From a bacterium (GTDB taxonomy: Bacteria > Bacillota_I > Bacilli_A > RF39 > UBA660), in assembly GCA_029100545.1 (NCBI GenBank), contig JAQXPH010000008.1:1-53779 (forward strand): a stretch of 53,779 nt of DNA, read 5' to 3'. Position 1 is the stretch's first letter; the number at the start of each line of letters is the position of its first letter. The translations under genes and the position numbers were made by a program. Below, one piece after another: positions 1 to 53,779 of the stretch. Below the pieces are notes generated by a model that worked only from the letters and a program-made list of their open reading frames with translations, searched no databases and had not been told where the DNA came from.

Positions 1-357
1 AATGATAATAAGTTAGTTATAGATACTTTAAATGAAGCAATAGCAAAAGAAAAAGATGTAAATGGTTTAATCCTACATTCTGATCAAGGGTTCCAATATA
101 CATCTTATGAGTACAAAGCAATATGCGAATCAAATGGAATTCAAATATCCATGTCTAGAAAAGGAACTCCAATAGATGATTCTCCTATAGAAAGCTGGCA
201 CGCTCTTCTAAAAAAAGAAACTTTGTACAACAATAATATTACATCTTTACAAGAATATATTCAACTTGTAGAAGAATGGATATTATTTTACAATACAACA
301 AGATTAAAGTCAAAAGTTAAAAAAAAGAGAAAAACTTACACAAAAAGAGAAAAATAA
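1..357 (+). pseudogene. IS3-family transposase OrfB, C-terminal part
   Basis: The reading frame is open from the first base of the window, so the 5' end lies outside. The visible 118 residues carry the second half of an rve/DDE integrase domain: LHSDQGFQYTS (second catalytic Asp) and MSRKGTPIDDSPIESW followed by HALLKKE (catalytic Glu). This spacing is typical of IS3/IS150 OrfB. After YNTTRLKSK the usual ending, which resembles LSPVEYR, is replaced by a short Lys/Arg-rich tail (KVKKKRKTYTKREK). The C-terminus therefore looks altered or frameshifted, and the copy may be dead. No terminal inverted repeat was identified. Family assignment is firm; intactness is unknown. Confidence 0.85.
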
Positions 358-369
358 TTTTCTCTTTTT
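342..369. terminator. bidirectional terminator
   Basis: A perfect 12-bp inverted repeat (AAAAAGAGAAAA, loop ATAA, TTTTCTCTTTTT) lies between the convergent transposase fragment and the lipoprotein gene. It ends in T runs on both strands. The transposase stop codon lies in the loop. The stem is almost pure A/T, so strength is uncertain. Confidence 0.55.
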
Positions 370-396
370 AATATACTGCTTTTTTATTTGTATCTC

Positions 397-1548
397 CTAA
401 ACAGGGTTCACATCATAACTAGCATTGCTTATTTTTATTAGACCAAAAACAATTTCAGAATTAGTATCACATTGTGAATAACGTTCCTGTACTATATAAT
501 AATTTCCTACACTTCCTATTTTTATATTTGATTCCAGTCCAAAATAACTATCTATATAATAATTCTTTTCGCCATTAACATAACATTCCGATACAAAAAA
601 TATATTATCATATTCTTTAGCATTAACTTTATTTTTTGGAAAGTAAATATATAAGAATGAAGATGAATATGGAATTGAATAAGCATTTGTAACTTGTTCT
701 AATTTTTTATCCTCCAAATCTGAATATAGTTCTCTATAATGACTTAAATTGTCTAAATTAGAAGAAGATATCGTATAACTATTATCATCTTTTGAAGAAT
801 AAACATAAACTTCATTATTATAATCACTTATGTTATCATAATTGTAAAATGTTTTTTCACCTTGATATAATCGCAAACTAGTATCTTTATAAATATTTTT
901 CATGTTTGGAGATGATAGAGATACATTTTTAATTTTTGCATTTTTGTAGTCATTACATTTTTCTTTTGTTTTAAAACTAATTAAATCTAATGTTCCTTTA
1001 TATGTTTGTAAAAAATTTTCTATTTTATTTAAATTTAACTCATTCAAATTTTTTTCACCAATGTAATACAATTCTAATCCCATCATATAAGATAACATAG
1101 TTTCTAAATTATTGTCGTAGTATTCTTTTATTCCTTTTGAATTAAATGATAAATTATAATCATACAAATCTATAGAAATATTGTTTTTAAAAAAAGCAAT
1201 AAGGTCTTTTTCAATTTCATCCATTTGGTAATCATCATAAGCATCAATAGATTCTTCTTTTCCAGTTATATAAACCAAAAAATCTTTTTCATTAGCATTT
1301 AATTTTACAATAACATCTCCACTAGGTCTAGAATCCATGCATCCCCATACTGAACTACAATTAACTTCTTCTTTAACAGATTTTACTTTAGCATTAAAAC
1401 CATATTTTTCATTTACATAATTTATTGCATTTATTTTCCCTTGTTTCTTATATTGTTCTGCTAATTTCTTATCTTCTGAAGAATAACAACCTGTTAATAA
1501 AAATAATATCATTAAAACTATCAATATATGTTTTTTTCTCCTCAACAT
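397..1548 (-). CDS. hypothetical lipoprotein, 383 aa
   Basis: The N-terminus MLRRKKHILIVLMILFLLTGC is a classical type II signal peptide: basic start, hydrophobic core, lipobox LTGC with the lipidated Cys near residue 21. The mature part is hydrophilic and rich in Asn, Tyr, Lys and Asp, with an internal Cys pair (CSSVWGC near residue 65). No catalytic motif or known domain was recognised. It is probably a membrane-anchored extracytoplasmic protein of unknown role. It stands alone, converging on the IS3 fragment. Confidence 0.8.
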   Translation of the reverse strand: MLRRKKHILIVLMILFLLTGCYSSEDKKLAEQYKKQGKINAINYVNEKYGFNAKVKSVKEEVNCSSVWGCMDSRPSGDVIVKLNANEKDFLVYITGKEESIDAYDDYQMDEIEKDLIAFFKNNISIDLYDYNLSFNSKGIKEYYDNNLETMLSYMMGLELYYIGEKNLNELNLNKIENFLQTYKGTLDLISFKTKEKCNDYKNAKIKNVSLSSPNMKNIYKDTSLRLYQGEKTFYNYDNISDYNNEVYVYSSKDDNSYTISSSNLDNLSHYRELYSDLEDKKLEQVTNAYSIPYSSSFLYIYFPKNKVNAKEYDNIFFVSECYVNGEKNYYIDSYFGLESNIKIGSVGNYYIVQERYSQCDTNSEIVFGLIKISNASYDVNPV

Positions 1549-1630
1549 AAATTACTCACCTCTCACTATAGTAATTATACCACAGTTATTAAATATTCTT
1601 ATATAAGACTAAAATAATCTTTAAAAAGTA

Positions 1631-1658
1631 TTGTAATATTTTTTATATTTGCTATAAT
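1631..1658 (+). promoter_or_regulatory. sigma-A-type promoter of a small RNA
   Basis: TTGTAA (1631-1636) and TATAAT (1653-1658) are separated by 16 bp. Transcription would start near 1665. No protein gene follows within a normal leader distance, but a structured segment ending in a terminator does. Confidence 0.5.
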
Positions 1659-1664
1659 TAATTG

Positions 1665-1773
1665 TAGTTGATTTAATCAACTCTAATTATAACCTTATTT
1701 TTCGCAAATAAGATTAGTTAAGGCTCCATTGAGGTTAATACTCGCACACTTATATAGAGATTGCGGGTTTTTT
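1665..1773 (+). ncRNA. candidate small structured RNA (about 105 nt)
   Basis: Downstream of a good promoter come three successive hairpins. The first is AGTTGA-TTTAA-TCAACT near 1669. The second is CTTATTT-TTCGC-AAATAAG around 1693-1711. The last is CTCGCA (1741-1746) pairing with TGCGGG (1762-1767), followed by six T residues, a Rho-independent terminator. No ORF of note lies inside. I do not recognise an Rfam family. It could be a trans-acting sRNA or a terminated (attenuator-like) leader for the tiny ORF at 1843. Confidence 0.45.
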
Positions 1774-1842
1774 ATTTATATAAACAAGTTCATAGTATTT
1801 GATATTATGGGCTTTTTCTTATATTAGGAGGTGTATTTTATT

Positions 1843-1887
1843 ATGAATTTTTACAACATGACATTTCAAATTAAAATATTGATATAA
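1843..1887 (+). other. 14-codon ORF with strong ribosome site
   Basis: ATG at 1843 is preceded by AGGAGGTG (1826-1833) at good spacing. The ORF encodes only MNFYNMTFQIKILI before TAA. It may be a leader peptide, the preserved 5' end of a gene lost by deletion, or chance. The strong Shine-Dalgarno site in an otherwise empty region is the reason for listing it. Confidence 0.3.
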
Positions 1888-1974
1888 TTATACTATAAAT
1901 AGCAAGAATTTCATACGATTACATTGTTTTTTTAAACTAAAGCTAATTTTTATTTGGAATTCCATTTTATTAAG

Positions 1975-2073
1975 AAAAACGGAAATAAGTTTAAAAACGG
2001 AAATAACTCCGTTATTTTGATATGTAATAATTTATGTATTTATTATTACAATAAAAAACTTATTTCCGTTTTT
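1975..2073. repeat. inverted/direct repeat cluster, 3 copies of AAAAACGGAAATAA
   Basis: AAAAACGGAAATAAGTTT occurs at 1975-1992 and its reverse complement at 2056-2073. A second direct copy (AAAAACGGAAATAA, 1993-2006) itself pairs with CTCCGTTATTTT just downstream. The whole roughly 100-bp unit can fold into a long hairpin with an internal stem-loop. This resembles a miniature inverted-repeat element or a multi-site operator. No ORF lies inside. It falls in the gene-free stretch 1549-2171. Confidence 0.6.
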
Positions 2074-2171
2074 GATCTTTAAACTTAAAATAAATCTAGT
2101 AAATTAAACTAAAAATTTACAAGCCTGCATTTATTCTAAAAAATTACGATTTATCTTAAAACTCATTTATA

Positions 2172-3050
2172 TTATTTAAAAAAATCAGTAATGCAATCAC
2201 TTCCTGCTATTACTTTTCTGCCAACTGAAATAATATTTTCTTCTTTTAGCGAAAACACCCATTTAACTAATGTTATTTTACCTTTTTCAATTTCTATACA
2301 AGTTATTCCATTTGGATGTATACACGATCCATCATTAAAATATAGACTTTGACCAACTTTTGGATATATTGGTCGATGAGTGTGGCCGGCAATGATCATA
2401 ATATTTTTTGCCATACTCCATTTTTTTAATTTTTTTTCAATTTTACTTTTTACTAAATAATTTTTCGCAGCACTTGTAGGATCTTTTATCCCAATTCCTT
2501 CTAAATACTTCCATAAATATCTAACTAAAAAGCGAGATAAAAACCAAAGTTTACTATTTAACATATCAATTTGATGACCATGTACTAAAAAAATATTAAA
2601 GTTTTGATAATTCATAACAATTGCTTCATTAACTATTAAATTATTAAATAATTTCTCTTTCGTTTTTTTTACATCATTATAATATTCATTAAAATGTTGA
2701 TTTATAACTTCAGGATTTTTCTTAACTATATCATGATTACCATAAAGCATTATTAATTTATCAGAATCATTAAACTTCTTCAAAATTTTAAAAACATCTA
2801 AATGTCCATCAACAATATTTTTATAATCTTTTACTTCCCACATTTCATCACCATCACCTAGTTCAATATAAGTAAAATCATTATGATAATAATATAACAT
2901 TGCTGATTCAAATATATGCTCATTTTTTATAAAATTATCATATGAATTCCCTTCTCCCCTATGACAGTCACTCATAATTACAAATTTTGAATTATCATCA
3001 ATTTGAAGTCGCTTAGCATTTTTAAAAACCTTATCTAATTTTTTACTCAT
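2172..3050 (-). CDS. calcineurin-like metallophosphoesterase
   Basis: 292 aa with the full dinuclear-metal phosphoesterase motif set in order: VIMSDCHRGEG (D-x-H), GDGDEMWE, YGNHD, VHGHQID and AGHTHRP. There is no signal peptide, so it is probably cytoplasmic. The overall form resembles UDP-2,3-diacylglucosamine hydrolase-like phosphoesterases, but the substrate cannot be inferred. The start ATG overlaps the end of the upstream DUF4474 gene by 8 nt and has GGAGAT before it, so the two genes are translationally coupled and probably work together. Confidence 0.85.
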   Translation of the reverse strand: MSKKLDKVFKNAKRLQIDDNSKFVIMSDCHRGEGNSYDNFIKNEHIFESAMLYYYHNDFTYIELGDGDEMWEVKDYKNIVDGHLDVFKILKKFNDSDKLIMLYGNHDIVKKNPEVINQHFNEYYNDVKKTKEKLFNNLIVNEAIVMNYQNFNIFLVHGHQIDMLNSKLWFLSRFLVRYLWKYLEGIGIKDPTSAAKNYLVKSKIEKKLKKWSMAKNIMIIAGHTHRPIYPKVGQSLYFNDGSCIHPNGITCIEIEKGKITLVKWVFSLKEENIISVGRKVIAGSDCITDFFK

Positions 3051-3954
3051 TCTTATCTCCTAAACCAGGAAATACTGAATCATGTAAAAAAATAACATTA
3101 TTTTGTATTATATTATTATTTAATATATCTTTTTTTGGTTCATATGTTAAAAACTTTGGTATTAATTTTTTTAACATAATTTTTTTATTATTAGTTTCTC
3201 CATAATCAATTAAATCATCAATATACATATTATAAAGATTAACATTTTTTTTATTTAAATATTGATTAATTCTACTACTAAGTAAATATCTCGTCCATAC
3301 TTTAGGAGTCTTAGCTTTTTTAAAAGAAAAATAAAATGTATTATCAACTATATTGTAATCTTTTGCTTTATGATGTTTTTTCTTAAAAGATATTAAAAAT
3401 GCTTCTAACATTTCTTTACATGGAAAAGTTATTTTTATATCCATTGTAAGTTCTTTAGGTTTACTAAACATTGCCAATTTAAATATTGCTAACCACCAAT
3501 GTTTTGCACTAATACGTGTAATTTCTTTTCCATTTTTATATAAAATAAAACTCATATCTAACATTTCATTATCTTCAGCAGGAAAATATAATGTTTTTTT
3601 ATTAACCTTTTTTTCAATAGTATTATAAATTCCTATTTCTGCACCTGTTACTATACCATATTGTCCTTTCCAAAAAGTAATTAACCAATTCTTATTATTA
3701 TAATTAAATCTTATAGATTCTGTATCAATAATCATTCTAAATACAGGAGCCAAAACATCATATAAATGACAATAGCCAAAATTTTTTTGCCAAGCATCCT
3801 TTGTAGAATAAAATGCATCTTTTTTAGAATCATAAGCAAAACCCATTATTGAAATTCCATCATAAGAAAATTTTCCAATTTTTTTTACTAGAATAGATGT
3901 AACTATTTTAAATATTATAAAGCTAATTGGCATTAATAAAAAATAAAGTAGCAT
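3043..3954 (-). CDS. DUF4474 domain protein with N-terminal membrane anchor
   Basis: 303 aa. A hydrophobic N-terminus (MLLYFLLMPISFIIFKIVTS) anchors it in the membrane. The region after it (YDSKKDAFYSTKDAWQKNFG, then IRFNYNNKNWLITFWKGQYG and TGAEIGIYNT) matches what I know of DUF4474, an uncharacterised clostridial-type domain. The C-terminal third is Lys/Asn-rich and unrecognised. It is the first gene of a two-gene operon with the metallophosphoesterase. The start is supported by GGAGTG 5-10 nt upstream. Function unknown. Confidence 0.7.
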   Translation of the reverse strand: MLLYFLLMPISFIIFKIVTSILVKKIGKFSYDGISIMGFAYDSKKDAFYSTKDAWQKNFGYCHLYDVLAPVFRMIIDTESIRFNYNNKNWLITFWKGQYGIVTGAEIGIYNTIEKKVNKKTLYFPAEDNEMLDMSFILYKNGKEITRISAKHWWLAIFKLAMFSKPKELTMDIKITFPCKEMLEAFLISFKKKHHKAKDYNIVDNTFYFSFKKAKTPKVWTRYLLSSRINQYLNKKNVNLYNMYIDDLIDYGETNNKKIMLKKLIPKFLTYEPKKDILNNNIIQNNVIFLHDSVFPGLGDKNE

Positions 3955-4104
3955 AAAAACACTCCATTCTACTATAAAATATGATGAAATAATAAAAACG
4001 CGAGGGCTAGTAAACTACATAAAATTTTTTTAACTTAATTAAATATTCTTTTATTTTTAGTACATAATAATTAATGAATAATGATTATTTGAAAGGAAAA
4101 TTAT

Positions 4105-4539
4105 ATGAAAAAACAAAACTTAAATATTTTAGATGAAGTAAATAAAGGAGCAACAATGGGAATGGACGCAATTGCATTTGTATCTAAAAAAGTAAAAGAT
4201 AAGAAATTTAAAAAAGTATTAGATATAGAATATAATAAATATGAACAAATCTCTTATAGAATTAAAGACTTGTATAGTCAATATAGTAATAAAAATCCCC
4301 ATGAAACTAATACTATGAATAAAGTAATGACATGGTATGGAATTCAAATGAAAACAATAAATGATGATACAGTATCTAAATTAGCAGAAATATTAGTTCA
4401 AGGAACTAATTTAGGAATTATTGAAGGACGGAGACTATTAAATCAAAATCCAAAAGTTAGTCGTAATATTAAAAAAATTCTAAATGATTTTGTTGCTATG
4501 CTAGAAGATAGTTTAGAAACACTTAAAAAATTTTTATAA
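4105..4539 (+). CDS. hypothetical helical protein, 144 aa
   Basis: ATG is preceded by GAAAGGAAAA. The sequence is hydrophilic, lacks a signal peptide and looks all-alpha: alternating charged heptad-like stretches and a central MGMDAIAFVSKKVKDKKFKK segment. Its length and helix pattern recall four-helix ferritin-like/DUF2383-type proteins, but no iron ligands are evident. It is monocistronic. Function not recognised. Confidence 0.6.
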   Translation: MKKQNLNILDEVNKGATMGMDAIAFVSKKVKDKKFKKVLDIEYNKYEQISYRIKDLYSQYSNKNPHETNTMNKVMTWYGIQMKTINDDTVSKLAEILVQGTNLGIIEGRRLLNQNPKVSRNIKKILNDFVAMLEDSLETLKKFL

Positions 4540-4703
4540 ACTTAGTTTATTTACATAGAATAACTTATTTTTAATTAACAACATTTAAAAAAACATTAAA
4601 TTAAAAAACATAATTCTCCAGTTATAGAAAATACCACTTTTATAACAAAATGCACTGGTTTATAAGAAAAATTGTAGTTTTTTATATTGATTAATTTAAA
4701 AAA

Positions 4704-4954
4704 ATAGAAAATCTAGAAAATGGTAATCTTTTAGTAAAAATACCAGTATCAATTGAATTCGAGGGAAATGATTTGGTAGTATATTATATAACAAGTAATG
4801 GTGAAAAAAGAAAAATATGAAGTAACAATAAAAGATGGATATGCACAATTTGAAACAAATCACTGATAATATTAAATGTAGTATTTTAATTGGAATTATA
4901 TCAATAATTGGATTAGTAGGAACAATAATATATTTAAAAAAAGAGTTTAATTAA
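4704..4954 (+). pseudogene. degraded C-terminus of a cell-surface protein
   Basis: Three reading-frame pieces in sequence form a recognisable surface-protein ending. Frame one from 4704 gives a stretch ending VVYYITSNGEKRKI, then a stop at 4818. The +1 frame continues as EVTIKDGYAQFETNH and stops at 4864. A third piece from 4868 gives a membrane segment (SILIGIISIIGLVGTIIYLK) and stops at 4952. The DGYAxFETNH block normally precedes FSTYT and a C-terminal TM in Firmicutes surface proteins. The 5' part is absent. It fills the otherwise gene-free stretch 4540-4988. Confidence 0.6.
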
Positions 4955-4967
4955 AAAACTCTTTTTT
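4941..4967 (+). terminator. Rho-independent terminator
   Basis: AAGAGTTT and AAACTCTT form an 8-bp stem around AATTAAA, followed by a T run. It sits at the end of the surface-protein pseudogene and could also serve the PAP2 gene arriving on the other strand. Confidence 0.6.
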
Positions 4968-4988
4968 ATATAAATTAATATTAATATA

Positions 4989-5636
4989 TTATTTTTTACA
5001 ATCAACAAAGTATTTAAAAAATAACAATAAACTAAATGATAATAATACTCCCCCAATAATATCTGTAAACCAATGAACACCAGAAATAAATCTTAATAAT
5101 GGAAGTAAAATTATTATAATAAATGAAATAATATTTTCAAGTTTAGCAATTTTATTATTTTTGAATATAGCATTATTTAATATAATAGAACTACCACATA
5201 TACATATTGCAAGTATTGTATGTGATGATGGATAAGAAGATTCTAGTATGCCTTCAATAATAACTGGACGAAAGTTTATAATTATTTTTTCAAATAAAAC
5301 ATAAATTCCTAATACTATAATATAAAATATAGCTAAATAATATAAATTCTTATTTACTTTTTTAAAACTTTTTTCTTCTATTAAAGAATATAATCCAATA
5401 ATAGCATAAATCAAAACTATGATTATTGGAATTATTCCTAATATTTCAGTTAATTTATATATTTTATTATGAAAACCAATTTTATTAACAAAAAAATTAT
5501 TAATTGTTGCAAGACCTACTGAAGTATTATGAGGTCCTATATTTTTAACATCAATAAATTTAATAATAATTGTAAAAATAATAAACATTAAAAAAAAAGC
5601 AAATCCTCCTATTAAATATTTTCTCTTATTTTTCAT
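4989..5636 (-). CDS. PAP2-family membrane phosphatase
   Basis: 215 aa with about six transmembrane helices and the acid-phosphatase triad motifs of PAP2 enzymes: K..NFRP near residue 122, YPSSHT (the PSGH box with Ser for Gly) near 136, and RFISGVHWFTD near 182. The family dephosphorylates undecaprenyl diphosphate or phosphatidate-type lipids at the outer membrane face. With uppP also in this window, this may be a second, type 2 lipid-phosphate phosphatase. It is divergent from the NHEJ operon. Confidence 0.85.
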   Translation of the reverse strand: MKNKRKYLIGGFAFFLMFIIFTIIIKFIDVKNIGPHNTSVGLATINNFFVNKIGFHNKIYKLTEILGIIPIIIVLIYAIIGLYSLIEEKSFKKVNKNLYYLAIFYIIVLGIYVLFEKIIINFRPVIIEGILESSYPSSHTILAICICGSSIILNNAIFKNNKIAKLENIISFIIIILLPLLRFISGVHWFTDIIGGVLLSFSLLLFFKYFVDCKK

Positions 5637-5739
5637 AACATCACTACCTAAAAAAAGTTTACAATATTTGAATAAATATTACAATATATTTATAACATAA
5701 AATATTTAATAAATGTCAATAATATTTATAGGTGATCTT

Positions 5740-6489
5740 ATGGCAAATATCCATAGCAATATATCATTTGGGCTTGTAAATATTCCGATAATAGAAAATC
5801 CAATTATTAAAAATAATGATACTTCATTTAATCAATTACATGAAAAATGTTTACATAGAATATCCTATGTAAAATATTGTCCACACTGTAAAAAAAATAT
5901 TAAAGAAAAAGATATTGTAAAAGGATATGAATATGAAAAAGATAAATATATAGTTTTTAAAAAAGATGAACTAAATAAATTAAAACCAGAAAATGAAAAA
6001 GAAATTGAAATAATATCATTTGTACAATTAAAAGAAATAGATCCCATTTATTTTGAAAAAAGTTATGAGCTAAACTTTAGTGGAAAAGGAAAAAGTTATT
6101 TTTTATTTTGCGAAGCTTTAAAAAAAACAGGATTAGTAGCACTTGCAAAAACAGTTATTTCAAGTAAATTTTATTACTCTATATTACGATTATTTGAAAA
6201 TAAAATAATTATGACTACTCTTTTTTTTGAAGAAGAAGTTAATTTAAATGAAGAAAAAATAAAATATGATGTTAATGAAAAAGAATTAAATTTAGCAATT
6301 AAACTAATTGAATCATTAAAAGGAAAATTTGAACCAGAAAAATATAAAGATGAATATCAAGAAAATATACGTAATGCAATAGATAAAAAAATAAATGGTA
6401 AAACTATTAAAAGTACTAAAAAAACAAGTAGAAAACAAATTAATGATTTAATGGAAGCACTAGAAAAAAGTCTTAAGGAAAGCAAATGA
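5740..6489 (+). CDS. ku: Ku-family DNA end-binding protein
   Basis: 249 aa from the ATG at 5740 (MANIHSNISFGLVNIPI), chosen because AGGTGAT lies directly upstream; the ATG nine codons earlier has no ribosome site. The opening matches bacterial Ku, where SISFGLVNIPV-type starts are standard. The CLHRISYVKYCPHCKK segment is the usual LH..C...I.Y..xC block. Bacterial Ku homodimers bind broken DNA ends and recruit LigD for non-homologous end joining. The stop overlaps the ligase start (ATGA), so it is the first gene of a three-gene NHEJ operon. Confidence 0.93.
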   Translation: MANIHSNISFGLVNIPIIENPIIKNNDTSFNQLHEKCLHRISYVKYCPHCKKNIKEKDIVKGYEYEKDKYIVFKKDELNKLKPENEKEIEIISFVQLKEIDPIYFEKSYELNFSGKGKSYFLFCEALKKTGLVALAKTVISSKFYYSILRLFENKIIMTTLFFEEEVNLNEEKIKYDVNEKELNLAIKLIESLKGKFEPEKYKDEYQENIRNAIDKKINGKTIKSTKKTSRKQINDLMEALEKSLKESK

Positions 6490-7370
6490 ATTTATGGAAA
6501 AATAGAAGCTTTACACCAATGCTTTTAAAAGAAATAGATAAACCTTTTAATTCAAAAAAATATTATTATGAACTTAAATATGATGGTTATAGAGCTTTAA
6601 TATTTGTTAATAAGAATGAAATATATATTCAAAGTCGTAATAAAAATGATATAACTTATCTATATCCAGAACTTTCAAATATAAAAAAAATAGTTAATAA
6701 AAATGTAATTTTTGATGGAGAAATTGTAATATTTGAAAATAATAAGCCATCATTTAATAAAATATCAAAAAGAAGTAAATTAAAAAGCAAAAATATAATT
6801 CAAAAAGAAAGTATAAATAATCCTGTTATATTTATTGCATTTGATATATTATATGAAAATAAAGATTTAACTAATTTACCACTTATTGAAAGAAAAAAAA
6901 TATTAGAAAAATATCATGATACAGACTTTTTTATTAAATCAAAAGTATATTTAAATAATGGAATAAAACTATATAATTTTGTCAAAAAAAATAATCTTGA
7001 AGGAATAGTAATAAAAGATATTAATGGTTTATATCATATAAATAATAGAACATCTGATTTTATAAAAGTTAAAAACATAAAATCTGATAATTTTTTTATA
7101 GCAGGTTATATAAATAATAATAAATATACTTCTTCATTAATATTATGTGAAAAATATAATAATGATTATATTTATGTTGGTAAAGTGTTGATAAGTAAAA
7201 AAAATAACATATATGAAAAAATTTTAAATATTAAAAAATGCAAAAATTATTTAAAAATTGAAAATAATGATATTACATTTATAAAGCCAATATTATCGTG
7301 CAAAATTAATTATTTAGAAAGGACTAAAAATGGGCATTTAAGACATCCCAAACTTATATCAAATGAATAA
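6486..7370 (+). CDS. ligD: ATP-dependent DNA ligase (LigD ligase domain, stand-alone)
   Basis: 294 aa. Motif I ELKYDGYRA places the adenylated Lys at about residue 31. DGEIVIF (motif III), FIAFDIL and EGIVIKD (motif IV) follow, with DFIKVK as motif V. The last 90 residues form the OB-fold. Size and motifs match the ligase module of LigD, but here it is its own gene instead of fused to the polymerase and phosphoesterase. It overlaps ku by 4 nt and the next gene by 8 nt, so all three are translationally coupled. Confidence 0.92.
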   Translation: MNLWKNRSFTPMLLKEIDKPFNSKKYYYELKYDGYRALIFVNKNEIYIQSRNKNDITYLYPELSNIKKIVNKNVIFDGEIVIFENNKPSFNKISKRSKLKSKNIIQKESINNPVIFIAFDILYENKDLTNLPLIERKKILEKYHDTDFFIKSKVYLNNGIKLYNFVKKNNLEGIVIKDINGLYHINNRTSDFIKVKNIKSDNFFIAGYINNNKYTSSLILCEKYNNDYIYVGKVLISKKNNIYEKILNIKKCKNYLKIENNDITFIKPILSCKINYLERTKNGHLRHPKLISNE

Positions 7371-8706
7371 ATTAAATACATATAATTCAAAAAGAAATTT
7401 TAATATTACTCATGAACCAAAAGGAATTATTAAAAAAAAGAAAAAGAAAGAAAAAATATTTGTTATTCAGCATCATTATGCTAGAAAAAAGCACTATGAT
7501 ATTAGATTTGAAAAAAATAATGTTTTAATTAGTTTTGCGGTTCCTAAAGGACTTTCTTATAATCCAAATGACAAAAGATTAGCAATTAAAGTTGAAGACC
7601 ATCCATATTCATATAAAGACTTCGAAGGAGTTATTCCTAAAGGTCAATATGGTGCTGGAAAAGTTATGCTTTGGGATGAAGGAACTTATGAAATAATAGA
7701 GAATAAAAAAATGGATTTTAGTAAAAAAATTTTAATAAATATTAAGGGCAAAAGAATACAAGGTTTATGGATGATTATAAGATTTAAAGAAAACTTTTTA
7801 ATTATTAAAGAAAAAGATAAATATGCTAAAAAAAGCTGTGGAATAACAAAATTTAAAACTAGTATTAAAAGTGGTAAAACTATAAATGAAATAAATGATA
7901 TAAATATTGATATTACAAGCCCTAATAAAATAATTTATCCAAAAGATAAAATAACTAAGCTAGACATTATAAATTATTATAATAAAATTAAATATAGAGC
8001 TTTTCCATTTCTTAATAATAGATTAATAAGTGTTGTAAGAGCACCTGAAAATATTAATAAAGAAAAATTTTATATGAAACATTTAAATTCTAAAAATAAA
8101 AATTTAGGAATTAAAAAAATTAAAGGAAAAGATTATTACTATTTTAAAAATGTAAATGGTTTATTAAATGAAGTAAATATGAATAGTTATGAATTTCATA
8201 TATGGTTAAGTCAAAAAAATAAGATAAATCATCCTGATTTACTTATATTTGATTTAGATCCTGGTGATAAAGTAAAAAATGAAACACTAATTAAAGTTAC
8301 TTTAGATCTTAAAAAAATATTAGATAAACTAAAACTTAAATCATATATTAAAACAAGTGGAGGAAAAGGATATCATATTTTTGTTTTACTTAAAACTTCT
8401 TCTTGGAGCAAAACTGAAAAAATAGCCTATGATATAGCAAATATTTTATATAATCAAAATCCTAATATAGTTACATTAAATATGAGTAAAAAGAAAAGAA
8501 ATGGTAAAATATTTGTAGATTATTTTCGAAATAAAAAAGGAGCGACATGTGTAATGCCATACTCCTTAAGAGTTAAAAATAGTGCTACAGTTTCTTGTCC
8601 TATAAAATGGAATGAGATTAATAAAATTAAACCTAATGATATAACAATTAAAAATATTGATAAAAGATTAAAGAAAAAATGCCCATGGAATGAATTTTTT
8701 AATTAA
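7363..8706 (+). CDS. ligD: LigD phosphoesterase-polymerase fusion
   Basis: 447 aa. Residues 30-175 are the 3'-phosphoesterase domain, with QHHYARKKHYDIRFE (His44, Asp46) and FEGVIPKGQYGAG. Residues about 185-445 are the primase-type polymerase, with LLIFDLDPGD (metal-binding Asp pair), TSGGKGYHIFV and CVMPYSLR. The domains trim and fill DNA ends before ligation. The order PE-Pol without ligase differs from the common three-domain LigD forms; the ligase is encoded immediately upstream. The 3' end overlaps the convergent endolysin gene by 8 bp. Confidence 0.92.
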   Translation: MNKLNTYNSKRNFNITHEPKGIIKKKKKKEKIFVIQHHYARKKHYDIRFEKNNVLISFAVPKGLSYNPNDKRLAIKVEDHPYSYKDFEGVIPKGQYGAGKVMLWDEGTYEIIENKKMDFSKKILINIKGKRIQGLWMIIRFKENFLIIKEKDKYAKKSCGITKFKTSIKSGKTINEINDINIDITSPNKIIYPKDKITKLDIINYYNKIKYRAFPFLNNRLISVVRAPENINKEKFYMKHLNSKNKNLGIKKIKGKDYYYFKNVNGLLNEVNMNSYEFHIWLSQKNKINHPDLLIFDLDPGDKVKNETLIKVTLDLKKILDKLKLKSYIKTSGGKGYHIFVLLKTSSWSKTEKIAYDIANILYNQNPNIVTLNMSKKKRNGKIFVDYFRNKKGATCVMPYSLRVKNSATVSCPIKWNEINKIKPNDITIKNIDKRLKKKCPWNEFFN

Positions 8707-9526
8707 TTTTTTTTGCATAATAATTTTTTTTATCATAAAGGCAAATATATCCGCTTGGACTTTTTGCCCATATAGAACTATCTTTATTTTTTATTATTTT
8801 TATAGCAGTAAATATTGTACCTTTTTTATATATTGCATTTGAATTTAAATTTTTATATAAACTATTTTTTTTGCCATCAACAGTAATTTCTTTAACTTTT
8901 TTTATTTTATAATTTATACCAGGGCCTGTTCTTACATTCATATTATAAATAGTTTGATAATTACCTGGAATAAAATCATTAATATCTTTTATTTTCTTAA
9001 ACCTGTAATATTTATTTTGAGGTTTATAGTATTCATTTAGAATAATAGTATCATCACTTAACAATATATAATCACATGGATTAACGCTATTATTTAACCC
9101 ATTTCCTCCTTTTTCATAATGCCAAGAAGGATCGATTTTATTTTTGTCATCATATACTGCAATTTCAAAATCAAGATGTGCTGCCACATTCCCTGTTGTA
9201 CCATCATCAAATAAATAATCATCTTGTGAAAATGATTGTTTAATTTTATAATTTGATATTTTATTTGGATGTGTCATCATAAAAACAACATATTTTAATT
9301 CTCCATTTGCACACATTACTTTTTCATTAGAAACAAGCCAAATAGTATATGGTTGACCTTTTTTTAAATAAATATTTGCAATATACCCAGAAAATGGTGC
9401 ATATATTTCTTTATATCCCCCTCTTTGACTAACATCTATTGCTTTTCTATTTTGATGGGAATAAGAATTATATCCAAATCCTTGGGTTAAATAATAGCAT
9501 TTTTTTGGGAATTTAAGATATTCCAT
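8699..9526 (-). CDS. M23-like peptidase with SH3b domain (endolysin-like)
   Basis: 275 aa from MEYLKFPKKC, chosen because GGTGAG precedes this ATG and the upstream extension is just the overlapping holin in another frame. The N-terminal half resembles a LytM/M23 fold: QGFGYNSYSHQNRKAIDVS (HxnD metal site), MMTHPNKI and AAHLDFEIAV. In this last motif the canonical HxH is HLD, so one zinc ligand may be Asp. The C-terminal half is a bacterial SH3 domain (YNMNVRTGPGINYK, ending WAKSPSGYICLY). There is no signal peptide, so export would depend on the holin-like gene. Predicted role: peptidoglycan hydrolysis. Confidence 0.7.
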   Translation of the reverse strand: MEYLKFPKKCYYLTQGFGYNSYSHQNRKAIDVSQRGGYKEIYAPFSGYIANIYLKKGQPYTIWLVSNEKVMCANGELKYVVFMMTHPNKISNYKIKQSFSQDDYLFDDGTTGNVAAHLDFEIAVYDDKNKIDPSWHYEKGGNGLNNSVNPCDYILLSDDTIILNEYYKPQNKYYRFKKIKDINDFIPGNYQTIYNMNVRTGPGINYKIKKVKEITVDGKKNSLYKNLNSNAIYKKGTIFTAIKIIKNKDSSIWAKSPSGYICLYDKKNYYAKKIN

Positions 9527-9695
9527 TATTCTCACCATTTTTATTATTAAAATAATAAGTAAATACCATACCAATAATCATAGTAATGGTTTCAACTGGT
9601 ATAGCACCCTTTATTGCCAAATAAGTAAAAACAAATGTTGTTGTAAGATAAATAAGTATTCTTATCTTAAGAAGACAAAGTAAAGAATTTTTCAT
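9513..9695 (-). CDS. small holin-like membrane protein
   Basis: 60 aa with two hydrophobic helices (about 10-28 and 31-50) and a charged C-terminal tail (NNKNGENNG). This matches small phage holins of Firmicutes, whose second helix often reads like ETITMIIGMVFTYYF. It overlaps the endolysin-like gene by 14 nt. Holin immediately upstream of an endolysin is the usual phage lysis cassette. No other phage genes are nearby, so this is either a prophage remnant or a recruited lysis/export pair. Confidence 0.7.
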   Translation of the reverse strand: MKNSLLCLLKIRILIYLTTTFVFTYLAIKGAIPVETITMIIGMVFTYYFNNKNGENNGIS

Positions 9696-9911
9696 TTTAT
9701 CACCAATATATAATATGTAAAATTTGAATAAACAAATAATTATTATTTACTAGAAAAAGAAAAATTAATTAAAATAATTTCTTTTTTTATATATTTTAAT
9801 ATATAAAAGCATAAAAATGGTTATACTTGGCTTCATACTGGAAATATAAATTATCCTATTTTAAGAATAAATATTAAAAAATTACAAAATAAAAACAAAG
9901 AAAAAGACTAG

Positions 9912-10898
9912 TTATACTCTAACTAATCTTGACTTGCCATCTTCATAAAGTGGTTTATGAATAGAACTTTTTAATTTAGTATAAAAATCTAATTCATCTT
10001 TTAATAAATAATCAGCATATATTACTAAATATTTATTATTCAATTGATAAATTAAAGCAAGTCTACCTTTGTCCTGGTCAATTCGTGAAATAGACTTAAT
10101 TACAATAAAATTATATATATCAATAACTTCTTTTTGTTCTTTTAATACTTTAAATTCATTTAATGCTAAATCATTTTTTACAAGTTCAGTAAACTCAGCT
10201 ATATCTTTGTTAGATTCTTTATAATATCCTTCAATATATTCATGATTTTCTAAACTTCTCGCAGAAAATAAATACTTACTATTTCTAAAATAACTATGTG
10301 ATTGATAATATTCTCTAAACATTGTTTTAGGAAATTTAATTGACATATTAAATTTTGTCAAATAAACATTATTTTCATCATTAGGAATATGACCAGTTTT
10401 AAATTTAACATCGTTTTTTAATAATGTTTTAAAAAACTTGTGAAAATTTTCTGAGTTAAATGAAACATCAAATGATGTATTTTTATTTATTTTTACATTT
10501 AACTTTGCATTTGGTACATAGGTAACTAATTGAATTTTTGATACTTTAGTATTTAATTTTTTTCTAAATAATCTTTCAACTATAATATCATCACCACTTA
10601 CGGTAACACATTTATATTTACATAAAGCATAAATAACAAGCAACAAACATTCTATTATAAGTAATGAATAACTTAAAAATAATTTTAAATTTATAGAAAA
10701 GTATATACAAAATAATGCAATCATTAAAGTTGACATATAAACAATTGTGCCAATCCATTTTTGATAAAAAACATTATAGTTTTCATCATCGTTTTTTGCA
10801 AAACTAAATTCTGGTTTTAAAAATAAAATAATTGTATTAATTACTAAAAAAAAGACAGAACAAACTATACATATAACACTTTTTATAATTGGACTCAT
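9912..10898 (-). CDS. hypothetical membrane protein, 328 aa
   Basis: Four hydrophobic segments crowd the N-terminal 110 residues (starting MSPIIKSVICIVCSVFFLVI), followed by a cytoplasmic domain of about 215 residues with YVPNAKLNVKINKNTSF and a C-terminal charged tail. ATG is preceded by AGGTGATTT. The topology (TM block followed by a PH-like beta domain) resembles uncharacterised bacterial membrane proteins; no motif was recognised. It is the last of a run of five minus-strand small envelope genes. Confidence 0.65.
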   Translation of the reverse strand: MSPIIKSVICIVCSVFFLVINTIILFLKPEFSFAKNDDENYNVFYQKWIGTIVYMSTLMIALFCIYFSINLKLFLSYSLLIIECLLLVIYALCKYKCVTVSGDDIIVERLFRKKLNTKVSKIQLVTYVPNAKLNVKINKNTSFDVSFNSENFHKFFKTLLKNDVKFKTGHIPNDENNVYLTKFNMSIKFPKTMFREYYQSHSYFRNSKYLFSARSLENHEYIEGYYKESNKDIAEFTELVKNDLALNEFKVLKEQKEVIDIYNFIVIKSISRIDQDKGRLALIYQLNNKYLVIYADYLLKDELDFYTKLKSSIHKPLYEDGKSRLVRV

Positions 10899-10905
10899 AA
10901 ATCAC

Positions 10906-11220
10906 CTATTTTAATGTAAGGGTAGCACATACATTTTCTGTCTTACATATTTTTTTACTACTATTTAATTTTATTTCTTGATCATCACCATTATAATTAC
11001 GTATTACAATTTTATTACCTTCAGTTGCGATTATCTCAGCATCAATTTCTTTTATTTTGTCTCCAACTGTTAAATTAGTATACTCAATTTCTGTTTCATT
11101 ATATGAAACAACTAATTTACTATAACCTTCTTCTTTTTTTTGTGATTTAGTATAAATAAAAATACCACATACTAAAATTGCAATAGCAATAATAATTGGA
11201 ATAATTTTTTTACTTTCCAT
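10906..11220 (-). CDS. hypothetical membrane-anchored protein, 104 aa
   Basis: A single N-terminal transmembrane anchor (IIPIIIAIAILVCGIFIYT) is followed by an 80-residue extracytoplasmic beta-rich domain with two Cys near the C-terminus (KKICKTENVCATLTLK) that could form a disulfide. It ends 7 nt before the following membrane-protein gene, so both are probably co-transcribed. Function unknown. Confidence 0.6.
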   Translation of the reverse strand: MESKKIIPIIIAIAILVCGIFIYTKSQKKEEGYSKLVVSYNETEIEYTNLTVGDKIKEIDAEIIATEGNKIVIRNYNGDDQEIKLNSSKKICKTENVCATLTLK

Positions 11221-11366
11221 CTAATCATACCCTTCCTATAATAATTATAAGGTAAATTGTTAAATTAGTAAAGTAAAAATATTAATTACAAATTAATTAA
11301 TAATTAACAATAATATTATTACAAATAGTAACTATGATATAAAATTATTAAGATAAATAATTAGTA

Positions 11367-11909
11367 TTAAGATTCATAATCATATATTCCATGAATTTTT
11401 TCTATATCAGAGTTTGATAAACTACTTACAATCCAACCATCAGATGTATTAACAACATAAAAATCTATTGTATATTGTACTCTTTCCGTAGTTTCTTTCA
11501 TTTTATTTATTTTATAAGTTATAAATTTATTTGAATCATATTTCCCATCAGAATCTTTAAATTCATCAGGATTATTTGCAAGATATGTTGTTGAATCTTT
11601 TTGAGCTTTATATAAATCATATACATCTATTTTAACAGTAATTGTTGCTTCATCACCATTATAATCTTCTTTTTCTATTTCATAAGAAAGATCTGTATAT
11701 TGTTTTTTATAAATATCTTCATATTTTTTAGAATTTTCTTCATTTAAATTTTCTTTTTCAATAATATCTTTCATATCAGTAAGTACATTAACATCTAAAT
11801 TTTTATAATTATCTAAATATTTTTTTACAGCATCTGTAGCTGTTTTACCACATCCTGTAAGCATAAAAGTAATTATTAATGTTAAAACTAATCCATAAAT
11901 TTTTTTCAT
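11367..11909 (-). CDS. lipoprotein, 180 aa
   Basis: The signal peptide MKKIYGLVLTLIITFMLTGC has a perfect lipobox (LTGC, Cys at residue 20). The mature region starts GKTATDAVKKYLDNYKNLD, a pattern I associate with small Firmicutes lipoproteins of the DUF5105/DUF4878-like type, and ends with an NTF2-like beta strand set (YTIDFYVVNTSDGWIVSS). Probably a surface-anchored NTF2-like protein of unknown ligand. Confidence 0.75.
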   Translation of the reverse strand: MKKIYGLVLTLIITFMLTGCGKTATDAVKKYLDNYKNLDVNVLTDMKDIIEKENLNEENSKKYEDIYKKQYTDLSYEIEKEDYNGDEATITVKIDVYDLYKAQKDSTTYLANNPDEFKDSDGKYDSNKFITYKINKMKETTERVQYTIDFYVVNTSDGWIVSSLSNSDIEKIHGIYDYES

Positions 11910-11946
11910 ATATTCACCATTTATATTATTTACACCAATTTATATT

Positions 11947-12534
11947 TTATACTACTTTATAAGTTTTAATAATTAAGTTATATAATTTTTTTTCGTCATT
12001 TGTAATTGGTAGTAATAATTTTTTTTGCATTTTATTAATTATTTTTTTAATATTATCTTCTTCACATTTAAACCATTCATAATATATATATTTAATTTTA
12101 TCAGTATTGTTATTTTCATATAATTTATTTATTTCAAGACTAAGGACTTTTTTTATTTTTTCTTCATATCTTAAATTTATTGATTGATCAACCTGTTTTA
12201 TTTTTTCATAATTAATATTTTCATACTTAACATAATAAATTAAATTACTTATTTTAATTTGATCTTTTAAAGTCAAACTACTTTTATAATTACTTTTACC
12301 TTTTTTATCAAAGTCTATAGCAATAAATTCATATTCATCAGTAAATATTAATGGAATATCTTTTAAATATTTTAAATCTATTTTAATTACATTATTTATT
12401 AAATCTTGTAAAATACTTGGTCTTACCTTATATACAAAAACTTTTTCAAAACTTTCAATATTATCATCATCAAGCCATTCATAAAAAGGATAAAATTTAT
12501 CTAAAAAATTTAAAGTAATATCATTTATAATCAT
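11947..12534 (-). CDS. hypothetical cytoplasmic protein, 195 aa
   Basis: The start is taken as MIINDITLNFLDKFYPFYEW because AAAGGGG lies just upstream; the in-frame extension overlaps the previous gene. It is soluble, with no signal peptide. The N-terminal part contains FVYKVRPSILQDLI and YEFIAIDFDKKG; the C-terminal part is strongly helical and Lys/Asn-rich. No family was recognised. It overlaps the 3' end of the upstream small membrane protein gene by 14 nt. Confidence 0.6.
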   Translation of the reverse strand: MIINDITLNFLDKFYPFYEWLDDDNIESFEKVFVYKVRPSILQDLINNVIKIDLKYLKDIPLIFTDEYEFIAIDFDKKGKSNYKSSLTLKDQIKISNLIYYVKYENINYEKIKQVDQSINLRYEEKIKKVLSLEINKLYENNNTDKIKYIYYEWFKCEEDNIKKIINKMQKKLLLPITNDEKKLYNLIIKTYKVV

Positions 12535-12733
12535 ATATTTTTCCCCTTTCATATACTAAAATTAATATTAAAATACCAATAAAAAAAATATTACATTCAG
12601 GTCTCCTAATAATAAAATAAACAAATTGGGAAAATCTATACCCAATAAAAAATAAATTTATATTAATTATTATAAAAAACAAACCAATTGTTATAAGTAA
12701 AATTCCTAATATATAAAAAATTAAAGTTTTCAT
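12521..12733 (-). CDS. small two-TM membrane protein, 70 aa
   Basis: Two long hydrophobic helices (about 3-32 and 47-63) are separated by a short polar loop (IRRPECN). It overlaps the next minus-strand gene by 14 nt, suggesting translational coupling. No recognisable family. It begins the group of envelope-associated genes running down to 9912. Confidence 0.5.
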   Translation of the reverse strand: MKTLIFYILGILLITIGLFFIIININLFFIGYRFSQFVYFIIRRPECNIFFIGILILILVYERGKIYDYK

Positions 12734-12788
12734 AATAAATTTTATTATAAAAAAAAATTATTATTATATACTTTATTAGGTGATTATT

Positions 12789-13601
12789 TTGAAACTAGTA
12801 AAATATATATTAATAGCGATAGTACAAGGTATTACAGAACCATTACCAGTATCATCTTCAGGTCATATGTTCTTATTTAAAAAAATATTTAATACAAATA
12901 TGTTTAACAATTTAAATTATGAGATAATCTGCAATTTTGGATCATTTTTAGCAATACTATTTATATATAGAAAAGATGTAATTAAAATAATTAATGACTT
13001 TTTTTCATATATTTTTAACAAAAATAATCGAATTAATAGCAAAAAAGGATATAAATATGGATTAAATATAATTATTAGTTCTATTCCAGTAGGAATATGT
13101 GGCTTATTATTTAAAAATTCAATTGAAAATAGACTTGGAAATATTACAATATTAGGCTTTGCCTTTTTACTTACTGCTTTAAGTTTATTTATTGTTAAGG
13201 ACATAAAAGGTCACAAAGAAGATAAAGATATTAACTTTAAAGATGCTATAATAATTGGATTATTTCAAATGATAACTTTAATTCCTGGTATTTCAAGAAG
13301 TGGCACAGTTCTAGTTGCATGTTTAATACTTAAATTAAAGAAAGAAAATGCATTAAAATATACATTTATGTTATATTTTCCAGTTAGTATTGGAGCAATG
13401 ATTTTAGGAATAAAAGATATTATAGAAAGTCCTAATTTAAATTTACTAATTATGCCATATATTATAGGTATGCTAGTAGCAATAATTGTTACCTATTTTT
13501 CATTTGAATGGTTAAGTAATATTGTTAAGAAAGGAAAATTAATTTATTTTGCTATTTATTGTCTTTTATTAGCAGGATTTGTATTTATTTATTTTCGTTA
13601 A
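12789..13601 (+). CDS. uppP: undecaprenyl-diphosphatase UppP (BacA family)
   Basis: About 270 aa, polytopic. It has both signature motifs: EPLPVSSSGHMFL near the N-terminus (glutamate-rich motif plus SSSGH) and PGISRSGT near residue 165. The enzyme recycles the undecaprenyl lipid carrier at the membrane during peptidoglycan synthesis. The first residue of BacA proteins varies, and here AGGTGATT lies upstream of a TTG at 12789; a GTG at 12780 would overlap the ribosome site. Length is close to the family norm (about 265-280). Confidence 0.92.
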   Translation: MKLVKYILIAIVQGITEPLPVSSSGHMFLFKKIFNTNMFNNLNYEIICNFGSFLAILFIYRKDVIKIINDFFSYIFNKNNRINSKKGYKYGLNIIISSIPVGICGLLFKNSIENRLGNITILGFAFLLTALSLFIVKDIKGHKEDKDINFKDAIIIGLFQMITLIPGISRSGTVLVACLILKLKKENALKYTFMLYFPVSIGAMILGIKDIIESPNLNLLIMPYIIGMLVAIIVTYFSFEWLSNIVKKGKLIYFAIYCLLLAGFVFIYFR

Positions 13602-13603
13602 AT

Positions 13604-13632
13604 AAAAAAATGCAATTTATGCATTTTTTGTT
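13604..13632. terminator. bidirectional terminator
   Basis: AAAAAAATGCA-ATTTA-TGCATTTTTT lies between the convergent uppP and YtxH-like genes, with A and T runs on the two sides. It overlaps the 3' end of the minus-strand gene. Confidence 0.55.
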
Positions 13633-14042
13633 TTTTTAGGTTTTTCTTCAGGCTTTTCTTCTATAGAATCTGCTAATTTTTTTAACGTATCAGATGCAAG
13701 TTTTCTTACTTCTTTAGCAGTTTTTTCAACAGCAGGAGTTGCTTTTTCTGATGCTAATTTAACAAGTTCTGTAGCTTTATCTTTTATTTGTGTTGCTTTT
13801 TGAATAGCTATCTCTTTAGCTTTTTCTTTATCTAAAGATCTTATTTCATTTTGTAATTCAGTAACTTTTTCAGTAATATTTTCTTTTACTTCTTCAGTAT
13901 CTATACTTTTAATTTTTTCTAAAAGTTCATTACATTTATTAATTAAATCTTTACGATTTTCTTTTCCAGATTTTGGTGCAAGAAGCATACCAATTCCAAG
14001 ACCAAGACCTGCTCCTAATAAAAATTTTCCTTTCTTACTCAT
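13617..14042 (-). CDS. YtxH-domain protein
   Basis: 141 aa from MSKKGKFLLGAG, chosen because GGAAGGGA precedes this ATG by 9 nt. The Gly-rich N-terminal helix GAGLGLGIGMLLAPKSGKENR is the YtxH signature; the rest is a long Lys/Glu helix (coiled coil) ending in a Lys/Pro-rich tail. YtxH proteins are membrane-associated general-stress proteins. The start overlaps the stop of the preceding DUF948-like gene by 8 nt, matching the usual DUF948-YtxH pairing of Firmicutes. Confidence 0.8.
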   Translation of the reverse strand: MSKKGKFLLGAGLGLGIGMLLAPKSGKENRKDLINKCNELLEKIKSIDTEEVKENITEKVTELQNEIRSLDKEKAKEIAIQKATQIKDKATELVKLASEKATPAVEKTAKEVRKLASDTLKKLADSIEEKPEEKPKKTKNA

Positions 14043-14322
14043 CTTCTTCAATCCCTTCCTTTCCTTTTAAAAATAATTTACTAAATAAATTTGTAAAAAA
14101 ATCTACAACATTATCAATAATTTTATTTACTCTATTTGATGTAATATTTAATATATCAAATATTGGATTTAATGAATTAACTTTGTTTTCTATATTATCA
14201 ACAATTTTTGTGGCTTTATCTATAGTACTAATTATTTTCAATCCTATTATAATACCTATTATTATTAAAACTATCAATAATATATATATGACAACTGGTA
14301 AAAAATTTGTTAAAAATTCCAA
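14035..14322 (-). CDS. DUF948-like membrane protein
   Basis: 95 aa with one N-terminal TM helix (LPVVIYILLIVLIIIGIIIGL) followed by an amphipathic helix (TKIVDNIENKVNSLNPIFD). This is the DUF948 (YtxG) layout. A TTG start is used; AAGGTGAAT sits upstream. It is linked directly to the YtxH-like gene; both belong to a four-gene minus-strand set that starts with the lipoprotein at 15833. Confidence 0.75.
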   Translation of the reverse strand: MEFLTNFLPVVIYILLIVLIIIGIIIGLKIISTIDKATKIVDNIENKVNSLNPIFDILNITSNRVNKIIDNVVDFFTNLFSKLFLKGKEGIEEDE

Positions 14323-14324
14323 TT

Positions 14325-15170
14325 TTATTCACCTTCCTTTTTATCATACATAGAATCAATTAAATCAAATAAGTCACTTTCTAATGTATCCTCGCCATCA
14401 TTAACCTTAGGAACTTCTTTAGTTATTTCATCATTACGTGGTTTATATTGAATTTTTTCTTCAACATCTTTTAATTCATTTTCTAAATCGTTATCAATAT
14501 CAACAATTACATCAGAAGTGTCCTCTAAAAGTTCATCAATAGTTCTAGCTTTTTCTTCTTTTTCTTGAGGCTTAGATAAAGTAACTGTTTCACTTTGATC
14601 ATAAAAAGTTCTAACTTCAGGTTTTTCTTTAACTTCCCCAAAAGCTTTATCTCGTACCTTTTGAATATCTACTTTATTTTCATATTTTTCAATATCCTCA
14701 TTTCGATAATCTTTATCAAGTACACCATACACTGGAGAAATTATAGGAGAAGGTTTAAACTTCTTCCTTTCTATAGTTTCTACAGTTTCTATTTTTTCAT
14801 ACCTACCATAATCTGTTCTTCTTTCAATTTTTTTCTTTCTTTCATAATCAAGAACATTATTATACCTGCTTGTAGGCTTTTGAATAGGTTTTGGAGTTTC
14901 AACTGGTTTTGGGGACTGAGGTTTAGCTTCTTCAAATTCTTCTTCATCAAAATCTAAAAATGGATAAGAATTACTTCTAAACACTTCTTTTTCACTTTGT
15001 ACATTTTTTTCTTCTTTAGGAACTGAAGTAGATACAACTTTTTTTTCTTCTGTTTTAACAACTTCTTTGGGAGTAGTTTGCTCGTTTCTCATTTCTGGTG
15101 TAATTTTAATTTGTTCTGTATATTCCTCTTCATCAAATAATATATCTTTCACTTTTTTAAATAAACCCAT
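14325..15170 (-). CDS. acidic, disordered protein of 281 aa
   Basis: The protein is rich in Glu, Lys, Pro and Thr with long low-complexity stretches (PKEVVKTEEKKVVSTSVPKE and similar) and no hydrophobic segment. A short N-terminal motif (MGLFKKVKDILFDEEEY) recurs in DivIVA/SepF-like cell-division or envelope scaffolds; I can only say it looks like a cytoplasmic scaffold with a membrane-binding amphipathic start. It has a strong ribosome site (AGGTGAAATT). It is co-transcribed with DUF948 and YtxH genes. Confidence 0.6.
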   Translation of the reverse strand: MGLFKKVKDILFDEEEYTEQIKITPEMRNEQTTPKEVVKTEEKKVVSTSVPKEEKNVQSEKEVFRSNSYPFLDFDEEEFEEAKPQSPKPVETPKPIQKPTSRYNNVLDYERKKKIERRTDYGRYEKIETVETIERKKFKPSPIISPVYGVLDKDYRNEDIEKYENKVDIQKVRDKAFGEVKEKPEVRTFYDQSETVTLSKPQEKEEKARTIDELLEDTSDVIVDIDNDLENELKDVEEKIQYKPRNDEITKEVPKVNDGEDTLESDLFDLIDSMYDKKEGE

Positions 15171-15182
15171 AATTTCACCTTC

Positions 15183-15833
15183 CTATTTAATTAAATCCGA
15201 ATCTATTGAATCATCAATAGTAATACTATCATCAGTACCATCGTCAATAATATTTAAAAAACTACTATCTTTACTCTTTGGATTAAATATATCATATGTT
15301 TCTTCTTTAAAATTTTGTGACTTATTATTAACAAGTGGTTCTATAATCATATCATTATATTCCAAATCCTTTAGGATAGTTACACAATTATATAATGCTA
15401 GATTAATATCTTCATAATCTACCATCAATTCTATTTTAGCATAATTATACATAATTTCAATCAAATATTGGTTATTTTCTTGTAAATTTATTTCAAGATA
15501 TCCATATTTTTCATTATTAACTATTTTTGTGGAATAAAAACAATTATCACAAATTTCATAATCTTGTTTTACTTTTTCATAATAACTAATTATATCAACA
15601 TATAAATAATATTTATAATTTTCGCTAACTAAAACTTCATTATATTCATCATAACTTAATACACTTAACCCATTAGGTAAATAAAATTTAAATGTTGAAT
15701 TAAAAGTATTTTGTTTATTATTAGTAGTTACAATTGTATTTAAAATATCTTCATATGATGTATCACTTATTTTAGTACATCCAGAAACAAATAAAAATGA
15801 AATTAATAAACAAATAATTAATTTATTTTTCAT
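15183..15833 (-). CDS. lipoprotein, 216 aa
   Basis: MKNKLIICLLISFLFVSGC gives a lipobox (VSGC, Cys 19). The mature part has two Cys close together (EICDNCFYS near residue 95) and a C-terminal acidic tail rich in Asp and Ser. No domain was recognised. It is the first gene of the cluster leading through the acidic scaffold to DUF948 and YtxH, suggesting an envelope-associated operon. Confidence 0.7.
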   Translation of the reverse strand: MKNKLIICLLISFLFVSGCTKISDTSYEDILNTIVTTNNKQNTFNSTFKFYLPNGLSVLSYDEYNEVLVSENYKYYLYVDIISYYEKVKQDYEICDNCFYSTKIVNNEKYGYLEINLQENNQYLIEIMYNYAKIELMVDYEDINLALYNCVTILKDLEYNDMIIEPLVNNKSQNFKEETYDIFNPKSKDSSFLNIIDDGTDDSITIDDSIDSDLIK

Positions 15834-15861
15834 AATACTTTCCTTTACACTATTGATTATA

Positions 15862-16485
15862 TCATTTTTCTTTAAATACTTCTAGATATTTTATTTTAAT
15901 ACCCTTATTAGAAAATTTTTCTTCATATTCAGTCATAGGACTATTTAAAATATTATCAGAATGTAAATCCTCTGATTCTTTTATAACTTTATATCCATAA
16001 TTAAGCAAACTTTCTTTCGAAAAATTAAAAAAATCTTCATTATCTGTTTTTAATATTATTTTATTATTATCTTTAAATAAATTATCATATATTTTTAGAA
16101 AATTTTCGTGAGTAAGTCTTCTTTTAGCATTTCTTTTTTTAGGCCATGGATCAGAAAAATTTAAATATATTGTATTAATTTTATTATTTAAATAAGATGG
16201 TATATCTTTTACATCAATATTAAGTAATTTTAAATTATTTAATTCATATCTATTTTCCTTATATTCATTAATTTTTTTTATTGCATGGCTTATTACAGAA
16301 GAATATTTTTCAATTCCAATATAATTATTATTTGGATTATTTATTGCCATATTTAAAATAAAATTACCTTTTCCCATACCAATTTCTAAATTAATATCAT
16401 TATTATTATTAAATAAATTATCATCTAAAAAGTAATCACAAGATTTTAATATACTTTCCATATTTTTAGGATTACGCATTCTCAT
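15862..16485 (-). CDS. trmB: tRNA (guanine-N7)-methyltransferase TrmB
   Basis: 207 aa from MRMRNPKNM, chosen because AGGAAGTG lies just before it. The SAM site EIGMGKGNFI and the RNA-binding/catalytic NFSDPWPKKRNAKRRL are the TrmB signatures; YIGIEKYSSV is the next SAM-binding block. It methylates G46 of tRNA. Length matches the family (about 210). It is divergent from the small coiled-coil gene. Confidence 0.93.
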   Translation of the reverse strand: MRMRNPKNMESILKSCDYFLDDNLFNNNNDINLEIGMGKGNFILNMAINNPNNNYIGIEKYSSVISHAIKKINEYKENRYELNNLKLLNIDVKDIPSYLNNKINTIYLNFSDPWPKKRNAKRRLTHENFLKIYDNLFKDNNKIILKTDNEDFFNFSKESLLNYGYKVIKESEDLHSDNILNSPMTEYEEKFSNKGIKIKYLEVFKEK

Positions 16486-16537
16486 TTTAGTCACTTCCTT
16501 ATTTTTTTGCATATATTATTACTAGAAAGGAATGCCT

Positions 16538-16792
16538 ATGAAAAAAAATCGAAATGCCTTCTTTAACGATATGAATCCTATGTTTCAAAATCAAATGATA
16601 CAAAACTATCCTAATATGCAAATGCCTAATCAAATGATGCCTACTAATTTTAATATGCAAGATATTGAAGAACGTCTGGCTAAGATTGAAAGGCAAATAA
16701 CTAGACTTGATAAAAGAATTAGCAAAATTGAATCAACTACAATATCAACTGATGATTTTGAAACAAATTCTAATAATATGTATATGCTTTAA
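16538..16792 (+). CDS. small Asn/Met-rich coiled-coil protein, 84 aa
   Basis: The start at 16538 is preferred because GAAAGGAATGCCT precedes it; an ATG two codons upstream is within the ribosome site. The N-terminal half is Asn/Met/Pro-rich (MPNQMMPTNFNMQ and similar), the C-terminal half a predicted coiled coil (ERLAKIERQITRLDKRISKI). This architecture recalls spore coat-associated or DUF-type small structural proteins. It converges on the cse60-like gene, overlapping by 4 nt. Confidence 0.6.
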   Translation: MKKNRNAFFNDMNPMFQNQMIQNYPNMQMPNQMMPTNFNMQDIEERLAKIERQITRLDKRISKIESTTISTDDFETNSNNMYML

Positions 16793-16959
16793 TTATAAAT
16801 TATCATAGCGCTAAAACAATATATTTGTTCTTCACCACATACTGCAATAGCTACTTGATATTTAATATCTATTATATCATAGTTTCCCTCACTTAAAAAA
16901 GCATTAATGCTTCTTTCTAAATCTTTTTCATGACTTTCATCAATAACTTTTACTTTCAT
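16789..16959 (-). CDS. cse60: Cse60-like small protein, 56 aa
   Basis: A 56-codon gene with GGTGAT immediately upstream of the ATG. The protein begins MKVKVIDESHEKDLERSINA, contains DIIDIKYQVAIAV, and ends EEQIYCFSAMIIYN. Acidic N-terminal helix, DIxY strand and QIYCFSAMI ending match the Firmicutes sporulation-associated Cse60 family (about 60 aa, role unknown). Its presence here outside an obvious sporulation locus suggests a wider role. Confidence 0.8.
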   Translation of the reverse strand: MKVKVIDESHEKDLERSINAFLSEGNYDIIDIKYQVAIAVCGEEQIYCFSAMIIYN

Positions 16960-17039
16960 GATATCACCAATGTTATATTAAACATTATTAAATAAAAAAA
17001 ATGTCAAAAAAAATGAAAAGAATTAAACTTTTCAATTTT

Positions 17040-19451
17040 TTATTTAACAACAATGTTAACAATTTTTTTAGAAATTACTATTACTTTAATAATTTCTTTG
17101 CCTTCTGTAAATTTTTGAACATTTTCTATTTCAAATGCATTTTTTTTCATTTCTTCATCACTAATATCTGAATTAACTTCTATCTTACCACGAATTTTTC
17201 CATTTACTTGAACTACAACAGTAATAATTTCATCCTTAATTTTATCTTCATCATATTTTGGCCAAGAATACGTAATAATTGGTTTATTACCAATATTTTC
17301 ATTTAATTCTTCAGTAATATGTGGAGCTATTGGATTTAATAAGGTTAATAATAATGTATAATCCTTTTTACTAATTGATGGCAAATCACTGTAAGCATTA
17401 GTTAAAATCATTAAGTTTGATACAACCGTGTTATATCCCATATTATCCAAATCATATGTTACTTTCTTTATAGTTTGATTTTGAATTTTTTCAAGTGATG
17501 GAGTAAAATCATTAACTTCATTTAATTTATCTTTTAACTTAATCACTTTATCAAGAAATCTTTTACATCCTTTTAATGAATCAGTATTCCATGGAACATC
17601 TTGTTCATAATCACCCATAAACATTTCATACAATCTTAAAGTATCTGCACCATACTCATTAACGATATCGTCTGGGTTAATTACATTACCTTTACTTTTA
17701 CTCATTTTTTCGTTATTTGCACCAAGTACCATGCCATGTGATACCCTTGTATAAATCATTTCTTTATTAGGAACAAGTCCTATATTATATAAAAACTGTA
17801 CCCAAAATCTAGCATAAAGTAAATGCCTTGCAGTATGTTCCATACCACCATTATACCAATCAACTTTATTCCAGTATTTCATCGCTTCCATTGAAGCAAA
17901 CTCATGACTATTATGAGGATCCATAAATCTTAAGAAATACCAACTTGATCCGGCCCAGTTTGGCATAGTATCAGTTTCTCTTTTAGCATCATGACCACAT
18001 TTAGGACATTTACAATTTACCCAATCAGTAATTTTAGCAAGAGGACTTTCACCATCATCAGTTGGTTCATAATTAGCAACATCTGGTAAAAGAAGAGGCA
18101 AATCGCTTTCATTAAGAGGAACCCAACCACAAACAGGACAATTAACCATTGGAATTGGCTCACCCCAAAATCTTTGTCTTGAGAAAATCCAATCACGCAT
18201 TTTATAATTTGTTACTACTTTTGCTACACCAAGTTTAACTAGTTTATCAGTAATTTTTTCTTTAGCTTCTTCCACAGTTAAACCAGTAAATTCCTCACTA
18301 TTTATAAGCTTACATCCCTTATTTAAATATTCATTTTTTTCAAATGCAGCATCCTTAGTATCTTTTCCATCGATAACTTGAATCATTTCAAGATTATGAA
18401 TGGCTGCATATTCAAAGTCTCTTTGATCATGACTTGGAACAGCCATTACAGCACCAGTACCATAACTACCTAATACAAAATCACCAACAAAGATTGGGAC
18501 TTTTTTACCATTAACAGGATTAATAGCTTCAATACCTTCAAGTTTACAACCAGTTTTGCCTTTATTAAGTTCAGTTCTATCCATATTAGATTTTTTTTGA
18601 GTTTCCAATATATATTTATTTACTTCTTCTTTATTTTTAATGCGCGGCATTAATGTATTAATAAGTTTGCCATCAGGTGCAATAACAAAAAATGTTACTC
18701 CATAAATTGTTTCAATACAGGTTGTAAAAATAGAAAAATTACCTCCGCCAACAATATTAACTTTAACTTCAACGCCTTCACTTTTACCAATCCAGTTTAT
18801 TTGACCAAGTTTTACTTTATCGGCAAAGTTAGTTTCATCAAGTCCTTTTAATAAATCTTCAGAATATTTACTCATTCTAAGCATCCATTGGCTTTTTTCT
18901 TTCTGAATAACTGTATTACCACATCTTTCACAAACTCCACCTGCAGAATCTTCATTAGATAGAACAGTTTTACAATTAGGACACCAATTAACATTTACCT
19001 TGGCTTTATATGCCATATCATGTTCATAAAACTTTAAAAATTGCCATTGAGTCCATTTATAATATTCTGGATCTGTTGTTGAAAATTCTCTATCCCAATC
19101 AAATGAAAATCCTAATGTTTTCATTTGTCTTTTAAAAGTAGAAATATTTTCTTTTACAGCATCTTTAGGATGGATATGATTTTTAATTGCATATTGTTCA
19201 GCTGGAGCACCAAATGCATCCCAACCCATTGGATACAAAACATTATAACCTTGCATTCTTTTCATTCTAGCTTTTGCATCTTGAGCAGTATAACTTCTTA
19301 CATGGCCAACATGAAGTCCTGCACCAGATGGATAAGGAAACTCTACCAAAATATAATAAGGCTTTTTACTACTTCCTGTAATTGCCTCAAAACATTTACT
19401 TTCTTCCCAATATTTTTGCCATTTTACCTCAATATTTTTAAAACTACTCAT
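17040..19451 (-). CDS. leuS: leucyl-tRNA synthetase
   Basis: 803 aa, the normal bacterial LeuRS length. It has class Ia landmarks: PYPSGAGLHVGHVR (HIGH box), NNEKMSKSKGNVINPDD (KMSKS), an editing domain with the TGAVMAVPSHDQRD segment, zinc-type Cys clusters, and a C-terminal domain ending in VVVQVNGKIRGKIEV. It charges tRNA-Leu. Its start lies 8 nt inside the preceding small membrane gene, and that pair is preceded by a T-box, so leuS is controlled by tRNA-Leu charging. Confidence 0.97.
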   Translation of the reverse strand: MSSFKNIEVKWQKYWEESKCFEAITGSSKKPYYILVEFPYPSGAGLHVGHVRSYTAQDAKARMKRMQGYNVLYPMGWDAFGAPAEQYAIKNHIHPKDAVKENISTFKRQMKTLGFSFDWDREFSTTDPEYYKWTQWQFLKFYEHDMAYKAKVNVNWCPNCKTVLSNEDSAGGVCERCGNTVIQKEKSQWMLRMSKYSEDLLKGLDETNFADKVKLGQINWIGKSEGVEVKVNIVGGGNFSIFTTCIETIYGVTFFVIAPDGKLINTLMPRIKNKEEVNKYILETQKKSNMDRTELNKGKTGCKLEGIEAINPVNGKKVPIFVGDFVLGSYGTGAVMAVPSHDQRDFEYAAIHNLEMIQVIDGKDTKDAAFEKNEYLNKGCKLINSEEFTGLTVEEAKEKITDKLVKLGVAKVVTNYKMRDWIFSRQRFWGEPIPMVNCPVCGWVPLNESDLPLLLPDVANYEPTDDGESPLAKITDWVNCKCPKCGHDAKRETDTMPNWAGSSWYFLRFMDPHNSHEFASMEAMKYWNKVDWYNGGMEHTARHLLYARFWVQFLYNIGLVPNKEMIYTRVSHGMVLGANNEKMSKSKGNVINPDDIVNEYGADTLRLYEMFMGDYEQDVPWNTDSLKGCKRFLDKVIKLKDKLNEVNDFTPSLEKIQNQTIKKVTYDLDNMGYNTVVSNLMILTNAYSDLPSISKKDYTLLLTLLNPIAPHITEELNENIGNKPIITYSWPKYDEDKIKDEIITVVVQVNGKIRGKIEVNSDISDEEMKKNAFEIENVQKFTEGKEIIKVIVISKKIVNIVVK

Positions 19452-19821
19452 AATATCCTTCTTTCTTTTTTAAATATCTTCCCAATAGTTCATATATTGC
19501 ATAAATAAGTGCAAATAAAAGTGCAAAACCTATAAATAATTGAACTATAAAAGGAACCTCTATTAATGAAATTATCATAAATACTAATGTTATTATAAAT
19601 GAATCTAAAATACTATATATAAATAACAATTTTTTTGTTAATAACTTTTCTTTTTTTAGTTTAAATTTATTCATTAAATATTTTACAGAAAAAATATACT
19701 TATCTTTATTCTTTCTATTTTTTTTATTTTTTAACATTTGAGATGCTTTAAATAAATTATAAAAATAAAATAATATTATTAATAAACAAAAAATAATTAA
19801 ACATAACTTATATATATTCAT
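19444..19821 (-). CDS. membrane protein encoded between T-box and leuS
   Basis: 125 aa from MNIYKLCLIIF; the ATG four codons earlier overlaps the GGAGG ribosome site and is rejected. It has one hydrophobic helix at the N-terminus, a Lys-rich cytoplasmic linker (KNKKNRKNKDKYIFS), then two helices (about 70-90 and 94-112), and a charged C-terminus. No family was recognised. The T-box reads into it first; it overlaps leuS by 8 nt. Its presence inside a Leu-responsive operon is unusual and may simply be transcriptional piggy-backing. Confidence 0.6.
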   Translation of the reverse strand: MNIYKLCLIIFCLLIILFYFYNLFKASQMLKNKKNRKNKDKYIFSVKYLMNKFKLKKEKLLTKKLLFIYSILDSFIITLVFMIISLIEVPFIVQLFIGFALLFALIYAIYELLGRYLKKKEGYYE

Positions 19822-19833
19822 ATAAACCTCCAT

Positions 19834-20019
19834 AAAAAAAGGTAGTAACCAAAGGGTGCATTTAGCACGGTACCACCTTTATATTTAACTTTTAATTGAT
19901 ATGGAAATTACCCCATTAGCATCCAAAAGCAAGTTCAATATATATTATTGTTAATTTCCATCAGCCATTAACTTTCTATAAATATATATATATATTTACT
20001 ACTCTTTTTTCCTTTGCTT
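19834..20019 (-). promoter_or_regulatory. T-box riboswitch (leucine)
   Basis: On the minus strand, the conserved T-box AAAGGTGGTACCGTG lies at 19866-19880. It is followed by a terminator whose stem pairs AAGGTGGTACC with GGTTACTACCTT and ends in T residues at 19834-19839. Upstream are an AGTAGTA block and the stretch TTGAACTTGCTTTTGGATG, where CTT after GAA would be a leucine specifier codon. That fits leuS. When uncharged tRNA-Leu pairs, the antiterminator forms and the downstream genes are expressed. The specifier reading is inference; the T-box itself is clear. Confidence 0.88.
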
Positions 20020-20025
20020 AGAAAT

Positions 20026-20054
20026 ATTATACATTAAACATATTTAAATTTCAA
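20026..20054 (-). promoter_or_regulatory. sigma-A-type promoter of the leuS T-box operon
   Basis: TTGAAA (20054-20049) and TATAAT (20031-20026) on the minus strand are separated by 17 bp. The -35 overlaps the last codons of the upstream GH31 gene, so leuS is transcribed independently. Confidence 0.7.
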
Positions 20055-22464
20055 TTAAATAATCATATAATTTCATAAACATTCGAATAAATTTTGGCTC
20101 AAGACCATTTTTACGCATTTTTTTAATAGCAATTCTTTTCTTTTTAATATCCATATTACTAAATACTATTTTATATAGTTGCTCTTTTAATTTAGTTTTA
20201 ATTTTTAAATCTGAAATAATTGAATTTATATCTTCATTTATTATACGTTCAGCATCAATTTCAATATCTTTACCACTACAATTAATAGTTAATTGTTTTG
20301 TTGTATCAACTCCTAAAACTCTAACAATAAAGTTTTCATCTTTAACTTCACATTTTATATTAGTTTCATCTATTCTTTCACCATTAATAAATGCTTCCAC
20401 TTTATCGGCTTCTTTAGTATTTCTAAAAATAATATTGTAGTCTCTTGTTGAAGGTATAATAGCAGTTTTTCCCTCAAGAGGATGAATTATTAAGGTATAA
20501 TTGTTTTGCATGTAATTATAATCTATAGCAGTCAAGATATAATAACCTTGTTCATATAATCTTGTAATACCGTCATCTTCATACAAATTATATGTATTAC
20601 TTTGACCAGGGAAAACATGTATATCAAGTTTTTCAGGATTACCTGTAAAATTATAATTAGTAGTAATATTTGCCATTGGTATAATTGAACCAGCTTTAGC
20701 AAAAACAGGATAATCTTCATCTTTAAAAAATGTTATATATCTTTTATCTCCCATAAATTTTTTACCAGTTTTAAAATCATACCATATTCCTTTTGGTAAA
20801 AATGTTCTTTGAATAGTTCTATTCATAACCAAGTCCTTTGGTTTTGTTATAGGGCTTACAAATAACTCACTACCAAAATAATATTCATTGCGATATTCAG
20901 GTTCATCATAAAGTTCAGGATAATTATAATAAAGTGGTTGAACAACCGGCATTCCTTTAATTGCATAATAATAATTTTCAGTATAGAAATATGGAATTAA
21001 TTTATGTCTTAATTGAGTATAATATTTTACAATATTATAAGTTTTGAAATCCCAAAGCCAAGGCTCTCTTTTATAATATATTCCTCTTTTAGCACTAAAC
21101 CTAAATATAGGACTAAATGTACCTAATTGTACATAACGCATATATAATTCTGCATCTTCAATACCATCTTTAAAACCACCAATATCATGACTCCACCAAG
21201 ATATACCAATATTACTAGATGTAGAATTAAAAAATGGTAAATATCTTAAAGTAGACCAACTTACAATAGTTTGACCAGAGTACAATACACCATTACGATG
21301 TGCTGCTATTCCTGTATTTCTTGTTAATAGCATAGGCCTTTTATACTCACTTTGTTTAAAATCAGTTATATGATAATAATTAAGCGCGCGAAGTGATTTA
21401 ATATCTTTTTTATAATCTAACCAAAAGAAATCAACATCACATTTTGTAAGTGGATTAATAAGTTTTTCAAAATACAAAATAATAAACATTTTATCAAACG
21501 CTAAAAATGGTATAGTTTCATTATTTTTATAATTAAGTTCATCAGCAAATTCTTTATATGCATCTTCTTCTTTTCTTATTCCCTCAGTTGGATCAAGTTC
21601 AAGTCCAAGTCTTACACCTCTTTCATGTAAGTAATTTGTAAGTTCATTTGGGGAAGGAATCAATTCTTTATTAAATGAAAATCCTGTTTTATTAATTAAA
21701 ATATTATCTTTATCTTTTATATGCCAAAACTCATTTAAAAGTAATACAGAAATTGGAATTTCGTTATTATTAAAAGATGTTAGTAAAGCTTTAATATTAT
21801 CCATAGAATAAATAATATCTCTACTCCACCAAATACCAAAAGCATATCTAGGTAGTAATGTTGGAAAACCTGTTAATGTAAAATAATCCTTTAAACATAG
21901 TCCAAAATCTCTTTTATACATAAATAGATACAAATCAAGATTATTATCTGTATTTTTGCTTAAAATACCAAGTTCGTTAGTTATTAAAGAATCAGAGTCA
22001 TCTATAACAGCAAAACCATCAGTAGAATATAAACCTTTATCAAGTTTTATTGGTCCACCTTTATAATCATCTAAACTAAATCTAGAACCAAGAAAATTTC
22101 TTGCTTCAGGATGACCATAATACCATATTTTATCAGTATTAAGTAACTTTACCTTTAAATTTGTATCTGGTGCAAATGATGGTCCTTTAAATGGTTTATT
22201 TTTCATATATTGAAGTGAAAAATATTTTGTAGTAATAACCATATATTTATCATCTTCTTCTATAGTATAGCTAGGCACATCAAAATTACGATTTTGAACT
22301 AAATCAGTTAGTTTATCATTAAAACTACCTGTTACTGAATATTCAAGTCTAACAAGTCTTTCACTTAAAACTGTAATTCGATAAAAATCACCTTTATGAA
22401 TAGCTGTTACTTGTGATAAACCAAGTTTTTCATTAACTTCAAAATGTTTGCCAAAACTAGCCAT
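20044..22464 (-). CDS. GH31 alpha-glycosidase-like protein
   Basis: 806 aa from MASFGKHFEV, chosen because GGTAGGG lies upstream of this ATG and a TTG two codons earlier is weaker. It has the family 31 layout: N-terminal beta domain, TIM barrel with DFFWLDYKKD (nucleophile Asp near residue 352) and SWWSHDIGGF, and C-terminal beta domains. No signal peptide, so it is cytoplasmic, probably acting on imported oligosaccharides. In the segment where GH31 enzymes carry the acid/base Asp in GDN or GDT, this protein reads YSGQTIVSW, so Gln replaces Asp; activity or mechanism may differ. It is monocistronic, divergent from the FemAB-like gene. Confidence 0.85.
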   Translation of the reverse strand: MASFGKHFEVNEKLGLSQVTAIHKGDFYRITVLSERLVRLEYSVTGSFNDKLTDLVQNRNFDVPSYTIEEDDKYMVITTKYFSLQYMKNKPFKGPSFAPDTNLKVKLLNTDKIWYYGHPEARNFLGSRFSLDDYKGGPIKLDKGLYSTDGFAVIDDSDSLITNELGILSKNTDNNLDLYLFMYKRDFGLCLKDYFTLTGFPTLLPRYAFGIWWSRDIIYSMDNIKALLTSFNNNEIPISVLLLNEFWHIKDKDNILINKTGFSFNKELIPSPNELTNYLHERGVRLGLELDPTEGIRKEEDAYKEFADELNYKNNETIPFLAFDKMFIILYFEKLINPLTKCDVDFFWLDYKKDIKSLRALNYYHITDFKQSEYKRPMLLTRNTGIAAHRNGVLYSGQTIVSWSTLRYLPFFNSTSSNIGISWWSHDIGGFKDGIEDAELYMRYVQLGTFSPIFRFSAKRGIYYKREPWLWDFKTYNIVKYYTQLRHKLIPYFYTENYYYAIKGMPVVQPLYYNYPELYDEPEYRNEYYFGSELFVSPITKPKDLVMNRTIQRTFLPKGIWYDFKTGKKFMGDKRYITFFKDEDYPVFAKAGSIIPMANITTNYNFTGNPEKLDIHVFPGQSNTYNLYEDDGITRLYEQGYYILTAIDYNYMQNNYTLIIHPLEGKTAIIPSTRDYNIIFRNTKEADKVEAFINGERIDETNIKCEVKDENFIVRVLGVDTTKQLTINCSGKDIEIDAERIINEDINSIISDLKIKTKLKEQLYKIVFSNMDIKKKRIAIKKMRKNGLEPKFIRMFMKLYDYLIEI

Positions 22465-22601
22465 AGACAACCCTACCTATCATAATTAATCTTATCATAA
22501 CTTTTGTTTTCATTCAATTACAATTTTAAAAAAATATATTTTTTTACTACTAAACATATATTAAAAACAAATTATTTGTTATAATATAGATGAGGTTCAA
22601 A

Positions 22602-23840
22602 ATGAAGATAATAAATAATTTAACAGAAAAACAATATAAAGATTTTTTTAACAAAAGTAAATATAATCATTTTTTACAATGTTATGCATGGGGAAAAGCT
22701 TCTATAGGTAAAGGATTAAAACCAGTATATTTAGGTTTAGTTGATGAGCAAAATAAAATTCATGCAGTATGCTTAGCATTTGAAAAAGAAAAGTTTAATT
22801 TAAAATACTATTATGCTCCTAGAGGACCAATAATCGATTTTGAAAATAAAGAGCTTTTAAAAGAGTTTTCAATTGCCTTAAAAAAATATCTAAAAGAAAA
22901 TAATGGAATATATTTTAAAATAGACCCAGGCATTATTTTACATATTTTAGATGAAAATGCAAATCCAATTAAAGATGAAATAAATAATGAATGGTTACAT
23001 GATTATTTAATAGATTTAGGATTTAAATTTAAGGGTTATACAAAATTATTTGAAGCAAATCAACCACGATTTACTTTTCGTATTGATACAAAAAGAGAAA
23101 TTGAAGAAATTGAAAAATCAATGAATAAAACATATCTTAAAACAATAAAAAGAAGTTATAATTATGATTTAGAAATAAATGATTACTTTGATGCTGATAT
23201 TTTTTATAAATTAATGAAGGATATTGCAAATAAAGATAATTTTAATGGCTTCCCAAAAGAGTTTTATGATAATTTTAATAAAGAGTTTACAAAAGATAAA
23301 AATGTTAAATATGTAACAATTAAAATATATCCAGATAAAATACTTAAAAAAACTGAAGATGAACTTAAAAATATTGAAGAAAAACTTAATAATGGATTAA
23401 TTCCAGATAAGAAAAAAATTGACACTGAAAATATAATTAAAAGGCTTCAAAAAGATATTGAAGTTTTTAGCCCTTATAAAAATAAATATCCAGAAGGTTT
23501 AATTTCATTAATTTTAATTTGTCCTATTATAAATAATAAAATGTGGACTTTATATATTGGCAATAATAGTCTAGCTACATATACTTTTGCAGTTAATAGA
23601 GCTTATTATGAAGCAATTAAAATTGCACATAATAATAATTGTGATTTTATTGATTTGTTTGGAACAAGTGGGGATCCCAATACAAATGTAAAAAATTATG
23701 CAGGAATTCACGAATATAAAAGAAAAATGGGAGGAACTTATATAGAGTTTATAGGCGAATATGATTTAGTTGAAAAACCGATAATAAATAAAATATTACC
23801 TCTATTTATTAAAATTTATAGGAAATTTAAAAAAATGTAA
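22602..23840 (+). CDS. FemAB-type peptidyltransferase
   Basis: 412 aa from MKIINNLTEKQYKDFF; GATGAGG supports this start over an ATG four codons upstream. FemX/FemA traits: QCYAWGKAS near the N-terminus, YYAPRGPIIDF, ARTFRIDTKREIE-type region (FTFRIDTKREIEEIE), a long coiled-coil insert (residues about 235-300), and the closing GNNSLATYTFAVNRAYYEAI, FGTSGDPN and YKRKMGGTYIEF. Such proteins add amino acids from aminoacyl-tRNA to the lipid II cross-bridge. A terminator follows directly. Confidence 0.85.
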   Translation: MKIINNLTEKQYKDFFNKSKYNHFLQCYAWGKASIGKGLKPVYLGLVDEQNKIHAVCLAFEKEKFNLKYYYAPRGPIIDFENKELLKEFSIALKKYLKENNGIYFKIDPGIILHILDENANPIKDEINNEWLHDYLIDLGFKFKGYTKLFEANQPRFTFRIDTKREIEEIEKSMNKTYLKTIKRSYNYDLEINDYFDADIFYKLMKDIANKDNFNGFPKEFYDNFNKEFTKDKNVKYVTIKIYPDKILKKTEDELKNIEEKLNNGLIPDKKKIDTENIIKRLQKDIEVFSPYKNKYPEGLISLILICPIINNKMWTLYIGNNSLATYTFAVNRAYYEAIKIAHNNNCDFIDLFGTSGDPNTNVKNYAGIHEYKRKMGGTYIEFIGEYDLVEKPIINKILPLFIKIYRKFKKM

Positions 23841-23842
23841 TT

Positions 23843-23868
23843 AAGTTGAAAAAAATTCAACTTTTTTT
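23843..23868 (+). terminator. Rho-independent terminator
   Basis: AAGTTGAA and TTCAACTT form an 8-bp stem around AAAAA followed by seven T, ending the FemAB-type gene. Confidence 0.8.
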
Positions 23869-23914
23869 ATTTTATTACAATAAAAAAGATGATAAAAATC
23901 ATCTTTAATATATT

Positions 23915-24907
23915 TTAAAGCCATACACCATATGTAATTGCAATCATTGCAAAAATTAGTCCTATAGTCCAAAACAATTTAACAATATCATTTTCTTCCC
24001 ATTTAAGCTCTTCAAAATGATGATGAAGTGGAGCTTTTAAAAATATTTTTTTATTAAATTTTCTTATGGCAATAATTTGGATAAGAGAAGTAATTGCCTC
24101 GATGATAAATACACCACCTATTAAAAATAGTGATAACTCATGTCTTGTTAAAATTGCAATAGTAGCTAAGCTTCCTCCTAAAGCAAGCGAACCTAAATCC
24201 CCCATAAATATTTTAGCGGGATGAGAATTAAACATTAAAAATCCTATTAATGCTCCAACAAGAATAAAGGAAAATATTGCAATTTCTTGATAACCTTCAA
24301 GCCAGCCACAATTCCAAGCAATAATACCAAAAGCAAGAAAGGCAATAACGGAAAGTCCCCCAGCAAGTCCATCAAGACCGTCAGTTATATTTACTGCATT
24401 AGTCATACCTACTAAAAATAAAAAAATAAATAATCCAAATGTCCAACCAAGTGGAATGTTTATATTTAATAATGAAAATCTTAGTGTAGTACTTCCTCCA
24501 CCTCTCATAAAAAGGTAAAAGAATACTAAAGCTATAAACATTTGACATAAAAATTTTGTTACAAGTGATAGCCCATCATTTTGATGATTTTTAATTTTTA
24601 AAAAATCGTCAAGAAAACCTAAAAATGCATAGGATAAAAAAACAAATAACAAAATTAATAAATTGTAACTTATTGAGATACTTTTTGTAATATATAAATA
24701 TATTAATCCTAGTATAACTGGAACTATAAATATTATTCCCCCCATTGTAGGAGTACCCTCTTTTTTCAAATGTCTTTTAGAAATGTCTTTACATACATAC
24801 TGACCAATATGCAGTTTTCTAAAAAATGGAATTATAATAAGACCACAAATTATTGCGCATATAAAACCAAGCATTAATGCCATTGCAGCTTTTGCTAAAA
24901 TTAACAT
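23915..24907 (-). CDS. mraY: phospho-N-acetylmuramoyl-pentapeptide transferase MraY
   Basis: 330 aa with about ten TM helices. It contains RHLKKEGTPTMGGI, FLDDFLKI, NITDGLDGLAGGLS, the FMGDLGSLALGG box and the HHH motif (APLHHHFEELKWEE). MraY transfers phospho-MurNAc-pentapeptide to undecaprenyl phosphate to make lipid I. It is normally in a mur/dcw cluster; here it stands beside a Mur-ligase-like gene transcribed divergently and no other dcw gene is adjacent. Start preceded by GGAGGCATGA. Confidence 0.96.
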   Translation of the reverse strand: MLILAKAAMALMLGFICAIICGLIIIPFFRKLHIGQYVCKDISKRHLKKEGTPTMGGIIFIVPVILGLIYLYITKSISISYNLLILLFVFLSYAFLGFLDDFLKIKNHQNDGLSLVTKFLCQMFIALVFFYLFMRGGGSTTLRFSLLNINIPLGWTFGLFIFLFLVGMTNAVNITDGLDGLAGGLSVIAFLAFGIIAWNCGWLEGYQEIAIFSFILVGALIGFLMFNSHPAKIFMGDLGSLALGGSLATIAILTRHELSLFLIGGVFIIEAITSLIQIIAIRKFNKKIFLKAPLHHHFEELKWEENDIVKLFWTIGLIFAMIAITYGVWL

Positions 24908-25025
24908 AAATCATGCCTCCATTAAACATATTATACCTTAATTTTAAATAAAGATTATTATTTTTTTTATTATTTTACACATTGTTTTCATTTTAAAGAA
25001 TATTTTTTAATAATGGAGGTATTTT

Positions 25026-25823
25026 ATGAAATATTATTCAAATATAAATGATGTAAAAAAAGGTAGTACCTTTGTGTTAACTAATAAAAACTATAATCTT
25101 ATTCAAAAAGCATTAAAAAAAGAAGCAAAAGTAATATGTGATATAAATATTAATAATAAAAATGTAAAAAAAGTAAATAATCCCTTAAAATTTTTAAACA
25201 ATAAATTAATAAAAGAAAATAAAAAATTATGCAAATATACAAATATTATACTTTTATTAGGCTATAAATATAAAAATGAAGTAGCTGATTTAACTTATAA
25301 ATATCTAATAAACAAAAAAGAAAAAGTAATTCTTTTAAAAAATAATTCATACTATATAAATAAAAAATTATATAAATTAAATTATATAACTTCTATTGAA
25401 ACAATTAATAAATTACTAAATATTGCCAAAGAAAAAAACATAACTTATTTTATAATTGCGATAAATAATACAAGTATTAAAAATGATTATTTAAAAAATT
25501 TATCATATCGCTTATTAATTTTAACTGATTTTATAGGTAATGACTATAAATTTATAGAAAAAGAAATAAAAAAAGTAAATGATTTATTTATTATAAATTA
25601 CGATGTAAATATAAGTAGATATATTAATTTTAAAAATAAAAAAACAATTACTATTGGAGAAAAAGGATTAATTAGTTTAGATTTAGAAAATAATTGTTTT
25701 GAATATGAATATAATATCTATAAAATTAAAAATAATTCCCATAATGTATATAGTTATATTTTTAGTTATACAATTTTAACTTATCTTGGTTTTGATATAT
25801 ATGATGTTTTAAAAAAATGCTAA
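25026..25823 (+). CDS. Mur-ligase-like protein lacking the P-loop
   Basis: 265 aa, Lys/Asn/Ile-rich, preceded by GGAGG. Several positions resemble MurE/MurT: a middle segment (CKYTNIILLLGYKYKNEVADL) stands where a Mur ligase has its GxxGKTTT nucleotide loop, the RLLILTDFIGNDY region stands where the family has R..ilTNl..DH.d, and the end (IGEKGLISLDL) resembles the beta-rich turn of the central domain. No Walker Lys/Thr and no C-terminal domain, so it is probably not an active ligase. A degenerate paralogue or an assembly partner near mraY is plausible; weak evidence. Confidence 0.4.
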   Translation: MKYYSNINDVKKGSTFVLTNKNYNLIQKALKKEAKVICDININNKNVKKVNNPLKFLNNKLIKENKKLCKYTNIILLLGYKYKNEVADLTYKYLINKKEKVILLKNNSYYINKKLYKLNYITSIETINKLLNIAKEKNITYFIIAINNTSIKNDYLKNLSYRLLILTDFIGNDYKFIEKEIKKVNDLFIINYDVNISRYINFKNKKTITIGEKGLISLDLENNCFEYEYNIYKIKNNSHNVYSYIFSYTILTYLGFDIYDVLKKC

Positions 25824-25846
25824 TTATTATTTATTAGCATTTTTTA
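25811..25846. terminator. bidirectional terminator
   Basis: AAAAAAATGCTAA and TTAGCATTTTTT form a symmetric hairpin between the convergent Mur-ligase-like and PlsC genes, overlapping both stop regions. Confidence 0.75.
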
Positions 25847-26657
25847 TAAAAGAATTTATTTCTTCATATATTAAAATATTTTTTTCTGTTAAATCATCTG
25901 TTAAGCCAACATTTACTGGTTTTAAAAAAGTAATTTTTAAATTATTTTTAGAAAATCTATAATGTCCAGTTATAGCATAAGGAACAATTGTAGCACCAGT
26001 TTTTTGTGCCATTGAAACAGTACCATATTTGAATGGTAATAATAAACTATTATCATATTCTTTTTCAGTTATAATATTTTTAGTAACAAGTGTTTTTAAA
26101 TAATTATCAACATTATAAATGTTAGTTATAAATTCTTCCTTAGTAATTTTATTATTATTAAGTAAAGATAATAAAAGATCTGTTTGTGATACTCTTGTCA
26201 TATTCATTTTTATATTTTTTTTAAACTTTTTATATGAAATAGTATCTTTTACATAATCATAGATTTCATCTAATTTATCTTTTTTTGAAAACAATGAATT
26301 TCTAGTGCCTTCAGGATAAATTCCAATTGCATATCCTTCACGTAAAAAATCTATTGCTTCGTTTTTAGCATTATCATCATGTATTTCTCTATTAACTGGT
26401 ATGCAACCACATATTTTAAAAAACAATGAAAAAGGTCCATCAAAATATTCTTTTTTTGCTAAATAATGAAGCATTCTTTTGGTAGATAAAATTGGTAAAC
26501 ATTGATCAAATAAATGATTATGATTTCCACACAAAATTATTGGACCATCTTTTGGAATGTATTCTTTATTTACAATTTTAGGCCTATAGTAAAGCAAAAA
26601 TAATCCTCCTAAAAGATATTTATTTATAGTATAACCAATTTTACATTTCTCTTTCAT
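25827..26657 (-). CDS. PlsC-type 1-acylglycerol-3-phosphate acyltransferase with insert
   Basis: 276 aa. The NHNHLFDQ box (catalytic His and Asp), the PVNRE block, GIYPEGTRN and FKYGTVSMAQKTGATIVPYAI are PlsC motifs. Between the EGTRN block (residue 113) and LPFKYG (about 206) there is an insert of about 85 helical residues (KKFKKNIKMNMTRVSQTDLL and onwards) absent from ordinary PlsC enzymes. It overlaps the previous PlsC gene by 17 nt. Predicted role: acylation of lysophosphatidate or a related lipid. Confidence 0.85.
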   Translation of the reverse strand: MKEKCKIGYTINKYLLGGLFLLYYRPKIVNKEYIPKDGPIILCGNHNHLFDQCLPILSTKRMLHYLAKKEYFDGPFSLFFKICGCIPVNREIHDDNAKNEAIDFLREGYAIGIYPEGTRNSLFSKKDKLDEIYDYVKDTISYKKFKKNIKMNMTRVSQTDLLLSLLNNNKITKEEFITNIYNVDNYLKTLVTKNIITEKEYDNSLLLPFKYGTVSMAQKTGATIVPYAITGHYRFSKNNLKITFLKPVNVGLTDDLTEKNILIYEEINSFIKNANK

Positions 26658-27258
26658 AATCTTTAGCCTCCTTAATTAACTTAATTACTTCTTTTTCTAA
26701 TAGTTTAGTTTCATTTATAAAATCATCAGTTTTTATATATATTGGTTTTCCAATTATAACTTTTGTATGATAATTAAAAATTTTTGGTTTTCCTACAATA
26801 GCAAATGGAACAATTGGTTTACAAGCTTTATAAGCGATTGATACAGCACCATACTTAAAAAGTAATATATACTCATCTGTTTTATTAATCGTTCCTTCAG
26901 GAAATATACATACAATATTATCATTTTTTAATTTTTTTATTGCTTCTGCTTTTGCTTCCGGATTCTTGTTTTTTCTGTCCACTGGAATAAGGCCCAAAAA
27001 TCTAAAAAATTTGTTTAAAAAAATTCCCTTAAATAATTCTTTTTTAGCCATAAAATGAACACATCTAAAAGTTGAATATCCTACTTCAAAAGCATCAAAA
27101 TAGCTTACATGAGTTCCAGCATATAAAAATCCTTCTTTTGGAATATTTTCTTTATGAATTATAGTAGGTTTCATAAATATAGTTATAAATAATCGTAAAA
27201 TTGAACTTACAATGTGATAACCAATATTAATTGTGTTTTTCGTTTTCTTCTTTTTCAA
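26641..27258 (-). CDS. PlsC-type acyltransferase
   Basis: About 205 aa. AGTHVSYFDAF (HxxxxD), GLIPVDRKN, CIFPEGTIN and FKYGAVSIAYKACKPIVPFAI are the motif set. The start is uncertain: upstream the frame runs 32 codons into the acyl-CoA-ligase gene without a clear ribosome site, so I place it at a TTG (27258) giving about 32 nt overlap. An ATT or other TTG nearby is also possible. It is part of the same operon as the acyl-CoA ligase and the E2-like gene. Confidence 0.75.
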   Translation of the reverse strand: MKKKKTKNTINIGYHIVSSILRLFITIFMKPTIIHKENIPKEGFLYAGTHVSYFDAFEVGYSTFRCVHFMAKKELFKGIFLNKFFRFLGLIPVDRKNKNPEAKAEAIKKLKNDNIVCIFPEGTINKTDEYILLFKYGAVSIAYKACKPIVPFAIVGKPKIFNYHTKVIIGKPIYIKTDDFINETKLLEKEVIKLIKEAKDYEREM

Positions 27259-28954
27259 GTTCTTTAAATGCAACCTTTCCAATAAGTGTTTTCGGAAGTT
27301 TATCCCTAAATTCATATTCATAAGGAAGAGCATATTTAGCAACATGTTTAGCAAGTAACTCTCGAATTTCTTTTTCTATTTTATTTTTTTCTGTATAACC
27401 ATCTTTTAGTACAATAAAGGCTTTTGCAACTTGACCTTTATATGGATGTGGAATTCCAATTACAGTTGAAGTCAACACTGCTTCGTGCATATTTATAACT
27501 GATTCTAGATATGTAGGATAAATATTATAACCGCTTGAAACAATTATTCTTTTAATTCTTTGTGAAAAATATATCAGCCCATCCTCTCCTAAATGACCAG
27601 CATCACCAGTATGAAGCCATAATTTTCCGTCATCATGGTATCTTAAAACTTGCACTGTTTCTGCATCATCATTAACATAACCCATCATTACAAGAGGACC
27701 ACTAATACATATTTCACCATCTACTCCAACAGGTGCTGTTTCATGTGTTTCTGGGATAACAATTTTAAAATACATATCTGGAAATGGCATACCAATTATA
27801 TTATCTTCGAAAACATTAGTAGGAGTTAAACAACAAGCTCCAGTTGATTCAGTAAGACCATAGCCTACTCTAATTTTTGCACTTGAACCATGCTCTTTCA
27901 AGAAAACATTTACTTTATCTCTAAGAGTTGAATTTAATGCATCACCACCGCAAATAACGGACTTAACACATTCTAAATCATTTGGTCCAATATTACTTTC
28001 AAGTAGTGCTTCATAAAGTGTTGGTACTCCGGCAATAAATGTTGGTTGATTTTTTCTTATAATATCACCAAATTTTTTAAAACTAAAAGATGGAATTAAA
28101 ATTGTTCCCATACCAACAGAAAGAGGAGTATGAATACAAACGCCAAGCCCAAAGCCATGAAAAATTGGTAAAATTGATAAAACAGTTGTTCCAGGAACAG
28201 CTTCTTTAATAACCGTTGTACAGTCAAGTGCAAGAGCATTAAAGTTTAAATTTGATAAAAGTATTCCTTTAGGATTTCCAGTGGTACCTCCACTATATAA
28301 AATAACTGCTGGATCATATGCTTTACGATGTTCTTGGTATTCACCTTGATAATTTTTAGAACCATTTATAAATTCTTCCCATAAAACAATATTTGAATCG
28401 TTTTTAGGAATTTTTATTTTTCTACCTGTAAATAGCCAATATATTCCAGCAAGAGGAAGACTCATCTCTTCAGATGCTTTGGCAACAATTATTTTTTTTA
28501 AATTAGTCTTATCTTTTAATTTCATTATTTTTTCAAATACTACATCAATAACTAAAATATATTTACTATCAACAGAATTAATGTAAAACTCTAATTCTTT
28601 TTCAGAAGATAAAGGATGAACCATATTACAAATTGCACCAATCATATTAACCGCATAAACCATCGTAATTCCTTCAGGAGTGTTTGGCATACATATTGTT
28701 ACTTTATCATTTTCTTTAACTCCATAATTTTTTAACGCTTTGGCAGTTCTTTTAATTCTTTGCACAAATTCTTTATAAGTAACTTTACTTCCATAATAAA
28801 TATAAGCTACATTATTTGGATATTTTTGAGCAGATTCTATAATCATATCAACCATTGAATAATCAGGATATTTTAAATTTGCAGGAATATCATCATAATA
28901 TTTAAGCCAAGGGCGCATTTGCCTATCTAATTTCAACATTTTCGATTTTCTCAT
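27227..28954 (-). CDS. AMP-dependent acyl-CoA/fatty-acid ligase
   Basis: 575 aa from the ATG at 28954 with GGAGG 9 nt upstream. ANL-superfamily motifs in order: YSGGTTGNPKGI (P-loop), GYGLTESTGACC (A5), HTGDAGHLGEDG (A7), and ISSGYNI-like IVSSGYNIYP followed by a C-terminal AKHVAKYALPYEYEF and LPKTLIGKVAFKEL with the A10 Lys. It activates a carboxylic acid, most likely a fatty acid, with ATP. It sits between an E2-like acyltransferase and two PlsC genes. Confidence 0.88.
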   Translation of the reverse strand: MRKSKMLKLDRQMRPWLKYYDDIPANLKYPDYSMVDMIIESAQKYPNNVAYIYYGSKVTYKEFVQRIKRTAKALKNYGVKENDKVTICMPNTPEGITMVYAVNMIGAICNMVHPLSSEKELEFYINSVDSKYILVIDVVFEKIMKLKDKTNLKKIIVAKASEEMSLPLAGIYWLFTGRKIKIPKNDSNIVLWEEFINGSKNYQGEYQEHRKAYDPAVILYSGGTTGNPKGILLSNLNFNALALDCTTVIKEAVPGTTVLSILPIFHGFGLGVCIHTPLSVGMGTILIPSFSFKKFGDIIRKNQPTFIAGVPTLYEALLESNIGPNDLECVKSVICGGDALNSTLRDKVNVFLKEHGSSAKIRVGYGLTESTGACCLTPTNVFEDNIIGMPFPDMYFKIVIPETHETAPVGVDGEICISGPLVMMGYVNDDAETVQVLRYHDDGKLWLHTGDAGHLGEDGLIYFSQRIKRIIVSSGYNIYPTYLESVINMHEAVLTSTVIGIPHPYKGQVAKAFIVLKDGYTEKNKIEKEIRELLAKHVAKYALPYEYEFRDKLPKTLIGKVAFKELEKEENEKHN

Positions 28955-29801
28955 CAATTCTATCCTCCAGCATCTTTGGATTGTCTAAAAAACTTTCCAA
29001 TAATTTAATTGATTTAGCAAAATAATAACCATCCGCAATTCTTTCATCAATATTTATACCAAAATCACATATTTTTCTAATTACTTTTTTACCTTCAATA
29101 ATACATAGTTCATCTTTTATCTCTCCCATAGTAGCAAGTGATGAACAAGCACCAAAATCATTAATGTTATGATAAACTGCACCACATTTAATTGAACCTA
29201 AATTAGATACAATAATACTACTATAATATAAATTATCTTTTATCAAACTTTTAGGCAAAAATCCTTTTTTATCACACCATTTGAATAATCCAATAATAGG
29301 AACTCTAACAATATTAGGTAATTTTCCTAATACTTGAATTGCTTTATTTGCACCTTCATCTTTATTATTTCCACTTCTTATTTTTATTATTTTTTCTCTA
29401 ATTTTATTTGATATTGAAATAATGTTATCATTTGGACTAATTGGAACCAGTATCATTACTTCTTCACTTTTATCATTAAAATCAAGTTTTGCTACAAAAG
29501 ATATAATAATATCATTGTGTTCGTAAACATGTCTATTGGAAACAAACCAATTTAATTTTTTTCGATTATAAATTAATTTACCAATAGCGGTAACAAATGC
29601 ATGAAAATAAGTTAGTTCAATGCCTTTATCTTTTTTTTCTTCAATATAATTTACTAAATTAGTAACATCAATTTTTTGATTAATGTAAACATCACTATCA
29701 CATCTTCTAGGTTTTAAATCAATACTTATTTGGGAAAGCTTTGATATATTTTTAATTCTCTTTGCATAACTTCTATCTTGAAATAATCTTTTTTTATCCA
29801 T
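28923..29801 (-). CDS. 2-oxoacid dehydrogenase E2-like acyltransferase, no lipoyl domain
   Basis: About 292 aa, catalytic-domain size only. The fold signature includes YFHAFVTAIGKLIYNR, SSIIVSNLGSI and the C-terminal FGINIDERIADGYYFAKSI. In genuine E2 and chloramphenicol acetyltransferases this last motif is DHRxxDG; here the His is Glu, so a standard acetyl transfer is unlikely. The gene heads an operon with a fatty-acid ligase and two PlsC proteins, so it may handle acyl groups by a different mechanism. Start ATG 29801; a TTG three codons earlier is possible. Confidence 0.75.
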   Translation of the reverse strand: MDKKRLFQDRSYAKRIKNISKLSQISIDLKPRRCDSDVYINQKIDVTNLVNYIEEKKDKGIELTYFHAFVTAIGKLIYNRKKLNWFVSNRHVYEHNDIIISFVAKLDFNDKSEEVMILVPISPNDNIISISNKIREKIIKIRSGNNKDEGANKAIQVLGKLPNIVRVPIIGLFKWCDKKGFLPKSLIKDNLYYSSIIVSNLGSIKCGAVYHNINDFGACSSLATMGEIKDELCIIEGKKVIRKICDFGINIDERIADGYYFAKSIKLLESFLDNPKMLEDRIDEKIENVEIR

Positions 29802-29884
29802 ATTAATCAACTACTTTCCTATACAAATTATATTAGCACAAATTTATTTTTTTCACAATAAATAAGAGAAATTAATTTTTATCC

Positions 29885-29912
29885 TTGAAATAGCATAAAA
29901 ATATGATATAAT
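29885..29912 (+). promoter_or_regulatory. promoter of tRNA-Gly
   Basis: TTGAAA (29885-29890) and TATAAT (29907-29912), spacing 16 bp, 14 nt before the tRNA. Confidence 0.75.
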
Positions 29913-29926
29913 ATTACTTGTAACAC

Positions 29927-30000
29927 GCAGATTTAGTTTAATGGTAGAACTTTAGCCTTCCAAGCTAATAATGGGAGTTCGATTCTCCTAATCTGCTCCA
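29927..30000 (+). tRNA. trnG: tRNA-Gly(TCC)
   Basis: The 7-bp acceptor stem GCAGATT/AATCTGC, D-arm TTTAGTTTAATGGTAGAA, anticodon stem TTAGC/GCTAA with loop CTTCCAA (anticodon TCC), and T-arm GGGAGTTCGATTCTCC give a complete cloverleaf. CCA is encoded (29998-30000). It stands alone, with its own promoter and terminator. Confidence 0.97.
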
Positions 30001-30011
30001 TAAAAAAAATA

Positions 30012-30035
30012 AACTCGAACTTTTCGAGTTTTTTT
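30012..30035 (+). terminator. Rho-independent terminator of tRNA-Gly
   Basis: AACTCGAA-CTT-TTCGAGTT followed by five or more T directly behind the tRNA gene. From here to the next gene (30210) I see no further feature. Confidence 0.85.
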
Positions 30036-30209
30036 ATGCACCTAAATAAGAAAGTACATAATATAAACTCCCCATCTTTAAGAAAAAGCGCTATACTACA
30101 TTAAAATAGGTAGTAATTTTTAAATAAATTTAAAAATTTTTGTTGATTGGCCAGTGTTATAATGAAATAAATATTTTATATGATATAATAAAAATAGTTA
30201 GGTGATTTT

Positions 30210-30938
30210 GTGAAAAAATATAATTATGAAAATTTAAATAGTGATGATCATGTATTTCATATGTGGGAACCATTAAATTTTGAAATAAAATATAATTATA
30301 AGTTTATTAACAATAATTTAGTATATAGAATATTTTCCAAAATAATATTAATTATTGTATATTTTATAGTTTGTATAATTAATAAAATTCTATTTGGTTA
30401 TAAAATAAAAAATAAAGAAAAATTAATTGTTAATGAAGGAGGAATTTCAGTTAGTAATCATATTCATCCAATGGATTGTACAATGATTGGAATTATTTAT
30501 TTTCCAAATAATGTTTACTATCCAACAATTGAAAGAAATTTTAAAATTCCTGTTATTAGACACTTAATTAGAATTTTAGGAGCAATTCCTATTCCTTCAA
30601 AAAATGAATTAAAACCTGCATTTTATAAAGAAATAAATAAATCATTAGAAAATAATAATCATATTCATATGTACCCTGAAGGTTCTATGTGGCCCTATTA
30701 TGAAAAGATAAGAGATTTTAAATATGGAGCATTTAAAATGGCTGTTAATGCTAATAAACCGATTCAACCAATAAAATTTGTTTTTAAAAACCCTAAAGGT
30801 ATATATAAATTATATAAAAAAAATAAATGTATTGAATCAATAATTTTAGATCCAATATATCCCAATAATGAATTAGATTATTATGAAAGAATTGAAGATC
30901 TAAGAAATAAAACTTATGAAAGTATAATAGGTGGTTAA
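30210..30938 (+). CDS. PlsC-type acyltransferase
   Basis: 242 aa with GTG start (AGGTGATTTT upstream). After a hydrophobic helix (about 40-58) come VSNHIHPMDCTMIG (HxxxxD), AIPIPSKNE, HMYPEGSMW and FKYGAFKMAVNANKPIQPIKF. PlsC superfamily; EGSMWP replaces the usual EGTRS. It immediately precedes a glycolipid synthase (stop codon next to its ATG), suggesting the two act in one membrane-lipid pathway. Confidence 0.85.
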   Translation: MKKYNYENLNSDDHVFHMWEPLNFEIKYNYKFINNNLVYRIFSKIILIIVYFIVCIINKILFGYKIKNKEKLIVNEGGISVSNHIHPMDCTMIGIIYFPNNVYYPTIERNFKIPVIRHLIRILGAIPIPSKNELKPAFYKEINKSLENNNHIHMYPEGSMWPYYEKIRDFKYGAFKMAVNANKPIQPIKFVFKNPKGIYKLYKKNKCIESIILDPIYPNNELDYYERIEDLRNKTYESIIGG

Positions 30939-32036
30939 ATGAAAGTATTAATTTTATCATGTTCAACAGGAGGTGGACATAACTCTTGTGCAAAATATAT
31001 TAAACAAGAACTTGAAGATAATAAAATTAGTGTTGATTTTTATGACTTTTTTGATATAGTAAAAGAAAATGCTAAAGAATTATCATCCAAAATGTATTTA
31101 ATGTCCTTAGGTAAAAATGGTAATTTATTTAAAAACATTTATAAACTTGGTGAATTATATAGCAAAACAAAAATTAAAAGCCCAGTTTATTTGGTAAATA
31201 AATTATATAAAACAAAATTATATGATTTCATTAATAAAAATAAATATGATTTAGTAATTACTACACATTTATTTCCTTCGTTAACATTAACAGCGATTAA
31301 TAAAAGTGAAAATTATACTCATATTAATTTTTTATTTGTTGCCACAGATTATGAACCTTGTCCTTTTATTGAAGAAGCAAAACCTAATTATTTTATTATG
31401 CAAAAAGGAATTGAAAATAAATTCTATAAAAAAGGTATTAAAAAAGAAGCATTATTAAATTTTGGTATACCAGTTTCAACTAAATTTATTGATTCAGCAA
31501 AAAGTATAAAAAAAGATTTAAATATTTTGAACGAAAAGGTTATTTTAATTATGCTTGGAAGTATGGGGTTTGGTAATGTAAATGAAATAATTAATGATTT
31601 ACTAAAAAAAGATAATATAAAAATAATTATAGTTTGTGGTTCAAATGAAAACTTATTTAATAGTTTAAATACAATTAAAAATGATAAATTAATTGTTTTA
31701 GGATTTGTAAATAATATTAATGATTTAATTTATTCATCAGATATAATTTTATCTAAACCAGGAGGATTATCTTCAACTGAAATAGCTGTATTTAGAAAAC
31801 CGTTAGTTCATATTTTCCCTATTCCTGGTATAGAAACATATAATAGTGAATTTTTTTATAATAAAAAAATGAGTCTAAAAGCAGATAAAAATGAAGATAT
31901 TATAGAGAATATTAATACTTTATTAGACAATGAAGATATACAAAAAGAGTTAATTAATAACCAAAAAAAATTTATAAATTGCAATGCAGCAAAAAATTTA
32001 GTAAATTTTATAAAAAAGAATTACAAAGAAAAATAG
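30939..32036 (+). CDS. diacylglycerol glucosyltransferase-like (GT28, MGDG synthase family)
   Basis: 365 aa. The N-terminal CSTGGGHNSCAKYIK, the VATDYEPCPFIEEAKPNYF segment and the C-terminal donor site SKPGGLSSTEIAVFRKPLV are typical of the YpfP/UgtP and MGD1 family that builds mono- and diglucosyl-diacylglycerol. No signal peptide; peripheral on the membrane. It starts right after the PlsC stop (TAA then ATG). It would use diacylglycerol made through the acyltransferases nearby; product is inference. Confidence 0.85.
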   Translation: MKVLILSCSTGGGHNSCAKYIKQELEDNKISVDFYDFFDIVKENAKELSSKMYLMSLGKNGNLFKNIYKLGELYSKTKIKSPVYLVNKLYKTKLYDFINKNKYDLVITTHLFPSLTLTAINKSENYTHINFLFVATDYEPCPFIEEAKPNYFIMQKGIENKFYKKGIKKEALLNFGIPVSTKFIDSAKSIKKDLNILNEKVILIMLGSMGFGNVNEIINDLLKKDNIKIIIVCGSNENLFNSLNTIKNDKLIVLGFVNNINDLIYSSDIILSKPGGLSSTEIAVFRKPLVHIFPIPGIETYNSEFFYNKKMSLKADKNEDIIENINTLLDNEDIQKELINNQKKFINCNAAKNLVNFIKKNYKEK

Positions 32037-32038
32037 TA

Positions 32039-32611
32039 TTATAATTTTACAATTTTCTTTACTATATAACTAATTAAATAAGAAGTTATAAGAATAATTG
32101 AAATTTTTATTAAAATTATTGGATTATGTAAACTTTCTATTAAACCAGTTCCAATAAATCCCCAGAAATAAACCATAAAAATTTTACCAATTAAAATGCT
32201 TATTAAAAATTTCTTAAAGTCCATTTTAGAAATACCTGCAGCTATATTAATCAAAAAAGCAGGTGTAAATGGAAGAGCAACAATAAGTGTTAATACTTCA
32301 ATTCTTATATTATTAATATTTTTTATTACTTTATTTAAAATTTCTGTATTTTTTTTATTTTTAAAGTGATTAAATTTTACATTTTTCCTAGATATAAAAT
32401 AAGAAATTATGCAACCAATACAAGTAAAAATCCATGATATTAAAAACCCAATAAGTTTTCCAAAAAATAGAAAGTTAATTGTAATAAATAAACATAATGG
32501 AAGGAGAGGAACTATTGACTCTATAATAATTAATAAACAAGAAATAATTGGAGCATATACTCCGATTGATAGCAAAAAATTTTGAACTATATCTACTAAT
32601 TTATTAATCAT
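32039..32611 (-). CDS. DedA/VTT-family membrane protein
   Basis: 190 aa, five to six hydrophobic helices. The central IVALPFTPAFLINIAAGIS and the KIFMVYFWGFIGTGL block are the SNARE-associated/VTT motif (proline and glycine positions of DedA/TVP38). Such proteins are linked to lipid scrambling, including recycling of undecaprenyl phosphate in bacteria. It ends 3 nt from the convergent glycosyltransferase. Upstream is a small rhodanese. Confidence 0.8.
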   Translation of the reverse strand: MINKLVDIVQNFLLSIGVYAPIISCLLIIIESIVPLLPLCLFITINFLFFGKLIGFLISWIFTCIGCIISYFISRKNVKFNHFKNKKNTEILNKVIKNINNIRIEVLTLIVALPFTPAFLINIAAGISKMDFKKFLISILIGKIFMVYFWGFIGTGLIESLHNPIILIKISIILITSYLISYIVKKIVKL

Positions 32612-32641
32612 TATAACTCCTACATATTAAATTATACCAAT

Positions 32642-32899
32642 TTAAAAATTTTTTACAAGAATAACATTATAACCATAAAATGAGAGAATTTGAACTACTT
32701 TTTTACTTAAATTTCCTCTCTTACACATTATATAATATGGTCTATTTTTATCCAAATATAACTTATGATTTAAAATTAACTTATCAGCATAAATATTAAT
32801 ACTTCTTGGATCATGTTTTTCTTTATAATCTAATGGATGCTGTACATCAATAAGTGGTCCGAGAGATATATCATAATCTTTATATTCAATTACCTTCAT
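32642..32899 (-). CDS. small rhodanese-domain protein
   Basis: 85 aa. LIDVQHPLDYKEKHDPRSIN gives the D-R/H-x-E-start of the rhodanese domain and the loop MCKRGNLSKKVV (Cys in CxxGxxS) is the active site; GYNVILV closes the domain. Single compact domain, soluble. Likely a sulfur/persulfide carrier. It lies downstream of virD4 and upstream of the DedA-like gene; co-transcription unclear. Confidence 0.8.
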   Translation of the reverse strand: MKVIEYKDYDISLGPLIDVQHPLDYKEKHDPRSINIYADKLILNHKLYLDKNRPYYIMCKRGNLSKKVVQILSFYGYNVILVKNF

Positions 32900-32954
32900 A
32901 AAAAAACCTCATAATAATATATGAGATTTTAAAATATTTTTATATTAATATTGC

Positions 32955-35138
32955 CTATTCATCAAAAAAGTCATCAAAGTATTCATCATCCTGTGAAATA
33001 CCATCATTAATAATTTTACTATCTTTATCAATATTTAATTTAGTATTAATTGCTTCATCTACTTTAATTTCTTGAGTTAAATCATTAGGATCATCCGTTT
33101 TTTCATTAGATTGTTTTTCTTCAAGATTTTTGATTATTTCGTCTATATCTATGTTAGATTCTTTTTCTTTAATAGGTGTAATAATAGGAATATTATCCTC
33201 ATTTTTAGATTTTTCTTTCTTTTCTTCTTCATCAAGTGCTTGAAGTTTTTTTTCTATTTCTTTAACCATATCATCAATATCTTTTGAAGTAATCTCATTA
33301 TTCATTTTTGGCATTGGATTAGGTCTTTCTTGATTAATAAATGGATTTGAATGCATAAATGGATTAAATCCACTACCCATAAATGGAGAATCCAATCCCA
33401 TCATATTTGGATTATTCATAGCATCTTCTTTTTTCTTATCAGATACATATTTTTTTATATCAAATAATTCAATCTGTCTTTTTTCTCTAGTTGGTAGTAT
33501 AGCATCGTGACGTTCAATACCCCAATCAATTTTAAAATCCGGAGCTAAGTCTGTTTTAAATGGATTTTTTCGCCATCTTATTATAATTGCTTGAAATAAT
33601 TTTAATTTTTGTAAATCTGATACAGTAACAAGAGGAGTAGATGCAGTTTTATCTTTTTCATTAGATTTAACTTCACCACACATTTTACTAATTTCTTCAA
33701 GGGCTTTAAGTTCAGTTGATATTAGATAAATTAAATTACCACAATTTCCTTTAATAACTTGAGCTACTTCTTCGCCATAAACATCATTAAGTTGAGCAAA
33801 ATTTTGAATAATAAATGTAAAACGAATTGCTCTACTTCGTGCGGCAGTTACCATCGAATCAACATCTTTAAGTGGTGGCATATTTGCAAATTCATCTAAT
33901 ATAAAATTAGTTCTATATTGAAGTTTTCCACCATTAGCTTGAGCACAATCAATTAATGTTTCATAACATTGCTTAATAAAAATTGTCATTAATCCATGAT
34001 ATGTTTTTTTCTCATCATGAATAATCATAAAAACAGCTGTTTTTTTATTTCCAATATCTCTCATATCAAAATCAGAATATGAAAGCATTTCACTTAAATT
34101 TTCTTTTGTAGAAAATAATCTAATTTTTTGTCTAAATGTAGACAATATACCACCTTTAGTATCACTAGGTGCATTAATTGTATTTGATGCAAAAATATAA
34201 GCAGTAGTTGCTTCACCTTTTAAATTAAAGTATTCTTGAATATAAGTTTTTGTTCCTCGTCTTTCTTCACCAACTGTTGACATAAAGTTAATACTATTTA
34301 AATTAACTTCTTTTTCACTAGCATCCATAAATAATCCCATAGCAAGTCCAGAAAAATAGTCAGCAGCACTTTTTTGCCAAAATGCTGAATCTCCACCTTC
34401 AGATTTATCATATAAAATATTTAATGATACATCTTCAAGAAGTTCAGTTGCTTTATCAGCATTCCCTTGTTTATAATACATATATGGTAAAGCGAGTGGA
34501 TTCCAAGAATTACCTTTTTCAGGATCACGGAAATTAAGAATAACAATATTATATCCTTGTTTTTTTAAATAATCACCACAATATTGATAGATCTCTCCTT
34601 TGGGATCTGTAATTACCATACTTTCACCCTTCTTTGAAAGTAAATTTACAAGTGGCTTAACAACGCATTCTGTTTTACCTGAACCAGTAGAACCAATTAC
34701 TAGATTATGATATTCTCCATTATCAACCCACATTTCTTTACCATTATTAACAAGGGCAATTCCTGCAGCTTCAATAGTATTATCAGTTGTTTTAACTTTA
34801 ACAATATTTTTATCATTTTTTATGTCTTTATCACTAGCCCATTTTGAATATCCATCACTACTTTTTTCAGTAAAAAATAACCCCCAGCCATTTCCTTTTT
34901 CTTTACTAAATATTTTAGAGGAAACACTTACAAAAATTAAAATTAGTGTGGCAATAAAAAGACCAATAGTAAATCCTATATATTCAGAACTAAAAGCTTT
35001 AAAAGGTAAAAGTCCATAAAACTTTCCTTCTTGGGAAAAAGATGAAAAATTAAGCACTGCTATTGCACAAAAATATAATAATAGCACACAATAAATACAA
35101 AATAATATAAAATTTTTTTTAGTTACTTTAAATTTCAT
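32955..35138 (-). CDS. virD4: VirD4/TraG type IV coupling ATPase
   Basis: 727 aa. Two N-terminal TM helices (about 12-32 and 50-70), Walker A GSTGSGKTE (about residue 150), MVITDPKGEIY, WNPLALPY, and Walker B with FILDEFANMPPLKD (about 410), then RSRAIRFTFIIQNFAQLN. The last 170 residues are an acidic Lys/Asp/Glu/Asn-rich tail, longer than in typical VirD4. It would recognise the substrate and hand it to the secretion channel. Strong ribosome site AGGAGGAAA. Last T4SS gene in the minus-strand block. Confidence 0.9.
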   Translation of the reverse strand: MKFKVTKKNFILFCIYCVLLLYFCAIAVLNFSSFSQEGKFYGLLPFKAFSSEYIGFTIGLFIATLILIFVSVSSKIFSKEKGNGWGLFFTEKSSDGYSKWASDKDIKNDKNIVKVKTTDNTIEAAGIALVNNGKEMWVDNGEYHNLVIGSTGSGKTECVVKPLVNLLSKKGESMVITDPKGEIYQYCGDYLKKQGYNIVILNFRDPEKGNSWNPLALPYMYYKQGNADKATELLEDVSLNILYDKSEGGDSAFWQKSAADYFSGLAMGLFMDASEKEVNLNSINFMSTVGEERRGTKTYIQEYFNLKGEATTAYIFASNTINAPSDTKGGILSTFRQKIRLFSTKENLSEMLSYSDFDMRDIGNKKTAVFMIIHDEKKTYHGLMTIFIKQCYETLIDCAQANGGKLQYRTNFILDEFANMPPLKDVDSMVTAARSRAIRFTFIIQNFAQLNDVYGEEVAQVIKGNCGNLIYLISTELKALEEISKMCGEVKSNEKDKTASTPLVTVSDLQKLKLFQAIIIRWRKNPFKTDLAPDFKIDWGIERHDAILPTREKRQIELFDIKKYVSDKKKEDAMNNPNMMGLDSPFMGSGFNPFMHSNPFINQERPNPMPKMNNEITSKDIDDMVKEIEKKLQALDEEEKKEKSKNEDNIPIITPIKEKESNIDIDEIIKNLEEKQSNEKTDDPNDLTQEIKVDEAINTKLNIDKDSKIINDGISQDDEYFDDFFDE

Positions 35139-35185
35139 TTTTCCTCCTTTTTAATTATTTTATTATACTACACAAATAACAATTT

Positions 35186-36049
35186 TTAAACTAATTTAAT
35201 AAATTTATCATCACTAAGTTGATACATATTACTTTGAAGTATTTTTCCTTCATAAGACATTTTTCCAAATATAAGTGTTAACTTATTATCTATTGTTATA
35301 ATATTTTTTAAAAAGTATGTAGGATAGTCCTTTTTAGAACTATTACCAACAGAATTTTTTAATATAATTTCAATATTACCAGCATTATTATAATATATAA
35401 GATTATAAAATAGTTCTGTATCAGCATTATATAAGTTAGTAGCAATTACAATATATTTATTTTCAGTTATATAATATATCAAATTATTATGTATATTTTC
35501 AATAACATTATAATTTGAATTATTTAATACTTTTTTTACTTCACTTAATATATTATTTGTAAAAACACCTTCCCTATAATTAACAGGTTTAATATTAAGT
35601 TCTTTTGAAAATGCAATAAATTTTCCATCATATGATACATATTCTTTATTATCATCAAGTAAAGACCAATTTCTTCCAAAATAAATATAATAATTGCCAA
35701 AATAATTATTATTAACATAAACATCCATTTTTTTATTATTTATTGTATCAATATCAGTACTTTGCCATAATTTATTATTTTTTGAATATCTAAATAAAGT
35801 AAATTCATCTGTAGTTAAATAATAATAAATATTTGTTTTATTTATAGAAGTATTATTAGAAGTATTGTTATAAATATTTGAATTATTATTTGATAAATTA
35901 TTATTTATATTATTGCTTGTATTATTTACATAAATATTGTTATCATTATTATTCCTAATAAAATATATATATACTAATACACAAATAAAGAAAAGTAAAA
36001 AAATTGTTATTATAATTATATAATTTTTATTTAATCTTTTCAAAATCAA
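35186..36049 (-). CDS. Asn-rich membrane-anchored protein in T4SS locus
   Basis: 287 aa with one N-terminal TM helix (YIIIITIFLLFFICVLVYIY), an Asn/Ser-rich linker (about 35-70, NNIYVNNTSNNINNNLSN and repeats), and a C-terminal extracytoplasmic domain with YFGRNWSLLDD. No known family was recognised. Its ATG overlaps the stop of the wall-hydrolase gene by 4 nt (ATGA), so it is translationally coupled to it. Perhaps an accessory surface component of the channel. Confidence 0.6.
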   Translation of the reverse strand: MILKRLNKNYIIIITIFLLFFICVLVYIYFIRNNNDNNIYVNNTSNNINNNLSNNNSNIYNNTSNNTSINKTNIYYYLTTDEFTLFRYSKNNKLWQSTDIDTINNKKMDVYVNNNYFGNYYIYFGRNWSLLDDNKEYVSYDGKFIAFSKELNIKPVNYREGVFTNNILSEVKKVLNNSNYNVIENIHNNLIYYITENKYIVIATNLYNADTELFYNLIYYNNAGNIEIILKNSVGNSSKKDYPTYFLKNIITIDNKLTLIFGKMSYEGKILQSNMYQLSDDKFIKLV

Positions 36050-37827
36050 TTTCCTTTCTCTCTAAAGTATACTGCTAAAGGTCTACAAACTAACGTAGTA
36101 CCACCATAGTAATTACTTACACGTACATCCTTTTCAGGATTATCTGGATAATGACCAGAGGCTTCAAATACTTGACCATTACCTATGTACATTACTACAT
36201 GGCCACCACTATTATTAAATATTAAATCTCCCGGGATAAAATCATTAACATTAGTACTATTAACTACTACATTATTGGCACGACACCAATCACTTTCAGT
36301 ACTTGTAGTACCATACCAGCCATTTGCAAAGTAATTAATATTAAATAATTCATAGGCTCTTGCAACCATTGAAGAACAATCCACATAACCTATTGAGCCA
36401 CGCATTGCTTGGCTATATTGATAACCATCAAAAGTTTCTATTGCTTTTTGAGAAATTAATGTACCAAGTTCAAAAATATCATCTATATTTTCAATGTCGA
36501 TAAGACCACCACCAACATCTATCATGCTACAATCAACTCCAGAAAGGCCAAAAATTGTATTTCTTCTATCTACCATTGTTTGAGCCTGCCAACCTGCATA
36601 AGCATCTTGGTCCATTTCATTTGTTAAAGTACATTTACTTGGATCAATAACTGTTATCTTGCCATTTTCATTTTTCCACGGACAATTATTCTTATCACAT
36701 ATTTTTTTTACTTCAGCATATCTTGAAGAATCAGTGTAATAATCTTTTATATAATCAATATATTGACAACCACCAAGGCCCCAATTTCCAGCATTATACC
36801 AATATTTACCAATATGAGCATATGTACTCATCATTTCCCTAACTGTAGAATATTTAGATACTAAATTTACAAATGCCAAAACTCCTTCGTCAAAAGTATC
36901 ATAATTAAAACCTGATTGACCATTATACGCACCTATTCCCCAGTAATTATATTTGCCACCTGAATAGCCTTCCATATCAGCACGTACTACAACAAGTTCA
37001 GGATTAACATTATTTTCCGTTGCAATATCATATATTTTTTCAGCATTACTGCGGATAACAGATGCTCCAGCATTGGATGAAGTTAAATTTTGCTGAACTA
37101 AAGAAACAAAATCATCTTTTGATAGTGTTGTTGTTTTCATTGGAAATTCACTACATCCATTTAAGTATGATAAGCCATTTATTTCGTTTTCACTGCCAGC
37201 ACCACCACCTAAAATAATTAACAATATTATGAGTAACAAAAAAACAACTAATAAAGCTAATAATATCCATGGATTTTTAATAATAAATTGAACAATTTTT
37301 TTACGTACAATTTTCTTTTTTTCTTCATCTGATGTATTAATTGACGAATGTTTAGGATTCAAAGAAAAATTCATTTTTTGATTGTTTGTCTGGTCTATAT
37401 TTTGACCATTTTTATTATTGTTTTGATTATCTGCATTATTTTTGGAATCGCCATTATTTGCATTCATTATATTATCAGCAGTATCAAGAGCACCACTATC
37501 ATTTAAATTTGTTACCGCACTTTGGGCCATTCTACCTAGTTTTGTTCTATTAGCAACGCTTTGCATTTTCCTGCCAATAGATTCATTTAATTTATCACCA
37601 ACTTTAGTATTATTAATTGCATTAACAACTTTACCGCCAATAGGTCCACCAAAGTAAGTTCCCACCGCTTGTGTACTAATCTTACTAACTTTTTTATTAG
37701 CCTCAGCTTCTTTAACACGCTTTACTTGTTCTTTTTTATTATTTTGTGCTTTATAAATAGCATTTTCATATTCATTGGGAATATTTTCAGGTGTACCATC
37801 AAAATTATTATCAATATTATTATCCAT
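36046..37827 (-). CDS. T4SS wall hydrolase (lysozyme-like plus NlpC/P60)
   Basis: 593 aa from MDNNIDNNF, chosen because AAGGTGGTG precedes that ATG; a GTG five codons earlier is possible. Cytoplasmic Asn-rich N-terminus; one TM helix (about 185-207); a glucosaminidase/lysozyme-like domain (INPELVVVRADMEG-like region, GIGAYNGQSGF); then a C-terminal NlpC/P60 domain with YVDCSSMVARAYE (nucleophile Cys) and GGHVVMYIGNG (His). This bifunctional wall hydrolase is the VirB1/PrgK/CwlT analogue of Gram-positive T4SS, opening peptidoglycan for the channel. Confidence 0.88.
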   Translation of the reverse strand: MDNNIDNNFDGTPENIPNEYENAIYKAQNNKKEQVKRVKEAEANKKVSKISTQAVGTYFGGPIGGKVVNAINNTKVGDKLNESIGRKMQSVANRTKLGRMAQSAVTNLNDSGALDTADNIMNANNGDSKNNADNQNNNKNGQNIDQTNNQKMNFSLNPKHSSINTSDEEKKKIVRKKIVQFIIKNPWILLALLVVFLLLIILLIILGGGAGSENEINGLSYLNGCSEFPMKTTTLSKDDFVSLVQQNLTSSNAGASVIRSNAEKIYDIATENNVNPELVVVRADMEGYSGGKYNYWGIGAYNGQSGFNYDTFDEGVLAFVNLVSKYSTVREMMSTYAHIGKYWYNAGNWGLGGCQYIDYIKDYYTDSSRYAEVKKICDKNNCPWKNENGKITVIDPSKCTLTNEMDQDAYAGWQAQTMVDRRNTIFGLSGVDCSMIDVGGGLIDIENIDDIFELGTLISQKAIETFDGYQYSQAMRGSIGYVDCSSMVARAYELFNINYFANGWYGTTSTESDWCRANNVVVNSTNVNDFIPGDLIFNNSGGHVVMYIGNGQVFEASGHYPDNPEKDVRVSNYYGGTTLVCRPLAVYFREKGN

Positions 37828-37891
37828 AAAAATATTCACCACCTTAAAACAAAAATATTATATCATAATAACAATTGTTTCTACAACAAAT

Positions 37892-37916
37892 AAAAAAAGC
37901 CTAAAAAAGCTTTTTT
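37892..37916 (-). terminator. terminator after virB4
   Basis: On the minus strand AAAAAAGC and GCTTTTTTT form a stem around TTTTTTAG right at the virB4 stop, followed by T residues. It could limit read-through into the hydrolase gene, which has its own ribosome site. Confidence 0.5.
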
Positions 37917-39702
37917 AATATCCACCACCAGAACCAAATGAATCAAGTTCTTCTTGAGTTGCTATAACACTCATATTCATACGTCTATTACCACATACAA
38001 ATAACGCTTCACCTTGATTATAATACTTTATTCTTTCTTTTTCTGTATCATTTAAATCAATGAGTTTTGCTAGGTCTTCAACTGCTTGTTTTCTTAAATT
38101 CATAATTAAATATGAAGAAGCATTATCAAATATTGCTTTACCATGCATAATAAGGTTTGGAGCCGCAAAATCTGTAGGTTGTTGTGTAATAACAATTGTT
38201 CCTGTATTATATTTACGTGCACGTCTTTGAATTTGTGATAAAAATTCTGCTCCTAATTCGTTATGATTTGATAAAAGAACATGGGCTTCATCTACCATCA
38301 TAACAGTATTAATATCTTTATCAAGACATAATCCCCATGCATATTTTAATATATTAAAGAATAACGCATTTTTTATATTTTCATCACTATTCATTAATTC
38401 TTTTATATTAAATACAATAAAGTCACTATCTATTTGAAGGGTTGTATGACCAGTAAAATAATATCTTAGTTCCTTAATTAAAGGTCTAACTTTAAGTTCA
38501 AGTCTTTCTAATACATCTCTTTCACGAGTTGCATCAGTCATTGAAAGAAGTCTACCTTTTATTGTAGCATAAACATCATCAAAAGTTGGATAATCAGCAC
38601 TCGTCAGTTTTGTAAAATCAGTTTCATAATCTATTTTAAATCTTTTATAAGTATCTTGAACAATTTCACTAAATAATGTTAATACATCTTCCTCAATCGA
38701 AGGATTATAATATTTCATAAAAGCTTTTAACTGTTGTAAGGTTCTTGTTAAAACTGTATAACCTAAACCTTCCTCTATTTCTTGTTCATCAACATCAACA
38801 ACAATTTCAAGTGGATTAATCATGCCAAAATCTCCACCCTTACCAAGATCTAAGAAGTCTCCTTTCATTGTATTGACCATTTCTTCAAGTTCACCTTCTG
38901 GATCTATACAAACAACTTTTAAACCATTTCTTAAATGAGTACGTAATAATAGTTTTGCTGCTGTACTTTTTCCTGAACCAGATGTACCTAAAATAATAAT
39001 ATTAGCATTATTTCGATTATTTTCTTTTTTTATTTGAAATAAGAATTGATTATATAGTATTACTCCTCCAGAATGATCCATACCTAATAATGTTCCACAA
39101 CCTGGATCTTTTAGTGAATCAAAAACAAATGGATACATGCCGGAAATAGTAACTGATGGAAGCGGAATACCAATTCTTTTTTCAATATCTTGTTCTGGAA
39201 AAATTGGAATCATACTTTTTAATGCTTTTTCTTGTTCAAACATTAAAGATACTCCCCTCATTCCTAAAGCATCAATATAATTTCTAACTTGTATTTTTGT
39301 TAAATCAAGACCATCTTTTGTATCAGATGAAATCATTAAATGTAGCTGAAAATCAAAGATTCTTGCTTGAGAAGAAGCTAGCATAGATATAAATTGTTCA
39401 AGTGATTCATAATCTTGACGAATTCTTTCTTGTGTTGTTTGATCTTTTTCTTGTTGATATCTAATTTTTAAATCCGCTATTTCTTTATTAAGCATTTTTT
39501 TCAAAATTTCAAATGATATTGGAATATGTTTTATACCCACTCTAACACCTGGAATATTAGTTATATCTGATAAAAAGCCTGGAAATATACTTCTTGGATA
39601 GCTAACAATAGTCATAATAGTATAATATTTATCTCCAAGCATAAACTCAGTTGGTTTTAAATTTATTCCCTTTGGAGCAACTTCACTTTTAAGTTTACTC
39701 AT
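37915..39702 (-). CDS. virB4: VirB4-type conjugative ATPase, C-terminal gene
   Basis: 595 aa. Walker A GTSGSGKSTAAKLLL (about residue 245), VVCIDPEGELEEM, and Walker B TVMMVDEAHVLLSNH (about 457), with RRARKYNTGTIVITQQP following. The N-terminal region (KYYTIMTIVSYPRSIFPGF, PGVRVGIKHIPI) corresponds to the middle of complete VirB4/TraC proteins. It powers assembly of the T4SS and pilus. It is preceded directly by the 190-aa N-terminal gene in the same frame, separated by one TAG; AAGGCGGTG nine nt before its ATG shows independent initiation. Confidence 0.92.
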   Translation of the reverse strand: MSKLKSEVAPKGINLKPTEFMLGDKYYTIMTIVSYPRSIFPGFLSDITNIPGVRVGIKHIPISFEILKKMLNKEIADLKIRYQQEKDQTTQERIRQDYESLEQFISMLASSQARIFDFQLHLMISSDTKDGLDLTKIQVRNYIDALGMRGVSLMFEQEKALKSMIPIFPEQDIEKRIGIPLPSVTISGMYPFVFDSLKDPGCGTLLGMDHSGGVILYNQFLFQIKKENNRNNANIIILGTSGSGKSTAAKLLLRTHLRNGLKVVCIDPEGELEEMVNTMKGDFLDLGKGGDFGMINPLEIVVDVDEQEIEEGLGYTVLTRTLQQLKAFMKYYNPSIEEDVLTLFSEIVQDTYKRFKIDYETDFTKLTSADYPTFDDVYATIKGRLLSMTDATRERDVLERLELKVRPLIKELRYYFTGHTTLQIDSDFIVFNIKELMNSDENIKNALFFNILKYAWGLCLDKDINTVMMVDEAHVLLSNHNELGAEFLSQIQRRARKYNTGTIVITQQPTDFAAPNLIMHGKAIFDNASSYLIMNLRKQAVEDLAKLIDLNDTEKERIKYYNQGEALFVCGNRRMNMSVIATQEELDSFGSGGGY

Positions 39703-40275
39703 CTACATCACCGCCTTAAAATTAGTTTGTATACCATCATTTAAAAAACTATCAAGTATCATTCTTAAATCAGTATTACTTGTTTGACTTGATGAAAGCC
39801 CAGCATTAGATAAACCACTAATTAAAGTATGTAATTTTTTTTGTACAAGTTCCATTTTCTTTTCTTTAAAAAGAAATGTATATTCTGTGTCTACAACGTT
39901 ATATTCTCTACTCATAAATAAATTTGCTTTATTAATATCTTGCATTATAAGTTTTCTAATAGCACTATTTTGACTATGATTATATGCAACTTGAAGTTCA
40001 CTTAAATACATATCAATATCTACAGGTCTATCAGATATAAGTAACCAAAAATCAAAATCTAAAGTATTATAAAATGTAGATAAATTAAATAATGTTGAAT
40101 TTTGAGAACCTTCATCTAATATAAATATGTTTTTTGGAGTAACTTTAACTCCTGTTACATAATATCCATCATCTGTTAATATCATTCCATTATTAATTGA
40201 TTTGATAGGAAGCCAATCTTCAGTATATTTAACAGAAGCATCAATATTCGGTTTATTACTATTCATCTGTGTCAT
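39703..40275 (-). CDS. virB4: VirB4 N-terminal domain protein
   Basis: 190 aa. DWLPIKSINNGMILTDDGYY matches the N-terminal strand set of VirB4/TrsE-like proteins (LPIKDIxDGxI.T.DGxY). It ends FKAVM, then TAG, then immediately the ATG of the ATPase gene in the same frame, so the two were probably once one protein or are a stable split. The gene overlaps prgI by 17 nt and relies on translational coupling. Function: membrane-facing part of the ATPase, by analogy. Confidence 0.75.
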   Translation of the reverse strand: MTQMNSNKPNIDASVKYTEDWLPIKSINNGMILTDDGYYVTGVKVTPKNIFILDEGSQNSTLFNLSTFYNTLDFDFWLLISDRPVDIDMYLSELQVAYNHSQNSAIRKLIMQDINKANLFMSREYNVVDTEYTFLFKEKKMELVQKKLHTLISGLSNAGLSSSQTSNTDLRMILDSFLNDGIQTNFKAVM

Positions 40276-40573
40276 CGCTTACACACCATCCTTTCCAATA
40301 ATATACTCTAGTATTAACATAAAAATCAATTATGTTATTAATTAGTTGCATTACATTATGATAGTGTCTAACTGGCATAACAAGAAGTGCCGCAAATAAA
40401 ATGGGTATTATAGCAATAATTAATTCCATAGTAGACGGATTTTTAAGTATAATCAATAACATTATTGTAATTAATGCACCAATTAAACAAACAACTAAAT
40501 CAGGTACAGTAAAAAATCCAAATATTAATTGTGACTTTTTACTATTGGCTGGTACTAAATATTGATTTCTCAT
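40259..40573 (-). CDS. prgI: PrgI-family T4SS membrane protein
   Basis: 104 aa with two hydrophobic helices (about 28-47 and 53-68) and the closing tail NNIIDFYVNTRVYYWKGW, characteristic of PrgI/TcpE-like proteins that sit upstream of virB4 in Gram-positive conjugation loci. N-terminus PANSKKSQLIFGFFTVPDL. It is an inner membrane component of the channel (VirB3 analogue). It follows the VirB6-like gene by 34 nt. Confidence 0.85.
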   Translation of the reverse strand: MRNQYLVPANSKKSQLIFGFFTVPDLVVCLIGALITIMLLIILKNPSTMELIIAIIPILFAALLVMPVRHYHNVMQLINNIIDFYVNTRVYYWKGWCVSDDTDE

Positions 40574-40607
40574 GTATTTTCAACTCCTTTTTTATTTACT
40601 TGAATCA

Positions 40608-42770
40608 TCATTCTTTTTTTGCTTGTTCTTCCTGAAGTTTTTTAGATATTTCTTCAGAAACACGTCCGCTCTCCTTTTTAAATGTATCTGTGTTATACAT
40701 TAAATTAACTTTTATATCACCTTTACTTAAGTCATCATACGCATTTTTTACTGTTTCAAAAGATAAATTATTAAATGCTTTTTCAATTTCTTTTTCTTGT
40801 TCTGCAGTCAATTTATTTATTGAGCCCATTTTATTAATTACTTCAATATTAGCATGCTGTTTTTTAAACATTTCAAATTCTTGTGCAACTGCATCATACC
40901 TTAAATCAGTACCTAATTTTTCACTTACAGTTTTTAATTTAGCAAGTTTAATTAAATTATCATACATTTTTATATCTGCAGTTTTTCTTTGAATATCAAC
41001 TGCCATGGCTTCATTTTTAGTATTATAAAATTTTCCATCCCCAGCTTTAAACCTTTTTTCTTTTCTAATTTCTCCAGTAGTAATATCTTTTATATTAACC
41101 TCTTGTTCAACATATTTACTTTCATCAATTTCTCTTTCTTGTGCTTTTTTCTTTTGACCTTCATAAGCTAAAACTAATTCATTATCTGCAGCCAAATCAA
41201 ATAATTTTTTTTGAAAAGCAATTCCTTGATTGTAAATTTCTTGTTCTTTTTTTAATTCATCATAATTACTTGAAATGCCAGCCCAATCCTTAATATCTTG
41301 GATTTGCTCTTTAATATGTGCTTTAGTTGTTCCCATAAATCCTGGATTACTTGCTTTATATGATTCTCTTTTTGTTCTATTCGCTACAGACTGATCTGCT
41401 GCTTTACCTGCTGCTGCCTTCATATCTTTTCCACTACCAGCACCCTTTGCATACCAAAGTCCTTTAGTAAGACCAGAGGTACCACCCGCAACTGTACTTC
41501 CAATACCTTTAACTAAAGCTTTAGCTTTGGCTTTTCCTCCATTTGCGTCTTTAAAATTTCCAAAAGCATTTACAGCATTTCGAGTTAGAGCAGTAACTCC
41601 ACCACCAATTGCCGCACCTGCAGCAAATGCACCTCCTGCTTTTAATTTATCTTTAATACCAAGTTTCATATCACCATCACCAAAACCAAATAAATCGCTT
41701 AAAAGTTTTGGAGCTTGTCTCATAAACGCCACTACTCCTAAAATTATAAAGCATTTGGCAAGAAGGTTTAAAAAACCATTTCCAGTGTCAGTAGAATTAG
41801 CAAATAAATTAAAGTCTGAAATTAAGGATATAAAATATACGCCTAAATTCATAATGAATACTCTTGTAAAAGAACTCATAAAGGTTTTTCCAACATTTGA
41901 AAGCCATTTTTTAAATATATCATCCATTTTAGGAATTACCATACAAAATATAGCAATGGGAGCAATTATTTGGTAAAAAGCAAGTTTGCAAACTCTAATA
42001 CCCATATCAAAGCAAAATGAAATCATTACATATACCAAAAAACCGCCAACAATTAATGCAGCAAACCAATCAAAGTCTACCTCACCTTCGTAAATGTTTT
42101 TTGCAAAAGCTCTAAATACACTAAAGGAACCTGTTTCTAATGCAAAATTAGTTGCACGTTCTAAAGAGCATTCTTCATCGCCATCTTCATCAGAACATTC
42201 AAACTCATGACTGCTTCCATTTGGACCAGTTGCACGAATTACACCAATGTCAGTTTTTCCATATACATTATTACTATCACCACCTGTTGGACTAAAAAAA
42301 GGTAAAAAAGTATTAACACTCATATAGATTCCACCATAATGTATACTATCAACTTCATTTGTATTACCTGTAAAAATACCACTAATAATTTCAGAATTTA
42401 AAAATGCAGATTGAAACCCATAAGCAAATTGAAATATAGATGGACATAATGTAATTAAAATAATTGATATAATAAAATTTGTAAATATTTTTTTACCATC
42501 AACAGCACTTTTATTACTATCTGGATCAACAATTTTATTTAAAATTCCATATGAAAGAATAAAAAGCATTACAATACTTAATATTTTATATATATTTGCA
42601 GTTATTGATGAAAAATCTTCTTGATTAAAAATATTATTTTCAGCTAACGCTAAAAAAATTCTATATGCAAAATTTACAAGTTTAAAAATTCCTCCTACTA
42701 AGGAAATAATAACTTTATTAAAAAATTCACCTATATCTGCAATAATGTTTGATATCAATAATCCATTCAT
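40608..42770 (-). CDS. VirB6/TrbL-like polytopic T4SS protein
   Basis: 720 aa from MNGLLISNIIADIGEFF (GGGAG overlaps a weaker upstream ATG). About seven TM helices in the first 360 residues (for example LSIVMLFILSYGIL and IIAPIAIFCMVIP), with an extracytoplasmic Asp/Glu/Gly loop between; then an Ala/Gly-rich region (GGAFAAGAAIGGGVTA) and a long Lys/Glu coiled-coil C-terminus. Size, topology and place in the locus match the VirB6-type channel component (PrgH/TrsL-like). Exact family not assigned. Confidence 0.8.
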   Translation of the reverse strand: MNGLLISNIIADIGEFFNKVIISLVGGIFKLVNFAYRIFLALAENNIFNQEDFSSITANIYKILSIVMLFILSYGILNKIVDPDSNKSAVDGKKIFTNFIISIILITLCPSIFQFAYGFQSAFLNSEIISGIFTGNTNEVDSIHYGGIYMSVNTFLPFFSPTGGDSNNVYGKTDIGVIRATGPNGSSHEFECSDEDGDEECSLERATNFALETGSFSVFRAFAKNIYEGEVDFDWFAALIVGGFLVYVMISFCFDMGIRVCKLAFYQIIAPIAIFCMVIPKMDDIFKKWLSNVGKTFMSSFTRVFIMNLGVYFISLISDFNLFANSTDTGNGFLNLLAKCFIILGVVAFMRQAPKLLSDLFGFGDGDMKLGIKDKLKAGGAFAAGAAIGGGVTALTRNAVNAFGNFKDANGGKAKAKALVKGIGSTVAGGTSGLTKGLWYAKGAGSGKDMKAAAGKAADQSVANRTKRESYKASNPGFMGTTKAHIKEQIQDIKDWAGISSNYDELKKEQEIYNQGIAFQKKLFDLAADNELVLAYEGQKKKAQEREIDESKYVEQEVNIKDITTGEIRKEKRFKAGDGKFYNTKNEAMAVDIQRKTADIKMYDNLIKLAKLKTVSEKLGTDLRYDAVAQEFEMFKKQHANIEVINKMGSINKLTAEQEKEIEKAFNNLSFETVKNAYDDLSKGDIKVNLMYNTDTFKKESGRVSEEISKKLQEEQAKKE

Positions 42771-42889
42771 ATTTACTCCCATTAAACAATTATTATGGTA
42801 TATTAATTTATTTTACTATTAATAAATTATAAACTATATTTTTTTTATATGCAATATTAAATTAAAACTAAAATTTTCCAAAACAACAA

Positions 42890-43429
42890 TCAACTTTTAA
42901 CATCTATTGTTGTAGTAGTATTTTTTTTACTACCGCTTTTTTTCTTAGCAGTAGACTTTCTTGAAGATCCAGAACAATTAGATTCCAATAAACATTCAGT
43001 ACATGCTCTATACTCACTTGTTACATTATCAGCATCGTCTATATACCCTATTATAGTAGAAATTAATGTTGGTAAAAAGAAAATAAAAATACCTAATATA
43101 ATTTTCATTACTAGAGAAGAAACTGTTTTTGAAAGCATACTTTGATCATCTGAAATAATAACTTTAGCAAGTGAAATTATACCCAAAATTATTATTATTA
43201 TGGGGATAGCTACTTTTAATATAAAAAATAAAACTGAAAATAGTTCAAGAACCTTAATAACATTTTCATTAGAGCAAGATAACGCATCAACAGCTGTACC
43301 ATCTAATATATAATTATAATTATGTTGATTATTTAAAATATTACTATTATTTGTAGCAGCAAATGCAACAGTTTTAAATGATAAAAAGGTAAGAATAACA
43401 GTTAAAATATAAACAAAATATTTTTTCAT
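42890..43429 (-). CDS. VirB2-like pilin protein
   Basis: 179 aa with a cleavable signal peptide (MKKYFVYILTVILTFLSF..AFAA), then two hydrophobic helices (about 65-90 and 110-135) separated by a short basic/polar loop (KVIISDDQSMLSKTVSS), the VirB2/TrbC pilin layout. The tail is Cys- and Ser/Lys-rich (CTECLLESNC). It heads the minus-strand T4SS operon. A second protein with the same core lies on the opposite strand just beyond. Homology by fold only. Confidence 0.7.
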   Translation of the reverse strand: MKKYFVYILTVILTFLSFKTVAFAATNNSNILNNQHNYNYILDGTAVDALSCSNENVIKVLELFSVLFFILKVAIPIIIIILGIISLAKVIISDDQSMLSKTVSSLVMKIILGIFIFFLPTLISTIIGYIDDADNVTSEYRACTECLLESNCSGSSRKSTAKKKSGSKKNTTTTIDVKS

Positions 43430-43540
43430 TTCATCACCACCTAAATTATATAATACTATGCCTTTTTTATCAAGAAATAAATAATTGAAAATTATTGTAA
43501 AAATATTGTTATTCTAGAAAATAAATGATAAAATGTTAAT

Positions 43541-44569
43541 ATGAAAAAAGTTATATATTTAAGTATATTAGTATTATCAATATTATTTATATATCAAAAA
43601 CCAGTAAACGCTGCTATTTGTAATAATGTTATTCATAATTCTTCTGGAAATTATGATTCATTATCTTGCTTTTTAACTATAGAAGACAAAACATGTTTGG
43701 TTAAGTTTGTAAAATATAGTGATGGAAGTGCTGGATTATATATTGAAGGTGAAAAACAAGAATCACTAAACAAAAGAAATTACAATTGTAAAACATGCGA
43801 TGTATCTTTTACATTAGATAATACACTTGAAAATGGTATAAATGATTTAAATAATATTGTAGTAAGTGTAGAAAGTTCAAGTTCAGGAAAATATAAATTT
43901 AGTGGTATAAAAAGTTACGAAAAAGATACAATTATTTGTTCTAATGATAATTATAATTTTATTGTCGATGAAGAAGATGGACATATATGTAAAGTAGTAA
44001 TAAAGTCTAATTCAGATGGTAATGTTGAAATGACTTACGGAGATCAAAAAACAATAAATCCTAAAAAAGGAACCTATACGTGTACTGTTGGAGGAGATTC
44101 AATTACATTTACTTTACCAAAAGATTTACCAAAAAACTCAATATCTTCAACTTCTGATTGTCCAAATTTATCTTCTAGTGCCAAAAAAGAAACTGATAAT
44201 GATGAAAATACAGAAACAACAGAAGAGGAAAAGGAGCATCTAGATAACAGTGATTATGATAATTCAAATAATGGTTTAAATTCCGAAACAGGTGAATTAG
44301 ATTGTACACAAGTCATTAAGGGTGACTTGTTAACCTACATTGAAAAAATATTAAGTTTAATGAAATATGCTGGAATAATATTATGTATAGGACTTACAAT
44401 AGCTGATTTTGCTAAAGCTATTATTGGTGATGATAAAGATGTATTAAATAAAATAGTTAAAAAAGCATTTATAAGAATTATATTAGTGGCACTTTTATTC
44501 TTCTTACCTACAATAATTAACTTTGTATTAAGTATTGTTAATGAAAATGCCTGTCCAATTAATTTTTAA
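43541..44569 (+). CDS. second VirB2-like protein with large ectodomain
   Basis: 342 aa. Signal peptide (MKKVIYLSILVLSILFIY..NAA), then about 230 residues of extracytoplasmic, Cys-rich sequence with two related repeat-like Cys segments (YNCKTCDVSFTLDN and YTCTVGGDSITFTL), an acidic linker, and a C-terminal two-helix module (about 270-295 and 305-330). That module shares AKxIIGDDK..L.K.....RI..xA.xFFLPTxI with the pilin on the other strand. Probably a pilus or surface component with a displayed domain. It is transcribed divergently from the T4SS operon. Confidence 0.7.
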   Translation: MKKVIYLSILVLSILFIYQKPVNAAICNNVIHNSSGNYDSLSCFLTIEDKTCLVKFVKYSDGSAGLYIEGEKQESLNKRNYNCKTCDVSFTLDNTLENGINDLNNIVVSVESSSSGKYKFSGIKSYEKDTIICSNDNYNFIVDEEDGHICKVVIKSNSDGNVEMTYGDQKTINPKKGTYTCTVGGDSITFTLPKDLPKNSISSTSDCPNLSSSAKKETDNDENTETTEEEKEHLDNSDYDNSNNGLNSETGELDCTQVIKGDLLTYIEKILSLMKYAGIILCIGLTIADFAKAIIGDDKDVLNKIVKKAFIRIILVALLFFLPTIINFVLSIVNENACPINF

Positions 44570-44573
44570 ATAA

Positions 44574-44607
44574 AAAAACTAATTAGCACAACACTAATTA
44601 GTTTTAT
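44574..44607. terminator. bidirectional terminator
   Basis: ACTAATTAG-CACAACA-CTAATTAGT with T/A flanks closes the plus-strand pilin-like gene and overlaps the stop of the 40-codon minus-strand gene. Confidence 0.75.
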
Positions 44608-44716
44608 TTTGCTTATTACTTTTCTTTTTATTAGGAACTAACTTTACTTTAACACCTTTATATCTAGCAAATTCATATTTTACACCTTCAGGTAAATTTT
44701 TCTTTAGTTTTTTCAT
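44594..44716 (-). CDS. small basic protein, 40 aa
   Basis: A 40-codon gene with an excellent ribosome site (GAGGAGTGAT before the ATG). MKKLKKNLPEGVKYEFARYK is followed by a Lys/Asn-rich tail (KLVPNKKKSNKQNK), giving a highly basic, soluble peptide. The stop is inside a terminator. No known family; the strong translation signal argues for a real gene. Confidence 0.5.
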   Translation of the reverse strand: MKKLKKNLPEGVKYEFARYKGVKVKLVPNKKKSNKQNKTN

Positions 44717-44784
44717 CTTATCACTCCTCGCAAGCAAAATTATAGCATAAAATAGAATATTCTTACAAGTTTTTTTAATAAGTT

Positions 44785-45018
44785 TTACTTTTTATGTTGA
44801 TTAATAATATTAAATATACTTCTTTGATTAATATTATTTTTTACTTCAAGATTAGTATTATTTTGTTTTTTTTGAAAATTCATTATTTGAAAATTAAGTT
44901 CATTAATTTGAGATTCTAATTTATGAATTTTACTTATATCATCTTTTTTTATAATAGATTTATTTAATTCTCCTTGTAATTTTTCTTTTTTTTGAGTTAT
45001 ATATTCTAATCTTTCCAT
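44785..45018 (-). CDS. coiled-coil protein, 77 aa
   Basis: Start MERLEYITQKKEKLQ with AAGGAGA upstream; the in-frame extension to 45048 has no ribosome site. The region about 5-55 is a heptad-repeat helix (ISKIHKLESQINELNFQIMN). Function unknown. Upstream lies the divergently transcribed ABC exporter. Confidence 0.6.
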   Translation of the reverse strand: MERLEYITQKKEKLQGELNKSIIKKDDISKIHKLESQINELNFQIMNFQKKQNNTNLEVKNNINQRSIFNIINQHKK

Positions 45019-45139
45019 ATAAATAGTCTCCTTATTTATATTATACAATTATTTATTTTTATTTCAAAGTATAAAAAAATTATTATTATAGAAGAAATAT
45101 ATTTTATATTATATAATTAATATATCAAAAGGAGATTAA

Positions 45140-46048
45140 ATGAAAGAAATTATTAAAATAAAAAATTTATATAAAACTTATGGAAAAATTAATGCTGTTA
45201 ATGATTTAAATTTAAAAGTTAATCAAGGACAATTATATGCTTTTTTAGGTGTAAATGGAGCAGGAAAAAGTACGACAATTTCAATGATAAGTGGAATTTT
45301 AAAAAAAGATTCTGGAGAAATATTTATTTGTGGAAAAGATATCGAAAAAGAAAGTAATATAATTAAAAAGTATATTGGCATTGTTTTTCAAGAATCTGTT
45401 CTTGATAAATCTTTAACAGTATATGAAAATTTAAAATATCGAGCAGGATTATATGGAATTATTGGTAAAGACTTTATTAAAATATATGAACAAATAGAAG
45501 ATTTATTTGAACTTCAAGATATTAAAAATTCAAAATTAGCAAAATTATCTGGAGGTCAAAGAAGAAAAGTTGATATTGCAAGAGCAATTATACACAAACC
45601 AAAACTACTAATATTAGATGAACCAACAACTGGATTAGACCCAGGAACAAGAAAAAAAATATGGAATACAATTAGAAAATTAAGAAAAGAGTATAATATG
45701 ACAATCTTTTTAACTACGCATTATATGGAAGAAGCCGCTGATGCAGATTATATTTCAATTATTGATAAAGGGAAAATTATAGCAGAAGGTACACCATTAG
45801 AATTAAAAAACAAATATGCATCAGATACAATAATTATTTATAATGTTAATGAAGAAAAAATAAAAAATTTAAATTTACCATATAAAAAAATTAAAAATGC
45901 TATTAAAATTGAAATAAAAAATACTAAAGAAGCAACTAATCTAATAATTAAAAATAAAAATATATTTCAAGATTATGAAATTATCAAAGGCAGAATGGAC
46001 GATGTATTTCTTTCTGCTATTGGATATGAAATAGAAGGAGAATTATGA
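45140..46048 (+). CDS. ABC transporter ATP-binding protein (multidrug-exporter type)
   Basis: 302 aa. Walker A GVNGAGKSTT, signature LSGGQRRKVDIARA, Walker B LLILDEPTTGLD and the H-loop THYMEEAADAD are present. The C-terminal 80 residues are the DrrA-like regulatory extension. It overlaps the permease by 4 nt. Preceded by AAAGGAGATT. It exports an unknown substrate, most likely a drug or lipid-like compound. Confidence 0.92.
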   Translation: MKEIIKIKNLYKTYGKINAVNDLNLKVNQGQLYAFLGVNGAGKSTTISMISGILKKDSGEIFICGKDIEKESNIIKKYIGIVFQESVLDKSLTVYENLKYRAGLYGIIGKDFIKIYEQIEDLFELQDIKNSKLAKLSGGQRRKVDIARAIIHKPKLLILDEPTTGLDPGTRKKIWNTIRKLRKEYNMTIFLTTHYMEEAADADYISIIDKGKIIAEGTPLELKNKYASDTIIIYNVNEEKIKNLNLPYKKIKNAIKIEIKNTKEATNLIIKNKNIFQDYEIIKGRMDDVFLSAIGYEIEGEL

Positions 46049-46941
46049 AAAAATTTATAAATTTGACTAAGAGAAATATTAAAGTATATTTTAGCGATAA
46101 AACGATGTTTTTTACATCATTAATTACACCAGTAATATTACTTGTATTATATTCATCTTTTTTAGGAGGTATATTTAAAGATTCTTTTTTATCATTTATT
46201 CCTGAAGAATTAAATATATCAAATAAAATAATAAATTCATTAGTTAGTGGTCAAATATTATCATCTTTATTATCAGTAAGTTGTATAACTGTAGCATTTA
46301 CATCTAATCTTTTAATGGTTATGGATAAAGTTTCTGGAACATCAAAAGATATAAACATTTCACCAACAAACAAAAAAGTTATTAGTTTATCATACTTTAC
46401 TGCAGCTTTTGTATCTACAATAATTGTTAATTTTGTTGGATTATTGTTATGTTTAATATATACTTATACTCAAGGGTGGTTTTATACATTTACTGATATA
46501 TTAAAATTAATAATTGATATAATTTTATTAACATTATTCGGTTGTAGTTTATCTTCGATAGTAAATTTTAATTTAAAAACACAAGGTCAAGTTTCTGCAG
46601 TTGGAACAATTGTTAGTGCAGGATATGGTTTTATATGTGGGGCATATATGCCTATATCTTCATTTAGTAAAGGTTTACAAAAAGTAATACTTTTTTTACC
46701 CGGAACATATGGAACTTCTTTAATTAAAAATCATTCTATATCAGCACCATTAAATGAACTTGTAAAACATAATATTCCAAATAATGTAATAAATGAAATT
46801 AAAAAAAGTTTGGATTGTAATCTATATATTATGGGTCATGAAATAACCGAAAATGTAATGTATTTTATTATTATAGTTACAATAATTATACTATTAATAA
46901 TTTATATATTGCTAAATATGTTTAAAAAAAATAATGAATAA
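46045..46941 (+). CDS. ABC-2 type permease
   Basis: 298 aa with six hydrophobic helices and a large loop between the first two; starts MKKFINLTKRNIKVYF. Typical ABC2 permease order (short soluble N-terminus, LITPVILLVLYS first helix, FICGAYMPISSF loop). Paired with the ATPase by a 4-nt overlap (ATGA) and closed by a terminator. Confidence 0.88.
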   Translation: MKKFINLTKRNIKVYFSDKTMFFTSLITPVILLVLYSSFLGGIFKDSFLSFIPEELNISNKIINSLVSGQILSSLLSVSCITVAFTSNLLMVMDKVSGTSKDINISPTNKKVISLSYFTAAFVSTIIVNFVGLLLCLIYTYTQGWFYTFTDILKLIIDIILLTLFGCSLSSIVNFNLKTQGQVSAVGTIVSAGYGFICGAYMPISSFSKGLQKVILFLPGTYGTSLIKNHSISAPLNELVKHNIPNNVINEIKKSLDCNLYIMGHEITENVMYFIIIVTIIILLIIYILLNMFKKNNE

Positions 46942-46944
46942 ATA

Positions 46945-46984
46945 AAAAAACATAGATTATAAATAAAAAAATCTATGTTTTTAT
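46945..46984. terminator. bidirectional terminator
   Basis: AAAACATAGAT and ATCTATGTTTTT pair around a 13-nt A-rich loop, between the ABC permease and tRNA-Trp. Confidence 0.7.
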
Positions 46985-46997
46985 TAATACAATTAAT

Positions 46998-47071
46998 TGG
47001 CAGGGGTGGCAGGAGTTGAACCCACATGAATGGTTTTGGAGACCATCATTCTACCATTGAATTACACCCCT
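46998..47071 (-). tRNA. trnW: tRNA-Trp(CCA)
   Basis: On the minus strand the acceptor stem AGGGGTG/CACCCCT, anticodon stem ATGGT/ACCAT with loop CTCCAAA (anticodon CCA) and T-arm GTGGGTTCAACTCCTGC make a normal cloverleaf. CCA is encoded at 47000-46998. CCA anticodon (UGG only) agrees with TGA being a stop here. Confidence 0.96.
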
Positions 47072-47085
47072 AAATAGGTACACTA

Positions 47086-47114
47086 ATTATAACTCAAAAA
47101 AAGCTGGTATGCAA
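47086..47114 (-). promoter_or_regulatory. promoter of tRNA-Trp
   Basis: TTGCAT (47114-47109) and TATAAT (47091-47086) on the minus strand with 17-bp spacing, ending 15 nt before the tRNA. Confidence 0.75.
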
Positions 47115-47150
47115 GAAAAATATATTGCATATAATATATTAGACACCTAC

Positions 47151-47180
47151 TAGACATAATTTTTTATTTTTGATATAATG
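47151..47180 (+). promoter_or_regulatory. promoter of the large structured RNA
   Basis: TAGACA (47151-47156), 18 bp, TATAAT (47175-47180) on the plus strand; start of transcription near 47187. It diverges from the tRNA-Trp promoter. Confidence 0.6.
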
Positions 47181-47186
47181 TAGGTG

Positions 47187-47670
47187 TGGTGCATTATGCT
47201 AGTCACAATCACTATTTGAAGATGGGGCTAAAAATCCATTAATTGATACAAGACACTTTATGTATTTGCTTCTTCTGCCCAAGTTGGGGTGAATATGTAA
47301 TTTTAAATTATAGGGAGATTATAATGGCATATAATTGAACCCCTGTAATTACGTCAAGAAAAAACAAATTCATGTCGTGAGTGGTTATAAGGGATTAAAC
47401 GATACGGTGATTTTATGAAATTGTAACTGCAAAAGCGAATAAGAATAGTTTAGATGTGTCAGGGAAAACCTCTAGCGTGTTATTTATTATAAAGATTGAA
47501 GTGCGGACTAATGTGGCAATCGAGTAATTAGTTAGGCAACTGCTAGTTATTTTCTTTAAAGAGAAATCGCCTACGGGTAACCAAGGGAGAGAAAATAGAG
47601 AAATTCAACTCGACCAAAGCCGTAAGATTAATTTATAATAAACCATAATTTTTAAATAACTTTATAGGAG
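47187..47670 (+). ncRNA. large structured noncoding RNA or leader (about 480 nt)
   Basis: No ORF of meaningful length lies here although the flanks are densely coding. The base composition is distinctly more GC-rich and balanced than the surrounding AT-rich intergenic DNA, with short conserved-looking blocks. Helices I can pair: ATGG/CCAT at 47222-47240, GGGGT/ACCCC around 47286 and 47340, ACTAAT (about 47509) with ATTAGT (about 47528), and TAGGC/GCCTA enclosing AACTgctAGTT and TTTTCTttaaAGAGAA hairpins (47532-47575). The RNA begins behind its own promoter and no terminator is seen before the next ORF, so it may be a long leader. Known classes such as RNase P, tmRNA, SRP and group II do not match by motif. 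Large ornate RNAs of the ROOL/GOLLD type are a guess only. Confidence 0.55.
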
Positions 47671-47676
47671 GGTTAT

Positions 47677-48192
47677 ATGAAAAAAAATAACTGGGTATAT
47701 AAAGTTTTTTTATGCACATTTATCTTATCTGTTGTATTTAGTTTCATTACAAATTTTTTATCTAGTCATTCAAATATTTTTATAATGATTATAATAATAA
47801 CAATTGTTATTGCAATAGGAATAATATTTGATATGATAGGCGCTAGTAGTTTAACAAGTAAAGAAGCAACATTTCATTCAATGAGTTCAAAAAAAATCAA
47901 AGGTGCAAAAGAAACAATAAAATTAATTAAAAATAATGCAAAAGTTTCAAGCGTATGTAACGATATAGTGGGAGATATTTGTGGAATTATAAGTGGTGGT
48001 CTTGGTGCAGTACTTGCCATATCGATAGCCAAAGCTACTGGATTTAACACAACATTAATAAGTGTAATTATCGCAGCAATAATATCTTCACTTACTGTTG
48101 GAGGAAAAGCCATATTTAAAAGCATAGCTATTAAAAATTCAGATAAAATTATATTTAACGTAGGAAAGTTTGTTAGTATATTTAAAAAATAG
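47677..48192 (+). CDS. CorB-like membrane protein
   Basis: 171 aa with four hydrophobic helices (about 10-25, 35-55, 105-125, 130-150). The central segment KKIKGAKETIKLIKNNAKV followed by NDIVGDICGIISGG resembles proteins annotated as CorB/DUF21-type divalent-cation transporters in Clostridia, but the CBS domains are absent. Start follows GGAGGG directly downstream of the long structured RNA, which would be its 5' leader if it is co-transcribed. Confidence 0.6.
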   Translation: MKKNNWVYKVFLCTFILSVVFSFITNFLSSHSNIFIMIIIITIVIAIGIIFDMIGASSLTSKEATFHSMSSKKIKGAKETIKLIKNNAKVSSVCNDIVGDICGIISGGLGAVLAISIAKATGFNTTLISVIIAAIISSLTVGGKAIFKSIAIKNSDKIIFNVGKFVSIFKK

Positions 48193-48232
48193 CAAACTTT
48201 CTTTTTTTACATATTATATTTTAGGTGATAAC

Positions 48233-48655
48233 ATGATTGTATCTTATACGTCAAAAGAACTGGATCTTCTTGCAAGAATAATGAGAGCTGAAGCATTAAA
48301 TGAAGGAGAACTAGGGATGCTTATGGTTGGAAATGTTGTAGTAAATAGAGTTTTAGCAAATTGTCTAACATTTAAAAATATTAATAGTGTATATAATGCT
48401 ATTTATCAAAAAAATCAATTTGTTGGAACTGAAAGTTCACTATTTCAAGCAAGTGCTACAACTTTAGAAAAAAATCTTGCAAAAAGAATATTAGAGGGGG
48501 AATACTATTATCCTGCTACTAACGCATTATGGTTTTATGCACCCAATAAAAACGAAAATTGTAAAAGTGTTTGGTATGATCAAAATTTAGCAGGAAGATA
48601 TAAAAACCATTGTTTCTATAATCCTGATCCAGGAGTATGTCGTGAAATACATTAA
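48233..48655 (+). CDS. SleB/CwlJ-type cell wall hydrolase
   Basis: 140 aa from MIVSYTSKELDLLAR, with AGGTGATAAC upstream (the 21 codons upstream belong to the preceding gene's tail region). LARIMRAEALNEGELGMLM (catalytic Glu of the Hydrolase_2 domain), VGNVVVNRV, YNAIYQKNQF and ALWFYAP are SleB/CwlJ family features. No signal peptide, like CwlJ. In sporulating bacteria such enzymes lyse cortex; here it lies outside any spore gene cluster. A terminator follows. Confidence 0.88.
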   Translation: MIVSYTSKELDLLARIMRAEALNEGELGMLMVGNVVVNRVLANCLTFKNINSVYNAIYQKNQFVGTESSLFQASATTLEKNLAKRILEGEYYYPATNALWFYAPNKNENCKSVWYDQNLAGRYKNHCFYNPDPGVCREIH

Positions 48656-48683
48656 AAAAGGTTGCGTTATGCAACCTTTATTT
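48654..48683. terminator. bidirectional terminator
   Basis: AAAAAAGGTTGC-GTTAT-GCAACCTTTATTT, between the convergent SleB-like and clpB genes; the clpB stop lies in the loop. Confidence 0.85.
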
Positions 48684-50763
48684 CATTATTAATAAAATCA
48701 ACATTAATCGTTGTATTAGGTTTTATTTCATTATTAATAAGTTTTTTTGCAAGAATTGTTTCAAGTTTATTATTAACAAGTCTTTTCAATGGTCTTGCTC
48801 CATAATATTCATCATACCCATTATCTATGAAATAGTTTTTAGCATTATCTAATAAATTTATTTTAACGTTTATATCTATTAATCTATTTTCTATTTCATT
48901 AATTATTTTATCAAGTATTTGTAATAAATCATTTTTACTTAGTTTATTAAATAAAATAATTTCGTCTAATCTATTTAGAAATTCTGGTTTAAAGTATTTT
49001 GGAAGTTCACTCATAACTTTATCATCTTCATTATTAATAATGTATTCACTACCAACATTTGAAGTCATAATGATTATAGTATTTTTAAAATCTACAGTTC
49101 TACCATTTGAATCAGTTAATCTTCCATCATCAAGTATTTGTAATAATAGATTTAATACATCAGGATGAGCCTTTTCTATTTCATCAAATAAAACAATTGA
49201 ATAAGGATTTCTACGAACTTTTTCAGTAAGTTGTCCGCCTTCTTCATAGCCTATATATCCTGGTGCAGCTCCAATTAATCTTGATACAGAATATTTTTCC
49301 ATATATTCACTCATATCAATTCTAATCATATGATGTTCATCATCAAAAAGTTCATAAGCAAGTGATTTTGCTACTTCAGTTTTACCAACTCCTGTTGGAC
49401 CTAAGAACATAAATGAACCAATTGGTCTATTAGGATCTTTTATTCCACTTCTTGAGCGAATAATCGCATCAGAAACTAATTTTAATGCTTTGTCTTGCCC
49501 TTTAACTCTTTTTTTAAGATTTTCTTCAAGATTAAGTATTTTTTCTTTTTCTGAACTCATTAATTTAGAAATTGGAATGTTAGTCCATTTGCTTATTACG
49601 CTAGCAATATCTTCGCTTGTAACAGTATCACTTAAAATTCCTTCATTACCTTTTTTATTTAAAGTTTCAAGTTTTAATTTAAGTTCTGGTATTGTGCCAT
49701 TTTTAAGTCTTGCAGCAGTTTCTAAATCATAGTTGTTTTCTGCTTGTTCAAGTTCAAATGTATATTTTGAAATATCAGATTTTACTTTTTTTATTTCTTC
49801 GTTAACGCTTTTTTCTTCTTTCCATTTATCACTTAATTCTTTTTCTTTACCCTTTAATGTATAAAGTTCATCATCTATCTTTTCTAGTCTTTTTACTGAA
49901 AGTTCGTCTTTTTCTTTTTTTAAGGCTTCTTTTTCAACTTGAAGCGTTAATATTTTTCTAGTAATTTCATCAAGTGATGTTGGAACACTATCCATTTGTA
50001 CTCTAATTGTTGCACAGGCCTCATCAACTAGATCAATTGCTTTATCTGGTAAAAATCGATCAGTTATATATCGATTAGATAATGTTGCTGCACTTACTAA
50101 AGCTTTATCTTGTATAGTAACACCATGATATATTTCAAATCTTTCTTTTAACCCACGAAGTATAGTAATAGTGTCTTCAACTGTTGGCTCTGAAACAATA
50201 ACTTTTTGGAATCTTCTTTCAAGAGCACCATCTTTTTCTATATACATTCTATATTCATTTAATGTTGTTGCTCCAATAACATGGATTTCCCCACGAGCTA
50301 GCATTGGTTTTAAAATATTTCCAGTATCCATTGCACCTTCAGTTGCACCAGTTCCTACTATAAGATGAATTTCATCTATAAACATGATTATGTTTCCTTC
50401 ACTTTTTTTAACTTCATCTAATACTTTTTTAAGTCTTTCTTCAAACTCTCCACGATATTTTGCGCCTGCAATTAAAGATGCCATATTAAGTTCCCAGACA
50501 ACTTTATTTTTTAATGATTCAGGAACATCACCTTTAACAATTCTTTGAGCAAGGCCCTCAACTATAGCTGTTTTTCCTACTCCTGGTTCACCAATTAATA
50601 CCGGATTATTTTTAGTTTTTCTTGATAAAATTCTTGTAATGCTACGAATCTCATCATCTCGACCAATTATTGGGTCAATCTTGCGATTTTTAACATCGTC
50701 ATTTATATTACGTCCATATTTTTCTAAAACATTTTCGTTTTCTTCATTATTTTGATTATACAT
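48667..50763 (-). CDS. clpB: ClpB-type AAA+ disaggregase lacking N domain
   Basis: 698 aa from [19 protein letters not shown], chosen because GGAGGT lies before this ATG; the longer frame has none. It has two AAA modules ([13 protein letters not shown] and [14 protein letters not shown]), a ClpB-type middle coiled coil (about 310-400, with [20 protein letters not shown]), and the C-terminal D2 small domain. The N-terminal Clp_N repeat domain (about 140 residues in ClpB) is missing. ClpB with DnaK rescues aggregated proteins. A CIRCE-like operator and promoter lie directly upstream. Confidence 0.92.
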
Positions 50764-50790
50764 ATTTATTACCTCCTTTTTACACATACT

Positions 50791-50818
50791 ATTATACTCA
50801 ATTGTTAGCACTTGTCAA
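50791..50818 (-). promoter_or_regulatory. clpB promoter
   Basis: On the minus strand TTGACA (50818-50813) and TATAAT (50796-50791) with 16-bp spacing, overlapping the CIRCE-like operator, so repressor binding would block RNA polymerase. Confidence 0.8.
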
Positions 50819-50831
50819 TATATAGTGCTAA
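50805..50831. promoter_or_regulatory. CIRCE-like HrcA operator
   Basis: TTAGCACTT-N9-TAGTGCTAA-type inverted repeat on the plus strand; 27 bp with 9-nt arms and 9-nt spacer. It matches consensus TTAGCACTC-N9-GAGTGCTAA except at the innermost base of each arm. It overlaps the clpB -35, so HrcA would repress clpB without heat stress. Confidence 0.8.
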
Positions 50832-50841
50832 TTATATTATA

Positions 50842-50876
50842 TAAAAAAATATGAAGTATTATACCTCATATTTTTA
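50842..50876 (-). terminator. terminator of the amidase gene
   Basis: On the minus strand AAATATGAGG and CTTCATATTT form a stem (one GU pair) followed by seven T; the stop codon of the amidase lies inside the stem. Confidence 0.75.
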
Positions 50877-51645
50877 ATATTTGTCCTATTGATAATAAAT
50901 TACTTTGTAAATTATTTTTCTTTTTTAGTTCGTTTACCGTTGTATTATATTTATTTGCTATTGACCATAAAGTGTCTCCTTTTTTTACTGTATATGTTTG
51001 TAATGTTGAAGGAACAATTAATTCTTGACCAATAGATAGTAAATTACTTTGTAAATTGTTATCCTTTTTTAGTTTATCCACTGTTGTATTATACATATTT
51101 GCTATTTTATATAATGTATCCCCTTTTTTTACAATATAAATATTTTCATTACTTGGTGTAATTTCAGTTCCTTTAATTTTTAATTTTTGTCCTATTGATA
51201 ATAAATTTGATGATAAATTATTTAATTTTTTTAGATTATCTACTGTTGTATTATATTTTTTAGCAATACTCCAAAGAGAGTCTCCTTTTTGAACAATATA
51301 ATAATCTTCCGAAACTGAGGAACCTTTTAATGAATATGGAACTCCTATATAATCAGCTAATGCTTTTACAACTGCTTCTGCTAGATCTTCCCAATTATTT
51401 TTTAATAAATTTACATCATCACCAGTACTATCTAAAAAACCATATTCAACTATTAAAGTTTCATTATTAGGTGTATCTCTTAACAAATAATAATAATCTT
51501 TGGCAGGATTACTTGGAAGTCTTCTTTGATAATATTTGCGAACATTTTGACCTGATGATTCAAGTTCTTTAGCAATCATTTTTGATAATTTATCATTGTT
51601 TCTAAGTGCATAAATTATTTCAGCACCATCGCCACCTGCCGATGG
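50866..51645 (-). pseudogene. 5'-truncated Amidase_3-LysM wall hydrolase
   Basis: The sequence from AGGDGAEIIYALRNN onward is the C-terminal half of an N-acetylmuramoyl-L-alanine amidase (Amidase_3; NVRKYYQRRLPSNPAKD and IVEYGFLDS with the catalytic Glu). Three LysM repeats follow (YIVQKGDSLWSIAKKYNTTV, YIVKKGDTLYKIANMYNTTV and YTVKKGDTLWSIANKYNTTV), each about 45 residues and ending LSIGQ. The N-terminal half with the zinc His ligands is missing: an in-frame TGA and foreign sequence stand directly before GGDGAE. The internal ATG at 51579 lacks a ribosome site. The break coincides with a perfect short inverted repeat. Confidence 0.8.
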
Positions 51646-51646
51646 T
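51625..51646. repeat. inverted repeat at the broken amidase junction
   Basis: ACCATCG-CCACCTGC-CGATGGT: 7-bp perfect arms around 8 nt. One arm is native amidase coding sequence, the other replaces what should precede it. It marks where homology to the amidase ends. Confidence 0.6.
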
Positions 51647-51666
51647 CATTGTGTAGTTAATTCATT

Positions 51667-52941
51667 CTAAAAATGTTTTTTATATTTATATTCTTTATAA
51701 CCTAACATATTTTCAAAAATTATATTTATAACAATATCATATAATATTTTTGTTTTATTATAAATCCAATCTACATCTACATTATTTTCAGTGTAATTTT
51801 TAGGATTTGGAATATTTTCATCAAGATCTTTAAATTTTATTTTTAAACTATTATTTTTAATATAATATCCCGAATGCACATATTGATTTCTTAACGAAAC
51901 TATTTGTTGTGAAAGTTTTTCAATTTCTTCCTCGGTCATTTTATCACTTTTTTTATAATTATTAACTATACTATGATTAATAAAATTATTGACTATATTT
52001 TGTTTTTTATAATAACATTCAATAAATCTATAAAATATTAAAAAATTATCCTCAAGACCACGAGATGTATTTAAAACTATATATGGAATATTTCTTATCT
52101 CAGCTTTACTATTTCTATATGGAATTGAATTATAGCATTTTTCTAGAAACACTAGAATATCATCCTTTACACTAGGTTCGATAAATTTGTTTTGATATTC
52201 GATTGTCTTCAAAGGTAAAAACATCTCATAATACTTATCATCTACCATCACATGAATCTTACTAATATCAAATTTATTAGGATACAACAATTGCATAAAT
52301 ATAATTAACTCATAAACAAATTCATAAACTTTATCATAATTTACTCTTCGCATTAATTCTATTTCTATATATCCATTCAATTTAATATCTATATTATACT
52401 CTTTAAAACTATGCTTACTATTCCAAGAATCACCTATTATAATATTTTTTATATTATTTTTTTTAAGCTCAATTTGTTTTGTTTGACTTTCTCTTTTTAA
52501 ATTAATAGTAAACTCTTTATCATTTTCAATAGTACTTAAGCTTGGACATCCAATAAAGTTATTTATTACATTACTAAATATTTTTATTTTTTTAACTTTT
52601 GGAGTTCTAGGTAATTCACATAGTTTATCATAATCACCATGCGTAAAATAGCAACTTGAATAAAATTTTGTTTTTGAACCTCCATCAGGAGTTCCCCAAA
52701 CTTCAGTATGCCCACGATAACCAGCATTTTTTAATAATAAATTTCTTTTATTCGTATAATCTACAATTAAAATATCTCTTTCATCAAATTCAGTATCTTT
52801 TCCAAATGATTTGACTCCATTAACTGATGGTATCTCATCATTTATTTCGTAATCAACTATTACTTCAATACCTTTTTCGTTTTGTTCATATTCACAATTA
52901 AATCTTTTTTGATAATCATCATTAAAATAACATACTGCCAT
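51667..52941 (-). CDS. ApeA-like HEPN-domain protein (candidate defence effector)
   Basis: 424 aa, AAGGAGG before the ATG. The N-terminal half is beta-rich and ApeA-NTD-like (SFGKDTEFDERDILIVDY, GHTEVWGTPDGGSKT). The C-terminal part is helical, with FLIFYRFIECYYKKQN and the HEPN ribonuclease motif RNQYVHSGYY (Arg-Asn-x3-His) near residue 350. ApeA proteins are single-gene abortive-infection effectors that cleave RNA upon phage infection. Domain call is by motif and layout, not a search. It is the last gene of a Fic/HEPN-like operon. Confidence 0.65.
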   Translation of the reverse strand: MAVCYFNDDYQKRFNCEYEQNEKGIEVIVDYEINDEIPSVNGVKSFGKDTEFDERDILIVDYTNKRNLLLKNAGYRGHTEVWGTPDGGSKTKFYSSCYFTHGDYDKLCELPRTPKVKKIKIFSNVINNFIGCPSLSTIENDKEFTINLKRESQTKQIELKKNNIKNIIIGDSWNSKHSFKEYNIDIKLNGYIEIELMRRVNYDKVYEFVYELIIFMQLLYPNKFDISKIHVMVDDKYYEMFLPLKTIEYQNKFIEPSVKDDILVFLEKCYNSIPYRNSKAEIRNIPYIVLNTSRGLEDNFLIFYRFIECYYKKQNIVNNFINHSIVNNYKKSDKMTEEEIEKLSQQIVSLRNQYVHSGYYIKNNSLKIKFKDLDENIPNPKNYTENNVDVDWIYNKTKILYDIVINIIFENMLGYKEYKYKKHF

Positions 52942-52961
52942 TATAATACCTCCTTTACTAC

Positions 52962-53582
52962 TTAAAATTCATCATCTATATTATAAATAATACCGCATGT
53001 AGGATGTTTTAAAATTTTTAATAATTCATTTCCTATTATTCTTGTTTCAAAATAAAATACTATTGCATCTTCTGAATCAAACGTATTATCTCTATTAGGA
53101 TCTGTATCATGTTTCGCATAATTCAATAATTTTCTTAAATTATTAAGTCTATCATATAAATCATCATTAATTATTCCTTCGTTATATAATTGTTCAATAT
53201 TTCTTCCAAGTTCTCTTTTATTATAAATAAATTTAATAAGTTTATTTTTAGATAAAGTCAATTTAACAAGTGTTTCTACATGTAATGCAGCATCTATTAT
53301 TATATGTCTTGCCCTATTGCAATAATACATATCACTTCTTGCATATTGAAGACTTCTGAATACATTTCTATAATCACCTAATCTATTAAATGGATTTACT
53401 GTAGGATTTAATGGTGCAGCATAACCACCAAATCCTCCTATTTTTTGATCATATTTCCATATTTCTCTTTGTTTTTCTTTATTCATGTATTCTTTATCGA
53501 TTATTTTTGCAAACTTCTTAAAAAGCATTATTTCTTCTTTAGTATAGTAATTATTTACAATAATCATAGTTTCTGCTCTCAT
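52962..53582 (-). CDS. HEPN-like helical protein, 206 aa
   Basis: Soluble and mostly alpha-helical. The second half contains ARHIIIDAALHVETLVKL and NNLRKLLNYAKHDTD, a pattern of Arg..NxAKH that resembles the catalytic helix of HEPN/DUF4145-like proteins, though the exact RxxxxxH spacing is longer than usual. N-terminus with DQKIGGFGGYAAPLNP is unassigned. ATG 53582 has AGGAATC upstream; an alternative start is five codons later. 8 nt after the Fic stop and 20 nt before the ApeA-like gene. Partner or antitoxin role is inference. Confidence 0.5.
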   Translation of the reverse strand: MRAETMIIVNNYYTKEEIMLFKKFAKIIDKEYMNKEKQREIWKYDQKIGGFGGYAAPLNPTVNPFNRLGDYRNVFRSLQYARSDMYYCNRARHIIIDAALHVETLVKLTLSKNKLIKFIYNKRELGRNIEQLYNEGIINDDLYDRLNNLRKLLNYAKHDTDPNRDNTFDSEDAIVFYFETRIIGNELLKILKHPTCGIIYNIDDEF

Positions 53583-53590
53583 TATGATTC

Positions 53591-53779
53591 CTATATTAAT
53601 TCTAAATATTTTTTCAACATTTCTATTTCTAATTTAGTAACTAACTTAACAAAATCTGTATAATTACCAGTTGTATGTGCTTTATCTAATGCTTCATAAT
53701 ATTTTAATCTTGATTCTTTCTTAATAATTACAGGATTATATCCACTATTCATTAAATCTAAATTCATAAGTAATCTTGA
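53591..53779 (-). CDS. Fic-family protein, C-terminal part (runs off window)
   Basis: 62 codons remain, ending in TAG. The first visible residues SRLLMNLDLMNSGYNPVII directly follow where the HPFxxGNGR catalytic motif must be, and KKESRLKYYEALDKAHTTGN followed by YTDFVKLV is the typical Fic/DOC ending. Fic enzymes AMPylate target proteins and often act as toxins. The N-terminal and catalytic parts are outside the window. It is the first gene of the operon seen here. Confidence 0.8.
   Translation of the reverse strand, partial: SRLLMNLDLMNSGYNPVIIKKESRLKYYEALDKAHTTGNYTDFVKLVTKLEIEMLKKYLELI

Follow-up and report, generated by a model that had tools for sequence, protein, structure and literature searches.

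The DNA analysed here, hereafter the window, is a stretch of 53,779 nucleotides from a bacterium of the RF39 group (GenBank assembly GCA_029100545.1, contig JAQXPH010000008.1). An Rfam cmscan of the whole window returned three matches, i.e., two tRNAs and the OLE RNA (RF01071), the latter with a score of 232 bits (E = 3e-64) over the full model (positions 1–616), compared with a gathering score of 50 bits for this family. No open reading frame of 40 aa or more covers the RNA block. The outermost pair of helix P1 joins 47186 with 47646, which gives the RNA proper a length of about 460 nt. The oapA gene follows in tandem, 14 nt from the end of the Rfam match, with the ribosome-binding site AGGAGG at 47666–47671 (Table 1). 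A cell-wall hydrolase (Hydrolase_2) is encoded directly after oapA (48236–48655), and a protein with three LysM domains lies nearby (50866–51579). Between 3 and 7 kb upstream of ole, the window encodes large membrane proteins resembling conjugative-transfer proteins (40608–44569), with weak, sub-cut-off matches to TrbL/VirB6 and to the ICE families MMCAP2_0566 and Mbov_0396; this region is possibly an integrated conjugative element.

Table 1. Features of the ole–oapA locus of the window (window coordinates) and very short OLE loci of related genomes (locus coordinates)
Feature	Position	Strand	Basis
Sigma-70-type promoter: TAGACA 47151–47156, 17-nt spacer, TATAAT 47174–47179; predicted RNA start ~47186	47151–47179	+	Pattern scan only
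OLE RNA (RF01071); RNA proper by P1 ~47186–47646	47170–47662	+	cmscan; Rfam model takes in flanks
P2/P3 5′ strands 47195–47202, 47204–47207, 47211–47216, paired with 47472–47479, 47455–47458, 47444–47449	47195–47216	+	Alignment fold, pair counts
P4 hairpin, loop CUAAAAAU	47221–47240	+	Loop invariant in 35-sequence alignment; L4 contact by PMC12286853
P5 hairpin, loop GCCCA 47277–47281	47258–47300	+	11/17 pairs with two-sided changes; GCCCA in 35/35 short OLEs
P6 hairpin, loop with GGCA 47326–47329	47306–47350	+	Covarying helices; GGCA in 35/35 short OLEs
Short linker in place of full-length P7 and P8	47351–47368	+	Rfam alignment deletions; gappy in short class
P9 with truncated arm, no palindromic P9.3 kissing loop	47375–47438	+	P9 helices supported; arm comparison
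3′ domain, P11–P13 region; hairpin loops GGCAAC ~47535–47540, GGUAAC ~47575–47581	47487–47638	+	Rfam alignment, covariation
oapA, 171-aa CNNM-like membrane protein, motif CNDIVGDICG (DxxxD)	47677–48192	+	Pfam CNNM below cut-off, DxxxD, position
Possible terminator 3′ of oapA: GAAAGTTTG ... CAAACTTTC, then seven T	48164–48208	+	Direct reading
Very short OLEs, 378–381 nt	L217:1501–1878; L218:1501–1878 (minus); L219:1501–1881		Rfam matches

The downstream gene, described as CorB-like in the original prediction, is read as oapA, the standard neighbour of ole, on the basis of its sequence. Its product matches Pfam CNNM with E = 8.7e-5 and 22.7 bits (cut-off 28.4 bits) and carries the DxxxD motif, which separates OapA from other CNNM proteins (PMC11332333). 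A CNNM-like oapA gene with DxxxD lies downstream of OLE in all 74 loci examined. An extra ORF of about 130–280 aa stands between ole and oapA at L038, L047, L051, L071, and L072, so the pair need not directly adjoin. The named relatives of the window OapA come from gut metagenome genomes labelled Bacilli, Tenericutes, or Erysipelotrichaceae. MpfA as a replacement was considered and rejected: within the genus, CNNM matches at E ≤ 0.001 occur only at OLE loci, with none in the OLE-less congeners.

The promoter proposed in the original prediction is real as a pattern, with 11 of 12 consensus matches and the top score of the region in a pattern scan, and since this best promoter-like site ends at 47179, the RNA probably starts near 47186, as had been predicted. 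The terminator scan of the region found none between ole and oapA, so read-through into oapA is likely; the candidate 3′ of oapA is absent from the list of that scan, its loop being longer than the scan rule allows. The tRNA-Trp gene adjoining the RNA block (46998–47071, reverse strand) had been taken as a clue to the nature of the RNA, and it was rejected as such for lack of conservation outside the genus; in a scan of 41 related loci, the only other OLE with a tRNA-Trp nearby was that of L034, from a congener.

The tandem layout and the likely read-through also fit the earlier suggestion of a giant 5′ leader of the membrane protein gene, in which the RNA would regulate oapA in cis rather than act in trans. 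However, the conservation of the OLE architecture goes far beyond the needs of a leader, and in relatives with an intervening ORF oapA can lie 941 nt (L038), 949 nt (L047), or 395 nt (L051) downstream. In addition, the OLE of H. halodurans, about 630 nt long, is known as a discrete OapA-binding RNA, not as a cis-acting leader (PMC9723947). The suggestion is half right as regards layout, and the cis-acting role is very unlikely.

The fold was assessed in an alignment of the window RNA with 34 short OLEs of the same order (n = 35). The consensus fold comprises 128 pairs in which 97.4% of the cells hold standard pairs (82.8% in shuffles), and 81 of the 128 pairs show two-sided changes, with 664 such cells vs. 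191 in shuffles; the structure is somewhat favoured in these counts by having been derived from the same alignment, and it agrees with the independent Rfam model. None of 500 shuffles scored as high as the real fold, the signal was lost when partners were slid by one to three columns, and one P2 pair varies between UA, GC, and CG across the alignment. Single-sequence folding of the 465-nt RNA gave a modest signal (z = −2.1; 2 of 100 dinucleotide shuffles were as good), and the decisive evidence for a structured RNA is the Rfam score together with the covariation in 35 sequences. Two helices put forward earlier, ACTAAT/ATTAGT and TAGGC/GCCTA, were rejected: their paired cells (71.6% and 69.8%, respectively) are no better than in shuffles (70.0% and 70.9%), and each uses bases of supported OLE helices.

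The same alignment bears on whether the locus is a decaying OLE gene that has lost its function in a shrinking genome. The RNA is below full length, its Rfam score of 232 bits compares with 350–437 bits for long OLEs, and OLE is patchy in the genus (4 of 10 genomes, some of the OLE-less ones being more than 93% complete), so that it is dispensable in some congeners. Against this stand the compensatory changes in 35 sequences and the many invariant loop bases, as well as an intact oapA and −10/−35 promoter elements that are near consensus as a pattern; decay is thus rated highly improbable, slightly below the leader. An RNA resembling ROOL or GOLLD, or a new class of large RNA, suggested earlier by size and ornate appearance, is refuted and has practically no probability left, because the Rfam scan of the window matched neither family and yielded only OLE, at full model length.

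The block is almost certainly the gene for a compact "variant 2" OLE RNA in an ole–oapA pair. The original prediction was therefore right in placing, at essentially these coordinates, a large, gene-free, structured noncoding RNA with its own promoter upstream of a CorB/CNNM-like membrane protein gene, and right that it is not RNase P, tmRNA, SRP RNA, a T-box, or a group II intron; it was wrong in leaving the RNA unassigned, OLE being one of the three families (with ROOL and GOLLD) that it had listed for an Rfam search. The OLE type found in the window was already known, and the window RNA is a further variant-2 OLE that needs no new explanation.

The window RNA retains P1–P6, P9, the 3′ domain, and the contact loops L4, L5, and L6; P7 and P8 are deleted both in the Rfam alignment and in the alignment of the short class. 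In the cryo-EM structure, the OLE dimer is held by L4 (A–A pairs, bridge B1), by L5–L6–L7, and by the kissing loop L9.3 (PMC12286853). The P6 region, which is part of bridge B2 (PMC12286853) and is bound by bS21 in H. halodurans (PMC12054373), is retained in the window RNA. All 35 short OLEs have the P4 loop, GCCCA in P5, and GGCA in P6. The window RNA lacks the P9.3 kissing arm, as do 33 of 35 short relatives. The median length of the arm is 34 nt in short OLEs vs. 68 nt in long OLEs, and the window's P9 loop contains no palindromic hexamer. Of the short OLEs, only L045 and L053 retain a TGATCA loop, with AT-only or chance palindromes present in a few others. The tip of P9.3 carries a self-complementary hexamer in 25 of the 34 long OLEs of the order (TGGCCA in 15, TGTACA in 4, TAGCTA in 4, AGGCCT in 1, and GTCGAC in 1). 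This hexamer varies yet stays self-complementary, matching the demands of a homodimeric kissing loop. A simple search for GATGA as the 5′ strand of the k-turn was uninformative, since the sequence in the long OLEs of the order is mostly TGTGAA.

OLE was detected in 167 out of 288 genomes from the order and in none of the 14 controls. Among 74 full loci, 34 are long (569–618 nt), 35 short (479–519 nt), and 5 in between, and the window OLE belongs to the short class; the sample was picked to include both size classes and is therefore uninformative on their frequency. One genome (G199) has two OLE matches on two contigs (L206 and L220; 349.9 and 378.9 bits), which may reflect either two gene copies or a bin that contains mixed strains. 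The variant-2 form, lacking P7 and P8, was reported to be commonest in RF39 bacteria, and the clades that carry it are small-genome gut bacteria, largely without OapB and OapC (Fernando and Breaker 2024, PMC11332333).

No OapC (L7Ae family) was found in the window's genome, which is about 93% complete (best E = 0.98), and no L7Ae-family protein scored above the cut-off in any of the 288 genomes of the order, whichever OLE they carry, the controls, including B. subtilis, being positive. The usual place of the OapB gene in Bacillus is between map and infA. The gap between these two genes is 7 nt in the window's genome and does not exceed 63 nt in any of the 50 genomes in which it was measurable; therefore, these genomes have no OapB gene at that site, the one place searched. 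bS21 is present in the window's genome (E = 7e-16). Published work on other species describes OLE as a dimeric RNA that is located at the membrane, where its protein partner is the membrane protein OapA, and that cells require in order to grow in the cold, in ethanol, or at raised Mg2+ (PMC9723947, PMC12265935). Its host in the present case would be an uncultured species of gut Bacilli with a genome of about 1.13 Mb. There, transcription of OLE would start at its own promoter and probably continue into oapA, and by analogy with other species the RNA would fold into the OLE architecture, dimerise, and bind OapA. The resulting ribonucleoprotein may act at the membrane in connection with stress and Mg2+, as in other species, and the function of OLE in this lineage rests wholly on the H. 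halodurans analogy. We infer that the particle here is reduced, consisting essentially of OLE RNA and OapA, perhaps with bS21.

The RNA and its partner protein appear as matched pairs. The OapA tree (77 proteins) is divided in two by its root branch, with support of 100/99. The first side (38 rows) holds the OapAs of long OLEs and four of the five in-between forms, and the second (39 rows) holds those of all short OLEs, of the three very short ones, and of L037; the short and very short OapAs alone group with support of 95/78, which is likely but not firm. A species tree built from adk, map, infA, rpsM, and rpsK of 56 genomes, with G259 left out, also has two halves. Four short-OLE genomes, G109 (genus g41), G143 (g22), and G046 and G084 (both g33), fall inside its long-OLE half, G109 and G143 adjoining long-OLE congeners. 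A short OLE with a short-type OapA was found at five loci of long-half genomes (loci L047, L049, L060, L064, and L069; genomes G143, G109, G046, G084, and G259). A tree constrained to place the OapAs of G143, G109, and g33 among those of long OLEs was rejected (p-AU = 0.006), for a grouping named after the trees had been seen.

For G143, mis-binning is unlikely, because its ole lies on a 235-kb contig whose TypA is 77–82% identical to g22 and g46 but 50% to g23 and g60, while its OapA is 62–65% identical to the OapAs of G191 (g23) and G109. For G109, where ole is near the contig end, mis-binning may apply. The genes neighbouring the candidate transferred loci differ, with none in common. Short ole–oapA pairs occur within long-OLE genera at least three times, which suggests joint transfer of ole and oapA as a matched unit on at least as many occasions; a possible alternative reading would be that ancient duplicates were lost differentially. 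Three further candidates were set aside. G209 was not retained among the short OLEs of the transfer argument, since its match is truncated by the contig boundary and it has a long-type OapA. An OapA match on a Pusillibacter faecalis plasmid (NZ_AP023421) belongs to a classical ole–oapA–dxs–tlyA–argR operon whose OLE is full-length; the replicon measures 504 kb, and the match is therefore weak evidence of mobility. A "phage" OapA match (MT835614) is an unverified faecal scaffold, with no OLE in the stretch read.

Still shorter OLEs, of 378–381 nt, were found in G026, G268, and G034 (genera g25 and g30), where the whole Rfam model is matched at 134–139 bits, 4–6 nt upstream of oapA. These RNAs are without P5–P8, their P4a is self-closing (UGUUAA...UUAACA), and they retain the L4 loop and, in P9, a loop with UGAUCA. 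Provided that the scores can be compared, they would fall under the 235-bit cut-off of the 2024 survey (PMC11332333), and no description of such a form was found in a search of open-access papers on OLE RNA with RF39, which yielded that survey only. The dimer contacts thus differ by form, i.e., L4, L5, and L6 without L9.3 in variant 2, and L4 with the UGAUCA loop but without P5 and P6 in the 380-nt form.

A broader reading is offered tentatively, with somewhat less than even confidence. OLE in small-genome gut bacteria may have been trimmed to several sizes (about 600, 490, and 380 nt), with a separate OapA clade co-inherited with each; ole and oapA would pass from genus to genus as a matched unit that lacks OapC and apparently also OapB. 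If true, the RNA and its partner protein are exchanged between species together, the minimal working particle is the RNA plus OapA, and selection acts on dimerisation rather than on any one arm. The matched pairs and the 378–381-nt forms in relatives provide natural deletion mutants for the requirements of dimerisation and OapA binding. The possible needs of the particle are narrowed by a natural OLE that has dispensed with P7, P8, and its kissing arm in bacteria lacking OapC.

In comparison with known systems, the window OapA shares a CNNM-like membrane domain with the CNNM/MpfA transporters; however, it has only 171 aa, lacks CBS domains, stays below the Pfam CNNM cut-off, and carries the DxxxD typical of the OapA family. 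The full-length OLEs of H. halodurans and C. acetobutylicum (PMC9723947, PMC12286853) show the same helix order (P1–P6, P9, and the 3′ domain), the same L4, L5, and L6 loops, and an adjoining oapA. In contrast, they measure about 600 nt, rather than about 460 nt, and possess P7, P8, and the P9.3 kissing loop, all three absent from the window RNA, whose genome is without OapC, and without OapB at the usual site. The closest counterpart is variant 2 (PMC11332333), which likewise lacks P7 and P8 and keeps the other conserved nucleotides, the window RNA and its short relatives (33 of 35) differing in the additional loss of the P9.3 kissing arm. The bit range of variant 2 is 235–310 under its authors' own model, and the window RNA, scored at 232 bits with the different Rfam model, comes close to it.
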